From Empedobacter falsenii (GTDB lineage Bacteria; Bacteroidota; Bacteroidia; Flavobacteriales; Weeksellaceae), in assembly GCF_013488205.1 (NCBI RefSeq), contig NZ_CP040908.1:2916001-2980000 (forward strand): a stretch of 64,000 bases of DNA, in the 5' to 3' direction. Made by a program: the position numbers and the translations under genes. This document shows, piece after piece, positions 1 through 64,000 of this stretch (position 1 is its first letter; each line of letters opens with the position of its first letter). The notes under the pieces were generated by a model. The model was given only the letters and a program-made list of their open reading frames with translations. It was not told where the DNA came from and searched no databases.

Positions 1-1496
1 TTTTGGGTAACAATCTGCAACTCCATATCATATTCGATTCCTTTTTCTACCGCATCTCTAAAGGCTTTCTTTATTTTTGGATAACTACTTTTTGCTTCAT
101 AAAAATTGAGTGCAGTTTCTACATTTGGTTCATAATCTGGTTCAACTTCATGGATTTTTTTCGTTATATCAGCCCAAATTAATTTTCGCTTCACTAAATC
201 ATATTTCCAACCTCCTACATTCGCAACTTCGTACGTATGATCTAGCAACTGACGAACACGATTAAGATCTCTTTCCAACAAAGTCCTTTGTGTCATATCC
301 ACAGCAGTACTCATTACAACAGGATTTCCTTCGTTATCTTTGTCCAAAATATTACTGTATAACCAATATGTTAACGAGCCATCTTTCTTAATCAAGCTCA
401 TCAAACCAGAATCTTGCTTTTTATTCAAAATCGTCTCTATATAGGTTTGATATTCTTTTTGATTAGATTTTGGAATTATTTTTTTCAGATTCAAATCTTT
501 TGCCTCATTTTCTGAATAGCCCATAGATTCTAATCCTGTCTTATTTATAGACAAAATATTTCCATCCAAATCATGAATTGTCATTAAACCAAGCGAAGAA
601 TTGAAGAAATTTCTAAACTTACGTTCGCTATTTTCTAATTCTACTTTTTTCGAATTTTCAAGCGTAATATCTCGACCAAAGAAAAAGATTTCGTTATCAA
701 TTTTCAAGTTAGATTTTGTATACCATTCCACTAACTTCCCTTCTTGAGATTCCGGAGAACACATCAAACATTTAAAATTGATTGAATCTGTATTATTTTT
801 AAGATTTGATAAATACGTATTAACTTTCTTCTTATCTTTTTCCGAAACAAAATCTAAAAAGTTTTCTGCAATAATTGTCTTTTCATCTTTTATTCCTAAA
901 ACCTCTTTAAAAGAAGGATTTATAGATTTTAGAACACCATTAATATCGGCAACTCCAATAAGATTATTAGATATTTTATAGATATTTTGAAAGTAAGAAG
1001 CGTCTTTTTTTCGCTTTTTACTAACCAATAATTTGGTAATATTTTTCCCAAGTTGAATCAATAAATTACGTTGTTTATCGTCTAACGTTCTTGGATAATG
1101 GTCGTTTACACACAATGTTCCCAACGCATTTCCATTATCATCAATCAACGGAACACCAGCATAGAACTGAATATTTGCAGCTTTTACACCAGCAATATTT
1201 TTTGCAGGTTCAAATTTCGTCACATCATCAATCACCAAAATTTCATTTTCTACCAAAGAAAATTGACATATCGTTTGTTGACGCGGAACAATATCTACCT
1301 CGATTCCACAATTTGCTTTAATCACTTGATAGTTTTCATCAAAAACAGAAACTAACGCAATTGGCGCATTACAAATCAAACTCGCAGCATTTGCAAAAAC
1401 TTCTAATTCTTCGTCTTTATCATGCGCTTGTAAATTATAATCGTAAACCGCTTGCAATCTTTGCTTTTCGTTCGTTGGGATGGGATAATTTTCCAT
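1..1496 (-). CDS. GAF/PAS multi-domain sensor protein, C-terminus outside window
   Basis: An open frame runs from the ATG at 1496 to the left edge without a stop, about 498 codons. Residues 20-160 look like a GAF domain (FANAASLICNAPIALVSVFD, then FYAGVPLIDDNGNALGTLC). Two PAS domains follow, roughly 168-275 and 288-405 (FRNFFNSSLGLMTIHDLDG, then YWLYSNILDKDNEGNPVVMS), and a third begins near 410 (VANVGGWKYDL). No signal peptide or membrane segment is visible, so a cytoplasmic redox or ligand sensor is likely. In this group such proteins usually end in a histidine kinase, but the output domain lies outside the window, so kinase activity is inferred only. Confidence 0.8.
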   Translation of the reverse strand, partial: MENYPIPTNEKQRLQAVYDYNLQAHDKDEELEVFANAASLICNAPIALVSVFDENYQVIKANCGIEVDIVPRQQTICQFSLVENEILVIDDVTKFEPAKNIAGVKAANIQFYAGVPLIDDNGNALGTLCVNDHYPRTLDDKQRNLLIQLGKNITKLLVSKKRKKDASYFQNIYKISNNLIGVADINGVLKSINPSFKEVLGIKDEKTIIAENFLDFVSEKDKKKVNTYLSNLKNNTDSINFKCLMCSPESQEGKLVEWYTKSNLKIDNEIFFFGRDITLENSKKVELENSERKFRNFFNSSLGLMTIHDLDGNILSINKTGLESMGYSENEAKDLNLKKIIPKSNQKEYQTYIETILNKKQDSGLMSLIKKDGSLTYWLYSNILDKDNEGNPVVMSTAVDMTQRTLLERDLNRVRQLLDHTYEVANVGGWKYDLVKRKLIWADITKKIHEVEPDYEPNVETALNFYEAKSSYPKIKKAFRDAVEKGIEYDMELQIVTQ

Positions 1497-1641
1497 TTAA
1501 ATAATAGCTATTTTAAAGGAAAGTAGAGGTGGTTAAAGATATTACATAAATCCAAATATTCGAAATCAATTATTTCTAAAAATCAAACCAACCTTTTTAT
1601 TCATAAAATCATCTCTATTATAAATCTAAACTTTAAAAAAT

Positions 1642-2286
1642 ATGAAAATCACAATCTCAACCCCATGCAAAGAAAAATTACGAGATGATAATTTTTGCGC
1701 AAAATGTCAACATAAAATTACTGACTTTTCTAACTTGACAAATGACGAAATTTCGAATGAATTTCAGAAAAAAAATGTTCATTGTGGTATTTTTCATCCA
1801 AGCCAATTAGGTCAAAATCTTTTCAAGAAAACGATTTCTAATGTTATGATTTTTTCTGCTTTAGGATTAATGAGTACTTCATCAAAAGCTCAAAAACATA
1901 ATATAGCTTGTCATGATAATCCATTCCCAATCAATAATTCTATAGAAAATGAATCGATTGAATTTAAAATAATTGTTGCAAAAAGTTCTAATTCTAGAAT
2001 TCAAGAGTTTTCTACTTTCCGATTATTGATTAATGGTGAATTGATAGAACAAACTTTAAAAGTTGGTGAAGAATACACTATAAAATGCGATATCCAAAAA
2101 GGTTTACCAATTGATATTCGATTAGCTTCAAACGAAAATATATCGGACATTACAAAAAGTTATACGAAACAAAATTTACCTAAAAAACTGAAATTTAACA
2201 CAAGTGATTTTGAGTTAAAAGGAAAAATTACAGGTGAAATTGTAACTACTCCGACAATACAAGGAATAATTGCTATTAAAAAATAG
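1642..2286 (+). CDS. Hypothetical protein with N-terminal Cys motif and one membrane segment
   Basis: 214 residues. The N-terminus reads MKITISTPCKEK followed by FCAKCQHKITDFSNLT, a Cys arrangement (C9, CAKC around 19-22) seen at the start of many uncharacterised Bacteroidota membrane proteins; it looks like a small metal-binding knuckle. A hydrophobic stretch around residues 64-82 (TISNVMIFSALGLMSTSS) follows, ending in an SKAQ that could be a cleavage site or simply the membrane exit. The remainder is soluble, probably beta-rich and exported. Some relatives have carboxypeptidase-regulatory-like repeats here, which I cannot confirm. No function is proposed. Confidence 0.65.
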   Translation: MKITISTPCKEKLRDDNFCAKCQHKITDFSNLTNDEISNEFQKKNVHCGIFHPSQLGQNLFKKTISNVMIFSALGLMSTSSKAQKHNIACHDNPFPINNSIENESIEFKIIVAKSSNSRIQEFSTFRLLINGELIEQTLKVGEEYTIKCDIQKGLPIDIRLASNENISDITKSYTKQNLPKKLKFNTSDFELKGKITGEIVTTPTIQGIIAIKK

Positions 2287-2310
2287 TTTTTTTGCTTTTA
2301 TGATTATTTT

Positions 2311-2400
2311 CTTACCTTGCTAACACAAAAGGGAATCGAGTGCAAATCTCGAGCTGTCGCGCAACTGTAAGTAGAGAAAAACTATAAGCCAGACCACTTT
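2311..2400 (+). promoter_or_regulatory. Cobalamin (AdoCbl) riboswitch aptamer
   Basis: The conserved B12-box elements appear in order: AAAGGGAA at about 2328, a TCGAG/CTCGA stem, then GCTGTCGCGCAACTGTAAG, and finally AAGCCAGACCAC near 2386. The usual CCCGCAACTGTAA is here CGCGCAACTGTAA, one substitution. It lies directly before cobT-cobS-cobC, the nucleotide-loop assembly genes, so control by adenosylcobalamin fits. The exact 5' limit of the aptamer is estimated. Confidence 0.88.
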
Positions 2401-2407
2401 TTAGATG

Positions 2408-2494
2408 ATGCTTTCGCGATTGAAGCTCAATCAAAACTACATGTATTTTATTATTTGTTGAATTGATTGCACTTGATTTCGAAAGCATTTTTTT
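2408..2494 (+). terminator. Terminator-like expression platform of the cobalamin riboswitch
   Basis: ATGCTTTCG at 2408-2416 can pair with CGAAAGCAT at 2480-2488, which is followed at once by a run of T to 2494. A smaller hairpin GATTGA/TCAATC (2418-2432) lies inside. This sits between the B12 aptamer and the cobT start at 2518, so the likely mode is ligand-induced premature termination. Masking of translation cannot be excluded. Confidence 0.55.
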
Positions 2495-2517
2495 ATTAAA
2501 ATTTAGTTTAGTATAAA

Positions 2518-3537
2518 ATGCAAAAAGAAGAAATTCAACACATTATTGATCTTAAAACAAAACCGCTTGGAGCTTTAGGTTTATTAGAAAAAATCGCACT
2601 TAAAATTAGTTTGGTTCAACAAAAAAAACAGTTAGAATTAATACAACCTCATCTAATTGTTTTCGCAAGCGATCACGGAATTGCACAATCTGGTGTTAGT
2701 GCGTATCCTGCGGAAGTTACGCCTCAAATGGTTTTTAATTTTCTAAATAATGGAGCGGCGATTAATGTTTTTTGCAATCAAAATAAGATTGATTTAACCA
2801 TTGTTGACGCTGGTGTGAATTATGATTTCGAAGATTATTCGGTTTTGAAAAATTGTAAAGTGACCAAATCAACCAAAAATTTCTTGTACGAACCTGCCAT
2901 GACCTTAGATCAATTGGAACAATGTTTTGATTACTCGAAGACAATTGTGGACGAAATCGCTCAAAACGGAACAAATATTATTGGTTTTGGCGAAATGGGA
3001 ATTGGGAACACTTCTTCTGCATCGATGCTTGTACATTATTTAACCGATTTACCTCTCGCACAATGTGTAGGACGCGGAACAGGTTTGAATGATGAGCAAT
3101 TACAGAATAAAATCAATATTCTAAATGAAGCGAAGAATACACATGAGAAAATTAATGATCCAAAACAAATTTTAGCCACTTTTGGAGGTTTTGAAGTTGC
3201 TCAAATGACAGCTGCAATGTTATCTGCTTACGAACATAATATGTTGTTGATGATTGATGGCTATATTGCTTCGGCTGCGTTTTTGGTTGCGTCTAAATTG
3301 AAACCAGAAATTCTAAATAATGCTATTTTTTGTCATCAAAGTGATGAATCTGGGCATCAATATTTGTTGAATTATTTCAACGAAGAACCAATTCTGAAAA
3401 TCAATTTACGTGTTGGCGAAGGAACAGGTTGCGCATTGGCTTATCCAATTATCAAAAGTGCAGTGAATTTCTACAATGATATGGCGAGTTTCGAATCAGC
3501 AGGCGTGAGTAACAAAGAAACTCAAGTAGAATGCTAA
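2518..3537 (+). CDS. cobT: Nicotinate-nucleotide--dimethylbenzimidazole phosphoribosyltransferase
   Basis: Transfers phosphoribose from nicotinate mononucleotide to dimethylbenzimidazole, giving alpha-ribazole phosphate for the lower cobalamin ligand. 339 residues, normal family length. Family marks are ASDHGIAQSGVSAYP near residue 50, GFGEMGIGNTSSAS in the middle and VGEGTGCALAYP near 299-310; E301 matches the catalytic glutamate known for this family. First gene after the B12 riboswitch; its end overlaps cobS by 7 bp, so the three genes are almost surely one operon. No bluB- or cobU-like gene is next to it. Confidence 0.96.
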   Translation: MQKEEIQHIIDLKTKPLGALGLLEKIALKISLVQQKKQLELIQPHLIVFASDHGIAQSGVSAYPAEVTPQMVFNFLNNGAAINVFCNQNKIDLTIVDAGVNYDFEDYSVLKNCKVTKSTKNFLYEPAMTLDQLEQCFDYSKTIVDEIAQNGTNIIGFGEMGIGNTSSASMLVHYLTDLPLAQCVGRGTGLNDEQLQNKINILNEAKNTHEKINDPKQILATFGGFEVAQMTAAMLSAYEHNMLLMIDGYIASAAFLVASKLKPEILNNAIFCHQSDESGHQYLLNYFNEEPILKINLRVGEGTGCALAYPIIKSAVNFYNDMASFESAGVSNKETQVEC

Positions 3538-4307
3538 AAAAAGAAATCACTTATTTTTTAACAGCGTTGATGTTTTTTACACGAATTCCAATTCCGTTCA
3601 AAATTCCATACAGCAACGAAATTATGAATCAATCACAGAAATATTATGCGGCAATTGGTTTATTGGTTGGTATTTTTAATGCATTAATTTATACGATTTG
3701 TCAGTTTATTTTACCAGTTGATATCGCCATTATTATCACAATGATTGCAAGCGTTTTACTGACTGGCGCCTTTCATGAAGACGGTTTTACAGATGTTTGT
3801 GATAGTTTCGGAGGTGGTTATGGTAAAGAAAAAATCTTGATGATTATGAAAGATAGCCGAATTGGAGCTTATGGTGTAATAGGCGTTATCTTATTATTAT
3901 TATTAAAATTCACATCACTTCAACACATTGCCGAAAATAACTTTTGGTTGATGATTTTCAGCTTGATCGCAGCACATTCGGTTAGTCGCTTTTTTTCTGG
4001 AATGATGATTTACACCCACGAATATGTAACAGATATTGACAAAAGTAAATCGAAACCGATGGCAAATAAAGCACTTCCGATAAAAAATCTTGTCATTAGT
4101 TTTCTTTTCTGTCTTGTGCCTTTTATTGTTTTTGGCGAATGGAAATTCTTGTTGATTTTACCACTTTGTTACACAGGAAAAGTTTATTTAGGCTGGTATT
4201 TCAAAAAATATATTGGCGGATATACGGGCGATTGCTTGGGAACTGTGCAACAAGTTACCGAAGTTTTGTTTTATCTTGGTATTTTAATTCTATGCAAGTT
4301 TCTGTAA
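3531..4307 (+). CDS. cobS: Adenosylcobinamide-GDP ribazoletransferase (cobalamin synthase)
   Basis: Integral membrane enzyme joining adenosylcobinamide-GDP with alpha-ribazole (phosphate). 258 residues with six or more hydrophobic segments. The acidic catalytic region GAFHEDGFTDVCDSFGGG lies near residues 82-100, and the N-terminus shows the usual FFTRIPIP motif. It overlaps cobT by 7 bp and cobC by 16 bp. The operon lacks cobU/cobP, the kinase/guanylyltransferase that makes its substrate, so that gene must be elsewhere or the cell relies on other sources. Confidence 0.95.
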   Translation: MLKKEITYFLTALMFFTRIPIPFKIPYSNEIMNQSQKYYAAIGLLVGIFNALIYTICQFILPVDIAIIITMIASVLLTGAFHEDGFTDVCDSFGGGYGKEKILMIMKDSRIGAYGVIGVILLLLLKFTSLQHIAENNFWLMIFSLIAAHSVSRFFSGMMIYTHEYVTDIDKSKSKPMANKALPIKNLVISFLFCLVPFIVFGEWKFLLILPLCYTGKVYLGWYFKKYIGGYTGDCLGTVQQVTEVLFYLGILILCKFL

Positions 4308-4852
4308 TTCGACATACAAAAGTTAATGTTCCTTCATCAGTTTGTTACGGGCAAACTGATGTGGAATTAACTGACTCTTTTCATCAAGAAGTGGTACAAA
4401 TTCATACTAAACTTGAAAACGATTTTGAGGTAATTTTTTCAAGTCCGTTAAGTCGTTGTCAACGATTGGCAGAAACTTTCTCGAATGAAATTATTTTTGA
4501 TGATCGATTAAAAGAATTCAATTTTGGAGATTGGGAAATGAAATCATGGAACGAAATTCCTTCGGAAGAGATAGAACCTTGGTACGACGATTTTGTCAAA
4601 ACTAAAACGCCAAATGGCGAATCGATGCAAGAAATGTCTGCCCGTTTTTTTGATTTTATGGACGAATTACGAAATGCTCAATACGAAAAAGTATTAATTG
4701 TTGCGCATGGTGGAATCATTCGTTTGATGTGGTGTTATTTGTTGCAAATTCCAATCAAAAATGCATTCAAAATTCCTGTAAATTATGGCGAAATATTTCA
4801 GTTTAATTTAGGAAAAACGAATGAAGAAGATTTTATTTTGAGAAAAGAATAG
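4292..4852 (+). CDS. cobC: Alpha-ribazole phosphatase, histidine phosphatase superfamily
   Basis: 186 residues from the ATG at 4292. A longer upstream start would read through the 3' end of cobS and adds a sequence without family features, so 4292 is preferred. The catalytic RHTKV motif (phosphohistidine) is at residues 6-10, SSPLSRCQRLAE follows, then FNFGDWE and the second histidine in VAHGGIIR. It removes the 5' phosphate of alpha-ribazole phosphate. Third gene of the riboswitch-controlled operon, overlapping cobS by 16 bp. A broad-specificity phosphatase would look similar, but context favours CobC. Confidence 0.88.
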   Translation: MQVSVIRHTKVNVPSSVCYGQTDVELTDSFHQEVVQIHTKLENDFEVIFSSPLSRCQRLAETFSNEIIFDDRLKEFNFGDWEMKSWNEIPSEEIEPWYDDFVKTKTPNGESMQEMSARFFDFMDELRNAQYEKVLIVAHGGIIRLMWCYLLQIPIKNAFKIPVNYGEIFQFNLGKTNEEDFILRKE

Positions 4853-4853
4853 A

Positions 4854-5570
4854 TTACAAACATTTTATCTTTTCTAACGACTTCCATTCATGCTCGATAT
4901 TTGTCATAAGAATTGCATTATCAAACTGAACAGAACCTTTTGGGAAAATCGTTTCATCTTCAAAAAAGCTTGATTTTACATGTGAAACTTCCAAAGGTTC
5001 TACTTCCCAATTATAGGTTTCGAGTTTTAAACCTTCAAAATTATTTCCATTTGGAGAATAACCGACAGAACCATACTCGAAGAATTTTGACACCTCATCC
5101 AACGTTTCGAAAATCGAATTAGAATTAAATTCAAAAGCTTTTTTAGCATCAATTTCAATTCGTGTATCGTCAGAACTCGTGAAATCTAAATGATAATTAT
5201 CGTTTTCTTCTATAACATTAAACTTCGCAAAATAATGTTTGCCAGGAAAAACTCGACCACCAACAAGTGCATTCAATTTTAGCGAAGTATCTCGCCTCGG
5301 AATATATACACCTTCTTTTGTCACGCCATTTTCATCCCATTCAACCGCAATTCGATGCGCTGCATTTTCAGAATTCACTCCTACAAAATCAGGCAAACCT
5401 TTTGGTTTTATATCTTTCAATCGGATCAAACAAATTCCTGCAATTGCTTTTCCTTTGTACAATTTTAGACGAAAAGGTCGGGGCAAAATCTTCTCAATAT
5501 AGTGTGGTTCTACACAAAAATTGATTAACATTCTGCGTTCTATAATACCATGAATTGTAGGAATTTTCAT
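4854..5570 (-). CDS. DUF2071 (YqjF-like) family protein
   Basis: 238 residues. The pattern of RRMLINFCVEPHYIEKILP at the start, followed by GKAIAGICLIRL and RRDTSLKLNALVGGRVFPG, matches the DUF2071/YqjF family, which has an acetoacetate-decarboxylase-like fold. The substrate is unknown. No signal peptide. It converges on cobC with only one base between the stops and overlaps the upstream 110-residue gene by 4 bp, so those two are probably co-transcribed. Confidence 0.75.
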   Translation of the reverse strand: MKIPTIHGIIERRMLINFCVEPHYIEKILPRPFRLKLYKGKAIAGICLIRLKDIKPKGLPDFVGVNSENAAHRIAVEWDENGVTKEGVYIPRRDTSLKLNALVGGRVFPGKHYFAKFNVIEENDNYHLDFTSSDDTRIEIDAKKAFEFNSNSIFETLDEVSKFFEYGSVGYSPNGNNFEGLKLETYNWEVEPLEVSHVKSSFFEDETIFPKGSVQFDNAILMTNIEHEWKSLEKIKCL

Positions 5571-5899
5571 AACTCTATTTTATTATTTTCAACAAATTCA
5601 TTAATAATTGATTTGAGATTTCGTGTTACATCAAACTCTAAAATATTTTTTACTGACATCAAGCTTTCTATTTTCCAAGCGTCATTTATAGAATTATATG
5701 AATCTAATTTAGAAACTAAATTTTGATAAAAAATATCGTCTCCAATTTCCATTTCAAGTTTATTTATAAATTCATTTATTGTAATCGATTCTTCGGGCCA
5801 ATCATTTTCTGCATCAAAAAGTTTAATTGCAATCGTAAAATCTACTTTCGACTTGAAATTATTTCTTTCAATTAGTATTAATAACTCATCAAATGTCAT
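5567..5899 (-). CDS. Small hypothetical protein
   Basis: 110 residues, acidic and mostly helical, no signal peptide or membrane segment. I do not recognise a family. It overlaps the DUF2071 start by 4 bp (ATGA-type junction), which suggests translational coupling. ENDWPEESITINEFINKLE is the most distinctive stretch. Confidence 0.55.
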   Translation of the reverse strand: MTFDELLILIERNNFKSKVDFTIAIKLFDAENDWPEESITINEFINKLEMEIGDDIFYQNLVSKLDSYNSINDAWKIESLMSVKNILEFDVTRNLKSIINEFVENNKIEL

Positions 5900-6000
5900 T
5901 CAAATTATATTTTTCCCTAATTTCTCAAAAAAAATCAACAAGTCAAATATTTCAAAATTAATTTATTAGAAAAAAGTTGTAAAATTTATTCGAAAAACAC

Positions 6001-6032
6001 TTGCAAAAGTAATATTAATGACCTTATATTTG
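6001..6032 (+). promoter_or_regulatory. Promoter of tRNA cluster (Bacteroidota-type)
   Basis: TATATTTG at 6025-6032 fits the TAnnTTTG -7 box of the Bacteroidota primary sigma factor; TTGC at 6001-6004 could be the -33 element. The sequence TATATTTGCACTCACAA, 10 bp before the tRNA, recurs before the second tRNA cluster at 37340-37358 on the other strand, which supports function. Confidence 0.6.
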
Positions 6033-6042
6033 CACTCACAAC

Positions 6043-6115
6043 GCGGGAATAGCTCAATTGGTAGAGCGTCAGCCTTCCAAGCTGAATGTTGCGAGTTCGA
6101 GTCTCGTTTCCCGCT
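6043..6115 (+). tRNA. tRNA-Gly (UCC)
   Basis: 73 nt cloverleaf: acceptor GCGGGAA/TTCCCGC, D-arm AGCTCAATTGGTAGAGC, anticodon stem TCAGC/GCTGA with loop CTTCCAA (anticodon TCC), T-loop GTTCGAGTC, discriminator T. No encoded CCA. Identical to the copies at 6258 and 37267. Confidence 0.97.
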
Positions 6116-6147
6116 CTTTGAAATATTAAATTCAAAAATCAAATTTT

Positions 6148-6231
6148 GCCTTGGTGGTGGAATTGGTAGACACGCAGGACTTAAAATCCTGTGTCCATTA
6201 GGACGTGCGGGTTCAAGTCCCGCCTGAGGTA
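6148..6231 (+). tRNA. tRNA-Leu (UAA)
   Basis: 84 nt class II tRNA. Anticodon stem CAGGA/TCCTG with loop CTTAAAA gives anticodon TAA. A long variable arm (GTGTCCATTAGGACGT) and T-arm GCGGG/CCCGC are present; discriminator A. The acceptor stem includes wobble pairs, with G1 opposite U72. The same sequence occurs at 37160-37243. Confidence 0.96.
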
Positions 6232-6257
6232 CTTTTTAATTTGATTTGAAAATTTAC

Positions 6258-6330
6258 GCGGGAATAGCTCAATTGGTAGAGCGTCAGCCTTCCAAGCTGA
6301 ATGTTGCGAGTTCGAGTCTCGTTTCCCGCT
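6258..6330 (+). tRNA. tRNA-Gly (UCC), second copy
   Basis: Identical 73 nt to the copy at 6043, including the two bases AC before it. Third gene of the Gly-Leu-Gly cluster and followed directly by a strong terminator. Confidence 0.97.
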
Positions 6331-6334
6331 CTGT

Positions 6335-6365
6335 AAAAGCCGAAGATTAATCTTCGGCTTTTTTT
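6335..6365 (+). terminator. Terminator of tRNA cluster
   Basis: AGCCGAAGA/TCTTCGGCT stem with TTAA loop followed by a T-run, directly after the last tRNA. Confidence 0.85.
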
Positions 6366-6396
6366 ATTTAGAAAAAATTTGATTCCAAAACATAAA

Positions 6397-6426
6397 AAAA
6401 CCTTAAACAATAACGTTTAAGGTTTT
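6397..6426 (-). terminator. Terminator of DUF3817 gene
   Basis: AAAACCTTAAAC/GTTTAAGGTTTT inverted repeat, 24 bp beyond the stop of the minus-strand gene, with an A-run on the plus strand that is a T-run for that gene. Confidence 0.7.
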
Positions 6427-6449
6427 ACTTTTTTATCTAAATTGTTGTC

Positions 6450-6761
6450 TTATTTCGCTTCTTCAGACAACATTTGTTTGTATTTTTTACCTTCAATTAA
6501 TCTTTTTTCTGCCCAAATTGTTCCTCCAGGAATAACTGCAGCAACAAAAAAGATCATAAAAATTTTCCAAGACCAATTGTATTTTTCCTTCAATAAATAA
6601 ACCAATATAATATAAGCTACAAACAATCCTCCGTGTACGCGTCCTGCGTACGTTACCCAAGTCGGATCTTCCCAAATATATTTCATTGGCATTGCGATAA
6701 AAAACAAAACTATCGCAGAAATAGCTTCTAAATATCCAGTAATTTTAAATAATTTCAACAT
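6450..6761 (-). CDS. DUF3817 family membrane protein
   Basis: 103 residues with three hydrophobic segments (around 10-27, 45-60, 67-84). Family marks are the N-terminal FKITGYLEAISAIVLFF, RVHGGLFVAYIILVY and a PGGT before the last charged segment, as in DUF3817 proteins. Predicted to sit in the inner membrane; function unknown. Monocistronic, with its own terminator. Confidence 0.8.
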   Translation of the reverse strand: MLKLFKITGYLEAISAIVLFFIAMPMKYIWEDPTWVTYAGRVHGGLFVAYIILVYLLKEKYNWSWKIFMIFFVAAVIPGGTIWAEKRLIEGKKYKQMLSEEAK

Positions 6762-6869
6762 TCATCTTAAATTTGAAGTCAAAAATAATTTTTAATTTTC
6801 AAATGAACACTAATAGATATCAGTAAAACAAATACTTAACATCTATTTTACACGTTATTATAAGCAACA

Positions 6870-8498
6870 ATGCGATTTTTAGTTTACATATTTCTCTTTT
6901 TTTTCCAAACAATTTTGCTTTTTGGGCAAGAAAAAACGTATCATTTTTTTCGTTATAATGATGATTCAAAATCGTATACAAAAGATTTCGAAAGCAAAAA
7001 TCTTGATTCATCTTTAGATTCGCTTCAAAAAACGGGTTATTATACTTTGACGATTGATTCGATAAAAAATGAAAAAGTTTATCTAAATAAAGGAAAATTG
7101 CACCAAACAATTTGGGTGAAGAACAATGAATTGTTCGAAAATAAAAATAATTATTTCCCAACAAATAATTTAGATTCTATTCTAAATAAAATCGCCAAAA
7201 TCAACACTAATCAAGGTTATCCGTTTGCGCAAATAAAACTTGTTTCGAATGGTTTTGAAGAAAATGAACAGAAAATTGAATTGGTTTTAGACAAAGGAAA
7301 TCAGCGCAAAATTGATGGTGTAAAATTGGTTGGTTACGAAAAATTATCCAAAGGTTATTTGCGTCATGGACTTAATATAAAAACCGGCGAAGTCTACAAT
7401 GAACAGAAGTTGGCAACGATTTCGACATTAATGCAACAAACCAATTATATTGCAGAAGCGCAATTACCACAAACTTTATTTAAGCTCGATTCGACGATTT
7501 TATATTTGTATCCTCGCAAAGTGAATTCAAATTATTTTGATGGTGTTTTAGGTTTTGGAACTGATGATAACGGCGATTTTAGATTGAACGGAAATGTACA
7601 ACTTTCGTTAAATAATGTGTTCAATAGTTTAGAGGAAATCAGGTTAAATTGGATTGGAACAGCGAATAAAAATACGTCGTTGAATATTGGTGTTAAAGTG
7701 CCTTATTTGTTCAAATCTGCGATTGGTTCGGAAACTAATTTCAAGCTTTTCAAGCAAGATTCTGTTTTTGTGAATTTGGATTTTTCGGAGCGATTATTTT
7801 ATCAACTCAACCTCAACTCGAATATTGGTGTGAGCGGAATTATACAATCGTCTAACTTTTTGTTGGAAGATGATTCTTATCTAAAATCGAGCTACGACGA
7901 TTATTCGAAAATTGGTTTTGGTTTGAGTTATCACTATTTCCTGAAACATCCTTTTCGTTTGATGGAAGGAAAATCGATGTTGAATGTTGCGGTAAATTCG
8001 ATTCGTAAAAAAGAAAAGAATTTTTCGTGGACAGAAGATTTGGAAAATAAAACCGTCAATCAAGTTGAAGTTGGTCTAAAAACGTTTCGTTTGTTCGAAT
8101 TATCCAAAAAGCATTTCTTAAAAGCTGGTGCAGAGTTTAGAGGTTTACTCACGAAAGACGATGATTTTTCCGAAAACGAATTGTACAGAATTGGTGGTTT
8201 CGGGAGTTTTAGAGGTTTTAACGAAGAAAGTATTACGGCAAATATGTACGGATTTCTGAGTGCAGATTATCGTTTTGTTCCAAGCGAAGCTTTTTATATT
8301 GGGCTTTTCGCCGATTATGGTTTTATTGATAACAAACGCGCAAATCTGAACACTTCTTTATTAAGTTTAGGAACTGGAATTTCTTTTTTAACGAAAATGG
8401 GAATTTTTAATTTGAGTTATGCAGTTGGTAAAACAGACGAAACTTCTTTCGACTTCAAAGAATCTAAAATCCATTTTGGGATATTAAGTCAGTTTTAA
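6870..8498 (+). CDS. BamA/TamA-family outer membrane beta-barrel protein
   Basis: 542 residues with an N-terminal signal (MRFLVYIFLFFFQTILLFGQ). Residues about 75-200 contain POTRA-like units (LDSILNKIAKINTNQGYPFA, then KLVGYEKLSKGYLRHGLNIK). The rest is rich in alternating aromatic strands with a GGFGSFRGFNEESITANMYG segment, like the conserved barrel motif of the Omp85 family, and it ends in Phe as barrels do. It is shorter than BamA (about 800+), so a TamA-like accessory or patatin-less relative is likely. Role in outer membrane protein or lipid transport is inferred. Confidence 0.8.
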   Translation: MRFLVYIFLFFFQTILLFGQEKTYHFFRYNDDSKSYTKDFESKNLDSSLDSLQKTGYYTLTIDSIKNEKVYLNKGKLHQTIWVKNNELFENKNNYFPTNNLDSILNKIAKINTNQGYPFAQIKLVSNGFEENEQKIELVLDKGNQRKIDGVKLVGYEKLSKGYLRHGLNIKTGEVYNEQKLATISTLMQQTNYIAEAQLPQTLFKLDSTILYLYPRKVNSNYFDGVLGFGTDDNGDFRLNGNVQLSLNNVFNSLEEIRLNWIGTANKNTSLNIGVKVPYLFKSAIGSETNFKLFKQDSVFVNLDFSERLFYQLNLNSNIGVSGIIQSSNFLLEDDSYLKSSYDDYSKIGFGLSYHYFLKHPFRLMEGKSMLNVAVNSIRKKEKNFSWTEDLENKTVNQVEVGLKTFRLFELSKKHFLKAGAEFRGLLTKDDDFSENELYRIGGFGSFRGFNEESITANMYGFLSADYRFVPSEAFYIGLFADYGFIDNKRANLNTSLLSLGTGISFLTKMGIFNLSYAVGKTDETSFDFKESKIHFGILSQF

Positions 8499-8536
8499 AA
8501 AAAATATTTTACTTTAATTTCTATAAACATTTAATA

Positions 8537-9052
8537 ATGAAATATTTATCAATTATATTTTTATTTATATCCATAAATAATTTTGCTCAAGAATATATAT
8601 TCAAAAATACATGTTATTTAGGAGATGATATACATACTCAATCTATTGATACTATAAAATCTAAAGAAAAACTAAATTTATTATTCTATAATAAACACTA
8701 TGATTCTTATACTCCATCTTTATTTCCAAATCATTTAGTATCAAAGAAGAAAGAAATAAGACCTCTTGTAAACAAAACAAAAGATGGATATATTGTCGAA
8801 TATTATGATCAAAATAATAGACTAATAAAATATTCTTTCAATAATCAAGCAAGTAATTTTGATGTAGAAATCATTTATTATAACAATAATTATCCTGAAT
8901 TTATTATTGAACACTTCTTAGATTTACATCATAGTGAGAATTATATAGCATCTATTACTTATGATTTGAAATATAATCAAAGACAAGAACTTATATTTAT
9001 AAAAATGATTGATAACAATAAATATAGATGTGAATTAGAAAAAATTAATTAA
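8537..9052 (+). CDS. Small exported hypothetical protein
   Basis: 171 residues. An N-terminal signal (MKYLSIIFLFISINNFAQ) suggests export. The rest is Tyr/Asn-rich with the feel of a beta-rich envelope protein (YIVEYYDQNNRLIKYSFN). No family recognised. It starts 38 bp after the barrel gene on the same strand, so co-transcription is possible, but its base composition is distinctly more AT-rich than that neighbour. Confidence 0.6.
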   Translation: MKYLSIIFLFISINNFAQEYIFKNTCYLGDDIHTQSIDTIKSKEKLNLLFYNKHYDSYTPSLFPNHLVSKKKEIRPLVNKTKDGYIVEYYDQNNRLIKYSFNNQASNFDVEIIYYNNNYPEFIIEHFLDLHHSENYIASITYDLKYNQRQELIFIKMIDNNKYRCELEKIN

Positions 9053-9083
9053 TTATTTTTAATTCTATTAATTACTAATATCT

Positions 9084-9350
9084 AAAACGAGTTCATTTGT
9101 AATAAATGTGACATTACATTTATCTAAAACATGTTCGTTTGTAATAAATGTTAACTTACGTTTATCTCAATCATATCTGTTTGCGATGTTCGTCAAGAAG
9201 ATTTGATTACAAACAAGGTTATTTATAATAAATGTAAGGCTACATTAATCTAAAACATGTCCGTTTGCAATGTCCGTAAAGAAAATTTCATTACAAACAG
9301 GTGTGTTTATCCTTTCCCGAGTCCTCGGTTGATCACAAACAAGTCTGTTT
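9084..9350. repeat. 42-bp-period dyad repeat array, locus A (7 cores)
   Basis: Seven 14-bp cores close to AAACAnGTnnGTTT begin at 9085, 9127, 9169, 9211, 9253, 9295 and 9337, each exactly 42 bp after the last. Examples are AAACATGTTCGTTT (9127) and AAACAAGTCTGTTT (9337). Spacers fall into three types: ATAAATGT..ACATTTAT palindromes (9102-9123 and its variants), a non-palindromic type (9183-9210 and 9267-9294), and CGAGTCCTCGG (near 9322). The last two cores with the spacer between them, read on the minus strand, nearly match the units at 26723-26932. The 432-bp gap between genes at 9053-9484 holds this array and the promoter region of the peptidase gene, nothing else I can see. Confidence 0.88.
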
Positions 9351-9484
9351 TAGCTTACCAAAAGTATTGTGTGAATGAATACTAAGAAGTTTTATTAAAA
9401 AAACTTTAAATTTTTATAGGTTTATTGTTAACATTTTCGTGAAATTAGCTACTTATAAAATACTCACACAAAATAAATTTAAAA

Positions 9485-10678
9485 ATGCGTAAAATTTTTT
9501 ATCCAGTTTTAGCTTCTGCTTTATTTTTAGCTTCAGCTCAATTGGTGTCTGCACAAGACAATTTAGTTAATTCTTTGAACAAAAATGTTAGTGAAAATAG
9601 TAAAGAAGCTTTCAAATTTACTGATGTTATCAATTTAGCTAAAACTCCAGTAGAAAATCAAGGTTCATCAGGAACTTGTTGGTCATATTCAGGAAATTCT
9701 TTCTTCGAATCAGAAATGTTAAGAATGGGAAAACAACCTATTCAATTGTCTCCAATTTTCAATGCCAGAAATACATATGTTGAAAAAGGAAAACAATATG
9801 TTCGTATGCATGGCGCTACAACTTTAGGTGATGGAGGTTCTTTCTATGATGTTTTAAATACAATCAAAAAATATGGAGCTGTTCCAGAATCTGTATACAC
9901 AGGTTTGAATTACGGAACAAAAACAAATCAATTTGGTGAAATGGCTGCAATTCAAGAAGGAGTTTTGAAAGCGGTTGTTGCAAATCCAAATGGTAAATTA
10001 ACTCCAAACTGGGAGAAAGCCTATACAGCTGTTTTGGATAGCTATTTAGGAGAATATCCAAAGGAATTCACGTATAACGGAAAAAAATACACACCACGTA
10101 CATTTGCTGATCAAGTGGTAGGAATTAATCCAAACGATTATGTTGCGATTACATCTTTTAAAGATCACGACTATTACAAACCGTTTGTATTAGCGATTCC
10201 TGATAACTGGGCGTACGAATCTTTCTACAATGTTCCGATGACAGAAATGACTGATAACATTGATTATGCTTTGAAAAACGGATTTACAGTTGCTTGGGCA
10301 ACAGACGTTTCTGAAAAAGGATTTAGCTGGAAAAATGGTGTGGCTTATGTACCAGAAGTTGATTTTGCAGATATGAATGCACAACAAAAAGCAGATATGT
10401 TCAAAGGTCCAAAACCAGAAAAAGTAATTACAGAAGATATGCGTCAAGCTGCTTTTGATGATTACCAAACGACTGATGATCACGGAATGCACATTGTTGG
10501 TATTGCGAAAGATCAAAACGGAAAAGATTACTACATCGTGAAAAACTCTTGGGGTTTAACTAACGATTACGAAGGATATCTTTATGTAACAAAAGCATTT
10601 GTTCAGTACAAAACAACAAATATTTTAGTTCATAAAAACGGTGTTCAAAAACAAACGTTGAAAAAATTAGGAATCTAA
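9485..10678 (+). CDS. Secreted C1-family cysteine peptidase (bleomycin hydrolase/aminopeptidase C type)
   Basis: 397 residues with signal peptide ending near VSAQ (residue 24). The papain-like triad is visible: QGSSGTCWSYS with catalytic C65, DDHGMHIVGIA with H336, and VKNSWG with N354. Arrangement and length fit the C1B bleomycin hydrolase/PepC branch, but an export signal differs from the usual cytoplasmic members and is typical of the Bacteroidota group. Expected in the periplasm or anchored outside, trimming peptides. It has its own promoter region after the repeat array and converges on a chagasin-like inhibitor gene, sharing a terminator. Confidence 0.9.
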   Translation: MRKIFYPVLASALFLASAQLVSAQDNLVNSLNKNVSENSKEAFKFTDVINLAKTPVENQGSSGTCWSYSGNSFFESEMLRMGKQPIQLSPIFNARNTYVEKGKQYVRMHGATTLGDGGSFYDVLNTIKKYGAVPESVYTGLNYGTKTNQFGEMAAIQEGVLKAVVANPNGKLTPNWEKAYTAVLDSYLGEYPKEFTYNGKKYTPRTFADQVVGINPNDYVAITSFKDHDYYKPFVLAIPDNWAYESFYNVPMTEMTDNIDYALKNGFTVAWATDVSEKGFSWKNGVAYVPEVDFADMNAQQKADMFKGPKPEKVITEDMRQAAFDDYQTTDDHGMHIVGIAKDQNGKDYYIVKNSWGLTNDYEGYLYVTKAFVQYKTTNILVHKNGVQKQTLKKLGI

Positions 10679-10696
10679 TTTGTAAGATAATAAACT

Positions 10697-10729
10697 AAAA
10701 AAATCCACTCAATGAGTGGATTTTTTTTT
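10697..10729. terminator. Bidirectional terminator between peptidase and inhibitor
   Basis: AAATCCACTC/GAGTGGATTT with AAT loop, A-run before and T-run after. The plus-strand T-run overlaps the stop codon of the minus-strand inhibitor gene. Confidence 0.85.
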
Positions 10730-11120
10730 ATTTCACAATAAATGTAATTTGTTTTGTATTAGCTGGCGCAGCTTCCTCCCAGCCTCTTTTGTAATCAAAC
10801 TGAATTGTACATTCGCCTTTGCTTCCCGCTTTCACAGTATATACATTTTTACTCGGCGCGCCTACCACTCCTTCTTGTTGATTTTTCACATTTGACTTAT
10901 CAACAATTTTCACACTACAATCTTCTGGTTCAGAAGTAAACCAATCATAACCAGTAGAAGGATTAGCAGTAACTTCTAATTTTACCTGATCACCTTCATT
11001 TAGTTTAATCGTTTTTACATTTTCGATTGTATCCAAATTGATCGTTTGTTCTTTACTTGCATTTGTCGCACACGCTGTCAACAAAGTTGCACTTCCTATT
11101 AGTAATAAAGTTTTTTTCAT
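10728..11120 (-). CDS. Chagasin-like (MEROPS I42) cysteine protease inhibitor lipoprotein
   Basis: 130 residues. Lipobox LLTAC with lipidation Cys17 after a short signal. The three inhibitory loops of the I42 family can be recognised: NPSTGYDW (family NPTTGY), a GAPS-containing loop in the middle, and YKRGWE in place of the RPW loop. Members block papain-like peptidases by inserting these loops in the active-site cleft. It faces the C1 peptidase gene with 49 bp between stops, so the pair may be an enzyme and its guard, though target specificity is inferred. Confidence 0.82.
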   Translation of the reverse strand: MKKTLLLIGSATLLTACATNASKEQTINLDTIENVKTIKLNEGDQVKLEVTANPSTGYDWFTSEPEDCSVKIVDKSNVKNQQEGVVGAPSKNVYTVKAGSKGECTIQFDYKRGWEEAAPANTKQITFIVK

Positions 11121-11193
11121 TTATGATGGATGATTTTATTTATTTTTTTGATAAAAACAGTTATAAAGCTATTCAACTAAGCGCTTTTTCAAC

Positions 11194-11201
11194 TAATTTT
11201 G
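11194..11201 (+). promoter_or_regulatory. Candidate -7 box (TAATTTTG) before FAD oxidoreductase
   Basis: Fits TAnnTTTG and lies 25 bp before the start codon at 11226. No clear -33 element is visible. Confidence 0.35.
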
Positions 11202-11225
11202 TACTTTATTTTTTAGTCAATAATT

Positions 11226-12794
11226 ATGCCTCAAAATGTAACGATACGAATTTCTCCTACAGAAGCTGCAAACGAGAAAATTTTGAAACAACGTTTAGCA
11301 TCTGCTGTTAAAACAAAACCGGAGAATATCAATGCTTACCAAATTATTCGTCGCTCATTAGATGCGCGAAGCCGAAATATTATTTCCCAATTACAAGTCA
11401 ATGTTTTTGTAAATGAAGAATTTTCTGATGCTTTCGAGTTTCATCCAAATCTTCAAAATGTAGAAAACAAACACGAAGTTTATATTGCTGGTGCTGGTCC
11501 TGCTGGATTATTTGCTGCGTTAGAATTAATAGAACAAGGTTTGAAACCAATTATTATCGAGCGTGGTAAAAATGTTCGTGATCGTCGTCGTGATTTAGCT
11601 GCGATGAATAAAGAAGGAAAAGTAAATCCTGAATCTAACTATTGTTATGGCGAAGGTGGCGCTGGGACTTATTCGGACGGAAAATTATATACGCGTTCTA
11701 CAAAACGTGGAAACATCCTGAAATCATTGCAATGGTTTGTACATTTCGGTGCGACAGAACGTATTTTGCAAGAAGCGCATCCACATATCGGAACAAATAA
11801 ATTACCTGGAATTATCGCCAACATGCGCGAAGCAATTATCGAATGTGGTGGTGAAGTTTGGTTTGACACAAAACTAACGGACATTATTATCGAGAATAAT
11901 CAAATCAAAGGAATTGAAATCAATCATGATAAAAAAATTAAAACTTCTTCTTTGATCTTAGCAACGGGACATTCGGCTCGTGATATTTTTAGAATGTTAG
12001 ATGAAAAAAATGTTTTAATTGAAGCAAAACCTTTTGCATTGGGTGTTCGTGTAGAACATCACCAAAGTTTGATTGATTCTGCTCAATACCATTGTCCAGT
12101 TGGAACGGAACGAAACGAATTTCTTCCTCCTGCCTCGTATTCATTAGTTTCGCAAGAAGCTGGTCGCGGCGTTTTCTCTTTTTGTATGTGTCCTGGAGGA
12201 ATTATTGCGCCCGCATCTACAGACGAAGGAGAATTGGTGGTAAATGGTTGGTCACCTTCCAAACGTGACGGATTTTTTGCAAACTCGGGAATGGTTGTAA
12301 CAGTTGATGAAAAAGATTTTGCTAAATATGGTTTTACTGGACCTTTGGCTGGAATGAAATTTCAACAAATGGTCGAGCAAAAAGCATGGCAAGTTGGTGG
12401 AGGTAAATTAAAAGCACCTGCACAACGAATGACCGATTTTGTTTCAGGAAAATTATCTAATTCATTGAATGATTGCTCTTATTTACCAGGTTTAACTTCA
12501 GGTTTATTAAGCGAAGTTTTACCAAAAGAAGTTCATCAATCTTTGAAATTAGGTTTTCAAACATTTGGTAAAAAAATGAATGGTTACTATACCGAAAATG
12601 CAAATATTGTGGCAACAGAATCTAGAACTTCTTCACCTGTTCGTATTCCGAGAAATGAAGAAACGTTAGAACACACGCAAATTTCTGGTTTATTTCCTTG
12701 CGCTGAAGGAGCTGGTTACGCTGGTGGAATTATTTCTGCCGCAATGGACGGAGCAAAAGTTGCAATTGCTGTGAAGAATTTTATCGAAAAATAG
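11226..12794 (+). CDS. NAD(P)/FAD-dependent oxidoreductase
   Basis: 522 residues. A Rossmann dinucleotide motif GAGPAG is at residues 89-94, after an N-terminal domain of about 80 residues typical of the large 'FAD-dependent dehydrogenase' family. Further marks are YGEGGAGTYSDGKLYTR, ATGHSARD and the C-terminal CAEGAGYAGGIISAAMDG, the second FAD contact. Cytoplasmic; physiological substrate unknown in this family. The gene has neighbours on both sides on other transcripts and seems monocistronic. Confidence 0.88.
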   Translation: MPQNVTIRISPTEAANEKILKQRLASAVKTKPENINAYQIIRRSLDARSRNIISQLQVNVFVNEEFSDAFEFHPNLQNVENKHEVYIAGAGPAGLFAALELIEQGLKPIIIERGKNVRDRRRDLAAMNKEGKVNPESNYCYGEGGAGTYSDGKLYTRSTKRGNILKSLQWFVHFGATERILQEAHPHIGTNKLPGIIANMREAIIECGGEVWFDTKLTDIIIENNQIKGIEINHDKKIKTSSLILATGHSARDIFRMLDEKNVLIEAKPFALGVRVEHHQSLIDSAQYHCPVGTERNEFLPPASYSLVSQEAGRGVFSFCMCPGGIIAPASTDEGELVVNGWSPSKRDGFFANSGMVVTVDEKDFAKYGFTGPLAGMKFQQMVEQKAWQVGGGKLKAPAQRMTDFVSGKLSNSLNDCSYLPGLTSGLLSEVLPKEVHQSLKLGFQTFGKKMNGYYTENANIVATESRTSSPVRIPRNEETLEHTQISGLFPCAEGAGYAGGIISAAMDGAKVAIAVKNFIEK

Positions 12795-12825
12795 TTTTAT
12801 ATTTAATACTCAAAATAAAATACAG

Positions 12826-12857
12826 ATGTCAAGCTGAACTTGTTTCAGCTTCGCATC
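12826..12857. repeat. REP-like palindromic intergenic element
   Basis: ATGTCAAGCTGAACTTGTTT followed by CAGCTTCGCATC. The core AGCTGAA..TTTCAGCT (12832-12850) is an inverted repeat. Similar 'CTGAACTTGTTTCAG' palindromes are a common dispersed repeat in Bacteroidota genomes, from general knowledge. Only one copy is seen here. Confidence 0.55.
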
Positions 12858-12867
12858 TTTAGAAATG

Positions 12868-13072
12868 ATGAATCTAAAAAAAAGTAAATAATTTCAAATT
12901 TTTATTAATTTCAGTAGTACTGATTTTGATTGGTTATTCAATCAACTTAATTGGTTGGAATATTGGAACAATTACAATTGTTTATTTTGGATTAGGTTTA
13001 TTCTTTTTAGGAATTATTTCATTCATCATTTTACTATTTTTAGCTTTGATTAAAATTGTTAATAGAATTTAA
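12868..13072 (+). pseudogene. Small two-segment membrane protein, frame broken at an A8 tract
   Basis: An open frame with no good start codon runs from 12878 to the TAA at 13070-13072 and reads LLISVVLILIGYSINLIGWN, then a second hydrophobic segment ending LIKIVNRI. ATG codons at 12865 and 12868 lead into an eight-A run (12876-12883) in another frame; changing the run by +1 or -2 would give MNLKKVNNFKF joined to the membrane part, about 67 residues. The stop overlaps the crcB start by one base (TAATG), typical of a coupled gene. Either a frameshift mutation, phase-variable tract, sequencing error or slippage. Confidence 0.5.
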
Positions 13073-13449
13073 TGAATCTCTTAAAATCTATATTATTTGT
13101 TGGTTTAGGTGGCGCTTTTGGTAGTGTTGCAAGATTTTTAATTTCATACGGAATCGGAAAATATTATTCGCAACCTTTTCCATTTGCTACGTTTTTGACA
13201 AATATTATCGGTTGTTTTTTGATTGGCGCTTTATATGGATATTCAATCAAAAATGGTTTAGGAAATACCTATTTCAATTTTTTACTGATAACAGGATTTT
13301 GTGGAGGTTTCACTACATTTTCAAGTTTTTCGTATGAAAATTTCAACTTAATTCAACAACAAAATTACATCACACCAATTATTTATATTTTTTTGAGTGT
13401 ACTCATTGGATTAATATTTACAATGATTGGTTTTAGATTAACAAAATAA
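13072..13449 (+). CDS. crcB: Fluoride efflux channel CrcB/Fluc
   Basis: 125 residues with four membrane segments. Family marks GGAFGSVARFLIS near the N-terminus, FLTNIIGCFLIGAL in segment 2, and GFCGGFTTFSSFSYE in segment 3, which carries the Phe box and central Na+ site of the dual-topology Fluc dimer. It exports fluoride through the inner membrane. I see no fluoride riboswitch in front; the start overlaps the stop of a broken small membrane gene by one base. Confidence 0.95.
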   Translation: MNLLKSILFVGLGGAFGSVARFLISYGIGKYYSQPFPFATFLTNIIGCFLIGALYGYSIKNGLGNTYFNFLLITGFCGGFTTFSSFSYENFNLIQQQNYITPIIYIFLSVLIGLIFTMIGFRLTK

Positions 13450-13518
13450 CTCTATATCGAAAATAGTTTTCTCTTATTCATTTTAATATCCTACTTTTAA
13501 GCAACTTAAAAAAAATAC

Positions 13519-16431
13519 ATGAGGAAATCTATTTTAATCTGCGGAATCATTTTTGGTTCTGTATTTACTCACGCACAATTAAAAACAGTGAAAAAAACTG
13601 ACAATAAAGGATATACCTACGAAATGGTAGAAAATGATCCTTCGAATACAAGAATTTATACGCTAAAAAATGGTTTAAAAATCTATTTGGCTCAAATAAA
13701 AGACGAACCAAGAATCCAAACTCATATAGCTGTAAAAACAGGTTCTAACAACGACCCAGAAGACAATACTGGTTTGGCTCACTACTTAGAGCATATGGTT
13801 TTTAAAGGAACTTCAAAAATCGGAACACAAAATTGGGCTGTTGAAAAACCTTTGATCCAACAAATTTCAGATTTATACGAACAACATAAAGCAGAAAAAG
13901 ATCCTGCAAAAAAAGTTGAAATTTATAAAAAAATTGATCAAGTTTCGCAAGAAGCATCCAAATATGCTGTGGCAAATGAATACGATAAATTAATTTCATC
14001 TTTGGGAGCATCAGGAACTAATGCACATACATCTTTAGAGGAAACAATTTATCATAATAATATTCCGAATAACGAATTAGAAAAATGGTTAAAAGTAGAA
14101 TCTGAGCGTTTTGGAGAGTTAACTTTACGCCTTTTTCATACTGAATTAGAAGCCGTTTACGAAGAATTTAATCGTGCGCAAGATAACGACGGACGTTTGG
14201 TTTACTATAAATTAATGCAAACGTTATTCCCAAAATCTCATTACGGAACACAAACTACAATTGGAACTTCAGAACATTTGAAAAATCCATCAATGGTTGC
14301 AATCCATAATTATTTCGATAAATATTATGTAGCAAGCAATATGGCTGTAATGTTAATCGGTGATTTCGATTTTGATACGGCTGTTCCAATGATTGACAAA
14401 TATTTCGGAAATTATGCTACAAAACCAGCTCCAGCACAATATGTAGCAAAAGAAGATCCGATTAAAATAATCAGTACAAGCGAAGTATTTAGTCCTTCAT
14501 CAGAGCGAGTACAGTTTGCTTATCGTTTCGATGGAGCAAAAAGTTCTGATGCAAAATATGTAACATTAATTGATTATATCTTAAGTAATTCTACAGCTGG
14601 ATTAATCGACTTAAATATCAATCAACAGCAAAAAACATTAGGAGCAGGAAGTTCTTCTTCTTTCTTTAGAGATTATGGAATGCATTCTTTTTCTGGATCG
14701 CCAAAACAAGGACAAAGTTTAGAAGAAGTTCGTGATTTATTAATTGCTCAAATCGAGAAAATCAAAAATGGAGAATTTGATGATTGGATGATTGAAGCTG
14801 TTGTAAATGATTTGAGAAAATCTCGAATGAGAAGCTGGGAAAATACACGTTCTTTAGCAGCAAGCTTGTACAAATCGTATATCAACGATGTTCCTTGGGC
14901 AGAAGTTGTCGATCAATACGATGATATGGGACGTGTGACGAAGCAAGAATTAATGGACTTTGCGAAGAAAAATTATGCAAATAATTATGTTATTGTGTTC
15001 AAACGTCAAGGTGAAAACAAAGATTTGGTACGTGTTTCGAATCCTGGAATTACGCCAATTCAATTAAATCGTGATGCTGAATCTACTTGGTACAAAGATT
15101 TCATGAAAATCAAATCAAGTGAAATTAAACCTGTTTTTGTTGACTTCAAAAAAGAATTAAACGAAGGAAAAATCAAGAATGCAAAATTCACTTCGATTCA
15201 AAACAAGACAAACGATATTAGTTCTGTTTACTATATCGCGGATATGGGATCGGACAACAATAAAAAACTTGGTTTAGCAATTAATTACTTAGATTATTTA
15301 GGAACGTCTAAATATTCGCCAGAAAACTTGAAAAAAGAGTTTTATAAAATTGGTGTAGATTATGGCGTTAATGCTGGTACAGAAAGAACTTCTGTTTATA
15401 TCACAGGTTTACAAAAGAATTTGACAAGCGGAATCAAATTGTTTGAACACCTTTTAAGTGATGCCGTTGCAAATAATGAATCTTACCAAGAATATGTGAA
15501 AACAATCTTGAAATCGAGAGAGAATTCTAAAAAGAATAAAAACGTGATTTCTTCTTTGTTGAATACTTATGCGCAATATGGACCAAATAACCGTTCGAGA
15601 GATATTATTTCTGAAGCAGACTTGAAAGCTATAGATCCAAAAGAATTAACGCAAATCATCAAAGATTTCTTTAATTACAAGCACCAAATTTTCTATTACG
15701 GAAATAATGAAGCAGAAACGAAAAAAGCAATTGAACAAAATCATAATTTCGGAAAAAATTTAGATTATCCTAAGAAAAAAGAATATCCGCAACCAGCAAC
15801 AGATGGTAAAGTATATTTTGCTCCTTACGATATGGTACAAGCGGAAATTAATTTCTTTGCTCGTGATACTAAATATGATCCTACTTTGTTGACATCTACA
15901 GGAATTTTCAATGAGTATTTTGGAGGAGGTTTATCATCTATCGTTTTCCAAGAAATTCGTGAGTCTAAATCCTTAGCTTATTCTGCTGGTTCTTATTACA
16001 TTAACGCAAATAAAAAAGATAATTACAATTATGTAAGAGCTGTAATTGGAACACAAGCTAACAAATTACCACAAGCTGTTGACGCAATGAAAGAATTAAT
16101 GAATAATATGCCAAAAGCAGAAAATCAATTTAATAATTCTAAGCAAGCTGCACTTAAGCAAATCGCTACAAGTCGCTATACAAAAGCAAATGTGTTCTTT
16201 TATTGGTTATCGTTACAAGATAAAGGTCTAAATTATGATATCAATAAAGATATTTACGATCAAACATCTAAATTAACATTAGATCAATTGGATCAATTTT
16301 TCCAAAAACATATCAAAGGTCAAAACTTCAATGTTGGTTTAATTGGTAAGAAAGAAAACTTAGACTGGCCATCTGTTGAAAAACTTGGACAAGTAAAAGA
16401 ATTGACTTTAGAAGAATTATTTAACTACTAA
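13519..16431 (+). CDS. M16-family zinc metallopeptidase (insulinase/pitrilysin type)
   Basis: 970 residues, signal peptide MRKSILICGIIFGSVFTHAQ. The inverted zinc motif HYLEH gives H88, E91 and H92, with the distal glutamate probably in LEAVYEEFNRA. Length fits two M16 homologous halves, with an inactive C-terminal half containing FFARDTKYDPTLL and EIRESKSLAYSAGSYY. Predicted to be periplasmic or envelope associated, degrading peptides up to small protein size. Stands alone with a strong terminator. Confidence 0.93.
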   Translation: MRKSILICGIIFGSVFTHAQLKTVKKTDNKGYTYEMVENDPSNTRIYTLKNGLKIYLAQIKDEPRIQTHIAVKTGSNNDPEDNTGLAHYLEHMVFKGTSKIGTQNWAVEKPLIQQISDLYEQHKAEKDPAKKVEIYKKIDQVSQEASKYAVANEYDKLISSLGASGTNAHTSLEETIYHNNIPNNELEKWLKVESERFGELTLRLFHTELEAVYEEFNRAQDNDGRLVYYKLMQTLFPKSHYGTQTTIGTSEHLKNPSMVAIHNYFDKYYVASNMAVMLIGDFDFDTAVPMIDKYFGNYATKPAPAQYVAKEDPIKIISTSEVFSPSSERVQFAYRFDGAKSSDAKYVTLIDYILSNSTAGLIDLNINQQQKTLGAGSSSSFFRDYGMHSFSGSPKQGQSLEEVRDLLIAQIEKIKNGEFDDWMIEAVVNDLRKSRMRSWENTRSLAASLYKSYINDVPWAEVVDQYDDMGRVTKQELMDFAKKNYANNYVIVFKRQGENKDLVRVSNPGITPIQLNRDAESTWYKDFMKIKSSEIKPVFVDFKKELNEGKIKNAKFTSIQNKTNDISSVYYIADMGSDNNKKLGLAINYLDYLGTSKYSPENLKKEFYKIGVDYGVNAGTERTSVYITGLQKNLTSGIKLFEHLLSDAVANNESYQEYVKTILKSRENSKKNKNVISSLLNTYAQYGPNNRSRDIISEADLKAIDPKELTQIIKDFFNYKHQIFYYGNNEAETKKAIEQNHNFGKNLDYPKKKEYPQPATDGKVYFAPYDMVQAEINFFARDTKYDPTLLTSTGIFNEYFGGGLSSIVFQEIRESKSLAYSAGSYYINANKKDNYNYVRAVIGTQANKLPQAVDAMKELMNNMPKAENQFNNSKQAALKQIATSRYTKANVFFYWLSLQDKGLNYDINKDIYDQTSKLTLDQLDQFFQKHIKGQNFNVGLIGKKENLDWPSVEKLGQVKELTLEELFNY

Positions 16432-16452
16432 TAATCAGACATTATAAAAACC

Positions 16453-16493
16453 AATAAACGCGTTTAGGAAATCCTAAAACGCGTTTATTTTTT
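16453..16493 (+). terminator. Terminator of M16 peptidase gene
   Basis: Long stem AATAAACGCGTTTAGGA against TCCTAAAACGCGTTTATT (one bulged A) followed by T-run. Could serve the converging HhH gene too. Confidence 0.85.
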
Positions 16494-16516
16494 AAAACTA
16501 ACCTATGAATGAATAA

Positions 16517-17716
16517 TCACTCAAACACCAAATAAGGCTCAATTTCCTTAAACTTTTCTTCACTTATCGCATAACATCTTTTCAATATTTTTGCATCTTT
16601 AAAACTCCCACCTAACGAACGTTTAAAATTAAGAATCGTATTTGCTTGCTTCTCTGTAAAACCAAGTTTCATCCAATCCTCATGACTCAAATTATTTGGA
16701 TTAAACTTGCCTTTTATTTCTATTTTTTCAACTACTTTTCCCTCTGTTTTTGGTTGCTCAACTTTTGGCTGTTCAACTTTATAAATTATATTTTCAGGCA
16801 AATCAATATAAGGTTCCATTTCCGCATATTTTTCGTCGGAAATCATGTAACATTTTTTCAATTGTTCTTTCGATTTAAACTGTCCTCCCAAAATATTTTT
16901 ATATTTTAGAATTGAAGCAGCTTGTTTAGAGGAAAAACCTATTTTTTGCCAATCATTTTCAGAAAAATTATTTGGATTAAATTTTACATACTGAATCTTT
17001 TTTCCACCTTGTTTTTTTTCATTTCTTTCGTCTTCCTTCGATTTTTCTGGTAACAAAATATACGTTTTCATCTCTACATATTTCGCATCATCAATCACAA
17101 AACATTTCCTCAATTGCTCTTTCGACGTAAACTTTCCTCCAACAATCTGCTTATATTTCATGATAACTTCTGCCTGTTTTGGAGAAAAACCAAGTTTTTC
17201 CCAACCTTGTTGTGGCAAATCATTTGGATTGAAATTTTTGTAAACGATTTTAGTTTTTGGTGATGAATAATCTATAAAACTAGATTTAGATTGTTCTGGT
17301 AAAAGAATAAAAGGAGCTAATTCCTTGTACTTTTCTTCATCGATAACATAACATTTCTTAAGCTGTTCTTTCGATGTAAATTCTCCACCAACAATTCCTT
17401 TATATTTCAAAATAACTTCGGCTTGACGTTCCGAAAATCCTAAATTCATCCAATCTTCTAAAGACAAATCATTTGGATTAAAAGGTTTGATTGAATCTTT
17501 TAATTGCTTTTTTGAAGTAGAATTATATGTATAATTCTTCGAAGTTGTTTGATAATTTGCTAGCAAAACTTTATCTGCTTCTGATAATTGATACGTTTCT
17601 TTTTCAACTGAAATATGTTGAAAAATCTCAAATAACAGAATCAAAACAAATAATAAATACAAGCCAAATCGTTGTGATTTATTCAGGTAAAAAGTAGATT
17701 TTTTTAAATATTTCAT
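16517..17716 (-). CDS. Membrane-anchored protein with four helix-hairpin-helix (ComEA-like) repeats
   Basis: About 399 residues from the ATG at 17716 (MKYLKKSTF); an upstream ATG at 17758 adds 14 residues and is less likely. One membrane segment lies near residues 17-35 (FGLYLLFVLILLFEIF). Four copies of a unit of about 70-90 residues follow, each with FNPN(D/N)LS..DW..LGF, then QA..IL.(Y/F)K, GG.F..(A/K)..LK(K/R)C..I...K. The unit is a pair of HhH motifs of ComEA/T2SK type, usually DNA-binding or a structural module. Related flavobacterial genes are called HhH domain protein; the role is unknown. Stand-alone. Confidence 0.8.
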   Translation of the reverse strand: MKYLKKSTFYLNKSQRFGLYLLFVLILLFEIFQHISVEKETYQLSEADKVLLANYQTTSKNYTYNSTSKKQLKDSIKPFNPNDLSLEDWMNLGFSERQAEVILKYKGIVGGEFTSKEQLKKCYVIDEEKYKELAPFILLPEQSKSSFIDYSSPKTKIVYKNFNPNDLPQQGWEKLGFSPKQAEVIMKYKQIVGGKFTSKEQLRKCFVIDDAKYVEMKTYILLPEKSKEDERNEKKQGGKKIQYVKFNPNNFSENDWQKIGFSSKQAASILKYKNILGGQFKSKEQLKKCYMISDEKYAEMEPYIDLPENIIYKVEQPKVEQPKTEGKVVEKIEIKGKFNPNNLSHEDWMKLGFTEKQANTILNFKRSLGGSFKDAKILKRCYAISEEKFKEIEPYLVFE

Positions 17717-17848
17717 CTTGGTTGAAAAAGAAATGAAAATAAAATCCTTATCATACACTCACCATATCGAAAAACAATATAACCATCAAATATTTAACAA
17801 GTTAAGAAGTCTAAAATAAATAATAGGTTTTAAGTATTTGTAAATAGA

Positions 17849-17995
17849 TTATTTGATTATTTTACGAAAAATAAAATAATCTCTAACCAATATTGTATCA
17901 TGCTTTATCCTATCATTTTTAAGGCTATACTTCGATTGAATTATCAATTTTTCTTCTTGATTATTTACATCTAAAACTTTATAATCTTTAGGTGT
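17849..17995 (-). pseudogene. In-frame continuation of the 98-residue membrane gene after a stop codon
   Basis: Directly after the TAA at 17996-17998 the same frame stays open for 48 codons (TPKDYKVLDVNNQEEKLIIQ at first, ending RDYFIFRKIIK) to another TAA at 17849. It has no start codon of its own near the junction. This suggests the original gene coded for a protein of about 147 residues with a soluble tail, now cut by a nonsense change. Chance openness of 48 codons in AT-rich DNA is possible but unlikely. Confidence 0.45.
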
Positions 17996-18292
17996 TTAAT
18001 ATGTATCAATTGGTTTAAAATTTAAATATGTAGAAACGATAGTCAAAGCTAATATTAGAAAATAAAAGAAAATTCTAGTTTTAGGAAAAAGGAAAACTGG
18101 AGTAATAAATAAGATAAAAATTAGAGAAAAACTTGTAAGACTATGAAAAAAATCTATTAGAAAAGGATCTTTAAAAGTCCAATTAGAAAAAATAGTTTCT
18201 AGAATAGAGACTGTTATGTAGAATATAAAACAAATTATAAAAATTGATCTTTCACCTAAAAAACCAATTTTTCTAAAGTTCATTTGTTTCAT
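17996..18292 (-). CDS. Small three-segment membrane protein, possibly truncated
   Basis: 98 residues, three hydrophobic segments (about 12-32, 45-67, 73-92). Starts MKQMNFRKIG; a second possible start is the ATG three codons later. No family recognised. It lies 7 bp after a PspC-like gene on the same strand and is probably the last gene of that operon. The frame continues beyond its stop for 48 codons (see the entry at 17849). Confidence 0.6.
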   Translation of the reverse strand: MKQMNFRKIGFLGERSIFIICFIFYITVSILETIFSNWTFKDPFLIDFFHSLTSFSLIFILFITPVFLFPKTRIFFYFLILALTIVSTYLNFKPIDTY

Positions 18293-18299
18293 AAATTAA

Positions 18300-18521
18300 T
18301 TACAAATCAAAAACAGATTTTCGCTTGATGACAAAACAATCTTTTACCCAAAAAAAGAATAACATAATAAAATAACCAACAAATGTTAAACCGAAAGTTG
18401 CGAAGGTTAAATAAATGAAAATCAAGCGTAATTTTGCAACACGAATTCCTAATTTATCTGCAAAACGAGAGATAACATTAAACCATTCTGTTTCTGTAAA
18501 ATTCCTTATTTGATCTTTCAT
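18300..18521 (-). CDS. PspC-domain small membrane protein
   Basis: 73 residues. WFNVISRFADKLGIRVAKLR followed by a hydrophobic segment (LIFIYLTFATFGLTFVGYFI) is the PspC domain pattern, with GIRVAKLR at its usual place. PspC proteins sit in the inner membrane and in other bacteria take part in phage-shock stress sensing. This short single-domain form is common in Flavobacteriia. Its ATG follows the DUF2851 stop with no gap, so translation is coupled. Confidence 0.8.
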   Translation of the reverse strand: MKDQIRNFTETEWFNVISRFADKLGIRVAKLRLIFIYLTFATFGLTFVGYFIMLFFFWVKDCFVIKRKSVFDL

Positions 18522-19793
18522 TTAACGTAAAATTTGTTGTCCGATAGCGCAATTTAAACATTTTTTTTCGGAGCAATATCTTTTTTTGAGCTGAATTAAT
18601 TGTTGCGAATCTTTTGCCGATTTATTTTCGAAACCAATTCGTTCAAATTCATCTAAAATCGAGTTATTTTCCGCTTCCATTTCATTCAATAAATCCAAAT
18701 AAAAATCAATTTCTATCTCATCTTTTTGACGTTCAAAAGCGTAACGAATCGGAATAATTGAATTGATGAGCAAATTATTTATTTTATCTTTTGAAAGATT
18801 TTTGAGCTGAAATTTTGATTCATTTTTGAATGTATAATGCGTTTCCCAAAAAGAATTTAATTCCAACTTCTCGAAGATTTTATAGAATTCTTTCAAATTT
18901 TTGGGCTGAATAATTTCCGAAAACAAACTTTGATAATTCACATAAATCGATGCTAATTGCGCCAAGCGAATCGTTGGAAAACCAATTGGTCGCATTTTCG
19001 AAAATCGAAACAAACTATTTTCAATTGGTTGTAATTGATATTTATTTTTCAGGAATTGATATTCGTTTTTTAATTGTTTAAAATAATCATTTTCATAATT
19101 TTCTTCTAAAAATCCAGCTTGTCCAAAAAATAAGGCTTCAACTTTTTGAGCATCAAATTGTATTTTTTGCAAAACTTTGAACGGAAAAGAATTTGACCAA
19201 ATCTCAAAACTTTCTACATTCACTTTCAAGCCAAAATTCTTTGCCAAACTTCTGAACAATGTTTCTTCCCAATTCGAATTATTGTGTTCTAAAATTTGTA
19301 TAATATCATTTGTTTTTTCTTCGAAACGTTCAATTAAAATTCGTTCAAACCAAAAAGAAAACTGTTTCAAATCAATTGAATTTAAAAACTCTTCGCAATA
19401 AATTTTATCCAATTTAGAATTGATGATATTTTGATAATTAAAAACAATTTCCGGTTTTACAAAATCTTGTAAAATCAAAGTTTGCACATTACGTTGACGC
19501 AAAATATCAACTTCGCAATCGTGATTCCAAACGACATGTAAAATCACATTTTGATACGATAAATCATTCGAATGTTGATGCAAATTCCAATCCGAAGAAT
19601 TGACATGCATTTCCACACTTCCAATCCACAATTTGTCACCAATAATGATTTCAGCTTCCAAAAAATCTGGTCCAGCATGATGATTTAACTTTCCAACTTT
19701 CACAATTTCAATGAAATCTCCATGAAAAGTTTGTAAGCTTTGATGTGAAAATTGATTCAATTTCCAAATATGATGTAGAAAAATTTCTTTCAT
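18522..19793 (-). CDS. DUF2851 family protein
   Basis: 423 residues from the ATG at 19793; a TTG two codons upstream is less likely. Family marks: EIFLHHIWKLNQF at the start, GKLNHHAGPDFLEAEI, IGSVEMHVNSSDWNLHQH, NVILHVVWNHD, and the C-terminal CSEKKCLNCAIGQQIL with four Cys that look metal-binding. The E-H-V-H-W pattern in the first third has the look of a nuclease-like active centre, but function in this Bacteroidota family is unknown. First gene of the DUF2851-PspC-membrane protein operon, divergent from the efflux operon. Confidence 0.85.
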   Translation of the reverse strand: MKEIFLHHIWKLNQFSHQSLQTFHGDFIEIVKVGKLNHHAGPDFLEAEIIIGDKLWIGSVEMHVNSSDWNLHQHSNDLSYQNVILHVVWNHDCEVDILRQRNVQTLILQDFVKPEIVFNYQNIINSKLDKIYCEEFLNSIDLKQFSFWFERILIERFEEKTNDIIQILEHNNSNWEETLFRSLAKNFGLKVNVESFEIWSNSFPFKVLQKIQFDAQKVEALFFGQAGFLEENYENDYFKQLKNEYQFLKNKYQLQPIENSLFRFSKMRPIGFPTIRLAQLASIYVNYQSLFSEIIQPKNLKEFYKIFEKLELNSFWETHYTFKNESKFQLKNLSKDKINNLLINSIIPIRYAFERQKDEIEIDFYLDLLNEMEAENNSILDEFERIGFENKSAKDSQQLIQLKKRYCSEKKCLNCAIGQQILR

Positions 19794-19858
19794 AGACAAA
19801 AGTTAATCAATGAATTATAAAAAATTATTAAAATAAATACTTATTTTTTAAAAATTAA

Positions 19859-19879
19859 TTAAACGTTTGTTTAACTTTG
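19859..19879 (+). promoter_or_regulatory. Candidate promoter and TetR operator of efflux operon
   Basis: TTAAAC-GTTT-GTTTAA (19859-19874) is a perfect 6-bp inverted repeat that overlaps TAACTTTG (19872-19879), a TAnnTTTG -7 box. A repressor bound there would cover the -7 element, as expected for autoregulation by the TetR protein encoded 20 bp downstream. Confidence 0.5.
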
Positions 19880-19898
19880 CGCGTTCAATTTTTATAAG

Positions 19899-20528
19899 AT
19901 GGAATTAAGTGAAAAGCAAATAGAAATTTTGGGCGCGGCTGAACGAGTTTTTGGAAGACGTGGAATTGACGCTGCAAGTGTTCGTGAAATTGCAAAAGAA
20001 GCAAACATTAACATTGCGATGATTAGCTATTATTTTGGATCGAAAGATAAATTGGTCGAGAATTTATTTAGTTGGCGTATCTCAACTTTCAATGAATCAT
20101 TGGCTTCGATTTCTCAAAATTCGACACTTTCTCCATTTGAAAAGTTACAGTCAATCCTAAAAGCTTATTTGAATAGAATTTTGGATAAACCTGAATTTCA
20201 TCGAATTATGGCAAGAGAATATTCGAAAAGAGATTCTATTCTTGAGATTGACAACAAAGTAAATGAGCTAAAAACAATGAATTTAGAATATATCACAAAT
20301 ATTATTAGTGAAGGATATTCTGAAGGCGTTTTTAAACGAAAAGCTCCTGCCGAAGCTGTTGTAATGGTAGTTATTGGCGGAACATCTTATTTGATTTTGA
20401 ACGAAAAAACATATATGAAACAATGGGGATTATCTTCTCATGAAGAGTTTACAGAACATATTCACGAAGAATATTACCCTTATTTAATAGATTCTTTAAA
20501 AGCAATTTTACTATACGATGAAAAATAA
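19899..20528 (+). CDS. TetR/AcrR-family transcriptional repressor
   Basis: 209 residues. The N-terminal helix-turn-helix is typical: ILGAAERVFGRRGIDAASVR, then EIAKEANINIAMISYYFGSK, at residues about 9-48. The C-terminal ligand domain is related to those of TetR regulators of drug efflux. First gene of a four-gene operon, overlapping the TolC gene by 11 bp, so it probably represses its own operon and is released by a pump substrate. Confidence 0.9.
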   Translation: MELSEKQIEILGAAERVFGRRGIDAASVREIAKEANINIAMISYYFGSKDKLVENLFSWRISTFNESLASISQNSTLSPFEKLQSILKAYLNRILDKPEFHRIMAREYSKRDSILEIDNKVNELKTMNLEYITNIISEGYSEGVFKRKAPAEAVVMVVIGGTSYLILNEKTYMKQWGLSSHEEFTEHIHEEYYPYLIDSLKAILLYDEK

Positions 20529-21813
20529 AATTTTCTTACCGATTTGTTTAGTTGTTGCTACTTTCGCTCATGCGCAGGAAACCAACGTTTCTTTGCAGGA
20601 AGTTATTCAACAAAGTTTGCAGAACAACAAATCTGTGAAAGTTGCCGAAGCTGCCAAAAATACAAGTGAGTATAAAGTACAAAGCGCTAAAAACAATCGT
20701 TTACCAGACATTTCGTTGAGTGGACAATACATGCATTTGTTTACTACAACAAATGTAGACATCAAACTTCCGATGCAATCTTCTGGTGGAGGAATGGGAG
20801 TTGAACCAAATCAATTATTATTAGGACAAGCAAGTGCTTCTGTTCCTGTTTTTGCTGGATTTAAAATTAAAAATGCAATCAAAAGCAGTGAATTGATGGT
20901 TGATTTATCAAACTTACAAATCGAAGCAACAAAAGAAAATGTAGTTTGGCAAGCTATTAATTTATATTTTGGATTGTACAAAACGCAACGTTCTATCGAT
21001 GTGTTGAATGAAAACTTAGTGAGAGCAAATCAACGTGTGAAAGATTTTCAAAACTTTTTGGATAACGGAATCATCGCGAGAAATGATTTGTTGAGAGCAA
21101 AATTGCAAGCATCGAATGTGCAAGTTGCAATTGATGAAGCCGAAACGCAATACAAAAACATCAATTACCGATTGAATTTATTGACTGGACAAGACGAAAG
21201 TAAAATCGTTCATGTTGATAATGTAGAAACCTTGAAAACCATCAATCAAAATTCTCAAGATTACGTCAATCGTACAGATATTAAATCATATGATGTAAAA
21301 AATCAGATTGCTGATAGTCAAATCAAAATTGCGAAAGCAGCTTATTACCCTCAATTAGCGGTTTCAGCTGGATATATTGCGATGGATATTGATAAAGTTG
21401 CTTCGGTTACAAATGCAACAAATGTTGGTGTCGGATTGAAATATGATTTATCTTCTTTGTATAAAAATAAAGCAGAAGTTGAAATTGCAAAAGCTCAGAA
21501 ATTAGAAAATGAGATGCAAAAAGAAACGACAATTGATAAAGCTAAAGTTGAAATGAACGAAGCTTTTCAAAAGTATGATTTAGCAAAAAAGAAAAATAAT
21601 GTTTACAAAGAAGCTGTAGAACAAGCGAACGAAAACTACAGAATTGTAAAAGATAAAAATGACAACGGATTGGCTGATACAGACGATTTATTAGAAGCGG
21701 ATGTACAACAATTGCAAGCAAAAATCAATCAAGTTGTCGGAGATGCTGACGAACAATTAGCGATCTACGAATATTACTATACTACAGGAATTTTATTAGA
21801 AAACGTACAATAA
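20518..21813 (+). CDS. TolC-family outer membrane efflux protein
   Basis: 431 residues, signal peptide MKNKIFLPICLVVATFAHAQ. Two long helical repeats with the OEP family pattern (VSLQEVIQQSLQNNKSVKVA; later AKAAYYPQLAVSAGYIAMD). Trimeric barrel and periplasmic tunnel predicted. Forms the outer part of a tripartite pump with the two genes that follow; overlaps the TetR gene by 11 bp and is 11 bp from the adaptor gene. Confidence 0.92.
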   Translation: MKNKIFLPICLVVATFAHAQETNVSLQEVIQQSLQNNKSVKVAEAAKNTSEYKVQSAKNNRLPDISLSGQYMHLFTTTNVDIKLPMQSSGGGMGVEPNQLLLGQASASVPVFAGFKIKNAIKSSELMVDLSNLQIEATKENVVWQAINLYFGLYKTQRSIDVLNENLVRANQRVKDFQNFLDNGIIARNDLLRAKLQASNVQVAIDEAETQYKNINYRLNLLTGQDESKIVHVDNVETLKTINQNSQDYVNRTDIKSYDVKNQIADSQIKIAKAAYYPQLAVSAGYIAMDIDKVASVTNATNVGVGLKYDLSSLYKNKAEVEIAKAQKLENEMQKETTIDKAKVEMNEAFQKYDLAKKKNNVYKEAVEQANENYRIVKDKNDNGLADTDDLLEADVQQLQAKINQVVGDADEQLAIYEYYYTTGILLENVQ

Positions 21814-21824
21814 CACCTCTCGAT

Positions 21825-23018
21825 ATGGAAGAAAATAATCAAGAAAAGAAAAAAATAAATTCAAAATTTATCATCGTTTTAGGAGCATTAATCATCCTTG
21901 GAGGTGGATATGGAGTTTATAAATATTTACACGGACAAGCGCACGAAATTACTGATGATGCACAAATTGAATCAAAAATAACACCTGTTATACCTAAAGT
22001 TTCAGGATACATTCAGAAGATTTTAGTAGAAGATAACCAAATGGTTCACAAAGGTGATACATTAGTTGTTTTGGATGGATCTGAATTTGCCTTGAAATTG
22101 CAACAATCGCAAGATGCTCTATTACAAGCAGAAGGTCAATTAGGAGTTGCTCACGCAGGTGTTTCTCAAGCTGGTGCAGCTATTGGAGTGACAGAAGCTG
22201 GTGCAGTTGCAGCAAATACAACAATCGAAACAGCTCAAGCAAGTGTTAATACAGCTCAAGCAAATGTAGAAGCAGCAAAAGTACAAGTTTGGAGAACGAA
22301 AAATGATTTTGATCGTTACAATAAATTATACCAAAATCAATCGATCACAAAACAACAATACGAGCAAGCTTTAGCAGCAAAAGAAACAGCTGAAAAGCAA
22401 TTGCGAATTGTACAAGAACAATTAGGTGTTTCTCGTGCTCAATTAGCTTCTACAGCAAAACAAGCGCAAGCTACAGCAAAACAAGTGAACACTTCGAAAG
22501 CACAAGCTGATGCTTCAAAAGCACAAATTAAAGTTGCGGAAGCAGCAATTGGTCAAAGCAAAACAAACATCGATAATGCAAAATTATATTTGTCTTATAC
22601 GTATGTAATTGCAGCTGAAGATGGACAAGTTTCTAAAATTAATTTACAACCAGGACAATTGGTTCAAGCTGGTCAATCTTTGTTTAATATTGTGACAACA
22701 AATAATATTTGGGTTGTGGCAAATTACAAAGAAACTCAATTAGAAAAAATTAGAGTTGGACAAGAAGCCATCATCAAAGTAGATGCATATCCAAACCACG
22801 AATTCAAAGCGAAAGTAACGTCTTTATCTCCTGCAACTGGTGCTAAATTTGCGTTATTACCTCCAGATAATGCGTCTGGTAACTTCGTAAAAACAGTTCA
22901 ACGTCTTCCGATTAAAATCGAATTTATCGATCAAAAAGACGAAATGTTGAAAATGATTCGTCCAGGTATGAACGTGGAAGCTGATATTCTTTTAAAATCG
23001 AATACTTCTGCAAAGTAA
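21825..23018 (+). CDS. HlyD/EmrA-family membrane fusion protein
   Basis: 397 residues. One N-terminal membrane segment (about 14-31, FIIVLGALIILGGGYGVYKY), then DAQIESKITPVIPKVSGYI (biotinyl-lipoyl half), a long Ala/Gln-rich coiled hairpin of about 170 residues, the second lipoyl half (YVIAAEDGQVSKINLQPGQL) and a beta barrel (IWVVANYKETQL). The hairpin is unusually rich in AQA repeats, as in EmrA. Links the inner-membrane MFS pump to TolC. Confidence 0.92.
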   Translation: MEENNQEKKKINSKFIIVLGALIILGGGYGVYKYLHGQAHEITDDAQIESKITPVIPKVSGYIQKILVEDNQMVHKGDTLVVLDGSEFALKLQQSQDALLQAEGQLGVAHAGVSQAGAAIGVTEAGAVAANTTIETAQASVNTAQANVEAAKVQVWRTKNDFDRYNKLYQNQSITKQQYEQALAAKETAEKQLRIVQEQLGVSRAQLASTAKQAQATAKQVNTSKAQADASKAQIKVAEAAIGQSKTNIDNAKLYLSYTYVIAAEDGQVSKINLQPGQLVQAGQSLFNIVTTNNIWVVANYKETQLEKIRVGQEAIIKVDAYPNHEFKAKVTSLSPATGAKFALLPPDNASGNFVKTVQRLPIKIEFIDQKDEMLKMIRPGMNVEADILLKSNTSAK

Positions 23019-23039
23019 TAACACCTATTCAGAAAAATT

Positions 23040-24611
23040 ATGGAAGAAAATAATTTAGTTGAATATGGTGCAAGACGTGTAATCATCACCATTACCGCCA
23101 TCATGTGTGCATTGTTAGAGATTGTTGATACAACAATTGTAAACGTTGCGATGAATGACATGAAAGGTAGTTTGGGTGTCTCTTTAACTGATATTGCGTG
23201 GGTGGTTACCGCTTACGCAATTGCCAACGTAATTGTAGTACCGATGACCAGCTGGTTGTCGCAACAATTTGGACGACGCAATTATTTTGCGGCTTCGATT
23301 ATCATTTTTACAGTTGCCTCATTTCTTTGTGGAAATGCAACAACGTTGTGGGAAATTATCTTGTTCCGATTTATACAAGGACTTGGTGGTGGAGCGCTAT
23401 TAGTAACTTCGCAAACCATCATTACCGAAAGTTATCCACCCGAAAAACGTGGTTTAGCGCAGGCAATTTATGGAATGGGAGTTATTGTTGGTCCTACGCT
23501 TGGTCCGCCTTTAGGAGGTTATATTATTGATAATTGGTCTTGGCCATATATATTTTACATCAATATTCCGATCGGGATTATTGCAGTATTGTTAACGATA
23601 TCATTTGTTCGCAGTCCAAAATATGCAGAGAAATCAAAACTAAGTCAAGTCGATTTCTTGGGAATTATTTTGTTAGCCATTGCAGTTGGATCGTTACAAT
23701 ATGTATTAGAACACGGACAACAAGACGACTGGTTCTCAGATTCGACAATTGTAACCTTAAGTATTGCAAGTTTCTTCGGATTCATTTTATTTGTTTGGCG
23801 AGAATTAGTTTTCAAACATCCGATTGTAAATTTACGTGTACTGAAAGATAGCAACTTGGCAGTTGGTACTATTTTATCCTTCATCTTAGGATTTGGATTA
23901 TATGGATCGACATTCGTTATTCCAATTTATACACAATCAATCTTAGGATGGACAGCTACTGATGCAGGTTTATTATTAATTCCTTCATCGTTGATGACTG
24001 CTTTCATGATGCCAATCATCGCAACAATGTTACAAAAAGGTGTACCACCAAAATATATGGTTGCAGGAGGATTCTTTATCTTTTTCTGTTACAGTTTTTG
24101 GTCATACAAAATCTTAACACCAGACACAGGTTCCGAACATTTCTTCTGGCCATTAATTGTACGTGGAGTTGGATTAGGATTATTATTCGTACCCGTTACC
24201 ACACTTTCACTTTCTAGCTTGAAAGGGCAACAAATTGGTGAAGGAGCTGCCTTTACAGGTATGATGCGTCAGTTAGGAGGATCTTTTGGTATCGCGATTA
24301 TTACAACATTTATTTCTCGTTGGACAGTTGGACACCGAACAAATTTAGTTTCGCATCTTGATACATCCGATTTTGATGTACAAAAACATATTCAGAATTT
24401 ACAAATGAGCTTCGTGAGCAAAGGTTTTGCTCCAAATGAAGCTTTAAATAAAGCCTATAACCTACTCGATTTACAAGTTACCAAACAAGCAACTGTGTTA
24501 ACTTATATGGATGTTTTCTTGTATTTGGGTGTAGTTTTCCTAATCTGTATTCCATTTATTTTGTTCTTTATCAAAAAAGGAGCAGGTAAAGTAATCAGTG
24601 CAGGACATTAA
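23040..24611 (+). CDS. EmrB/QacA-type MFS drug efflux transporter (DHA2)
   Basis: 523 residues, 14 predicted membrane segments. Marks: DTTIVNVAMNDMKGSLG in segment 1, SQQFGRRNYFA (motif A after segment 2), GMGVIVGPTLGPPLGGYIID (motif C in segment 5). Proton-driven export of toxic compounds; with its adaptor and TolC partner it would expel them to the outside. Last gene of the operon. Pump substrate cannot be read from sequence. Confidence 0.93.
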   Translation: MEENNLVEYGARRVIITITAIMCALLEIVDTTIVNVAMNDMKGSLGVSLTDIAWVVTAYAIANVIVVPMTSWLSQQFGRRNYFAASIIIFTVASFLCGNATTLWEIILFRFIQGLGGGALLVTSQTIITESYPPEKRGLAQAIYGMGVIVGPTLGPPLGGYIIDNWSWPYIFYINIPIGIIAVLLTISFVRSPKYAEKSKLSQVDFLGIILLAIAVGSLQYVLEHGQQDDWFSDSTIVTLSIASFFGFILFVWRELVFKHPIVNLRVLKDSNLAVGTILSFILGFGLYGSTFVIPIYTQSILGWTATDAGLLLIPSSLMTAFMMPIIATMLQKGVPPKYMVAGGFFIFFCYSFWSYKILTPDTGSEHFFWPLIVRGVGLGLLFVPVTTLSLSSLKGQQIGEGAAFTGMMRQLGGSFGIAIITTFISRWTVGHRTNLVSHLDTSDFDVQKHIQNLQMSFVSKGFAPNEALNKAYNLLDLQVTKQATVLTYMDVFLYLGVVFLICIPFILFFIKKGAGKVISAGH

Positions 24612-24651
24612 AAAAGAATAATTATTTTAATTTTCAGTTTTTTATAAATGT

Positions 24652-24687
24652 AAAATCCATCTCAATTTATTGGGATGGATTTTTTTT
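24652..24687. terminator. Terminator of efflux operon
   Basis: AATCCATCTCA/TGGGATGGATT stem (one G-T pair) with A-run before and T-run after; may stop both the efflux operon and the facing TlpA-like gene. Confidence 0.8.
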
Positions 24688-25792
24688 ATTTGATTGATTC
24701 TGTAATTTTCTTTTCATCTAATCCAAAATCTGCTAGAATAAGTTTTCCTTCTGGATTAAAAAGATAAAAAGTTGGTGTACCGATAATCTTGTATTTTGTA
24801 TAAGTACCTCCTGTTCTACCTTCTTTATCCCAAAGCGAAATCCAATCTTCTGCATGTTTTAAAAGAAAGTTTTTATAACCAATTTCTTCTTTATCTACAT
24901 AGAAACTTACAATTTCTAACTTATCAAGATTATTAGTCTTTATTTGATCTAAAACAGGAATAGATTCTAAAGAGAATCCACAATAAAAAGTTGTAAAATC
25001 TAATAACACATATTTTCCTTTGAAATAATCTGAAAAATTAACTTTTTTATTTGATTGATTATACGCCATAAAATCTATATAACTGTCGCCAATATTTAAC
25101 TTTTCTGTATTAATATCTGTCATGATAGATTTGTAATAGGCTGATTTTTTATATTTAGATTCTAACTTATTCATCAAATCAATTAAAACTTCTTTTGACA
25201 ATTCTGTCTTGTATGAATTAACTAATGAAAGTGTATAGTATGAATTTATATTATCTTGATAAAATTGAAGACTATTCTTTGCAAATTCATTATCTAATGC
25301 AGTTATTTTACCATAAGGTTCTACTTTACCCCAGTATGCTTTTTGTAAACTATCATTCCATTTATTTTGTTCACGAAGCGACATCATATCAGTTAAAAAT
25401 TCTCGTCGTTTTATCGTATAATCTTTATCAAACTGAGCATATTTATACCTCATCTCGTCATACTCAGATCCAGAAGTTTTTACATCATAAGGAAAATCTT
25501 TTTTTGTGGCATTTAGTGTAATTTTTTCATTACCAATAAAAAGAAGTGCAGAATGATAATCTTTTCCATTTTTGACTGTAATATAAACCGAAGATGGAAC
25601 CTCTTTTAATTTTCCTTCTAATTTATAACCCCCTTTAACTAATACGACACTATCAATAGGAGCATTATTAATACTTATTTTGACCAATGCATTTTCATCA
25701 AATCCATCAAGTTTTCCAGAAATAGTAAATTGTTTTTGAGCAAATAAGTTTGTAAAAACAAATAAGATAATTAGTGTTAATAGTTTAGTCAT
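24686..25792 (-). CDS. TlpA-like thioredoxin-fold lipoprotein-type protein with DUF4369 N-terminus
   Basis: 368 residues, signal MTKLLTLIILFVFTNLFAQ. The N-terminal part (20-130) matches the DUF4369 pattern (FTISGKLDGFDENALVKISI). The C-terminal 140 residues are thioredoxin-like: GKYVLLDFTTFYCGFSLESI, then GTPTFYLFNPEGKLI with the cis-Pro loop. The usual CxxC is replaced by CGFS, so only the first cysteine remains. It would sit in the periplasm; a monothiol action or loss of redox function follows. Monocistronic, between the efflux operon and DUF6261. Confidence 0.85.
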   Translation of the reverse strand: MTKLLTLIILFVFTNLFAQKQFTISGKLDGFDENALVKISINNAPIDSVVLVKGGYKLEGKLKEVPSSVYITVKNGKDYHSALLFIGNEKITLNATKKDFPYDVKTSGSEYDEMRYKYAQFDKDYTIKRREFLTDMMSLREQNKWNDSLQKAYWGKVEPYGKITALDNEFAKNSLQFYQDNINSYYTLSLVNSYKTELSKEVLIDLMNKLESKYKKSAYYKSIMTDINTEKLNIGDSYIDFMAYNQSNKKVNFSDYFKGKYVLLDFTTFYCGFSLESIPVLDQIKTNNLDKLEIVSFYVDKEEIGYKNFLLKHAEDWISLWDKEGRTGGTYTKYKIIGTPTFYLFNPEGKLILADFGLDEKKITESIK

Positions 25793-25847
25793 TATTATGT
25801 AGTTAATTATTTATAAATCTAATTAAATATTTCGAAAAATCATCTCA

Positions 25848-25884
25848 AAAAAACCTCCACCCAAGCAATTTGGGTGGAGGTTTT
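25848..25884 (-). terminator. Terminator of DUF6261 gene
   Basis: AAAACCTCCACCCAA/TTGGGTGGAGGTTTT stem of 15 bp, 58 bp beyond the stop of the minus-strand gene. Confidence 0.75.
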
Positions 25885-25941
25885 ATTATTCAATAATTAA
25901 CGTTTAGTATTTTTACAATTTCGGCTCGTTTGTTTACTTGT

Positions 25942-26625
25942 TCAACTTGCAGGCAACACACTATTTCTTGCTGCTTTCACAATCTCATTCAAATCGTGGT
26001 ACAAATTAGACCAATCCGGTACATCTTTCATTGCTGTAATTAGATTGAGGTAAGATCGCAGTACTTGTTCCAATTCTTTTCGAGAAGATGACGCACTCGA
26101 TATTTGACGAAGATCTGCATTAGCCTCTGCTTGTTGCGCAAATAATATCTCAAAATCGGTATGTTTTGTTTTCAAATCATCAAAAGCTGATACAAGCGAT
26201 AAGTTAATAATACGCAATGTATTATCTGGCTTTTCTAATTCTTCGATAAGCTTCTTCAATTGAGCTGTTTCGGCAGAATAACTCAATCTGTCTAAATCCA
26301 GTCCAAACATTTGGAAAACTTTGTACAAAGCTTCCGCATCTTGATAGTTCGCGACAGAAGTCAATTTGCGGTAACCATTCAGGAAAGCCTTCATGTTACT
26401 AAACGCAACATCGCGCTCTTTATCTGCTGTCGCCACCTCTTTTCCTTTTCCACTGTAGGTCAACTTTGCGTATACCGTATCGTAGTTTTGATAACTCGCA
26501 ATAAGCGACAACAACAAAGGGTGGTTCTCTACAATGGTATAATTTCCAGTTTGAGAAGAATTGATAATTCGCTGCGCTAATGTCGCCAGATTTTTTGTAG
26601 ATAATGAAGTTAATGTAATTTTCAT
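25942..26625 (-). CDS. DUF6261 family protein
   Basis: 227 residues from the ATG at 26625 (MKITLTSLSTKNLATLAQ); a start 9 codons upstream is less likely. All-helical in appearance. SSQTGNYTIVENHPLLLSLI and AEALYKVFQMFG resemble the DUF6261 family of Bacteroidota, of unknown function. GC content is visibly higher than in flanking genes. A 42-bp-period repeat array begins 97 bp before its start codon and separates it from a divergent nuclease-like gene. Confidence 0.7.
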   Translation of the reverse strand: MKITLTSLSTKNLATLAQRIINSSQTGNYTIVENHPLLLSLIASYQNYDTVYAKLTYSGKGKEVATADKERDVAFSNMKAFLNGYRKLTSVANYQDAEALYKVFQMFGLDLDRLSYSAETAQLKKLIEELEKPDNTLRIINLSLVSAFDDLKTKHTDFEILFAQQAEANADLRQISSASSSRKELEQVLRSYLNLITAMKDVPDWSNLYHDLNEIVKAARNSVLPAS

Positions 26626-26722
26626 AGTAGATTGTTTTAGGTTATAATTCACTTAATGTTAGTGTTTTATAAACTTAATCAATATATTATTATCAAACAA
26701 TAGTTTTTATAACTAAATAATT

Positions 26723-26932
26723 AAAACAGACTTGTTTGTAATTAACTGAGGACTCAGGTAAGGTAAAACAGACTTGTTTGTAATCAACCGAGGACTCGGG
26801 AAAGCTAAAACAGACCTGTTTATAATAAACCAAGGACTCGGGTAAGGTAAAACAGACTTGTTTATAATTAACCGAGAGCTCGGGAAAGGTAAAACACACT
26901 TGTTTATAATAAAATGAAAATTCTGCTAAGGT
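26723..26932. repeat. 42-bp tandem repeat array, locus B (5 units)
   Basis: Five units of exactly 42 bp start at 26723, 26765, 26807, 26849 and 26891. Each opens with AAAACAGACTTGTTTGTAAT or a close variant (core AAACA-GACT-TGTTT); four then carry CCGAGGACTCGG or a variant, a perfect palindrome in unit 2 (26788-26799). The fifth unit keeps the core but has a diverged second half. Core centre and CCGAG centre are 21.0 bp apart in unit 2, and again 21.0 bp to the next core. On the minus strand the array stays open (26950-26693, 85 codons) as a 14-residue repeat YKQVCFTLPESSVN. It lies in the 436-bp gap between divergent genes. Confidence 0.9.
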
Positions 26933-27000
26933 GGAATATATTTTAATCAAACAATTCGTTTATAAATAATTATATTAGCGAGTAATTGAACAAAATACAG

Positions 27001-27020
27001 ATATAGATACCAATCTATAT
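27001..27020 (+). promoter_or_regulatory. Inverted repeat before nuclease-like gene
   Basis: ATATAGAT-ACCA-ATCTATAT, a perfect 8-bp inverted repeat 41 bp before the start codon at 27062; position fits an operator or a leader hairpin. No regulator is identified. Confidence 0.35.
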
Positions 27021-27061
27021 TTTATAAAATAATATGTTAGCTATAATATTTCTTTCGTGAT

Positions 27062-28060
27062 ATGAATATAAAAGACTTAGCTTTAAAAATTGATGAATTA
27101 TCATCTAATTTCAAAATCGGAAATCTACAAGAAATAAGAAAGAATCTAAAAAATTTAAAAGCAAAACCTGGCTCAAAAATATTCAATGATAAAACAACAT
27201 TTGATGATTGGGCGTTCCATTATGGAGGAAGGAAAGAATTACAATTCAACATTGGTAATGAAGATGAAGGGATTAGATATGGAATTGCATTTTCATTAGA
27301 ACCAAGTCAATCATTACCTAATATTCAAGATTTATTTCCAAAAATATTACGTTTAAATTCTCTAATAATAAATCAACCTGATTTATTTTCTGACTATAAA
27401 ATGTGGTATTGGCAAAATGGAAAACGTAGTGTAATAAACAATGTATTTGAAATAAATGAACAACTAACAAAAATTGGAACTTTTATTTTTATAGGAAAAT
27501 TAGTTGATTATAATAATGTTAATGTAATTGAAATTCTTAAAGATTTTGATGATTTATTGAACATCTATATCGAAGTAGAAAATGAAAACATTACAATTGG
27601 ACCTCAAAACCAAAAATCTACAACTGGATTTATATTTGCTAGTGGAAGACCAAACCTTCCTCAAAGCACTAAATACACAAGAACCCAACAACAAATAAAT
27701 GTAAATGCAAGACATTCGTTCTTACAAGAAAAACTATACAAAAAGCTAACATCAGTATTTGGTGAAGAAACTGTTGGAATGGAAATATTTTTAAATGGAA
27801 AAAAAATAGATTTAGTTTTAAAAATAAATAATTTATTTACTTTTTATGAAATTAAAACTTCCAACTCAGCAAAACAATGTATTAGAGAAGCCCTTGGACA
27901 AATATTTGAATATACCTACTTTGACGGAAAAAAATATGCAGATGAAATTGTAATTGCAGGCGAATATCCAATTGATAAATCAACCCAAAAGTATTTAAAA
28001 TTCCTAAATTCAGAATTTAATTTACCAATATCATATCATCAAATAGATATTAATTTTTAA
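27062..28060 (+). CDS. Putative PD-(D/E)XK-type nuclease, orphan
   Basis: 332 residues, no signal or membrane segment. The last 120 residues fit a PD-(D/E)XK core: RHSFLQEKLYKKLTSVFG as the first helix, GKKIDLVLKINN supplying the Asp, FYEIKTSN supplying E-x-K, then a helix with REALGQIFEYTYF. The N-terminal 200 residues (FDDWAFHYGGRKELQFNIG) are unlike any enzyme I can name, but such extensions in restriction-like proteins recognise DNA or modified bases. No methyltransferase partner is adjacent. A defence role is plausible but inferred. AT-rich codon use, near the repeat array and an atypical DUF6261 gene, hints at an accessory site. Confidence 0.6.
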   Translation: MNIKDLALKIDELSSNFKIGNLQEIRKNLKNLKAKPGSKIFNDKTTFDDWAFHYGGRKELQFNIGNEDEGIRYGIAFSLEPSQSLPNIQDLFPKILRLNSLIINQPDLFSDYKMWYWQNGKRSVINNVFEINEQLTKIGTFIFIGKLVDYNNVNVIEILKDFDDLLNIYIEVENENITIGPQNQKSTTGFIFASGRPNLPQSTKYTRTQQQINVNARHSFLQEKLYKKLTSVFGEETVGMEIFLNGKKIDLVLKINNLFTFYEIKTSNSAKQCIREALGQIFEYTYFDGKKYADEIVIAGEYPIDKSTQKYLKFLNSEFNLPISYHQIDINF

Positions 28061-28138
28061 CAAAACTACAGCTAATAACTAAGGTGTCTTATCTATAAAC
28101 AAAAGGAATATTCTTAAATCACAGAACACAAACTAAAA

Positions 28139-28181
28139 ACACCTTGTCAAGATTCAAAAACTTTGACAAGGTGTTTTTTTT
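28139..28181. terminator. Terminator between nuclease-like and trpF-like genes
   Basis: Perfect 12-bp stem ACACCTTGTCAA/TTGACAAGGTGT followed by T-run; the genes converge here. Confidence 0.85.
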
Positions 28182-28835
28182 CTATCCATTAACTGCTCTA
28201 AAAAAAGCGTCTAATTTCTTTTCGTCTAATTTTCCGTCAGTTCTTACACCACTGCAAATATCTACACCAAAAGGTTGAACAGCATCAATCGCTTCACGAA
28301 CATTATCAGGATTAAGACCTCCAGCCAAAAATAGAGGAATATTAATTTCTTCTCTAATTTTTTTACTAATCGCCCAATTGTGTGTGCGTCCAGTTCCGCC
28401 CAATTCTTTTACTTGTAAATTTGGATTGCCACTATCCAGCAAAATTGCATCTACAAATTGAGATTTCTCTACCGCTTCCGTTACCGAATTTTCATCAATC
28501 ACATGAATCACTTGTACCAACTTTACCCAAGGTAATTCGTTTCTCAAAATTTGATATTCTTCGTTTTTCAGTTCATCAACCAACTGAATTGTATTGGTAT
28601 AAACTTTTTTATAATGTTGAATAATTGCTTCTGCAGTTGTTTCACTTGTTAATAAAAACGAAGCCAATGTTGGTGGAATAGTTTTAGTAATATCTTTGAT
28701 TAAATCATCACCAATTACTCCAGGTCCGCTTGGCATATTACCCACCAAACCTAATCCATTCGCTCCATATTTTATTGCTTGTTGCGCTTCTTCTTTACTA
28801 CTAATACAACAAATTTTAACTCTTGTTTTCATCAT
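28182..28835 (-). CDS. Phosphoribosylanthranilate isomerase-like protein
   Basis: 217 residues from the paired ATGs at 28835/28832. TIM-barrel TrpF features: RVKICCISSKEEAQQAI at the start (family KICG), ANGLGLV, LPWVKLVQVIHV, DAILLDS with the catalytic-type Asp, GGTGRTHNW, LAGGLNPDNV and GVDICSGVRTDG. Catalytic Cys and Asp positions are occupied. No other trp gene is adjacent, whereas Flavobacteriia usually keep trpF in a trp operon. It may be the sole TrpF or a paralogue with another sugar-phosphate substrate, so no symbol is given. Confidence 0.75.
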   Translation of the reverse strand: MMKTRVKICCISSKEEAQQAIKYGANGLGLVGNMPSGPGVIGDDLIKDITKTIPPTLASFLLTSETTAEAIIQHYKKVYTNTIQLVDELKNEEYQILRNELPWVKLVQVIHVIDENSVTEAVEKSQFVDAILLDSGNPNLQVKELGGTGRTHNWAISKKIREEINIPLFLAGGLNPDNVREAIDAVQPFGVDICSGVRTDGKLDEKKLDAFFRAVNG

Positions 28836-28861
28836 TTGTTTTGATTTTAATATTATAAATA

Positions 28862-28894
28862 TATAAAAAAACACCTCAATTTCTTGAAGTGTTT
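28862..28894 (-). terminator. Terminator after prfA
   Basis: AAACACCTCAA/TTGAAGTGTTT stem with one mismatch, followed by a T-run on the minus strand, 27 bp after the prfA stop. Confidence 0.6.
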
Positions 28895-28920
28895 GTATGA
28901 TCTAAGATTTAGAATTGATT

Positions 28921-30012
28921 TTAGAAATCTTCTTCCGAACCTTTTAATTTTTCTGCATTTTCTGCCATTTTCAATGCATCAATCATTTCTTGAATATCTC
29001 CATTCATAAAGTTATCCAAATTATAAATTGATTTATTGATACGGTGATCTGTTACACGTCCTTGCGGATAGTTGTATGTACGAATTTTAGCCGAACGGTC
29101 ACCAGTAGAAACTAACGATTTACGCTGAGCAGAACGTTCTGAATGTTTTTTCTCAAACTCAATTTCATACAATTTTGTACGTAATAATTGTAAGGCTTTT
29201 TCACGGTTCTTGTGTTGAGAACGCGCTTCTTGACAAACAATTACAATTCCAGAAGGTTTGTGCGTTAATTGAACTTTCGTTTCAACTTTATTTACATTTT
29301 GTCCTCCCGCACCAGACGAACGCGCTGTTTGATACTCCAAATCTGCTGGATTAATCACTACATCAACCTCCTCTGCTTCTGGTAAAACCGCAACCGTAAT
29401 CGCCGATGTATGCACACGCCCTTGCGATTCTGTTTCAGGAACACGTTGTACACGGTGAACACCCGATTCGTATTTCATTGTTCCGTACACTGCATTTCCT
29501 TCTACTTGCATCACCAACTCTTTGTATCCTTTTCCAGATGCTTCAGAAGTATTTAATACTTCGTGTTTCCATCCTTTTTCTTTGAAATACATCGAATACA
29601 TGCGGTAAATATCTTCTACGAAAATCGCTGCTTCATCTCCTCCTGTACCAGAACGTAACTCGACAATGATGTTTTTCTCATCTTCTGGATCTTTTGGAAT
29701 CAACATCATTTTGATTTCTTCCTCTAAAGGTGGAATCGCATTGATTGCTTCGTCTTTTTCTATTTTAGCTAACTCAACCATTTCTGCATCAGAACCATCT
29801 GCAATAATTTCGTCTGCTTCTTCAATTACATTGATTAAGTTTTCGTATTGTTTTTGCATTTCAACAAAGTCTTTCAAATCAGAATATTCTTTGTTTAATT
29901 TCGCATAACGAGTTTGATCTGTTACGATATCTGGTTGGATGATTAAATCTGCCACCTCATCGAAACGTTGTTTGATTGCTCTTAATTTATCTAATAGACC
30001 TAAATCTGCCAT
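28921..30012 (-). CDS. prfA: Peptide chain release factor 1
   Basis: 363 residues, normal length. The GGQ loop ([15 protein letters not shown]) that triggers peptide release is present, as is the stop-codon recognition region [19 protein letters not shown], where the tripeptide is PET in place of the PAT/PxT of other RF1. The C-terminal [11 protein letters not shown] is standard. Recognises UAA and UAG. Monocistronic; a TATCTTTG box lies just upstream. Confidence 0.97.
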
Positions 30013-30029
30013 ATACTTTTATTGGATTG

Positions 30030-30037
30030 CAAAGATA
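30030..30037 (-). promoter_or_regulatory. Candidate -7 box (TATCTTTG) of prfA
   Basis: TAnnTTTG match on the minus strand, 18 bp before the prfA start; no convincing -33 element. Confidence 0.35.
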
Positions 30038-30066
30038 CAATAACTCAAGGGATTCAGAAAATTTGA

Positions 30067-30098
30067 ATAAAAAAAACCGATGATTTCTCATCGGTTTT
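30067..30098 (-). terminator. Terminator of the choice-of-anchor J gene
   Basis: AAAACCGATGA/TCATCGGTTTT stem; T-run on the minus strand. Nearly the same stem occurs at 31165. Confidence 0.75.
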
Positions 30099-30121
30099 GT
30101 GATTTATTAGTTGTTATATAA

Positions 30122-31039
30122 TTATTTTTTAACAATCTTTTTCACAACTTTAGTTGCTCCATCGTTAATTTTTAAAACATATACTCCTTTTGGTAAAGAA
30201 GAAATGTTATAAGAATCTGCATAATCAAATGATTGTACTTTTTTACCAACCATATCATATAATTCAATTGTAACGTTCGCTTTATTTAAAGTTGTACCTA
30301 AATCAATTTTAAAAGAATCTTCAACTGGATTAGGATAAACGTTAGTAACTTGTTTTGTATTAATGTCAGAAGTAGCTAATGATGAATTACCTGAAACACT
30401 AAAATCATCAAGAATAAATCCAAATTGATCATTTGAAACACATTGAATAGCTACATAAATTTCTTTCCCATTGTAAGCTGATAAATCATATGAATATTCC
30501 GCATATTCAATATCATAATCAATTACTTCACTTTTTAATTTAGTAAAACTTGTTGTATTTGTATCAGTAGTCGAAATTAATACATTAAATTCTTCCATTC
30601 CATATTCTTCATCTCCTGCTTTTGCATAAAACTTAAGAACGTTATCAGAAACAGCTAATTTAATTTTAGGAGAGATTAGCCAATCATTATTTTTAGGTTT
30701 TGTAGCGGCAAAACTAACCATAGCTTTTTCTCCCGTCCTAGCAGTCCAATCACTTCCTGCTGAAGGAGTTATAACCGGAGTAGTTTTAGTTGAATTAAAC
30801 ACAATATAAGCCATTTGTTTTCCCGAATTAGCAAAAGTAATGCCATTGAAACCATATGTTGTTGACCTATCTCCATCAACTAATGACCAATCACCTATTT
30901 TACCTTTACTTACAATAGAATTTATACCTCCTACAGAAAAATCAGTATAAGTCTCAAAAGAATCTTCAAAAATAGTTGAAATTTGTGCATTTGCAGAAAC
31001 TGCTGCAATCGTTAATAAAGAAAATAAAATTTTTTTCAT
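30122..31039 (-). CDS. T9SS-exported protein with choice-of-anchor J (cleaved adhesin) domain
   Basis: 305 residues, signal MKKILFSLLTIAAVSANAQ. The central 200 residues have the jelly-roll pattern of the cleaved-adhesin/choice-of-anchor J domain: FEDSFETYTDF, then NNDWLISPKIKLA and GFILDDFSVSG. The last 75 residues form a type A type IX sorting domain: TNVYPNPVEDSFKIDL to LPKGVYVLKINDGATKVVKK. Expected on the cell surface or secreted, possibly carbohydrate- or protein-binding. Depends on the secretion system whose core genes lie at 43-48 kb. Confidence 0.87.
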   Translation of the reverse strand: MKKILFSLLTIAAVSANAQISTIFEDSFETYTDFSVGGINSIVSKGKIGDWSLVDGDRSTTYGFNGITFANSGKQMAYIVFNSTKTTPVITPSAGSDWTARTGEKAMVSFAATKPKNNDWLISPKIKLAVSDNVLKFYAKAGDEEYGMEEFNVLISTTDTNTTSFTKLKSEVIDYDIEYAEYSYDLSAYNGKEIYVAIQCVSNDQFGFILDDFSVSGNSSLATSDINTKQVTNVYPNPVEDSFKIDLGTTLNKANVTIELYDMVGKKVQSFDYADSYNISSLPKGVYVLKINDGATKVVKKIVKK

Positions 31040-31164
31040 AAGTAATTCATTTTAAATGTTAATATTTAATAAACTTAAAAAAAATATCTTTAAACAACAA
31101 AATTATAGTGTTAAAAAGTATTTTTTATAATTATTCAAAATAATTACTTTATAAATTATTGGAA

Positions 31165-31194
31165 TAAAAAAACCGATGATAAATCATCGGTTTT
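31165..31194 (-). terminator. Terminator of glnN
   Basis: AAAACCGATGAT/ATCATCGGTTTT, T-run on the minus strand, 21 bp beyond the glnN stop. Confidence 0.8.
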
Positions 31195-31214
31195 GTGTTT
31201 TTTTGTTAAAAATA

Positions 31215-33401
31215 TTATCTCGTAAATAATAATTCTCTGTATTTTGTTAAAACCCAGAATTCGTTGTCGACCATTAATTCTAACTTATCAGCGTGGTAAC
31301 GAATTTCGTCATAATATGGTTTTACTTTATCACAATAAGCATGTGCTCTTTCTTCTAAAGATTCAACCACATTTGCTTCTTTACGTGCATCCATCATTAA
31401 GTGCAATTTTGCGTTTAATTCGTTTACATGCATCGAAATTTTCTTCAAAATAATTAATTGCTCGCCTGCATATTCTTCATAATCATCTCCAAAAATATCT
31501 TTGAATCCTTTAATGTTTTTGATCAATATGTTTTGATATTTGAAAGCTGTCGGAATAATATGATTTCTCACAATATCACCTAAAACACGACCTTCAATCT
31601 GAATTTTCTTGATGTAATCTTCTAATTCGATTTCGTAACGCGCTTCAACTTCTGTGTTGTTCATTACATTAAGTTCCGAGAATAAATCCAATGATTTTTG
31701 AGAAACTTTTGCTTTTAAAGCAGATGGAGTTGTTTTGTGATTTGACAATCCTCTACGAGCCGCTTCTTCTTCCCATTCTTTGCTGTATCCATCGCCTTCG
31801 AATAATATATTCTTTGTTTCTTTGATATATTCACGTAAAACATTGAAAATTGCTTCGTCTTTTTTCAAACCTGTTTCAATCAACGCATCAACTTCTTTTT
31901 TGAAATCGATCAATTGTTTTGCTACAATTGCATTCAACGTTGTCATTGCATTTGCACAGTTTGCAGTCGATCCTACAGCACGGAACTCGAATTTATTTCC
32001 TGTAAAAGCAAATGGAGAAGTTCTGTTTCTATCTGTATTATCTAATAAAACATCTGGAATTTTACCTACAACGTTTAATTTTAAATCAGTTTTTTCTTCA
32101 GGAGATAATTTCCCCGTCGAAACACCTTCTAACTCTTCCAATACTTTTGTCAATTGTTGACCAATAAAGATCGAAATAATTGCTGGTGGCGCTTCATTCG
32201 CACCTAAACGGTGGTCATTAGAAGCAGAAGCGATAGAAGCACGTAACAATTCCTCATAAATTGAAACTGCTTTGATGGTATTAATAAAGAACGTTAAAAA
32301 CTGTAAATTGCTGTTTGGCGTTTTTCCTGGTGCTAATAAATTTACTCCAGTATCTGTTGCCAACGACCAGTTATTGTGTTTTCCAGATCCGTTAACTCCT
32401 TTGAATGGTTTTTCGTGGAATAATACTTTAAAATGATGACGCTCACCAACTTTTTGCATCACATCCATTAACAATGAGTTGTGGTCAACTGCTAAATTCG
32501 TTTCCTCGAAAATTGGCGCTAACTCAAATTGATTAGGTGCTACTTCGTTGTGACGAGTTTTTACAGGAATTCCCAACAACATACATTCATTCTCCAAATC
32601 GCGCATATAATTTAAAACACGCGTAGGAATCGAACCAAAATAATGATCTTCTAATTGTTGACCTTTTGCCGAAACATGTCCTAACAACGTTCTACCTGTT
32701 TGTAAAATATCTGGACGAGAAGCTGCTAAAGCATCATCAATCAGGAAATATTCTTGCTCCCAACCTAAAGTCGGCGTTACTTTTTTCACATTTTTATCGA
32801 AAAACTTCGCCACTTCTGTAGCTGCTTCATCAATTGATAAAAGCGCTCTTAACAAAGGTGCTTTATTATCTAAAGCTTCTCCTGTATACGAAACAAATAC
32901 TGTCGGAATACATAAAGTCGTTCCGAAAATAAATGCTGGAGAAGTTGGATCCCAAGCTGTATATCCACGCGCTTCGAATGTATTACGAATTCCTCCATTT
33001 GGAAAAGAAGACGCATCTGGCTCTTGTTGAACTAATAATGAGCCACTGAATTTTTCTACAGGATCTGCTCCATCAAATGAAGTTTCGAAAAAAGCATCAT
33101 GTTTTTCTGCTGTTGTTCCTGTTAATGGCTGAAACCAGTGCGTATAATGCGTTACACCTTTGCTCATCGCCCATTCTTTCATCCCTAAAGCAACAAAATC
33201 TGCCATTTTACGGTCGATTTTTGTACCATAATCCATTGCAGAACGAACGGCTTTATACGCTTCTGAAGTTAAATGTTGACGCATTGCTTTGTCATTGAAA
33301 ACATTGCTTCCAAAAATTTCTGATTTTTTCCCTAATTCAGGAACAGCTACCGGTTTGCGATTGCTTGCGGCTTTTAATGCTTCAAAACGAAATGATGTCA
33401 T
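31215..33401 (-). CDS. glnN: Glutamine synthetase type III
   Basis: 728 residues from the ATG at 33401 (MTSFRFEALKAASNRK); a start 18 codons upstream is rejected because it adds a sequence with no family match. The length and marks are those of GSIII, not GSI or GSII: TPTLGWEQEYFLID, TRHNEVAPNQFELAP, VNGSGKHNNWS and NRTSPFAFTGNKFEFRAVGS. Makes glutamine from glutamate, ammonia and ATP; the main ammonia-assimilating enzyme in many Bacteroidota. Monocistronic, with a possible regulatory hairpin upstream. Confidence 0.96.
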   Translation of the reverse strand: MTSFRFEALKAASNRKPVAVPELGKKSEIFGSNVFNDKAMRQHLTSEAYKAVRSAMDYGTKIDRKMADFVALGMKEWAMSKGVTHYTHWFQPLTGTTAEKHDAFFETSFDGADPVEKFSGSLLVQQEPDASSFPNGGIRNTFEARGYTAWDPTSPAFIFGTTLCIPTVFVSYTGEALDNKAPLLRALLSIDEAATEVAKFFDKNVKKVTPTLGWEQEYFLIDDALAASRPDILQTGRTLLGHVSAKGQQLEDHYFGSIPTRVLNYMRDLENECMLLGIPVKTRHNEVAPNQFELAPIFEETNLAVDHNSLLMDVMQKVGERHHFKVLFHEKPFKGVNGSGKHNNWSLATDTGVNLLAPGKTPNSNLQFLTFFINTIKAVSIYEELLRASIASASNDHRLGANEAPPAIISIFIGQQLTKVLEELEGVSTGKLSPEEKTDLKLNVVGKIPDVLLDNTDRNRTSPFAFTGNKFEFRAVGSTANCANAMTTLNAIVAKQLIDFKKEVDALIETGLKKDEAIFNVLREYIKETKNILFEGDGYSKEWEEEAARRGLSNHKTTPSALKAKVSQKSLDLFSELNVMNNTEVEARYEIELEDYIKKIQIEGRVLGDIVRNHIIPTAFKYQNILIKNIKGFKDIFGDDYEEYAGEQLIILKKISMHVNELNAKLHLMMDARKEANVVESLEERAHAYCDKVKPYYDEIRYHADKLELMVDNEFWVLTKYRELLFTR

Positions 33402-33431
33402 AAGAAAATTACTTTGTGTTGTTTTATGATG

Positions 33432-33439
33432 CAAAAATA
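33432..33439 (-). promoter_or_regulatory. Candidate -7 box (TATTTTTG) of glnN
   Basis: TAnnTTTG match 30 bp before the glnN ATG and downstream of the hairpin pair at 33467-33503. If used, the hairpins are not in the mRNA. Confidence 0.35.
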
Positions 33440-33459
33440 AATAAAAATTAAACACAAAA

Positions 33460-33524
33460 TAAAAACACCCCTAATTTTTTAGGGGTTAAATTAAAATTTA
33501 ACCACAAATAAATTCAATACCCCT
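33460..33524 (-). promoter_or_regulatory. Hairpin pair before glnN: possible attenuator or upstream terminator
   Basis: Read on the minus strand: a hairpin GGTTAAAT-TTTA-ATTTAACC (33503-33484) is followed by ACCCCTAA-AAAA-TTAGGGGT (33486-33467) and then GTTTTTATTTT. The two share three bases, and an AGGGGT at 33524-33519 could also pair with the ACCCCT of the second stem. So the sequence has terminator and competing partners, 65 bp upstream of the glnN start. Confidence 0.4.
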
Positions 33525-33599
33525 TTGTTTTAGTTTAAATTTTTAAAACATCAGTATAAAATTAATTTTTATTTAACATTCGAATAAACTTTTTTAAAC

Positions 33600-33634
33600 G
33601 AAAAAAGCAGTTTCAATTGCTTGAAACTGCTTTT
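33600..33634 (-). terminator. Terminator of DUF4293 gene
   Basis: AAAAGCAGTTTCAA/TTGAAACTGCTTTT 14-bp stem, minus-strand T-run, 30 bp after the stop. Confidence 0.85.
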
Positions 33635-33663
33635 AGACACTCATAATATAAAAAGTTTTTGGT

Positions 33664-34077
33664 CTATCTGAAACGGTCTATTGATTTTACAAGATCATCA
33701 TCCTTCTTAATCAAACGATTGGCAATTGACAGAAGCACAATCGAAGCTAAAGGAACTAATGCCCAAATACCTTTCTCAGAATTTCCTTCTCCAGGTAATG
33801 TTAATAGACAATATACAAAAGAACCAATTAATAAAACATTCAAAATAATGTTTAACCATCCTAAGCTAATTTGTAACTTACGTTTTTTGAAAAACATAAT
33901 GGTTAAAAATGAAATTAAAGCTGATGAGAAAAAGGCTAACGAAAAAATGTAATCTCCTTTCTCCGGATTTTGTAACCAATTTAATGGAATATCAAACAGC
34001 TTATCAAAATTCATGGCGAATATACTCGAAATTATTCCACTTAAGAATAAATATATACTTTGCTTTCTTTGAATCAT
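33664..34077 (-). CDS. DUF4293 family membrane protein
   Basis: 137 residues, four membrane segments. MIQRKQSIYLFLSGIIS at the start, and a final segment (WALVPLASIVLLSIANRLIKKDD) ending in the usual I.RFR tail, fit DUF4293. Function unknown. The gene is divergent from rho, a pairing I recall from other Flavobacteriia. Confidence 0.8.
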   Translation of the reverse strand: MIQRKQSIYLFLSGIISSIFAMNFDKLFDIPLNWLQNPEKGDYIFSLAFFSSALISFLTIMFFKKRKLQISLGWLNIILNVLLIGSFVYCLLTLPGEGNSEKGIWALVPLASIVLLSIANRLIKKDDDLVKSIDRFR

Positions 34078-34170
34078 TTCTTAAATTTCGAATACAAATG
34101 TAAAAAAACTTTTTGAGTTTTTATAATTATTCGTACTATTGCATTAATAAATCTCAAATTTATACGCTTT

Positions 34171-34189
34171 ATAACAATTCTATTGTTAT
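34171..34189 (+). promoter_or_regulatory. Inverted repeat in rho upstream region
   Basis: ATAACAAT-TCT-ATTGTTAT, perfect 8-bp arms, 62 bp before the rho start. Might be an operator or leader hairpin; unproven. Confidence 0.3.
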
Positions 34190-34251
34190 GATTCCCAATT
34201 ACTTTATTGAATAAAAAAATATAAACACATTAATACCTTCATTATAGGATT

Positions 34252-35901
34252 ATGTTTGATATCGAAGAATTAAAATCATTCAAATTACCAGATTTACAAC
34301 AAGTTGCAGAGCAACTGAAAATCGATGGGTATAAGAAATTAAAAAAAGGCGAATTGTTAGACGCTGTTTTAGGTTTTATCAACAACCAACCAAAGGTTGA
34401 AGAAAAAGCTGAAACTAAAGCTGATGCAAAACCTGCTAAAAAAGATAAAGCTGAAAATCTACCTACAGAAGAAAAGAAACCGAAACGCAAACGAGTTCAG
34501 AATTCGGAAGGAGAAGTTCAACAAAAAGAGGCTGTTGTAGAAGAAGTAAAAACTGAAAAAGTTGAAAATACTTCTACAGAAAAAAAAGAAGAAAATAATC
34601 CTCGCGTTAATAAATTTCAGGAACGTGCGAACAAAAGCCAAGATCTGAAAAAGAATAACCAAAATAATCAGAATCAGAAGAAAAATAATCAATCTGATAA
34701 TCGTAATCAAAACGATCAATCTCAACAAAATAATCACCACAACAATCAAAATCAAAAAAATAAATATCGCGCTGCGAATTATGAATTTGATGGAATTATT
34801 GAAACTGAAGGTGTTTTAGAGATTTTACCAGATAATAATTATGGTTTTTTACGTTCATCTGATTTTAATTATTTGTCTTCGCCTGATGATGTGTATGTTT
34901 CTCAATCTCAAATTAGATTATTTGGATTAAAAACGGGAGATACAATTACAGGAGAAGTTCGTCCTCCAAAAGAAGGTGAAAAATATTTTCCTTTAATCAA
35001 AATCAAAGAAATCAACGGTCGTACGCCAGATTATGTACGTGATCGTATCGCTTTTGAGCATTTAACTCCACTTTTCCCTAACGAGAAATTCAATTTAAGT
35101 AATTCTAAATCTTTATCAAATCGCGTGATTGACTTATTTACACCAATCGGTAAAGGTCAACGTGGGATGATTGTGGCGCCACCAAAAACGGGTAAAACAA
35201 CGTTATTGAAAGATATTGCGAATGGAATTGCACAAAATCATCCAGAAGTTTATTTGATTGTTTTATTAATCGATGAGCGTCCGGAAGAGGTAACAGATAT
35301 GAAACGTTCGGTAAACGGAGAGGTTATTGCGTCGACGTTTGATGAAGAAGCAAATCGCCATGTAAAAGTTGCGAATATCGTTTTAGAGAAAGCAAAACGT
35401 ATGGTAGAATGTGGACATGATGTGGTGATTCTTTTAGATTCTATTACGCGTTTAGCACGTGCTTATAATACTGTTTCGCCAGCTTCTGGTAAAGTATTGT
35501 CGGGTGGTGTTGATGCAAATGCGTTGCACAAACCAAAACGTTTCTTTGGAGCAGCTCGTAATATCGAAAATGGAGGTTCTTTAACAATTATTGCAACTGC
35601 ATTGATTGATACAGGTTCTAAAATGGATGAAGTTATTTTTGAGGAATTTAAAGGAACAGGTAACATGGAATTACAATTGGATCGTAAGATTTCGAATAAA
35701 CGTATTTTCCCTGCGATTGATTTAGTAAGTTCTTCTACGCGTAAAGATGATTTGTTATTAGACGACAAAACACAACAATTGATGTGGGTTCTTCGCAATC
35801 ATTTATCGGATATGAATCCTGTAGAAGCGATGGAATTCTTACACGATCGTATCAAACATACGCGCTCTAACGAAGAGTTTTTAATCTCTATGAATAAGTA
35901 A
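34252..35901 (+). CDS. rho: Transcription termination factor Rho with Asn/Gln-rich insert
   Basis: 549 residues, longer than the usual 420. Residues 1-45 form the Rho N-terminal helical domain ([18 protein letters not shown]). Residues about 50-180 are a charged, then Asn/Gln/Lys-rich, low-complexity insert. The RNA-binding cold-shock-like domain follows ([20 protein letters not shown]), then the ATPase: Walker [12 protein letters not shown] near 308, Walker [19 protein letters not shown] and the Q loop. Hexameric helicase ending transcription of untranslated RNA. Insert of this type is known from Bacteroidota Rho, where it promotes condensates. Followed by a terminator. Confidence 0.96.
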
Positions 35902-35922
35902 TTTATTACAACTTATAATTTC

Positions 35923-35957
35923 AAAAACCATCTAAAGTTATTTAGGTGGTTTTTTTT
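35923..35957. terminator. Terminator between rho and HEXXH protein gene
   Basis: AAAACCATCTAAA/TTTAGGTGGTTTT stem with GTTA loop and T-run; its T-run reaches the stop codon of the converging gene. Confidence 0.82.
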
Positions 35958-37080
35958 ATAAATCTATTTTTAATTTATAGTGCGCATCTTTCATTCTATT
36001 ACTTACTTTTCGTATCGTATTATTTTGATCCGTAATATTTAATTCATTTATCAAAAAATTATTTAATTCTTCATCAGTTTTTATTGTTATTAATCCTTTT
36101 TTTAATAAATCAACTCCTCCTTTTTCTAAAATTAAATCTATTAAAATAGCTGAAATAATATATTCTGAAGATGTACGATTATTTATTTTAGGAAATTTAC
36201 CCGTGAATGAGAGATTATAGTTTGAATTATTAATAATAAATTTATCAAAATCTTTAAAAACTTCATCAAGACTTCTTCCAATATTAGCATTCTTAGATTT
36301 ATGATAAACACTTAAACCTGTTAATAATAAATAATGAGCGTTTGGGAATTTTTTATTAATCAAATGTATAATTTCGTGTTGATAATTTTCACCTGCATAG
36401 AAAGTAGATAAAAGGATATTATTTTCTTTATCGAAATAACCACATTGATCCATTAATCCTGTAGTAGCAATGTAATTAACACCTAAATATTCTAATTGTT
36501 TATCACAATTTTCTACGATATAATATTTGATTTTATTCTCATTTAAATCAAATATCTTATTTAGATTTTCAATGGTTTTATTCGCTTCCTTAGCGTTATT
36601 TTTATTGAATTTATAGTTTATAGGATAATAATAGTCTATTAATCCAACATTTTTCTTTTTCCAATTTTTTGTTGAGTGAGTTAGAAAATTTTCAAAAATA
36701 TATTTATCATCATTCTTTTTGATTATATAATTTACGATTGAAATTAGATTAACATTATTTTCATCTTGTATCCAATAAAACATTGATGACAATTCGAATT
36801 TATTATCAGGTAACGACTTAATATATAATAATTTATTATATGTATACATTTCAAAAAAATTAGGAGAGAATCCGGAAGCAGAAATAACAAGATCATTATC
36901 TTCATTATCCCACATATTTTTATATAAGATATTATTCTCAGCTCTTAACGAGACATATTCTTTCCAAAATTCATAAACAGGAGTAGTTTCTTTATCTAAA
37001 AAATCATAAGTATAATTTATGTTTGTCGTTTGTGATTTACATAAAGTAGTGAATAAAAATAGAATTTTAAAAAACTTCAT
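35956..37080 (-). CDS. Exported putative zinc metalloprotease-like protein (HEXXH)
   Basis: 374 residues with a signal (MKFFKILFLFTTLCKSQ). No family recognised from the N-terminal half. The motif YQHEIIHLI around residue 235 is an HEXXH zinc site, and SLDEVFKDFDKF with SSEYIISAILIDLILEKGG after it are like the helices of gluzincin peptidases of peptidase MA type, where such a second acidic helix holds the third ligand. Four cysteines are spread through the chain. Very AT-rich codon use. Catalysis is inferred only from the motif. Confidence 0.65.
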   Translation of the reverse strand: MKFFKILFLFTTLCKSQTTNINYTYDFLDKETTPVYEFWKEYVSLRAENNILYKNMWDNEDNDLVISASGFSPNFFEMYTYNKLLYIKSLPDNKFELSSMFYWIQDENNVNLISIVNYIIKKNDDKYIFENFLTHSTKNWKKKNVGLIDYYYPINYKFNKNNAKEANKTIENLNKIFDLNENKIKYYIVENCDKQLEYLGVNYIATTGLMDQCGYFDKENNILLSTFYAGENYQHEIIHLINKKFPNAHYLLLTGLSVYHKSKNANIGRSLDEVFKDFDKFIINNSNYNLSFTGKFPKINNRTSSEYIISAILIDLILEKGGVDLLKKGLITIKTDEELNNFLINELNITDQNNTIRKVSNRMKDAHYKLKIDL

Positions 37081-37159
37081 TTTGGATTTTTATTCTAAAA
37101 TAATCAATCTAAACTAAAAACAAAAAAAGCCCAAGAAAATAAATTCTTGAGCTTTGTTG

Positions 37160-37243
37160 TACCTCAGGCGGGACTTGAACCCGCACGTCCTAATGGACAC
37201 AGGATTTTAAGTCCTGCGTGTCTACCAATTCCACCACCAAGGC
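37160..37243 (-). tRNA. tRNA-Leu (UAA), second copy
   Basis: 84 nt with the same sequence as the copy at 6148-6231, on the minus strand; anticodon TAA, long variable arm. Second gene of a Gly-Leu pair. Confidence 0.96.
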
Positions 37244-37266
37244 ATCCACTTCTAAGAAAGAAGTTG

Positions 37267-37339
37267 AGCGGGAAACGAGACTCGAACTCGCAACATTCAG
37301 CTTGGAAGGCTGACGCTCTACCAATTGAGCTATTCCCGC
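37267..37339 (-). tRNA. tRNA-Gly (UCC), third copy
   Basis: 73 nt identical to the copies at 6043 and 6258. First gene of the minus-strand pair, 23 bp before tRNA-Leu. Confidence 0.97.
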
Positions 37340-37350
37340 GATTGTGAGTG

Positions 37351-37380
37351 CAAATATAGAACAGCTTTTTGAATTACAAA
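37351..37380 (-). promoter_or_regulatory. Promoter of second tRNA cluster
   Basis: On the minus strand TTTG (37380-37377) and TATATTTG (37358-37351) are 18 bp apart, a good match to the Bacteroidota -33/-7 promoter. The TATATTTGCACTCACAA string is shared with the cluster at 6025. Confidence 0.6.
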
Positions 37381-37508
37381 ACTTTTAGGAAACATTTTTT
37401 TCATAATTATTTTACATCAAAAGCTAAGTTTCTCATCATAATATTTTTAAGCACTAAAATAATTTTACTTTTCTTGGATTAAATTATTTTGAACATGAAA
37501 AATTCATC

Positions 37509-37988
37509 TTAAATAATTGCATTTTTCCAGATTTTAAGCAATCGTTCATAAGAAAATTGAGCATTTGCAGGACTTGTGCTTGGCAAAGAAATATACTCAA
37601 TAGATGTTTTTTCATCAAAATATTTCCAAAATAATTGTTCTGATTTCTTTCCATTGAAAATTATTTTATCAATTGTAGGATATTCATTCAACAATTCATC
37701 AATCTGATTTGGCAAAACATTTTTCATATCCACATCCATGCTTCCCTTTCTGTCAGCAGAATGTGCAACATCCCAAAGCGCAAACTTATTCTGTAAAATA
37801 AGTTGTTTTCTTATTTCATAATCTTCTGAAAATTCTGTCTCAAAAATCTCAAACATCATTTTCCAAAATCGATTACGCGGATGTCCATAATATTGATTAA
37901 CTTCTAACGATATATCACCAGGTAAAGAGCCAAGAATTAATGTTTTTGGTAGTTCTGATATAATTGCAGCAAATGATTGTTTATGCAT
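37509..37988 (-). CDS. DNA-deoxyinosine glycosylase (UDG superfamily family 6)
   Basis: 159 residues. LILGSLPGD (motif 1), YYGHPRNRFWKMM and ALWDVAHSADRKGSMD, with LPSTSPANAQFS as the C-terminal motif, are the signature of the hypoxanthine-DNA glycosylase branch of the UDG superfamily. It removes deaminated adenine from DNA, starting base-excision repair. The Asn in the usual position of GHPRNRFW fits. Cytoplasmic, monocistronic. Confidence 0.85.
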   Translation of the reverse strand: MHKQSFAAIISELPKTLILGSLPGDISLEVNQYYGHPRNRFWKMMFEIFETEFSEDYEIRKQLILQNKFALWDVAHSADRKGSMDVDMKNVLPNQIDELLNEYPTIDKIIFNGKKSEQLFWKYFDEKTSIEYISLPSTSPANAQFSYERLLKIWKNAII

Positions 37989-38016
37989 TTTGTTTTATTC
38001 TAAAAATATAATGTAC

Positions 38017-38050
38017 AAAAAAAGTGCTACAGTTTGTAGCACTTTTTTTT
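38017..38050 (-). terminator. Terminator of ABC-F gene
   Basis: AAAGTGCTAC/GTAGCACTTT with AGTTT loop, A-run and T-run on the two sides, 13 bp beyond the ABC-F stop. Confidence 0.82.
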
Positions 38051-38062
38051 CTATTTCTATCA

Positions 38063-39979
38063 TTAGATAATTTGTTCAGAAACCTCCTCCCACTCTAACA
38101 TTTTTTTGTCTAAATCATTTTTCAGATTCGAGTATTTATCTAATTCTTGTTGCGTTTGCGAACCTGCATGCAACTTATTTTCTAAATCGGCAATCTTCGT
38201 CTCTAAATCAGAAATCTCCGTTTCTATTCTTGACAATCTATTTTTAAGACGTTTTTGCTCTTTCTCTTCCTCAAAAGATAAAACTCTTTTCGCTTGTTCT
38301 ATTTTAACCTCAATCGGTTTCTCTTCTTTTCGTGCAGCCAAACTATTTCCTTTCTCCACTTCACGGAAACTTCCCGCTTTTATTTGCGCCAAATAATCAT
38401 CAATTCCAGAAAGATATTCTTTCACTTGACCATTACGGAAATCGAACACTTTATCTACTAAACCTTCTAAAAATTCACGGTCATGAGATACTAAAATCAA
38501 AGTTCCAGAATATTTTTGTAAAGCTTTTTTCAACAATTCTTTTGATACAATATCCAAGTGGTTCGTTGGCTCATCCATGATTAATACATTGAATGGACGT
38601 AACAATAATTTACACAACGCCAAACGATTTCGCTCACCTCCCGAAAGAACCGAAACTTTTTTCTCAACAGCATCACCACCAAACATAAATGCACCTAAAT
38701 AATCGCGAACATGTTTACGTGTTTCTTCTGTTGCAGAATTTTCTGCTTCTTCTAAAACCGTTAATTTATCATTCAAAACATGTGCTTGATTTTGGGCAAA
38801 ATATCCGATTTCTACATTATGTCCATGTTTTATTTTGCCTGAATGCTCTTGTTCGTTGATAATCGCACGCGATAAAGTCGTTTTTCCTTGACCATTTTGA
38901 CCAACAAAAGCTACTTTTTCTCCTCGATTAACATAAAAAGAAACATGATCAAAAACTTGATGATCACCAAAAGCAACACCTACATCATCTAACTCGAAAA
39001 TAATTTTACCTGGCTGAACAGCATCCACAAAACGGATATTCATTTTCGTTACATCATCATTTTCAATTTCGATGCGTTCTATTTTATCTAATTTTTTGAT
39101 TAATGATTGCGCCATCGAAGCTTTATTAGCTTTTGCACGGAATTTTGAAATTAAATCTTCCGTGTGCTTAATCATTTGCTCTTGATTCTTCTGTGCTTGC
39201 TCTAATTTTTCGCGACGATCTTCACGCAATTCTAAATAACGCGTATAATTCGCTTTAAAATCAGAAATGTGGCGATTTGCAATTTCGATTGTACGATTAG
39301 TTACGTTATCCAAAAATTGACGGTCGTGCGAAACCAACACAACAGCTCCAGGATAATCTTTCAAGAAATCTTCTAACCAAACAATCGAATCGATATCCAA
39401 ATGGTTGGTAGGCTCATCTAAAAGCATTACATCATGTTTTTGCAACAATAGTTTTGCCAATTCAATTCGCATTCTCCAACCTCCAGAAAATTCTTCTGTT
39501 GGGCGATGAAAATCTGAATTTTTGAATCCTAAACCAATTAAAATTTGTTCGATTTCAGCATCTTTTGTGTAACCACCTAAAAGTCCGAAACGTTCTGTTA
39601 AATGAGAAATATCTTCAATTAATTTTCCATATTCGTCCGATTCGTAATCTGTTCTTTCAGCTAATTCTTTGTTTACAAAATCAATACGTTCTTGAATTTC
39701 AACCAATTGCTCAAAAGCAGAATCCGCTTCTTGCCAAACCGTTCTTCCTTGTACAAAATCAATATCTTGCGATAAATATCCGATTGTAACGTCGCCTTCG
39801 TAAACAACTTCACCTTCTGAAGATTGCTGACTTTTGGCTAAAATTTTAAGCAAAGTAGATTTTCCTGCTCCATTTTTCCCTACCAAACCAACACGGTTTC
39901 CTTTGTTGATGCGGAACGAAACGTTTTCGAATAAATATCTACCCGCAAAATAAACTCCTAAATTTTGTACTAATAACAT
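38063..39979 (-). CDS. ABC-F family ATP-binding protein (Uup/YheS type)
   Basis: 638 residues from the ATG at 39979 (MLLVQNLGVYFAG), five codons inside the longest frame. Two ABC domains without membrane segments: Walker A GKNGAGKSTLL and GQNGQGKTTLS, signatures EFSGGWRMRIELAK and LSGGERNRLALCK, Walker B VMLLDEPTNHLD and VLIMDEPTNHLD. Between them is the P-site tRNA interaction motif linker (about 245-315), and a C-terminal coiled coil (about 565-630) as in Uup. Acts on ribosomes; which stalled state it rescues cannot be told. A TATTTTTG box is 5 bp before the ATG, so the mRNA leader may be very short. Confidence 0.92.
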   Translation of the reverse strand: MLLVQNLGVYFAGRYLFENVSFRINKGNRVGLVGKNGAGKSTLLKILAKSQQSSEGEVVYEGDVTIGYLSQDIDFVQGRTVWQEADSAFEQLVEIQERIDFVNKELAERTDYESDEYGKLIEDISHLTERFGLLGGYTKDAEIEQILIGLGFKNSDFHRPTEEFSGGWRMRIELAKLLLQKHDVMLLDEPTNHLDIDSIVWLEDFLKDYPGAVVLVSHDRQFLDNVTNRTIEIANRHISDFKANYTRYLELREDRREKLEQAQKNQEQMIKHTEDLISKFRAKANKASMAQSLIKKLDKIERIEIENDDVTKMNIRFVDAVQPGKIIFELDDVGVAFGDHQVFDHVSFYVNRGEKVAFVGQNGQGKTTLSRAIINEQEHSGKIKHGHNVEIGYFAQNQAHVLNDKLTVLEEAENSATEETRKHVRDYLGAFMFGGDAVEKKVSVLSGGERNRLALCKLLLRPFNVLIMDEPTNHLDIVSKELLKKALQKYSGTLILVSHDREFLEGLVDKVFDFRNGQVKEYLSGIDDYLAQIKAGSFREVEKGNSLAARKEEKPIEVKIEQAKRVLSFEEEKEQKRLKNRLSRIETEISDLETKIADLENKLHAGSQTQQELDKYSNLKNDLDKKMLEWEEVSEQII

Positions 39980-40080
39980 TTTGCAAAAATACAATGTTTT
40001 TTGTTAGATGAAAACTTATCTCAAAACTATAAGTAGTATATTGTGAAAGTGTTTTAAAAATAACAATCACCTTTCAATTA

Positions 40081-40407
40081 ATGATTATGAGTAAAATTAT
40101 TATTGTTCCTATTAATAAAGAAGCTGAATTAAAATTAGATTATGATACAGCTTCTCCAAACGAATTAATCGAAATTAGGTTAAATGAATCAGAATTTAAT
40201 ATTTTATGGAAGAAAGGTGTTTTTGATTTAATTAATCAAACTTGTAATTCAATAATTGACGATTATGAAGACGAAAAAATTAATAATTTAGTTTTAATTG
40301 AAAACACTTATAATCAATTGAAGAAAACATATCCTGAATGTGAAAATATTATTAATATATTTCATAAAGCATTAGAACTTAAAACAAGTATTCATTTCTA
40401 TTTTTAA
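40081..40407 (+). CDS. Small acidic hypothetical protein
   Basis: 108 residues (106 if the ATG at 40087 is used). No signal. Rich in Asn, Glu, Ile; mostly helical after an N-terminal beta segment (KIIIVPINKEAELKLDY). Size, charge and the tandem with another small gene 18 bp on recall immunity proteins, but no toxin gene is near. No family recognised. Confidence 0.5.
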   Translation: MIMSKIIIVPINKEAELKLDYDTASPNELIEIRLNESEFNILWKKGVFDLINQTCNSIIDDYEDEKINNLVLIENTYNQLKKTYPECENIINIFHKALELKTSIHFYF

Positions 40408-40425
40408 CAATATTTAAAATCACTT

Positions 40426-40647
40426 ATGAAGATAATATTTGATGGCTGGAATGAAGGATTTCAAAAAGTCACTTTAACACATCTACAAATTGACTTACTA
40501 AAAATATCATTAAAAGTTGCTAAAAGTAATGTTGACAAATTATTAGATGGACATTCAATAACAATTGATGTTAACGATGAACAATTAGCTTTAACTTTTA
40601 TAAAAGAAGCTAAAAATATTAATGCTAATTGTAGAATTTTGCATTGA
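40426..40647 (+). CDS. Small protein resembling a ribosomal L7/L12 C-terminal-domain fold
   Basis: 73 residues. The order of elements is strand (KVTLTH), helix (LLKISLKVAKSNVDKLL), strand (HSITIDVN), helix (EQLALTFIKEAKNI) and strand (NCRILH), with a helix phrase like the '..L..AK..V..L..G' of bL12 and a closing 'A...C.I' strand. Similar stand-alone domains are found in some Bacteroidota. No motif proves it. It follows the 108-residue gene by 18 bp and probably shares its transcript. Confidence 0.5.
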   Translation: MKIIFDGWNEGFQKVTLTHLQIDLLKISLKVAKSNVDKLLDGHSITIDVNDEQLALTFIKEAKNINANCRILH

Positions 40648-40653
40648 TTTTTT

Positions 40654-41115
40654 TTAAGGTTTTAAACGATAACTCAAAAAATACAATACAAAACTGATTA
40701 AAATCGAAAAAGTTGCTGGCACAAAATAAGCCAATGCGAGATTTTTGGTTGCAATAAAATTAATTGGAAGATTGATTAATCTGAATTGAAAAACTAAAAA
40801 ACACAACACTACTATAATTACAGACATTTTCCAATCGTAATTGCGTTTATGGTTGATAACTGAACATAAAATATATGCCAAAACAATACCTACAAAACTC
40901 AAAATTGTTTTCATTGTAGCTAAATGTTTCAGTTTTTCGCTGATTCCGAATTCGTCACTTTTTCTAACCAAAAAGGCAAAATTATCTTTTCCCATTGAAT
41001 GAATTAATTCAATCAAATCTAATTCAACCAAAACGTAAAATTGTTGAATTCCTAAAAATAACAAAACGCTTGCTACAAGTTGAATTGCAAATATTTTTAT
41101 GTCAAAATTTTTCAT
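40654..41115 (-). CDS. Small membrane protein, unknown function
   Basis: 153 residues with four hydrophobic segments (about 8-27, 70-86, 97-113, 128-148). No conserved motif recognised. It is 11 bp after the DAO-type oxidoreductase on the same strand, so likely in the same transcript. Confidence 0.6.
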   Translation of the reverse strand: MKNFDIKIFAIQLVASVLLFLGIQQFYVLVELDLIELIHSMGKDNFAFLVRKSDEFGISEKLKHLATMKTILSFVGIVLAYILCSVINHKRNYDWKMSVIIVVLCFLVFQFRLINLPINFIATKNLALAYFVPATFSILISFVLYFLSYRLKP

Positions 41116-41126
41116 TCAAAATAGGT

Positions 41127-42185
41127 TTAAAATCGATCATAGAAACGTGCAATATTCGCTTCTTTATCAATAGGTTGATTATTTTCTAAAAAATCGTACA
41201 AATCATCCACCATCACAGGGGCCAACATTGTTCCGCGCGTTCCCATTCCATTCAAACAAATCAATTGTTGATGCGTAGGATGCACTCCAATAATCGGACG
41301 ACGATCGACAACCGTTGGACGAATTGACGCATGTTGTTCCACAACTTCAAAATCATCTTTAAAAAAATTCTGAACACCTTCAACCAAATATTGTTTTGCA
41401 TCCTCAGTATTTTTATAATTCACATAATCGCGATCGTAAGTTGCGCCTACAAAATATTGATTATTTTCTAAAGGCATCAAAAATTCTTTTCCTTTCACAA
41501 CTGCTTCAGGTAAATTAGCTTCTGTTTTAATTCTCAACACTTCACCTTTTACACCAATTATAGGTAAATTTTTGAAATAAGGATTGTTCAAAATATTATA
41601 ACCTTCGGCAAAAATTATTTTAGTTGCTTCGATTTTTTTATAGCTCGTTTGATTATCCTCTAATTTTAATTCATTAAAATCAAAAGTTTCATCTAAAAAA
41701 GCATCATTTTCGACTAAATAATCTTTAAAATCAGCTAGAAGATTTGTCAAATCAACACGACCTGTGTGCAAAACTTCACCAGAACCAATCGGAGAATTGA
41801 TTGAGGAAAAATCATTCAGTTGTTCTGTATCTGTTGCTAAATAATCAATCAAATCTGGATGAGTTGTCGCTTTTTTCAACCACGTTTTTTTCTCTTGTTC
41901 GTCATTAAAAATTCTATAAACTGGAAAATTGTAGATATATTTTTTGTTTAACAATTGTTCAAAATAACCAAAAACCTCTCGTAATCTTTCGATTTGTTTT
42001 GTTGCATTCCAAACAATTGAAAATCGTTTTAGCACAACAGGATTAAAAATTCCAGCAGCAATCGCCGATGCTTTGTGAAAATGATTATCAATTACCACAA
42101 AAGATTTATTTTCTTTCAACAATTTCATCGCCATACAACTCCCTGCAACACCTTGACCAACGATGATATATTCTACTTTTTTCAA
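41127..42185 (-). CDS. FAD-dependent oxidoreductase, DAO/ThiO-like
   Basis: 352 residues. GxGxxG motif GQGVAG at residues 10-15 in EYIIVGQGVAGSCMAMKLL, acidic end of the second strand in VVIDNHF, a substrate-domain core around 205-260 (LPIIGVKGEVLRIKTE and QYFVGATYD) and a C-terminal GMGTRGTMLAPVMVDD that closes the FAD site. It fits the D-amino-acid oxidase superfamily; relatives include glycine oxidase and TrmC-type oxidases. Substrate unknown. TACCTTTG (42203-42210) may be its -7 box. Confidence 0.85.
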   Translation of the reverse strand: MKKVEYIIVGQGVAGSCMAMKLLKENKSFVVIDNHFHKASAIAAGIFNPVVLKRFSIVWNATKQIERLREVFGYFEQLLNKKYIYNFPVYRIFNDEQEKKTWLKKATTHPDLIDYLATDTEQLNDFSSINSPIGSGEVLHTGRVDLTNLLADFKDYLVENDAFLDETFDFNELKLEDNQTSYKKIEATKIIFAEGYNILNNPYFKNLPIIGVKGEVLRIKTEANLPEAVVKGKEFLMPLENNQYFVGATYDRDYVNYKNTEDAKQYLVEGVQNFFKDDFEVVEQHASIRPTVVDRRPIIGVHPTHQQLICLNGMGTRGTMLAPVMVDDLYDFLENNQPIDKEANIARFYDRF

Positions 42186-42258
42186 TTTCTAAAATTTGAT
42201 TACAAAGGTAAATAATGTTTCGGTTTTACTTATCTTTATTCTTAAAATCAACCATTTT

Positions 42259-43311
42259 ATGCAAATATTCTATACCATAATTTCTTGCCTCATTATCCTT
42301 TCCGTCATTATTCCTTTCATCAAACATACACATTGGACTGTTAGAGTTTTTGATTATCCGCGATTTCAAAAATTTGCTTTGGTAATTGCTACTTGTATTT
42401 TATTCATTTTTGTACCAAAAACTTCAGTCACAATAAGTTTATTTATTTGCTTAATTTTTACTTCAATTTATTTACTTTGGGTCATTATTCCTTATTCTCC
42501 ATTTGGTAAAAAAATGATTGAACAAGTAACATTAAAACCAAATGAAAAACCGCTTGATTTACTTGTTTATAATGTTTTGCAAGACAATACGAAATATCAA
42601 AATTTGATTGAATTAATTAAGAAAAGAAATCCTGATATCATTTTTTTATTAGAAACGAACAACGAATGGATGGAACAAATAAAAGAAGCTACAAACGATT
42701 TTGAGAACAAAATAGAAGTTCCGTTAGAAAATACTTATGGATTATTGTTTTACTCTAAATTACCTATAAAATACCAAGAAATTAATTATTTAATCAGCAC
42801 AGAAATCCCTTCAATTATTGCTGATATCGAATATAATAATCAAATTGTGCGTTTCTATGGTTTACATCCAACTCCGCCAGTTCCGCAAGAAAATGAAGAA
42901 AGTGCTGAACGCGATGCTGAGATTTTGATTATTGGAAAACAAGCGAAAGAATATGGAAAAGCGTGTATTGTTTTTGGAGATTTGAATGATGTTGCGTGGA
43001 GCAGAACAACACGTTTATTTTTGAAAACTTCGCAACTTTTAGATCCTCGTCGTGGTCGTGGAATGTTCAATACTTTTCATGCGCATCATTGGTTCTTACG
43101 TTGGCCTTTGGATCATTATTTTTTGAGTTCTCAATTTCGATTAATTGATATGATACGAGAACCAAATATTGGTTCGGATCATTTTCCTATTAGTATTCAA
43201 GTTGTTTTACGTAGTGATGATGATTCGGGAGAAATGAAATTGGACCATGAAGAGAAGGTTGAAGTTGAAGAAAAAATAGAGGAAGGAATTGAAAAAGGAG
43301 ATGCGAATTAA
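42259..43311 (+). CDS. Membrane-anchored endonuclease/exonuclease/phosphatase family protein
   Basis: 350 residues from the ATG at 42259 (MQIFYTIISCLII); a start 21 codons upstream is less likely. Three hydrophobic segments in the first 100 residues, then the EEP domain: VYNVLQDN, NPDIIFLLETNNEWM (catalytic Glu), FYGLHPTPP, CIVFGDLNDVAWSR (Asp/Asn pair) and GSDHFPISIQV (Asp-His). The tail is acidic, ending in a run of Glu/Lys. DNase, phosphatase or lipid phosphodiesterase activity can all be found in this fold. A heptad repeat follows its stop. Confidence 0.85.
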   Translation: MQIFYTIISCLIILSVIIPFIKHTHWTVRVFDYPRFQKFALVIATCILFIFVPKTSVTISLFICLIFTSIYLLWVIIPYSPFGKKMIEQVTLKPNEKPLDLLVYNVLQDNTKYQNLIELIKKRNPDIIFLLETNNEWMEQIKEATNDFENKIEVPLENTYGLLFYSKLPIKYQEINYLISTEIPSIIADIEYNNQIVRFYGLHPTPPVPQENEESAERDAEILIIGKQAKEYGKACIVFGDLNDVAWSRTTRLFLKTSQLLDPRRGRGMFNTFHAHHWFLRWPLDHYFLSSQFRLIDMIREPNIGSDHFPISIQVVLRSDDDSGEMKLDHEEKVEVEEKIEEGIEKGDAN

Positions 43312-43312
43312 A

Positions 43313-43375
43313 TTTTAGATTTTAGATTTTAGATTTTAGATTTTAGATTTTAGATTTTAGATTTTAGATTTTAGA
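43313..43375 (+). repeat. Perfect 7-bp tandem repeat (TTTTAGA x 9)
   Basis: Nine uninterrupted units of TTTTAGA directly after the stop codon at 43309-43311. Such intergenic heptamer arrays expand and contract by slippage; I assign no function. Confidence 0.95.
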
Positions 43376-43402
43376 AAGTTAAATTCTTATAAATATATAA
43401 AC

Positions 43403-43436
43403 AAAAAAATCCAGTCAAATGACTGGATTTTTTTTG
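43403..43436. terminator. Terminator between EEP gene and gldN
   Basis: AAATCCAGTC/GACTGGATTT with AAAT loop, A-run before and T-run after; both genes converge on it. Confidence 0.85.
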
Positions 43437-43449
43437 TTTTGTATTCTGA

Positions 43450-44352
43450 TTAGTAATTCCACATATCAGCTTCTGACTGAATGATAGAATTTCTAATTTT
43501 GTGATGTTCTTCTAATTGACCTTTCGCATCATTTGGAATGTAATCATCAATCATTTTCGTTCCATACATTGTTTGAGCTTTGTAAATAATAGAACTAAAT
43601 CTACGTGCATTTAACATCTCATCATATGTAATTGCCGAATTTGAATTACTTGGATTGAATACCGTTGCATTCACCAAAACATTACGAGCATCTGGATACC
43701 AAATCCAGAATAAATCTACGAAAGCTCCGTCAGCAAACTCAGTCCCTAAAGACTGCGCATCAGGTCCCATAATTGCTAAACCTAATAAACGATATTTTAA
43801 TTCTCCTAAACGACGATCAATGTACCAAAGACCTTTCGTTTTTACCATTTTGATATCGTCAGATTTAATTTTATAATTAAAAATAGCAGCTTCGTCAGGA
43901 GTTTCTCCAGCAGCTTTCATATCGTAGTAATACTGTTGTGTATCTTTCTTCTCATTACGAGCCATAATTTGCTCATAACTCATTTTAGTTTGAAAGTACT
44001 CATCGTCGTAAACTTCTCTAATCTTTTTGCTACGAACTCCGTCAACCAATACATCGTATAATGATTTTGAATTTTGCACTAACTCATCACCAGATCTATA
44101 ATAAGGTTGATTTAGACGCTCATTCAAATCAATTACTTCCCATACAACTTTCGACCATAAAACATCTTTATCTTCGATAAAACCATATTTCATAGGATCT
44201 TGAGCCGTACTTACTGTATCTCCAGCTTCATCAACTCTTGTTTTATTTTCGCGGTCTTTTCTTAACTGTTCAGGCGAAACAGCGTTAAGAACATTTTGCG
44301 CCATTGTAAGAGTTGAGAAAAAACTCATTAAACCAAACAAAAGATACTTCAT
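43450..44352 (-). CDS. gldN: Gliding motility/type IX secretion protein GldN
   Basis: 300 residues with a signal (MKYLLFGLMSFFSTLTMAQ). RKDRENKTRVDEAGDTVSTA, then DVLWSKVVWEVIDLNERLNQ and DIKMVKTKGLWYIDRRLGEL are typical of GldN. A periplasmic component binding the GldK ring and GldM of the type IX secretion system. Last gene of gldKLMN, 23 bp after gldM, ends at a terminator. Confidence 0.95.
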   Translation of the reverse strand: MKYLLFGLMSFFSTLTMAQNVLNAVSPEQLRKDRENKTRVDEAGDTVSTAQDPMKYGFIEDKDVLWSKVVWEVIDLNERLNQPYYRSGDELVQNSKSLYDVLVDGVRSKKIREVYDDEYFQTKMSYEQIMARNEKKDTQQYYYDMKAAGETPDEAAIFNYKIKSDDIKMVKTKGLWYIDRRLGELKYRLLGLAIMGPDAQSLGTEFADGAFVDLFWIWYPDARNVLVNATVFNPSNSNSAITYDEMLNARRFSSIIYKAQTMYGTKMIDDYIPNDAKGQLEEHHKIRNSIIQSEADMWNY

Positions 44353-44375
44353 ATTTTAAATTTTTACTTTTTAAA

Positions 44376-45944
44376 TTATTGTACTTGAATTGCGATAGAT
44401 GATGCTTCTCCAGTTGCTCCTGAATTTGTACGATATTTAATATCGAAAACACCAATAATATCACCTTTTTTCGCTTTCGAAATAACTCCAGCCGCTCCTG
44501 ACATTTTATTTCCAGAAACACGAGCCGTTGCCTGACCAGGAACTTTAACATTGAAAGATGTTACTTCTCCCGAAATTGGGAATAAGAAATCTGGCCAATC
44601 TACACGAATTGTTTGTGCTGCAATTCCATTATCTGGAATAGCTGGACTTGTATTTCCTAAAATTACACCACGTGCTGGTGGAACTGGTTTGATACGGAAT
44701 GTTTCGCGAACTGATAATGTTTTACCAGAACTTGCTCTTGCAGATGCCGTAAACACCACTTCGTTTCCTCCTCCAGGTGTATAATTCCATTTGTTAGCAC
44801 CCGCTCCAGAAGGACTTCCAGAAGAAGCGCTTAAACTAACAGGTCCATTTGCTCCGTTGATTGTAGCTGAAATTGGGTTAGTTACTCCACGGTAAACTAC
44901 ACGTAAATTATCTGCAACAATAGAACCTCCTGTTGGATCTTTTTCAATAATTTCTGCAGCTTTTTTATCTAATGTTTGAGCTACAACTTGATAAGTTGAA
45001 GGTGCAATATTAACCGTTTTAGTTTTTCCATTCGACACATAAGTAATGTTACCTGTTAATTGATGCATACCAACTGCAGATGTATTCAACTTAATAGATG
45101 CTTTACCATCAACAACAGCAGCAGAACCAACACTTGTAGAAACAGAACCTTTGATTGAATTATCGTAAGCTCCTAAAACTACATTAAGAACAGCTTCGTC
45201 ACCTACTTTTACAACACCTGGCGATAAGAATAAACCTTGGAAAGCATCCAACTCGATTTTTTCTTCTAATTTACCAGATAATAGTGCTCTTACTAAGTTA
45301 CCTTCTTCTGTACGTGCATCCATTTGCATTTTAGATAAATTCGTTAATGATGCAACCATTGGTTGATCATAGAATCTCTCTTGCATCCAACTTTGTTTCT
45401 TCGATTTTGGAGTTGTTCCAAAAAATTCGTTGATACGAGCTTCAGCATTTTTAGCATCAGGACTTTGCTTAGCGAAAGTCATTAAGAAATTTCTGAAACC
45501 ATCAATTTTGTTTGTAAACTCTTGTGCTTTCTCATTTCCTTTGTCACCTCCTTTTCCTTTAAAAAATAAAGAAACAACAGGCTCCGTATTAGACAATGCA
45601 TTGTAATCTGTATCTTCTGCTCCAGAAACAAAATCTGCACCAGCTAATTCTTTTTTCAATCCATCGATATAAGCAACAAAATCATTTGTTTGCTTTTTAA
45701 CTTCTGCAGCCTCAGCTTGAGTTTTTGCATAAGTTGGATCATCCTTCGCTTTTAGATCAATTTGACCATAGAAGGTATCGTTATTTGTTTTCGTTAAAGT
45801 CGTTGTTGACTCTAAAGAAGTATTTATCGTTTCGAAAGATCTCAACACCTCACGATCCACGTTCAAAGCCATCATTGCAATGAACACGAGATACATCAGG
45901 TTGATCATCTTCTGACGTCCGGTTAGTCTACCACCTCCTGCCAT
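44376..45944 (-). CDS. gldM: Gliding motility/type IX secretion motor protein GldM
   Basis: 522 residues. N-terminal membrane helix GRQKMINLMYLVFIAMMALN that enters the GldL ring, then a long periplasmic part with four domains (D1-D4 known from structures), the C-terminal one around DWPDFLFPISGEVTSFNVKV. With GldL it forms the proton-driven rotary motor for T9SS and gliding. 49 bp after gldL, 23 bp before gldN. Confidence 0.96.
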   Translation of the reverse strand: MAGGGRLTGRQKMINLMYLVFIAMMALNVDREVLRSFETINTSLESTTTLTKTNNDTFYGQIDLKAKDDPTYAKTQAEAAEVKKQTNDFVAYIDGLKKELAGADFVSGAEDTDYNALSNTEPVVSLFFKGKGGDKGNEKAQEFTNKIDGFRNFLMTFAKQSPDAKNAEARINEFFGTTPKSKKQSWMQERFYDQPMVASLTNLSKMQMDARTEEGNLVRALLSGKLEEKIELDAFQGLFLSPGVVKVGDEAVLNVVLGAYDNSIKGSVSTSVGSAAVVDGKASIKLNTSAVGMHQLTGNITYVSNGKTKTVNIAPSTYQVVAQTLDKKAAEIIEKDPTGGSIVADNLRVVYRGVTNPISATINGANGPVSLSASSGSPSGAGANKWNYTPGGGNEVVFTASARASSGKTLSVRETFRIKPVPPARGVILGNTSPAIPDNGIAAQTIRVDWPDFLFPISGEVTSFNVKVPGQATARVSGNKMSGAAGVISKAKKGDIIGVFDIKYRTNSGATGEASSIAIQVQ

Positions 45945-45993
45945 AATAATTTATAGAATTAATGAATAATTAGTTTAATTTATCGTACAATGA

Positions 45994-46665
45994 TTAGTTG
46001 TTTTTCATTGCAGAAAGCATACCTCCGTATACTTTGTTTAATGCATTAATATTAGCAGAAAGTTCTTGCATTTCTTTCAAGAATTGCTCTGAACTACCTG
46101 AAGATTTTTGCATTTCTTCGATAAATTGTTTATTTAATTCTACTTGTTTTTGGCTATTTACAATTTGCTCAGCATATACAGCATTTAATTGGCTGATATT
46201 AGTTGATGCTTTTGCAATTTCGTTGCTATATTGTTCTGTTGAGGCAACAGCTGATGTTGTTGTGTTTAATTCGTTAACAGCTGAACCAAATTTATCTAAA
46301 GAACCACGTAATCTTTCGAAAACTTCTTTGTCTAATTTTGCATCTGCTAATACTTTGTCTAACTCAGCAGTTAAATTGTTTCCTGCAGTTGCAACAGCCG
46401 CAGTTTTTCTTTGTACTGGCTCTCCATTTAATAATTCTGGATAAGCTTTTTCCCATTCATAGCTTCCTTGAGGTTTATCGAAGAATGCTGAATAAAAGAA
46501 AACGAATGCTTCAGCTACTAATCCGATTGTTAAGATTAAATTGGCTGATATTGGTCCTAAATTCGTGTGAGTAATTTTACATAATGCCCCGATAATTACT
46601 ACTGCGGCAAAGAAATTATACAAAAAATTTGTAAGACGTTCTTGTTTTGAAGCTTGTACTGCCAT
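45994..46665 (-). CDS. gldL: Gliding motility/type IX secretion motor protein GldL
   Basis: 223 residues, two membrane helices near 15-33 and 38-60 (FFAAVVIIGALCKITHT and LTIGLVAEAFVFFYSAFF). The second carries the glutamate implicated in proton use. A cytoplasmic helical tail (about 100-215) of 'NQL' heptads follows. Forms the ring around the GldM helix pair. 36 bp downstream of gldK. Confidence 0.95.
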   Translation of the reverse strand: MAVQASKQERLTNFLYNFFAAVVIIGALCKITHTNLGPISANLILTIGLVAEAFVFFYSAFFDKPQGSYEWEKAYPELLNGEPVQRKTAAVATAGNNLTAELDKVLADAKLDKEVFERLRGSLDKFGSAVNELNTTTSAVASTEQYSNEIAKASTNISQLNAVYAEQIVNSQKQVELNKQFIEEMQKSSGSSEQFLKEMQELSANINALNKVYGGMLSAMKNN

Positions 46666-46701
46666 AAGAGTGCTTTTTATTAAATTGTTTTATTAATTAG
46701 G

Positions 46702-48141
46702 TTATTTGGTTTTTCTAAAATTTACTTTTGATCCTTCTGGGAATGATTGAACTGTACGGAATCCGATGAAACTTCTTGCTGAATCTTTGTGTTCCCAATC
46801 TCTTGCTGAAGTCATTAATAAGTATCCAACATCTTTCCAAGATCCTCCTCTTACACTTCTATTTACTTCTCCAGACATTGTAATTGATGGGTTAAGTGTT
46901 GAAGACATTGTATAAGAAGATCTGTTGTAAGGAGAACTTGTCCACTCAGCTACGTTACCAGCCATATCGTAAAGTCCATATCCATTCGCACGGAATGTTT
47001 TTACAGGAGCTGTATACATATAACCTGTTTTCTTACCATCGTTGATTTCTAAATAATCTCCACGTTTTGGTTTGAAATTCGCTAAATAACAACCTCTATC
47101 ATCTGTCAAGTAAGGTCCTCCCCAAGGATAAGGTGCATTTTCTAAACCACCTTTTGCAGCGTATTCCCACTCAATTTCTGTTGGTAAACGGTAGCTAATT
47201 ACTTTAACTTGACTTCCTCTTTTCTTCTTATTATTTAATGCTGTGTTATGATATCTTGTACGGAAATCACAAAAAGCAGTTGCTTGATTCCAGTTAATAC
47301 CTACAACAGGATAATTTGCGTAAGCTTTGTGCCAAAAATAATCTTGGTGCATTGGATCATTGTAAGAATAGTTGAAATCTCTTACCCAAACTGTTGTATC
47401 TGGATAGATATTTAAACTAAATTCTTTACGAAAATCTACACGGAAAGTACCACGTTTTTTTGCAGCTGCAGTTTGGTCAACTGTTACATAAGAATAGTTT
47501 AATTTACGCGTGTCAATACGTCTTTCTCCATTCATACGCTCTTCTGGTGGATAATATAACCCTTCCATAACCTCTGCATAATCTACATCTGGATATTTGT
47601 ATTTATCCCACTCCAAGCGCTGTTTCCAATTTAATTTCTTTGCATCTAAAGATTGACCATCACGACCTGTATTACTATTTTTTAAATATTCGTCATATGG
47701 CGTTCCTTGTCCATCTTGTGAACCAGAAATGTATGCATAATCCCCAATACCTCCAGCTCCATTATTTGGATTCATTGGGTCAAAACCTAATGATTCTGCC
47801 TTGTTTGCCAAAGCAGTACGAGCGATAGAATCTTTTACATAATTTACAAAATACTGATACTCAGAATTTGTAATCTCTGTATCATCCATAAAGAAACCTG
47901 TAACAGTAACCGTTTTTACTGGAGCATCATTTGTTTTTGTAAAATCGTAATCGGTTTGTCCTAAAACAAACGATCCACTCGGAATCGGAACCATTCCCTT
48001 TGGACGAACTGGCGTCCAAGCCGAAGATGTTTTCGAAACTATTTGTCCATCATTTCTATCACTACTCCCTCTGTTCTTCAACATTTTACATGATGATAAA
48101 GAAAGAGATAGCAACAATGCACTTACCAAAATTCTATTCAT
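46702..48141 (-). CDS. gldK: Gliding motility lipoprotein GldK (SUMF1/FGE-fold)
   Basis: 479 residues, lipobox LSSC with lipidation Cys near 18 (LLSLSLSSCKMLKNRG). The formylglycine-generating-enzyme fold fills most of the chain: PIPSGSFVLGQTDYD, ITNSEYQYFVNYV, YRLPTEIEWEYAAKGG and YDMAGNVAEWTSSP, then VRGGSWKDVGY. The fold is structural here; GldK forms an outer-membrane ring with GldN. First gene of gldKLMN, 108 bp after the arginase-like gene. Confidence 0.95.
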   Translation of the reverse strand: MNRILVSALLLSLSLSSCKMLKNRGSSDRNDGQIVSKTSSAWTPVRPKGMVPIPSGSFVLGQTDYDFTKTNDAPVKTVTVTGFFMDDTEITNSEYQYFVNYVKDSIARTALANKAESLGFDPMNPNNGAGGIGDYAYISGSQDGQGTPYDEYLKNSNTGRDGQSLDAKKLNWKQRLEWDKYKYPDVDYAEVMEGLYYPPEERMNGERRIDTRKLNYSYVTVDQTAAAKKRGTFRVDFRKEFSLNIYPDTTVWVRDFNYSYNDPMHQDYFWHKAYANYPVVGINWNQATAFCDFRTRYHNTALNNKKKRGSQVKVISYRLPTEIEWEYAAKGGLENAPYPWGGPYLTDDRGCYLANFKPKRGDYLEINDGKKTGYMYTAPVKTFRANGYGLYDMAGNVAEWTSSPYNRSSYTMSSTLNPSITMSGEVNRSVRGGSWKDVGYLLMTSARDWEHKDSARSFIGFRTVQSFPEGSKVNFRKTK

Positions 48142-48249
48142 TCTGTTATAGATTTATTTTTATACAGGTTTTATACTTTTAGTTCTCAATTAATAAGGCT
48201 ACAAATTAAGGCAATTTATTAATTGATTTTTAAAATTGTTCTTTATTTT

Positions 48250-49401
48250 TTAATAAAATTTTTTGAAATATTTCCACCACCTATTCGGTATTTCACCATT
48301 CAAGGCTTGTTCATAATCTTTTTCTGAACATGGAATAATTTCAAATTTTCGCTCTCCATCAACAGTGTTATCAACTTCTATCCACAATTGATTGGTTAAT
48401 ATATTTCGATAAAAAATATAATTGTATCCTTCTGTAGGAACAAAAATTTTCTCAAAATATTGTGCATCACCAAAACTTTTTATCTCTGGACGATGATTTT
48501 TCCCATCAATAAAATACCAAATCATCTGCGAAATTAATAGATGATCTAATTTTTTATAATTTTCGATATAATCACAAACGTAAAGTGAAGTCAATTTATT
48601 GCTGAAACCTAAATATCTTGTCAACGCACAAATTTCGCGCGAAGAAAACCCATTTGGCGTCATATTTTTTGAAGAAGAGAAATCCGAACCTTGCAAACTC
48701 GATAAATTAAGCAAAGCTGCATTAGCATCTCGAGAATAAGGTTCTATTTCTTTTACATTTTCGGAAATTACCCCCAAACGAACAGCATCAAAATTTAACT
48801 GATCTAACAAATCTAATTTTTCTTGCGCAACAAAATATGTTTGAAAACCAATATTCGTATAATCCAATAAATTGAAAGGCTCATTCGAAATAATTTTTGT
48901 TAAATAATTATTTTCTGTTGTTTGCGCTTCATCTTTACCTAATCGTAATTTATGATCGATTGTTAGGTAATAAACTTTATCAACAATTTCGTCATACGCA
49001 CGATATTGTTGATAACCTAAACTTGGATTTCCACCCAAAATAACAACGACATATCCATCACGAATTAATCCGTTTGTAACTTCTCTAAAAACTTTTTCGG
49101 TTTCCGCTTTATCATCATAATAAACAACATCACCAAAATCGTACAAATCTATCGACCAATTTCCCATTTGCAATTCGTACAATTGTGTACGAACAAGGCT
49201 AAAATCTACATCTTCGATCAAGTCTTTTTGTTTCGAACGAGATTCTGTCACACCAATAATTGCGATTTTATCGTTCGATTTTTCATCGATTTCGATCACA
49301 TCTTCGCGGAATTTTATTGCTTGTCCTAACGCAAAAGAATTACAAGATTTAGCAAAATCTTGTAATTCTTCAGAAACGGGTTTTAAAAAGTCGTTGTACA
49401 T
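48250..49401 (-). CDS. Arginase/formimidoylglutamase-fold protein, metal ligands degenerate
   Basis: 383 residues. Fold and length match the formimidoylglutamase/arginase family and flavobacterial relatives near gld genes. However the ligand motifs are altered: GGDHS is GGNPS (124-128), DAHxD is IDHKL with only D149 kept, and SxDxDxxDP is SLQGSDFSS (235-243). So five or six of the Mn-binding residues are missing and activity is doubtful. Start codon overlaps the topA stop by one base (TAATG), giving tight coupling, and gldK follows. A structural or regulatory role is inferred from context. Confidence 0.75.
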   Translation of the reverse strand: MYNDFLKPVSEELQDFAKSCNSFALGQAIKFREDVIEIDEKSNDKIAIIGVTESRSKQKDLIEDVDFSLVRTQLYELQMGNWSIDLYDFGDVVYYDDKAETEKVFREVTNGLIRDGYVVVILGGNPSLGYQQYRAYDEIVDKVYYLTIDHKLRLGKDEAQTTENNYLTKIISNEPFNLLDYTNIGFQTYFVAQEKLDLLDQLNFDAVRLGVISENVKEIEPYSRDANAALLNLSSLQGSDFSSSKNMTPNGFSSREICALTRYLGFSNKLTSLYVCDYIENYKKLDHLLISQMIWYFIDGKNHRPEIKSFGDAQYFEKIFVPTEGYNYIFYRNILTNQLWIEVDNTVDGERKFEIIPCSEKDYEQALNGEIPNRWWKYFKKFY

Positions 49402-51935
49402 TACTTTTTAGTCGTTGTTTTTTTAGTTGTCGTTTTCTTCGCAGTTGTCTTTTTTGCTGGTGCTTTTTTAGCCGCAGCTTTCTTTTTCGGTTTTGCTGCT
49501 TCTATTAATTTTTCAACCTCAGCCAAAGTCAACGCTTCTGGATTCGTCTCTTTCGATAACTCAACTTTTATTTTTCCTTGAATCAAATTATAACGTCCCC
49601 AACGCGCTTTCTCTAAACGAATTTCCTGTTCTGCCCATTCGCGAACAACACGTTCAGATTCTTTACGTTTTTTATCTTCAATCAATTCGATAATATCAGC
49701 TTGAGATAAATGATCGAAATCGTATTTTTTCGGAACATTAATAAACCATTCGTTCCATTTGATAAACGGTCCAAAACGTCCTTTTCCCTTTGTTACATCA
49801 TACCCTTCGTATTGTGCAATCGGCGCATCAGCTTTTAATTTTTCTTCAATTAATTCTACTGCTCGATCAAATGATAAATCCATTGGATCTTCCTCTTTCG
49901 GAATAGAAATATATTTATCATCAAATTTCACATAAGGTCCAAAACGTCCGATATTTACCTCCACTTCGTGCGCTTTATATTCACCTAAAGTTTTTGGTAA
50001 TTCGAACAATTTCATTGCCTCTTCTAAGGTAATATTATGAATAGATTGATGTTTTTGAAGACTTGCAAAACGAGGTTTTTCTTCATCTTCTGCTTCACCA
50101 ATCTGAATCATTGGTCCAAAACGTCCAATACGCGCATGCACTTTTTTACCCGAAACAGGATCAATTCCCAATTCGCGTTCTCCAGTTGCACGATCTGCAT
50201 TTTCTTGAACATCTTCTACAACATGATGAAATTTCGTGTAAAATTCATCAATCATTTTTGTCCAATTCAATTTACCTTCCGCAATTTCATCAAAACTATT
50301 TTCGACACGCGCCGTAAAATCATAATCCATCACATTCGTAAAATAATCAACCAAGAAATCATTTACCACGATTCCGATATCCGTTGGCATTAATTTGCGA
50401 CGATCAGCACCAAAAATTTCTTTTTGTTGAACTTTTTTGATTTGATTATCAATTAACGTTAAGGTATTATATTTTCGTTCTTGACCATCCAATTCACCAA
50501 CTTCCACATAACCTCTATTTTGGATTGTAGAAATCGTTGGTGCATAAGTTGACGGACGACCAATTCCTAATTCTTCTAATTTTTTCACCAAAGATGCCTC
50601 TGTATAACGAGCCGCAGGACGAGAAAAACGTTCAGTACCGTTTATTTCATCTGCTTTCAATTGCTCATTAACTTTCACACTTGGCAATAATACTTTATCG
50701 TCATCTGCATCCTCGTCGTCAAACGATTCTTGGTAAACTTTTAAGAAACCATCAAACACAATTACTTCTCCTTTCGCTTGGAAAATAAAGTTGTTTTTGT
50801 TGTTATCAATATCAATGATAGTTCGCTCCAGTTCAGCATTTGCCATTTGAGAAGCAACTGTACGTTTCCAAATTAATTCGTACAATTTTCGCATTGAATC
50901 GTCTGCATTAATCGAATGATTTTCAAAATGCGTTGGACGAATCGCCTCGTGCGCTTCTTGTGCAGATGAATTTTTGTTTTTGTATTTTCTTATCTCAACA
51001 TATTTGTTTCCGTAAGCAGATTCTATCTCAGCTTTTACCGCTGTTAAAGCGTCATCAGACAAATTCACACTATCCGTTCTCATATATGTGATATGTCCAG
51101 ATTCGTATAATTGTTGTGCAACACGCATCGTTCTCGAAACTGAAAAACCTAATTTACGAGATGCTTCTTGTTGCAAAGTTGATGTTGTAAACGGCGCAGA
51201 AGGTGTACGTTTTGCAGGTTTCTTTTGTAAATCGTTTACTTTAAAATCTGCTCCAACACAGGTTTCTAAGAAATCTTCGGCTTCTTTTAACGTTGAAAAT
51301 TCTTTTGTTAAAACTGCTTTTAAGGTTCTTCCTTCATTCGTTTCAAAAATTGCAATGAATTTATATGACGAAACTGGAACAAAATTTTGAATTTCTTTTT
51401 CACGTTCGACAATTAATCGAACAGAAACTGATTGAACACGTCCTGCTGATAAACCTGGTTTGATTTTCTTCCATAAAATTGGCGACATTTCGAAACCAAC
51501 TAATCTGTCCAAAACACGACGAGCTTGTTGCGCATCAACCAAATTTTCATCAATCTGACGTGGATTTTCTACCGCACGTTGAATCGCTTTTTTCGTAATT
51601 TCATTAAAAACAATACGTTTTGTATCTTTCTTTTCTAATCCTAGAACATGATACAAATGCCAAGAAATTGCTTCTCCTTCGCGGTCCTCATCGGATGCTA
51701 ACCAAATTGTTTGGGCTTTCGAAGACAATTTTTTTAGTTTACTTACAACCTCCTTTTTATCAGGTGTTACTTCGTATATTGGCTTATAATGATTCTCGAT
51801 TTCGATTCCCATTCCTTTCTTTGGTAAATCGACCACGTGACCAAAACTTGATTCCACGATAAAATCATCACCTAAAAAACCTTGAATGGTTTTAGCTTTT
51901 GCTGGGGACTCAACAATAACGAGATTTTTAGACAT
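49401..51935 (-). CDS. topA: DNA topoisomerase I
   Basis: 844 residues. TOPRIM domain at the start (VIVESPAKAKTIQGFLG, then ASDEDREGEAISWHL with the DxD metal residues) and the catalytic tyrosine in ITYMRTDSVNL near 290. Several C-terminal zinc-less repeats are of the GRFGPxxK type (IGRFGPYVKF, KGRFGPFIKW). The tail is Lys/Ala/Thr-rich (KKAPAKKTTAKKTTTKK), a histone H1-like DNA grip known from many Bacteroidota proteins. Relaxes negative supercoils. First gene before the arginase-like gene and the gld set. Confidence 0.96.
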   Translation of the reverse strand: MSKNLVIVESPAKAKTIQGFLGDDFIVESSFGHVVDLPKKGMGIEIENHYKPIYEVTPDKKEVVSKLKKLSSKAQTIWLASDEDREGEAISWHLYHVLGLEKKDTKRIVFNEITKKAIQRAVENPRQIDENLVDAQQARRVLDRLVGFEMSPILWKKIKPGLSAGRVQSVSVRLIVEREKEIQNFVPVSSYKFIAIFETNEGRTLKAVLTKEFSTLKEAEDFLETCVGADFKVNDLQKKPAKRTPSAPFTTSTLQQEASRKLGFSVSRTMRVAQQLYESGHITYMRTDSVNLSDDALTAVKAEIESAYGNKYVEIRKYKNKNSSAQEAHEAIRPTHFENHSINADDSMRKLYELIWKRTVASQMANAELERTIIDIDNNKNNFIFQAKGEVIVFDGFLKVYQESFDDEDADDDKVLLPSVKVNEQLKADEINGTERFSRPAARYTEASLVKKLEELGIGRPSTYAPTISTIQNRGYVEVGELDGQERKYNTLTLIDNQIKKVQQKEIFGADRRKLMPTDIGIVVNDFLVDYFTNVMDYDFTARVENSFDEIAEGKLNWTKMIDEFYTKFHHVVEDVQENADRATGERELGIDPVSGKKVHARIGRFGPMIQIGEAEDEEKPRFASLQKHQSIHNITLEEAMKLFELPKTLGEYKAHEVEVNIGRFGPYVKFDDKYISIPKEEDPMDLSFDRAVELIEEKLKADAPIAQYEGYDVTKGKGRFGPFIKWNEWFINVPKKYDFDHLSQADIIELIEDKKRKESERVVREWAEQEIRLEKARWGRYNLIQGKIKVELSKETNPEALTLAEVEKLIEAAKPKKKAAAKKAPAKKTTAKKTTTKKTTTKK

Positions 51936-51958
51936 ATTGTTTTCTTAAAAAATTTCTG

Positions 51959-51966
51959 CAAAATTA
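51959..51966 (-). promoter_or_regulatory. Candidate -7 box (TAATTTTG) of topA
   Basis: TAnnTTTG match on the minus strand, 24 bp before the topA start. No clear -33 box. Confidence 0.35.
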
Positions 51967-52020
51967 ATAACAAAAAAATGAAGCAGCCAAAAATGATTTT
52001 CAACTGCTCCGTATTTTTAT

Positions 52021-52815
52021 CTATTTCATGTAAGGATTATCCTTGTAAATATCTGTTCCGATTTTGTCTATTTCTGATTGTTCGTCGTCTTCTGTTCCTA
52101 TAACTGTTTCATATAAAACATATGTCGCAATATAGATTAGAGGCATTGCTACTAATAATCCAACTCCACAAGCAAGTGCTCCTAAAATTGCGACTCCAAA
52201 ACAAGCCAAACAAAAAACAAATGCTGATCCGAAGTTTTTAAATAAAATACTTACACTTGATTTTATAGCTTCCGTTGTTGTAAAACCTGTAAACAAAACA
52301 AACGGAATTGCTAATATTGATGTAACATAGAAAATGAACCCAGGTACAATACATAATAAAATACCTATGAATCCTAAAAATTGAACAGCTAAATATGTTG
52401 TAAAAATCACCCCAAATTTTCCATCTTTATAATGAATAAACAAATCTGAAAAGTCAGGATTTTGATGTTTATTAAATTTTTTAGCCATTGTCAAAATACT
52501 TACTGTAATCGGTGCTAAAGCTGCTGCAACTACAATACTAACAATATTACTCACCCACGCTAAAGGAGATAAAGCTTCCGCATAAACTTCATCTACATCA
52601 GACATATCTGAAATAGCAAAAGTAGGTACCGAAATGATTAATCCTAAAATAAAATTAATTGTGAAGCTAATTGCGAATGTAATTACAATTGCAAGAATTG
52701 CATATAATGCGATTCCCGAAAAAATTTCCCATGATTTTGAAAAAATATCTCCAACGTTTATATTAACTCCACGTTGCTTAATTTCTTCTATTCTTTGTCT
52801 AATTCTATCATCCAT
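52021..52815 (-). CDS. Multi-pass membrane protein, unknown function
   Basis: 264 residues. A charged N-terminus (MDDRIRQRIEEIKQRG) precedes about six hydrophobic segments, with NINVGDIFSKSWEIFSGIAL near the start, repeated later as TEAIKSSVSILFKNFGSAFV. This duplicated 'W.IF..' or 'S..LF' layout is like membrane proteins of the YciC/DUF975-type group in Flavobacteriia, some of which are mislabelled as carotene monooxygenase. No enzyme motif. TAGATTTG (52842-52849) may be its -7 box. Confidence 0.7.
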   Translation of the reverse strand: MDDRIRQRIEEIKQRGVNINVGDIFSKSWEIFSGIALYAILAIVITFAISFTINFILGLIISVPTFAISDMSDVDEVYAEALSPLAWVSNIVSIVVAAALAPITVSILTMAKKFNKHQNPDFSDLFIHYKDGKFGVIFTTYLAVQFLGFIGILLCIVPGFIFYVTSILAIPFVLFTGFTTTEAIKSSVSILFKNFGSAFVFCLACFGVAILGALACGVGLLVAMPLIYIATYVLYETVIGTEDDEQSEIDKIGTDIYKDNPYMK

Positions 52816-52907
52816 AGTTTTATATTTTTTTTAGATTTCCTCAAATCTACAAAATGTTAATAAAATGCAAAAGAAAATTTTACTGCCAATATGTCACATA
52901 GATTTAT

Positions 52908-52915
52908 TATTTTTG
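52908..52915 (+). promoter_or_regulatory. Candidate -7 box (TATTTTTG) of miaB
   Basis: TAnnTTTG match 23 bp before the miaB start; the sequence TTTTTGCACGATAAAA follows. No -33 element seen. Confidence 0.35.
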
Positions 52916-52938
52916 CACGATAAAATATCCATTTTAGA

Positions 52939-54384
52939 ATGCATACAGAAGAAAAACATATAGATGAAGCAAGACAAGGAGAGGCTTTGATGACTGCTCC
53001 TACTCGTAATGCAACAAAGAAATTATTCTTAGAAAGTTACGGATGTCAAATGAATTTCTCGGATAGTGAAATTGTTGCATCTATTCTAAATAACGAAGGT
53101 TACCAAACCACTCAAAAAGTTGACGAAGCAGATTTAATTCTTTTAAATACTTGTTCGATTCGTGAAAAAGCGGAACAAACAGTTCGTAAACGTTTAGGAA
53201 CTTTAAACGCGATCAAAAAACAAAATCCAAGTCTTAAAATTGGTGTTTTAGGTTGTATGGCGGAACGTTTGAAACATAAATTTCTTGAAGAAGAACATTT
53301 AGTTGATATCGTTGTTGGACCTGATGCTTACCGCGATTTACCAAACTTAATCAACGATGTAGAAGATGGTCGTGATGCAGTAAATGTACAATTATCAAAA
53401 GAAGAAACGTATGCCGAAATTTCTCCTGTTCGTTTAGGTGGAAATGGCGTTACAGCTTTCGTTACGATTACTCGTGGCTGTGATAACATGTGTACGTTCT
53501 GTGTTGTACCTTTTACGCGCGGTCGTGAGCGTTCTCGTGATCCGCACTCAATTTTGAATGAATGTAAAGAATTAGCAGAATCTGGTTACAAGGAAATTAC
53601 ACTTTTAGGTCAAAATGTCGATTCATATTTATGGTATGGTGGAGGACCAAAAAAGGATTTCAAAAATGCAACTGATATTCAGAAAGCGACTGCTGTAGAT
53701 TTTGCGCAATTATTAGACATGGTTGCTACGCAGTTTCCTAATATTCGTTTACGTTTCTCAACTTCTAATCCACAAGATATGGAAGAAAGCGTATTAGAAA
53801 TGATGGCGAAACACAAAAACATTTGTAAATACATTCACTTACCTGTTCAATCGGGTTCTACGACTGTTTTAGAACGTATGAATCGTCAACATACTCGTGA
53901 AGAATATTTCGAATTAATTGATAAAATTCGTCGTATCGTTCCAGATTGTGCTTTATCTCACGATATGATTGCAGGTTTCTGTGGCGAAACAGAAGAAGAA
54001 CACAAAGATACATTATCGTTAATGGAATATGTGAAATATGATTTCGGTTATATGTTCGCTTATTCTGAGCGTCCTGGAACACCAGCGCACAAAAAAATGC
54101 CTGATGATGTTTTACCAGAAGATAAAAAACGTCGTTTACAAGAAATCATCGAAATGCAACAAAAACATTCTGCTGAGCGTATGAATAGTTATGTTGGAAA
54201 AATTCATGAAGTTTTGATTGAAGGTAACTCTAAACGTGACGAAAATTTCTGGTACGGACGTAATACGCAAAATGCAGTTTTAGTTTTCCCTAAAGTAGAA
54301 GGAACTAAAGTTGGTGATTTTGTAAACGTAAAAGCAAATAGCTGTACAACGGCAACTTTGATTGGTGAAATGATTGAAGATTAA
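52939..54384 (+). CDS. miaB: tRNA (N6-isopentenyl adenosine(37)-C2)-methylthiotransferase
   Basis: 481 residues. N-terminal MTTase domain with three Cys in [25 protein letters not shown] and [10 protein letters not shown]; radical-SAM motif [19 protein letters not shown] (CxxxCxxC) near residue 178; C-terminal TRAM domain after 415. Adds a methylthio group to i6A37 of tRNAs reading UNN codons. It starts the miaB - sigma-54 activator - lptE - TPR protein - secG run of plus-strand genes. Confidence 0.96.
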
Positions 54385-54440
54385 TTTATCTTTTTCAACA
54401 ATCAATCTGTCAATTGTATACTAAAAATAAAATTCGTCAA

Positions 54441-54547
54441 TTCGAGTGATTTTTATGAATAAAATGATTAAAAATTGTATCGAGAATAGAATTTTAATAG
54501 TTTAAAACCTTTTTCTCGATACAAAATTCTAAAGAATTTCACTCGAA
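54441..54547. repeat. Nested inverted-repeat intergenic element
   Basis: Outer arms TTCGAGTGA (54441-54449) and TCACTCGAA (54539-54547); inner perfect 12-bp arms TTGTATCGAGAA (54475-54486) and TTCTCGATACAA (54513-54524). It fills most of the 232-bp gap after miaB. Elements with TTCGAGTGA and GTATCGAGAA boxes recur between genes in Flavobacteriia from general memory, so a REP/MITE-like repeat is more likely than a regulator. Confidence 0.65.
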
Positions 54548-54616
54548 ATGTCGGTTTTAATAAGACAATAATTGAAATTTGATAAATCATTTTTCGAAAA
54601 CCTAAAAAATTAAAAA

Positions 54617-55888
54617 ATGGATTCTTTACAAACTATCAAACAACGTTTTGGAATCATTGGAAATAATGTAGCCTTGAATCGTGCTTTAGAAAAGGCGATT
54701 CAGGTTGCACCTACCGACATTTCTGTTCTTGTCATCGGAGAAAGTGGTGTTGGTAAAGAATTTATTCCGAAAATTATTCACAATCAATCAGCACGCAAAC
54801 ACAACAATTATATTGCGGTGAACTGTGGTGCGATTCCAGAAGGAACAATAGATTCTGAATTATTTGGACACGAAAAAGGCGCTTTTACAGGTGCTACACA
54901 AACACGTAAAGGTTATTTTGAAGTAGCAGATGGCGGAACAATTTTCTTAGATGAAGTTGGTGAATTACCTTTAGCTACACAAGTGCGTTTGTTACGTATT
55001 TTGGAATCGGGCGAATTTATGAAAGTTGGTTCTTCAGAACTTCAAAAAACAAATGTTCGTGTTGTTGCTGCAACGAATGTAAAACTATTAGAAGCTGTTG
55101 AAAAAGGTAAATTTCGTGAAGATTTATATTATCGATTAAATACAGTTCAAATTGATATTCCAGCTTTACGCGAGCGTAAGGAAGATATTAATTTATTGTT
55201 CCGAAAATTTGCTTCAGATTTTGCAAATAAATATCGAATGCCTCATATTGAGCTTTCTCCAGAAGCGCAAAACTATATTGCAAATTATCCTTGGCCAGGA
55301 AATGTGCGTCAATTGAGAAATTTTGCTGAACAGGTTTCTGTTGTTGAAAAAGACCGTGTGATTTCGTTAGAAAAAATCATGGAATTATTACCTAATAATT
55401 CAACAATGTTAACGGTTACAAATAAATCGAAAGATGGAAGTTCTTCTGATTTTATGGAACGCGAATTATTGTTCAAGGTTTTATTAGACATGAAAAAAGA
55501 CTTGAACGATTTGCGTGCTTTAACATTAGATTTGATCAAACACAAAGATGTGGAAGATTTTAATGGTAATACGCAAGAATTGATTCAGCGCGTTTATCAA
55601 GATCAAAACGAACCAGAAGAAGATTTTGTTCCAAGTCAATATAATTTGGTTCCAACGAAATCTGCTCCAATCACACCAAGTTATAAACAACCGCAATACG
55701 ATTATTCAAACGATGTATACGACGTAAGTCCAATCGAAGAACCAGAGTCACTTTCGTTGCAAGATAACGAAAAGGAAATGATAAAATTGGCGTTAGAAAA
55801 ACATAAAGGAAAACGTAAAATGGCGGCTGACGAATTGGGAATTTCTGAGCGAACATTGTACCGAAAAATCAAACAATATCATTTGTAA
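54617..55888 (+). CDS. Sigma-54-dependent transcriptional activator (AAA+, Fis HTH), no receiver domain
   Basis: 423 residues. The AAA+ core starts almost at once: IGESGVGKEF (Walker A; the usual T is F), GHEKGAFTGATQTRKG (GAFTGA loop that contacts sigma-54), DGGTIFLDEVGELP (Walker B) and the arginine finger region. A linker of about 110 residues follows, then a Fis-type helix-turn-helix at the end (RKMAADELGISERTLYRKIK). With no sensory domain it is probably regulated by amount or a partner. It lies one base before lptE. Conserved gene order with lptE and secG suggests an envelope-related target. Confidence 0.9.
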   Translation: MDSLQTIKQRFGIIGNNVALNRALEKAIQVAPTDISVLVIGESGVGKEFIPKIIHNQSARKHNNYIAVNCGAIPEGTIDSELFGHEKGAFTGATQTRKGYFEVADGGTIFLDEVGELPLATQVRLLRILESGEFMKVGSSELQKTNVRVVAATNVKLLEAVEKGKFREDLYYRLNTVQIDIPALRERKEDINLLFRKFASDFANKYRMPHIELSPEAQNYIANYPWPGNVRQLRNFAEQVSVVEKDRVISLEKIMELLPNNSTMLTVTNKSKDGSSSDFMERELLFKVLLDMKKDLNDLRALTLDLIKHKDVEDFNGNTQELIQRVYQDQNEPEEDFVPSQYNLVPTKSAPITPSYKQPQYDYSNDVYDVSPIEEPESLSLQDNEKEMIKLALEKHKGKRKMAADELGISERTLYRKIKQYHL

Positions 55889-55889
55889 T

Positions 55890-56399
55890 ATGAACAAAAT
55901 AAAACTATTCATCCTTAGTATTTTTGCTATTTTTAGTTTAACAGGATGTATAAGATATACCCTTTCAGGAGCGGCAATTGAAGATGATTGGAACACAATT
56001 TATGTGGCAACTTTCCCGAATTACGCACCTCAACAAAATCCTACTTTAAGTCAAGATTTAACGATTGCAATTCAAGATATTTTTAGAAGTAGAACGAAAT
56101 TGAAGTTAAATTCTAACGAAAATTCTGACTTAATTATCGAAGGTGAAATTACGGGATACGATGTTGTTCCTGAAGCAATTCAATCAAATGATATTGCAGC
56201 AAAAAACCGTTTGACGATTTATGTAAAAGTTCGATATATCAACAATAAAGACGAATCAAAAAGTTATGACAGAACATTTTCTGCTTTCCAATTATATGAC
56301 GGAAATGCGATGTTAAGCGCTGTAGAATCGTCAATTGTTCCATTAATTATTGATGATATTCGCGACCAAGTTTTTGCGTCTATTGCGATGGATTGGTAA
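55890..56399 (+). CDS. lptE: LPS-assembly lipoprotein LptE
   Basis: 169 residues, lipobox LTGC with Cys19 in a short signal (MNKIKLFILSIFAIFSLTGC). The phrase YTLSGAAIEDDWNTIYVATF and the strand-helix order, with LSQDLTIAIQDIFRSRTKL and LIIEGEITGYDV, is the Bacteroidota LptE form. Plugs the LptD barrel that places LPS in the outer leaflet. One base separates it from the sigma-54 activator. Confidence 0.88.
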   Translation: MNKIKLFILSIFAIFSLTGCIRYTLSGAAIEDDWNTIYVATFPNYAPQQNPTLSQDLTIAIQDIFRSRTKLKLNSNENSDLIIEGEITGYDVVPEAIQSNDIAAKNRLTIYVKVRYINNKDESKSYDRTFSAFQLYDGNAMLSAVESSIVPLIIDDIRDQVFASIAMDW

Positions 56400-56423
56400 A
56401 AAAAATAACCTTATATTTGAGCA

Positions 56424-57644
56424 ATGACCAGAATTGAATATTTAGTAGCACATCCGTACGAAGTTGAGAAATCGGACATTCCACTTCTTAAAAAAGAAGT
56501 AGAAAAATATCCGTATTTCTACACATTGCGTGCTTTGTTACTTTATGGTTTGAAAAAGGAAAATCATCCTTCTTTTGAGGATTATTTGAACAAAACTTCA
56601 ATTCACAGCAGCAATCGTGTCGATTTGTATCATTACATCAATTCGGAACCAATTCAGAAAGAGGTTAAAGTAGAAAATGAAACTATTTCTCCTAAAATGG
56701 AAGAAGAAAAAGTGGAAGAATTAGTTGAAAACGAAATTATTTCTGAACCTATTTTAGAAAATTCTACTTCTGAAATCATCGAAAACAATAACGAAACAGT
56801 TGAAGTTGTTGATGAAATCATTGAAGAAAAGGAAGAAGAATCTAATCAAGAAATTGAGGTTATTTCTGACATAAATTCTGATGAAATTAATGAGGATATT
56901 GTGGACGAAATGATCGAAAATGATACAGAAGAATCGGAATTGAGAACAGATCATGTGGTTGATATTATTTCGGATGAAGAATTGAACGAAGTTGCTGAAA
57001 TCACGAATAAAGTTGTGGTAGAAAATCATTCGAAAGAAGAAAATTTAACTTCTGAGAATGATATCGAAAATGCTGTTCAACAAACTTCTGGAATTGAAAT
57101 TATTGAATCTGAACCTCAGCAAGTAATTAAAACAATAGTAACAATAGAAGATAATCAGGAAGAAGAAATTGTAGAAGGATTGTCTGAAAATGCTGAAGTA
57201 ATTGAAGAATCTGAACCTGAAATGGTTGAAGAAAAAGTAGAGATCATTGAAAATAATTCGGATGAATCGACGTTTTCTTTTTCAGATTGGTTGAAAAAAG
57301 TTCCTTCTCAATCAAAAACACAACAAGAGATTGAAGAAGAGCAAGAAATTGCAGAAAGAGAAATAAAATATAAGTTGATTGATGACTTTTTGGAAAAAAA
57401 TCCGAAAATCGTTCCGATGAAAAAAACGGATATTACACCAGTCAGCACACCATCAAATTTCGTTCAGAACACGGAAGAATATTCGGATTTGATGACCGAA
57501 ACTTTGGCTCAGATTTATATTGAGCAAAAAAAATATGATAAGGCAATTAAAGCTTATAAGATATTAATTTTGAAATATCCAGAAAAAAATAGTTTATTTG
57601 CAAATCGAATTAAAGAAATTGAAAATTTAAAAAACTCTAAATAA
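56424..57644 (+). CDS. Acidic protein with C-terminal TPR
   Basis: 406 residues. The N-terminal 75 residues (YLVAHPYEVEKSDIPLLKKE) and the C-terminal 60 (LMTETLAQIYIEQKKYDKAI, then a TPR-like helix pair) look conserved. About 80-300 is extremely acidic, Glu/Ile/Val/Asn rich, and probably disordered. FSFSDWLKKV is a short conserved motif. Flavobacterial homologues lie between lptE and secG; function unknown. TATATTTG lies 6 bp before the ATG and may be a promoter box, giving a nearly leaderless mRNA. Confidence 0.8.
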   Translation: MTRIEYLVAHPYEVEKSDIPLLKKEVEKYPYFYTLRALLLYGLKKENHPSFEDYLNKTSIHSSNRVDLYHYINSEPIQKEVKVENETISPKMEEEKVEELVENEIISEPILENSTSEIIENNNETVEVVDEIIEEKEEESNQEIEVISDINSDEINEDIVDEMIENDTEESELRTDHVVDIISDEELNEVAEITNKVVVENHSKEENLTSENDIENAVQQTSGIEIIESEPQQVIKTIVTIEDNQEEEIVEGLSENAEVIEESEPEMVEEKVEIIENNSDESTFSFSDWLKKVPSQSKTQQEIEEEQEIAEREIKYKLIDDFLEKNPKIVPMKKTDITPVSTPSNFVQNTEEYSDLMTETLAQIYIEQKKYDKAIKAYKILILKYPEKNSLFANRIKEIENLKNSK

Positions 57645-57648
57645 TAAA

Positions 57649-57999
57649 ATGGGACTATTTCAGTTTTTCATGATTATTATCATGATTTTATGTGTATTAT
57701 TAGTACTAATCGTATTATCTCAAAACCCTAAAGGAGGAGGATTATCTTCTACTTTCGGAGGTGGTGGAGGAAGCCAAATGTTTGGAGTTCAAAGAACAAA
57801 TAAATTCTTAGACAACACAACTTGGGGATTATTTATCGCTGTAATCGTATTGATTATTGGAGCAAGTGCTTCGCATGAAAATCCAAATGCGATAAAACCA
57901 ATTAAGCCAAATGTTACGGCACCGGCTAATAATTTACCAACACAACCTGCTGCAAACGGAGCAAGTCAAAATCAATTACCAGCTCAACCAGCGAAGTAA
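57649..57999 (+). CDS. secG: Protein-export membrane protein SecG
   Basis: 116 residues, two membrane segments (about 4-24 and 60-78) with the Gly-rich loop GGGLSSTFGGGGGSQMFGVQ between them, then a Pro/Ala/Asn-rich tail. Accessory subunit of the SecYEG channel. It starts 4 bp after the TPR gene and is followed by a strong terminator. Confidence 0.93.
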   Translation: MGLFQFFMIIIMILCVLLVLIVLSQNPKGGGLSSTFGGGGGSQMFGVQRTNKFLDNTTWGLFIAVIVLIIGASASHENPNAIKPIKPNVTAPANNLPTQPAANGASQNQLPAQPAK

Positions 58000-58017
58000 T
58001 TTTGATAAGAAAATAAA

Positions 58018-58055
58018 TTAAAAAACGCGAATCATCGAATGATTCGCGTTTTTTA
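58018..58055 (+). terminator. Terminator after secG
   Basis: AAAAACGCGAATCAT/ATGATTCGCGTTTTT stem with a CGA loop, followed by T-run. Confidence 0.88.
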
Positions 58056-58103
58056 ATGCCTTATATTGAATATTTATTCATAATTTAGTCCTAAACACTG
58101 AAT

Positions 58104-58526
58104 ATGAAACACTATTACTTCTTTATACCTTTAATATCTTTGTTTCTTATTAATTGCGGTCAACAAAAAATTTTAAAAACTATTTCTATGAATGAATTAA
58201 ATATTTTTAGAACTGCATTTGATGGCAAAGGGTGTAAAAACGAAATAAAAGTTTTCTCAAATATGAAAGATTTTGATGAATTTCAAAAGTCATTAATTAT
58301 TCCGGGACAACGAAACGCTCCATTAGAAATAATTGACTTCTCAAATAAAAATATTGCAGTTATTTGTAAAGAAGATATTGATCGTTACGAAATCTCAGAA
58401 TTAACTAGTTCTTCTAAAAAAAACATTTTAAAACTACATCAATATAAAGATGAAGCTGATAAATCTATCAACTTATTTTTTATAGAAATACCTAAAGAAA
58501 TTAATTATTTAACACTAGAATATTGA
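58104..58526 (+). CDS. Small lipoprotein, possibly PrcB-like fold
   Basis: 140 residues, lipobox LINC with Cys18 (signal MKHYYFFIPLISLFLINC). The chain runs KVFSNMKDFDEFQKSL, then EIIDFSNKNIAVICKED and INLFFIEIPKEI, similar in order to the PrcB C-terminal fold that guards proteases. This similarity is only by eye. It lies just ahead of a secreted metalloprotease gene and is very AT-rich. Function unproven. Confidence 0.55.
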   Translation: MKHYYFFIPLISLFLINCGQQKILKTISMNELNIFRTAFDGKGCKNEIKVFSNMKDFDEFQKSLIIPGQRNAPLEIIDFSNKNIAVICKEDIDRYEISELTSSSKKNILKLHQYKDEADKSINLFFIEIPKEINYLTLEY

Positions 58527-58531
58527 AATTT

Positions 58532-60778
58532 ATGAAAACAAAATTTATTATCTTATCTCTTCTGATGGGAGGAAGTTCGGTTTTTGCGCAAAGTAATCAT
58601 TGGCAAGAATTGAAAAATAAAAATTTTCAACCTACTAATTTAGTTGAAAGATCAACTGTTCCTAAAGAATTTACATTATTTAAATTAGATGTTACAAGTT
58701 TACTTAATGACTTAAATTCTATTGCCAACAAAGGGAATAATAATGCTCAGTTAGTAAACATTCCGAATGAAAATGGAGAAATAACAAAATATCTTGTTGA
58801 AGAAGCATCTATTATGGCGCCTAAATTACAAGAGAAATATAACACTATTAAATCTTATGTAGGGAAATCTGTTGATGGAAAAGCTACAATCCGTTTTAGC
58901 TATTCTCCATATCACGGTTTTAGTGCAATGATACAGAATGGTCACGATATTTCTTATATTGATGCTTATACGGAAGATTTGTCAACTTACATTTCTTATA
59001 GTAGAAAAAATGTTGATGATAATATTAATTTTTCTTGTCATACAGATGATGTATATCAACAGAAATTAATCAATCAAATCACAAATGATATACCTACGAA
59101 TAAAACTGCTATTGATGGTAAAATGAGAAAATACCGTTTAGCTTTAGCGACAACTATAGAATACTCTAGATACCATGTAAATAGAGCAGGATTATCATCT
59201 GGTACATACGAAGAAAAACTAGCAGCTGTTATTTCAGCTATAAATGTAGCTATGACTCGTGTAAATGGTGTTTATGAAAAAGAGTTTGGTGTAACAATGG
59301 AACTAGTGGAAAATAATGATAAAATTATTTTTATTACAACAGATGAATACACCAACAATAGTGGAAGTGCTATGCTAAAAGAAAATCAAATTGTTTTAGA
59401 CAGAGAAATAGGTGTAGATAATTATGATATTGGCCATGTTTTTTCTACTGGTGGTGGTGGAGTAGCTTACTTACAAAGCCCTTGTAGCACAATTAAAGCA
59501 GGAGGTGTAACTGGATTAGGAGCACCAATAAATGATCCTTTCTATATCGATTATGTAGCTCACGAAATGGGACATCAATTTGGAGCACCACATACTTTTA
59601 ACAATTCTTGTGGAGGAAATCGCTCAGGCGCTACAGCTGTTGAACCTGGTAGTGGAAGTACCATTATGGCTTATGCTGGTATTTGTCCTCCTAATGTACA
59701 AAATAATAGTGACCCTTATTTTTCTACTGTAAGTGTTAGTAATATATATAATTTTATTACTTCTACAAATGGAAGTTGTTCAGTAAATACTGATTCAGGA
59801 AACAATGAGCCTGTTATTGCTCTAGATAAATTGTCATATAACATTCCTCACTCAACTGCTTTTGTTTTGGAAGCAACAGCTACTGATCCTGATGGAGATG
59901 CAATAACATACAACTGGGAACAAACAGATACACAAATAGCTACGCAACCTCCTGTATCTACTAATAAAAATGGACCAACATTTCGATCTCTTAATCCAAC
60001 TACAGTAGGATACAGATACTTCCCTAATTTACAATCAATTGTTGATGGTAAATTAACTTTAGAGACAAATCCAGCTCCTATGAACTGGGAAGTTATTCCA
60101 AGCGTTGCTCGTACGCTAAAATTCTCTCTTTTAGTTAGAGATAACAATCCTAAAGGAGGTCAAACTGATCGTAAGAATGTTGTTCTTGTTACAAAAGATT
60201 TCGGACCATTCAAAGTGACTTCGCAAGCGACAACTGATTATTGGACACAAAATTATCCTGCTACAATTACTTGGGATGTTGCGGGAACGGATGCAAACGG
60301 AATTGATACACAAAACGTAAAAATCTTATTATCAGTTGATGGTGGAAAAACATTTGATTATGTTTTAGCTGAATCAGTTCCAAATAATGGAAAATATGAT
60401 TTCACAGTTCCAACGAATGTTTCGTTAACAAAAGAAGCGCGCATTATGATTAAAGCAATTGATAATGTTTTCTTAGCGGTAAATGCTTCAAATTTTGAAA
60501 TTTCTGATAAATTGGCAACTTCTGAGATCAATTCAAAAGATTTAGCGACAATTTCTCCAAATCCTTCAAATGGAATAATCAATTTAGATTTTACAAAATC
60601 ATTTACAACAGGTAAAATTACGGTGACAGATTTAGCAGGAAGAACAGTTTACTCAAACAAATTGAATTCTTCTAAATCTCAACAAGTTAATTTATCTAGT
60701 TTATCAAATGGAGTTTACATTGTTTCGATTGAAGCTGGCAACGAACAATTCACGAAAAAAGTGATTATTAAAAAATAA
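58532..60778 (+). CDS. Secreted metzincin metalloprotease with T9SS sorting domain (reprolysin-like)
   Basis: 748 residues from the ATG at 58532 (MKTKFIILSLLMGGSSVFAQ signal). The extended zinc motif HEMGHQFGAPHTF gives the HExxHxxGxxH of metzincins near residue 347, with a downstream Met-turn in GSTIMAYAGIC. A pro-region (20-200) precedes it; Ig/fibronectin-like parts follow. The last 75 residues are a type A type IX sorting domain (ATISPNPSNGIINLDF to SIEAGNEQFTKKVIIKK). Exported to the surface or medium by the T9SS. Active site Cys-rich insertion CGGNRSG is like the M12B reprolysin group in Bacteroidota. Confidence 0.9.
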   Translation: MKTKFIILSLLMGGSSVFAQSNHWQELKNKNFQPTNLVERSTVPKEFTLFKLDVTSLLNDLNSIANKGNNNAQLVNIPNENGEITKYLVEEASIMAPKLQEKYNTIKSYVGKSVDGKATIRFSYSPYHGFSAMIQNGHDISYIDAYTEDLSTYISYSRKNVDDNINFSCHTDDVYQQKLINQITNDIPTNKTAIDGKMRKYRLALATTIEYSRYHVNRAGLSSGTYEEKLAAVISAINVAMTRVNGVYEKEFGVTMELVENNDKIIFITTDEYTNNSGSAMLKENQIVLDREIGVDNYDIGHVFSTGGGGVAYLQSPCSTIKAGGVTGLGAPINDPFYIDYVAHEMGHQFGAPHTFNNSCGGNRSGATAVEPGSGSTIMAYAGICPPNVQNNSDPYFSTVSVSNIYNFITSTNGSCSVNTDSGNNEPVIALDKLSYNIPHSTAFVLEATATDPDGDAITYNWEQTDTQIATQPPVSTNKNGPTFRSLNPTTVGYRYFPNLQSIVDGKLTLETNPAPMNWEVIPSVARTLKFSLLVRDNNPKGGQTDRKNVVLVTKDFGPFKVTSQATTDYWTQNYPATITWDVAGTDANGIDTQNVKILLSVDGGKTFDYVLAESVPNNGKYDFTVPTNVSLTKEARIMIKAIDNVFLAVNASNFEISDKLATSEINSKDLATISPNPSNGIINLDFTKSFTTGKITVTDLAGRTVYSNKLNSSKSQQVNLSSLSNGVYIVSIEAGNEQFTKKVIIKK

Positions 60779-60795
60779 TTATTCATAAAAATTAC

Positions 60796-60838
60796 TTTAA
60801 ATGCCAAGTTGTCTGACAGCTTGGCATTTTTATTTTTT
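60796..60838 (+). terminator. Terminator of metalloprotease gene
   Basis: AAATGCCAAG/CTTGGCATTT with an inner TGTC-T-GACA stem and T-run after. Confidence 0.85.
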
Positions 60839-60879
60839 CTCATTACAATTAACTTATCCATAATGGCAGAAATTGGCTA

Positions 60880-60897
60880 TTGGCACGTTTTTCGTTG
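60880..60897 (+). promoter_or_regulatory. Partial sigma-54-like (-24/-12) element before groES
   Basis: TTGGCACGTTTTTCGT: GG at 60882-60883, ten bases, then GT where consensus has GC. The -24 half is perfect (TTGGCACG), the -12 half is poor. It lies 40 bp before the groES start. Confidence 0.3.
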
Positions 60898-60937
60898 GTT
60901 AAAAATCATCAATTTAGAAAAAATAAAAAATACAAAT

Positions 60938-61216
60938 ATGTCACAATTAAACATTAAACCATTAGCAGATAGAGTGGTTATTGAGCCTGCTCCAGCAGAA
61001 ACTAAAACAGCTTCAGGAATTATTATCCCAGATTCAGCAAAAGAGAAACCACAAGAAGGAATTGTTGTTGCAGTTGGTAATGGAAAAAAAGATGAACCAA
61101 TGACTGTTACAGTTGGTGATAAAGTTCTTTACGGTAAATATTCAGGAACTGAATTAAAATTAGAAGGTAAAGATTACTTAATCATGCGTGAAGCTGATAT
61201 TTTGGCAATCATCTAA
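60938..61216 (+). CDS. groES: Co-chaperonin GroES
   Basis: 92 residues from the ATG at 60938 ([17 protein letters not shown]); a longer frame from 60809 covers the preceding terminator and is rejected. The mobile loop [20 protein letters not shown] binds GroEL and is normal. Forms the heptameric lid. Followed by groEL after 109 bp, with a heptamer repeat in the gap. No CIRCE element seen. Confidence 0.96.
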
Positions 61217-61283
61217 ATTTAGTTGTAATAAGTAAAATGTATTAAGTACAAAGTAACTTATTTTTTAATTTTTAATCATATTC

Positions 61284-61307
61284 GACTTAAGACTTAAGAC
61301 TTAAGAC
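61284..61307 (+). repeat. Heptamer repeat (GACTTAA x 3)
   Basis: GACTTAA three times plus GAC, 19 bp before the groEL start. The unit differs from the TTTTAGA array at 43313 but has the same period. Confidence 0.9.
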
Positions 61308-61319
61308 ATCAAAACATAA

Positions 61320-62951
<1,632 letters not shown>

Positions 62952-62976
62952 TCATCAACTCATAAAAATATACAAT

Positions 62977-63012
62977 AGAAAAAGCCATTCAGAAATCTGA
63001 ATGGCTTTTTCA
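62977..63012. terminator. Terminator between groEL and leuB
   Basis: AAAAAGCCATTCAGA/TCTGAATGGCTTTTT 15-bp stem, AA loop, runs on both sides; genes converge. Confidence 0.88.
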
Positions 63013-63033
63013 TTAAGTCATAAATAATAAAAA

Positions 63034-64000
63034 CTATATAATCGTCGATTTCCCCATCAATACATTTTCAAAATTGAAATATGAATGATGATCATGATCG
63101 CTCAATAATATCTTCGCAATATAATTTGCCACAACAGATGTCGAATAATCGCTCGTTTCATCTAAATCTGAAGTTACAATCAAATTATTAATCGCATTTT
63201 CCACCGCATTTTCTATTGCTTGCGCGCCTTCTTCTAATCCCAAATAACGCAACATCATTGCAGCACTCAAAATAGAAGCCATCGGGTTTGCAATTCCTTT
63301 TCCTTTTGCTTGTGGATACGAACCATGAATAGGCTCGAACAATGCATTTTCTGTACCAATAGAAGCCGAAGGCAACAAACCTATACTTCCTCCAATTACA
63401 CTTCCTTCGTCCGAAATAATATCACCAAACATATTCTCTGTCAAAATCACATCAAATTGTTTTGGATTGATAATTAATTGCATCGCTGCATTATCAACAA
63501 ACAAGAAATCTAATTCAACTTCTGGATATTCTTGGCTAATATCCATCGCTACTTTTCGCCACAAACGAGACGTGTCCAACACATTTGCCTTGTCTACCAA
63601 CGTTACTTTTTTGCGACGTTTCATTGCTTCCTGAAAAGCTAAATGTGTAATTTGCTCAATGTCTTTTCTATTGTACGAACACGTATCATACGCATGCGAA
63701 CCATCTTGCGCTGTAAATTTTTCTCCAAAATAAATTCCATTAATCAACTCACGAAAAATAACCATATCTGTTCCTTCGATGTGCGAACGTTTCAATGGAC
63801 TTTTCCCTAACAAAGATTCGTAAGCCTTGATTGGACGGATATTTGCAAATAAACCAAGTTCCTTTCTCAGCTTTAACAAACCTTGTTCGGGACGAACTTT
63901 AGCGTTCGGATTATTGTCATATTTTGGATCTCCAATAGAACCAAACAAAACCGCATCTGCATCTTTACATAATTGCAACGTCGCATCAGGCAAAGGATTT
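63034..64000 (-). CDS. leuB: 3-isopropylmalate dehydrogenase, N-terminus outside window
   Basis: The frame is open to the right edge; the bases before the first internal Met read [10 protein letters not shown], a family motif (PLPDATL), so the true start lies outside the window. About 322 residues are present. Family marks are [64 protein letters not shown], and [20 protein letters not shown] with the Asp pair for Mg. NAD-dependent oxidation of 3-isopropylmalate in leucine synthesis. Only gene of the leu pathway seen here. Confidence 0.95.

What the first reader, a model, noticed from the sequence alone, without database searches (positions are those of the whole stretch)
9084..9350. Seven dyad cores at exact 42-bp steps, with midpoint palindromes giving a 21-bp dyad lattice (locus A)
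Cores like AAACATGTTCGTTT start at 9085, 9127, 9169, 9211, 9253, 9295 and 9337 with no drift at all, while the spacers differ in sequence. In the first unit an 8-bp-arm palindrome (ATAAATGT..ACATTTAT) is centred at 9112.5, exactly 21.0 bp from the core centres 9091.5 and 9133.5. Strict spacing with relaxed sequence suggests selection on geometry: 21 bp is two turns of B-DNA, so all dyads lie on one face. This fits a cooperative DNA-binding array (nucleoid, partition or a regulatory filament), or a mobile repeat. No ORF of 60 or more codons crosses the array, so a purely coding explanation is weak. I do not know a described family like this.
Basis: partly seen in the sequence, partly recalled or inferred. 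Interest (0 to 1): 0.78.

Follow-up and report, generated by a model that had tools for sequence, protein, structure and literature searches.

The report
DUF6261 genes' helically spaced DNA arrays
The 42-base repeat belongs to an apparently undescribed two-part unit, an uncharacterised bacterial gene (DUF6261) with its own array of mirror-symmetric DNA repeats near its promoter, in which the repeat's spelling differs from gene to gene but its spacing, close to four turns of the double helix, hardly changes.

Summary
In detail: seven cores at exact 42-bp steps and a midpoint dyad 21.0 bp away. At least three such arrays lie in this Empedobacter genome. Array B (26722-26930) sits upstream of the genome's only DUF6261 (PF19775) match; A is a dispersed copy.

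In Empedobacter the four genomes with DUF6261 are the four rich in arrays. In the family, arrays and DUF6261 co-occur (55 both, 10 array only, of 316; odds ratio stratified by genus 13). DUF6261 genes picked by protein have tandem arrays upstream in 55 of 106 cases (39 from genomes chosen without regard to arrays: 16; 67 from genomes reached through arrays: 39). Sequences differ from gene to gene, yet 54 of 55 periods are 40-43 bp or two or three times that. Among 56 units sharing no 12-mer a second dyad peaks exactly at half a period.

Best explanation: a helically phased, promoter-linked DNA platform particular to its DUF6261 gene. That DUF6261 itself binds it is inferred; its acidity and lack of a known DNA-binding domain count against that. 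RAYT-type REP and TIGR-Tas fail their partner-protein test. No structure could be predicted (queue full throughout).

The parts
9079..9359 (.). Array A (dispersed copy): seven 42-bp units, core dyad AAACA-N4-TGTTT at 9085+42n; spacers of three recurring classes (ATAAATGT..ACATTTAT; TTCGTCAAGAAGATT; CCGAGTCCTCGG)
   Evidence: no DUF6261 match in the 1.5 kb on either side (L001)
9102..9123 (.). midpoint palindrome ATAAATGT-N6-ACATTTAT centred 9112.5, 21.0 bp from core centres 9091.5 and 9133.5
26722..26930 (.). Array B (home array of the DUF6261 gene): five 42-bp units, dyad 1 AAACAGACTTGTTT and dyad 2 ACCGAGGACTCGGG, centres 21.0 bp apart (the fifth unit's second dyad is degenerate)
25942..26625 (-). 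DUF6261 (PF19775) gene, 227 aa from the ATG at 26625 (an in-frame GTG lies at 26652); the only DUF6261 match in this genome; array B begins about 97 bp upstream of the ATG
   Evidence: E 1.3e-21; 1 match in G000
26626..26721 (-). presumed promoter interval between array B and the DUF6261 start; no TAnnTTTG box here, only a near match (TAAGTTTA, read by eye)
9485..10678 (+). C1-family peptidase gene downstream of array A; an array is present at this site in 6 of 14 Empedobacter genomes, absent in 8

Best explanation
The repeat is the DNA half of a two-part genetic unit: a DUF6261 gene plus an array of 40-43-bp units, each tending to hold two dyads half a unit (20-21.5 bp, two helical turns) apart, near that gene's promoter. 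Paralogs have different array sequences; copies are scattered elsewhere in the genome, and array A is one of these. SHOWN: the association, the usual position at the gene's 5' side, the conserved period, the half-period dyad (as a group property), and dispersed copies that co-occur with the gene. INFERRED: the array works as double-stranded DNA, as a helically phased platform on which a dimeric, sequence-specific protein assembles cooperatively on one face, so controlling the DUF6261 promoter; the binder is the DUF6261 protein itself (alone or with a partner), which would explain why paralogs have private arrays; dispersed arrays are further docking sites (regulatory or architectural) that decay when the gene is lost.
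For: (1) Neighbourhood: among 117 loci found by repeat pattern alone, a DUF6261 homolog lies next to the array in 18 (15, plus L163, L179, L114); the array is at its 5' side in 17, at the 3' side in L114. (2) Co-occurrence: Empedobacter genomes with DUF6261 (G000, G004, G007, G012) have 5-8 core pairs each; of the 10 without it 8 have none and 2 (G010, G011) have one pair. Family: 55 both, 10 array only, 66 DUF6261 only, 185 neither of 316, Fisher p 7e-18; stratified by genus, small genera pooled, odds ratio 13.3, 0 of 2000 permutations. (3) Genes picked by protein: tandem arrays upstream of 30 of 66 and 25 of 40 DUF6261 genes; the rate further away in the first set's loci is 5 arrays in 93,954 bases, 0.032 per 600 bp. 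Upstream periods 40-43 in 41, 82-84 in 9, 120-126 in 4, 73 in 1. (4) 56 unit consensus sequences without shared 12-mers: perfect 6-bp arms in 28 (mean score 5.48, shuffled 4.67); second-dyad score 2.70 at exactly half a period against a shuffled 1.86, other offsets 1.54-2.25. (5) Array similarity is at the shuffled level (7.1) when proteins are under 35% identical (7.5, 7.8) and rises to 31.8 above 75% (9 pairs). (6) A -7-like box TATATTTG lies between array and gene in 11 of 15 home loci of the window's subfamily, expected 1.8; among 30 other DUF6261 loci with a TRF array a TAnnTTTG box lies there in 6, expected 1.9, and within 130 bp before the array in 11 of the 24 that could be tested, expected 1.4. 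So the array can lie on either side of the promoter, which favours DNA over transcript. (7) A second paralog motif, GTCGGAANTTCCGAC, gives the same picture: 7 of 7 listed pairs at an exact 41-bp step although 31-51 was allowed, at home and at dispersed loci.
Against: DUF6261 shows no DNA-binding domain (all 50 members scanned match DUF6261, no other family more than 3; no solved relative, best E 0.09) and is mostly acidic: median pI 5.85, 31 of 50 below 6.5, 8 of 50 above 8. Point (5) is also what linked DNA would show by common descent, so it is no proof of co-evolution. By Tandem Repeats Finder 51 of 106 genes gave no array upstream, although several of these show degenerate arrays by eye. 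Arrays are sometimes downstream (9 of 66; 3 of 40), two of these with periods 72 and 22; L114's is at the 3' side. The window's own home locus lacks the promoter box. Of 41 genomes reached through lattice loci outside Chryseobacterium and Empedobacter only 15 have a PF19775 match (14 above the cut-off); a profile of 50 members found nothing in 16 others or doubtful ones (no positive control in that call). Spacer arms often come from different half-site types (and by eye), so one binding specificity per array is not enough. No binding or expression data exist.
Confidence: 0.42

Rival explanations
1. The array is a cis-regulatory platform for the DUF6261 gene, but the binder is another protein (a nucleoid-associated or regulatory factor); DUF6261 is an effector that does not touch DNA. 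Dispersed arrays are recombination copies of the home array.
For: DUF6261 is mostly acidic with no recognisable DNA-binding domain; promoter-like boxes lie close to the arrays.
Against: Paralogs within one genome have different array sequences (62 arrays reduce to 56 that share no 12-mer); a common host factor would favour a common motif. The rise of array similarity with protein identity does not decide, since linkage predicts it too.
Confidence: 0.29
2. The unit is a mobile repeat system like REP/RAYT in which DUF6261 is the copying factor and arrays are its non-autonomous progeny.
For: Home plus dispersed copies; site occupied in 6 and empty in 8 of 14 genomes; up to 44 DUF6261 matches in one genome; co-occurrence.
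Against: No transposase-like Pfam match in DUF6261; Y1 transposase has no match in the four array-rich Empedobacter genomes; arrays of paralogs differ; strict helical phase is not needed for transposition. Target-site duplications were not tested.
Confidence: 0.12
3. The array acts as RNA: a transcribed string of small hairpins (regulatory leader or guide array).
For: In some paralogs a promoter-like box precedes the array, so it would be in the 5' leader; in the Chryseobacterium group spacer arms pair more often than every one of 500 shuffles at 6 of 14 positions (related units, so not independent).
Against: In the window's subfamily the box lies between array and gene in 11 of 15 loci, so the array is outside that transcript; positions 1, 2, 6 and 14 pair less often than shuffled partners, and in Empedobacter only 2 of 14 positions exceed shuffles clearly; strict 40-43-bp phase is not expected of flexible RNA; near-identical units leave no guide diversity; no Nop protein in 14 of 14 genomes.
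Confidence: 0.08
4. Neutral minisatellite: tandem duplication upstream of fast-evolving genes, with dyads by chance.
For: Copy number and unit identity vary; tandem duplication by itself keeps the period within one array; array and protein divergence run together as linkage predicts.
Against: 54 of 55 upstream arrays, most of them with different sequences, share the period or a multiple; dyads exceed shuffles and the second peaks at half a period; diverged units of A (108 differences) have no indel; co-occurrence of arrays with the gene.
Confidence: 0.06

Closest known systems
F-plasmid sopC / SopB (ParB) centromere (recalled, not tested)
   Same: Tandem units of about 43 bp, each with an inverted repeat, bound by a protein encoded nearby
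   Different: Here two dyads per unit as a rule, beside chromosomal gene promoters, many paralogs with different arrays; no ParB match in DUF6261
pSM19035 omega heptad arrays (recalled)
   Same: Repeat arrays at several promoters that serve one small protein, including its own promoter
   Different: 7-bp repeats and a ribbon-helix-helix protein; no such domain matched here
REP/BIME, with or without RAYT (PMC3733652: passages and part of Table 1 read; other papers seen in a listing only)
   Same: Short palindromes, a solitary gene with repeats beside it, dispersed copies; that paper also reports CGTC-tagged repeats without a dedicated transposase in Bacteroidetes
   Different: No Y1 transposase match in the array-rich genomes; fixed 40-43-bp tandem phase, while clusters are rare in CGTC families and their stems are 8-9 bp
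TIGR-Tas arrays (recalled)
   Same: Tandem array beside a protein gene, two repeated elements per unit
   Different: No Nop-domain match in 14 of 14 genomes; units near-identical in many arrays, no guide-like spacers
Iterons of plasmid Rep proteins (recalled)
   Same: About two helical turns per site, co-evolving protein
   Different: Iterons are direct repeats at replication origins; no Rep domain matched here

Membership tests
DUF6261-array unit (defined here) | PF19775 gene beside a tandem array of period 40-43 bp | tested here: met
   array B next to the PF19775 gene; upstream array in 55 of 106 DUF6261 genes, the window's own among them
DUF6261-array unit (defined here) | second dyad at half a period | tested here: met
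   arrays A (in part) and B; 56 units as a group; for single arrays mostly not significant alone
REP of the RAYT type | Y1 (RAYT) transposase in the genome or beside the repeats | tested here: not met
   no match in G000, G004, G007, G012; matches in 6 of 14 genomes, among them G010 and G011, which keep the two-unit remnant
REP, GTAG or CGTC tagged | GTAG or CGTC tag at one end of a single stem-loop | tested here: inconclusive
   not searched systematically; array B's unit has neither by eye, but CGTC occurs in one spacer class of A and in the GTCGGAA arrays
TIGR-Tas | Nop-domain Tas protein | tested here: not met
   0 of 14 genomes; the search rang in 4 of 14 control genomes
CRISPR array | identical repeats with unrelated spacers | tested here: not met
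   spacers recur in a few classes shared between species; units near-identical in many home arrays; cas genes not searched
ParB/parS or other partition centromere | cognate DNA-binding protein with HTH or RHH | tested here: inconclusive
   no such domain by Pfam or PDB sequence search of DUF6261; no structure available, so a hidden domain is not excluded
Autoregulatory operator array | the gene product binds the array and changes its own transcription | not testable with these tools
   only closeness to promoter-like boxes seen
Known structured RNA (Rfam) | match to a covariance model at the gathering score | tested here: not met
   only tRNAs and a cobalamin riboswitch in the window

The most novel reading that the evidence does not exclude
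DUF6261 proteins are a new class of sequence-specific DNA-array binders without a known DNA-binding domain: a protein that assembles as a filament along one face of DNA on dyads two helical turns apart, with a specificity that each paralog re-invents together with its array, so that one genome can hold tens of mutually private protein-array pairs (44 DUF6261 matches in one Tannerellaceae assembly).
Probability: 0.28. Interest if true: 0.92.

Novelty: categorically new. Interest (0 to 1): 0.8.

Why it matters
It gives a functional lead for a Pfam family of unknown function: in the held library one paper mentions DUF6261 and none PF19775. It also offers a natural experiment in which dozens of different DNA sequences keep one spacing, four turns of B-DNA, so that DNA geometry and sequence specificity can be studied apart. 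If the protein is the binder, the paralog sets would be a ready source of orthogonal DNA-binding pairs.

Tried and rejected
Rejected: coding repeat (no ORF over 42 codons in A; an 85-codon TTG ORF overlaps B, taken as spurious because 42 is a multiple of 3); known RNA; RAYT; TIGR-Tas; chance. L129, L150, L153 and L174 were read as coincidences because the pattern lies in long ORFs (685-1008 codons) with no further unit (L174's neighbourhood was not printed).

Led nowhere: literature searches for the repeat; viral and phage collections (none); plasmids (one Riemerella plasmid with DUF6261, 46.6% identity); gene context of arrays (the only clusters in 5 or more loci besides DUF6261 were ABC ATPases, an abundant family, and neighbours within Chryseobacterium-group loci). 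A first lattice score at fixed 21 bp was too strict because many arrays have 20.5-bp half periods. A two-dyad score per array was significant only in aggregate (mean 8.97, shuffled 7.76, highest shuffled mean 8.20). Control in the window: of 47 ORFs, 6 have a repeat of period 38-45 or 19-23 upstream; three of these hits are arrays A and B, three are weak 21-bp repeats (scores 52-68). Structure prediction was asked for 24 times and each time the queue was full.

Spacing was tested (gap 20-36 allowed) and on DUF6261 genes picked by protein. Of these 106 genes, 39 (L197-L235, the window's own included) come from genomes chosen without regard to arrays: 16 have a 38-45-bp array upstream. The other 27 (L236-L265) and 40 come from genomes that were reached through an AAACA-type array: 14 and 25. 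In one search duplicates by the first 90 bases were dropped and L249 and L250 gave no gene by the local profile. Of the matches counted, the fetched or returned loci cover 22 of 44 in G721, 12 of 14 in G724, 10 of 11 in G719 and 4 of 10 in G706. In one search units whose midpoint is itself an AAACA core were dropped from the third group. In one search four of 320 genomes were not searched for DUF6261, and some of the 10 'array only' genomes may be among them; the two genome lists were typed from the outputs.

Full report
WHAT IS THERE. The seven cores at 42-bp steps (9085 to 9337) and the midpoint palindrome centred at 9112.5 are real. Twenty shuffled windows have at most one pair of loose cores at 42 bp; the real window has nine. 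A second array in the window, B, at 26722-26930, has the cleanest form of the unit: TAAAACAGACTTGTTTGTAATNAACCGAGGACTCGGGTAAGG, that is a 14-bp dyad, a 7-bp linker, a second 14-bp dyad and a 7-bp linker. A third array lies at C1:1253355-1253593 of the same genome.

SPREAD AND PHASE. A pattern of two cores with a gap of 20-36 bp was sought in 320 genomes of the family: 65 have it. In the 30 loci brought in by that search, steps between exact cores (34-50 bp looked at) are 42 bp 44 times, 41 bp once, and 47 bp twice, in one sequence shared by two genomes. In 395 genomes spread over the phylum only four have it, all in the same family, and two of these are that 47-bp case. Many are Chryseobacterium and Empedobacter; others are labelled Bacteroidales, Odoribacteraceae, Chitinophagaceae, Verrucomicrobiales, Spirochaetaceae and more; some are probably chance. 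In several taxa the midpoint holds a different dyad, for example TCCCAACGTTGGGA (L086), TGCAGATTTCTGCA (L091), TCGGCATGTGCCGA (L095), TTGCAAGGTTGCAA (L186). The mean dyad score as a function of distance from the core (12-30.5 bp) is highest at exactly 21.0 bp in all three groups: 0.43 in 55 Empedobacter units (next best 0.37), 0.47 in 165 Chryseobacterium-group units (next 0.42, at 13.0), 0.57 in 85 others (next 0.42, at 12.5).

THE PARTNER. Open frames within 3.5 kb of the 117 arrays (597 in all) were compared with each other. The largest cluster, in 15 loci, is one protein family, DUF6261; a profile added L163, L179 and L114. In 17 of the 18 the array is at the gene's 5' side. In the window array B is the one beside the DUF6261 gene (25942-26625, minus strand; PF19775 E 1.3e-21). 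It is the only DUF6261 match in this genome, so A and the third array are dispersed copies. Eight dispersed Empedobacter loci (A and the third array among them) have no DUF6261 match in the flanks held, at most 1.5 kb a side, while G000, G004, G007 and G012 each have an array beside theirs.

CO-OCCURRENCE. In Empedobacter, DUF6261 is in G000, G004, G007 and G012, which are the genomes with 8, 6, 5 and 5 core pairs; G010 and G011 lack it and have one pair, at the peptidase locus; the other eight lack both. In the family 55 genomes have both, 10 the array only, 66 DUF6261 only and 185 neither (316 searched; Fisher p 7e-18). Stratified by genus, with small genera pooled, the odds ratio is 13.3 and none of 2000 within-stratum permutations reaches 55. 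In the phylum at large DUF6261 is rare: 6 of 296, four of them in the same family. Yet 15 of 41 genomes reached through arrays outside Chryseobacterium and Empedobacter match it (14 above the cut-off), some many times: 44 in a Tannerellaceae assembly, 20 in one labelled Akkermansia, 14 in Flaviaesturariibacter. The other 26 had no match; a profile of 50 members found nothing in 15 of these and in the one below the cut-off (without a positive control).

A TEST THAT DOES NOT USE THE MOTIF OF THE WINDOW. DUF6261 genes were picked by protein. Of 66 distinct genes, 30 have a tandem array within 600 bp upstream and 9 downstream (score 80 or more, any period of 10 or more; a looser score with periods of 38-45 or 19-23 gives 30 and 7). 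Of 40 further paralogs from four genomes, 25 have one upstream and 3 downstream. Within the 106, 39 genes come from genomes chosen without regard to arrays and 16 of these have a 38-45-bp array upstream; the other 67 come from genomes reached through an array of the window's type. Further away in the first set's loci the rate is 5 in 93,954 bases. Upstream periods are 40-43 bp in 41 of 55, 82-84 in 9, 120-126 in 4 and 73 in one: 54 of 55 are one, two or three units of 40-43 bp. Of 12 downstream arrays 10 fit as well; the others have 72 and 22 bp. Sequences differ: 62 arrays reduce to 56 whose units share no 12-mer. Among these 56, 28 have a dyad with perfect 6-bp arms (mean 5.48 against 4.67 in shuffles), and the score of a second dyad peaks exactly at half a period (2.70 against 1.86), with 1.54-2.25 at the other offsets within 7 bp. 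Array similarity is near the shuffled level for proteins under 35% identical (7.5 and 7.8 against 7.1) and rises to 31.8 above 75% (9 pairs); linked DNA would do the same by common descent, so this shows fast turnover of sequence under a fixed period rather than co-evolution. A second motif, GTCGGAANTTCCGAC, gives the same picture in three of five Chryseobacterium genomes: seven listed pairs, all at 41 bp though gaps of 16-36 were allowed, beside DUF6261 genes and at loci without one.

POSITION RELATIVE TO THE PROMOTER. In 15 home loci of the window's subfamily a Bacteroidota -7 box (TAnnTTTG; the consensus is recalled) lies between array and start codon in 11, each time as TATATTTG 40-55 bp before the ATG; 1.8 were expected. 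The arm TGTTTG of the last dyad then falls about where a -33 TTTG would be (read by eye). The window's own home locus has only a near match. Among 30 other DUF6261 loci with an array the box lies between array and gene in 6 (expected 1.9), and within 130 bp before the array in 11 of the 24 with enough sequence (expected 1.4), so that there the array would be in the leader. Arrays thus occur on both sides of the promoter, which speaks for action as DNA.

HISTORY OF LOCUS A. At the peptidase locus of 14 Empedobacter genomes the array is absent in eight and present in six with different unit numbers; by eye, conserved sequence resumes on both sides. One unit in G007 has lost one base. Chryseobacterium loci L108, L110 and L124 differ by exchange of whole half-units between dyad centres (read by eye). 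In the Chryseobacterium group spacer arms pair more often than all 500 shuffles at 6 of 14 positions but less often at others; in Empedobacter only two positions stand out. Mixed arms speak against a folded hairpin and for half-sites read one by one.

MECHANISM. Shown: gene and array belong together; period and half-period dyads are kept while sequence is not. Inferred: a dimeric sequence-specific protein assembles on one face of the array and controls the promoter. The likeliest binder is the DUF6261 protein. Against this, no member shows a DNA-binding domain and most are acidic (median pI 5.85; 31 of 50 below 6.5, 8 of 50 above 8). A structure would help, but the predictor's queue was full at all 24 attempts. 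I give 0.42 to the stated mechanism, 0.29 to a platform bound by another protein, and little to mobility, RNA or neutrality. The existence of the gene-array unit itself I hold to be above 0.9.

NOVELTY. The library searched holds one paper that mentions DUF6261, a Streptococcus study (seen in the listing only), and none with PF19775. Searches for such repeats found nothing alike in their listings; most subscription papers are not in that library. Of the nearest described systems, RAYT-type REP (PMC3733652, passages read) and TIGR-Tas (recalled) fail their partner-protein test here; CGTC-tagged REP, which that paper reports from Bacteroidetes without a dedicated transposase, differs in stem length and clustering but was not tested systematically.

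Noticed in passing
L091:5918-6700 (minus), array at about 6834-7110: A two-dyad 42-bp array (AAACAACGTTGTTT / TGCAGATTTCTGCA) lies just upstream of a 261-aa protein with no Pfam match and no detectable relation to DUF6261: perhaps a second family with the same kind of array.
   Followed up: partly
L100, L123, L125, L128, L135, L151, L158 (Spirochaetaceae Pc512_bin84); L106, L152 (Chitinophagaceae C1_MAG_00011); L132 (Nostoc); L115 (Geomonas): Arrays of 21-bp direct units, a 14-bp dyad plus a 7-bp linker. The Spirochaetaceae, Nostoc and Geomonas genomes gave no DUF6261 match, the Chitinophagaceae one gave 11; partner elsewhere unknown.
   Followed up: partly
G721 (Tannerellaceae Pc512_bin25), loci L244, L256, L273-L292: 44 DUF6261 matches in a 3.1-Mb assembly; of 22 examined, 17 have an upstream tandem array, of differing sequence.
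   Followed up: partly
L131:3224-3517: One Chitinophagaceae array switches from AAACAGGGTTGTTT to TAACTAGGTAGTTA units without leaving the 21-bp phase.
   Followed up: no
window 27062-28060 (+): Gene beside array B with no Pfam match; weak similarity (E 0.0074) to a CARF-PDDEXK model of PADLOC.
   Followed up: no
window 43308-43375: Heptanucleotide repeat TTAGATT, 9.7 copies, at the stop of an ORF at 42196-43311: possible phase-variable site.
   Followed up: no
window 2297-2417: Cobalamin riboswitch (Rfam RF00174, 33 bits).
   Followed up: no
window 6043-6331 and 37159-37339: Two tRNA clusters with the same anticodons, Gly(tcc)-Leu(taa)-Gly(tcc) and Leu(taa)-Gly(tcc).
   Followed up: no
NZ_CP072187.1:65821-66489: DUF6261 gene on a 104-kb Riemerella anatipestifer plasmid, 46.6% identity.
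   Followed up: no
assembly labelled Akkermansia muciniphila, G711 (L088, L159): 6.5 Mb with 20 DUF6261 matches; the size does not fit A. muciniphila as I recall it, so the label may be wrong.
   Followed up: no
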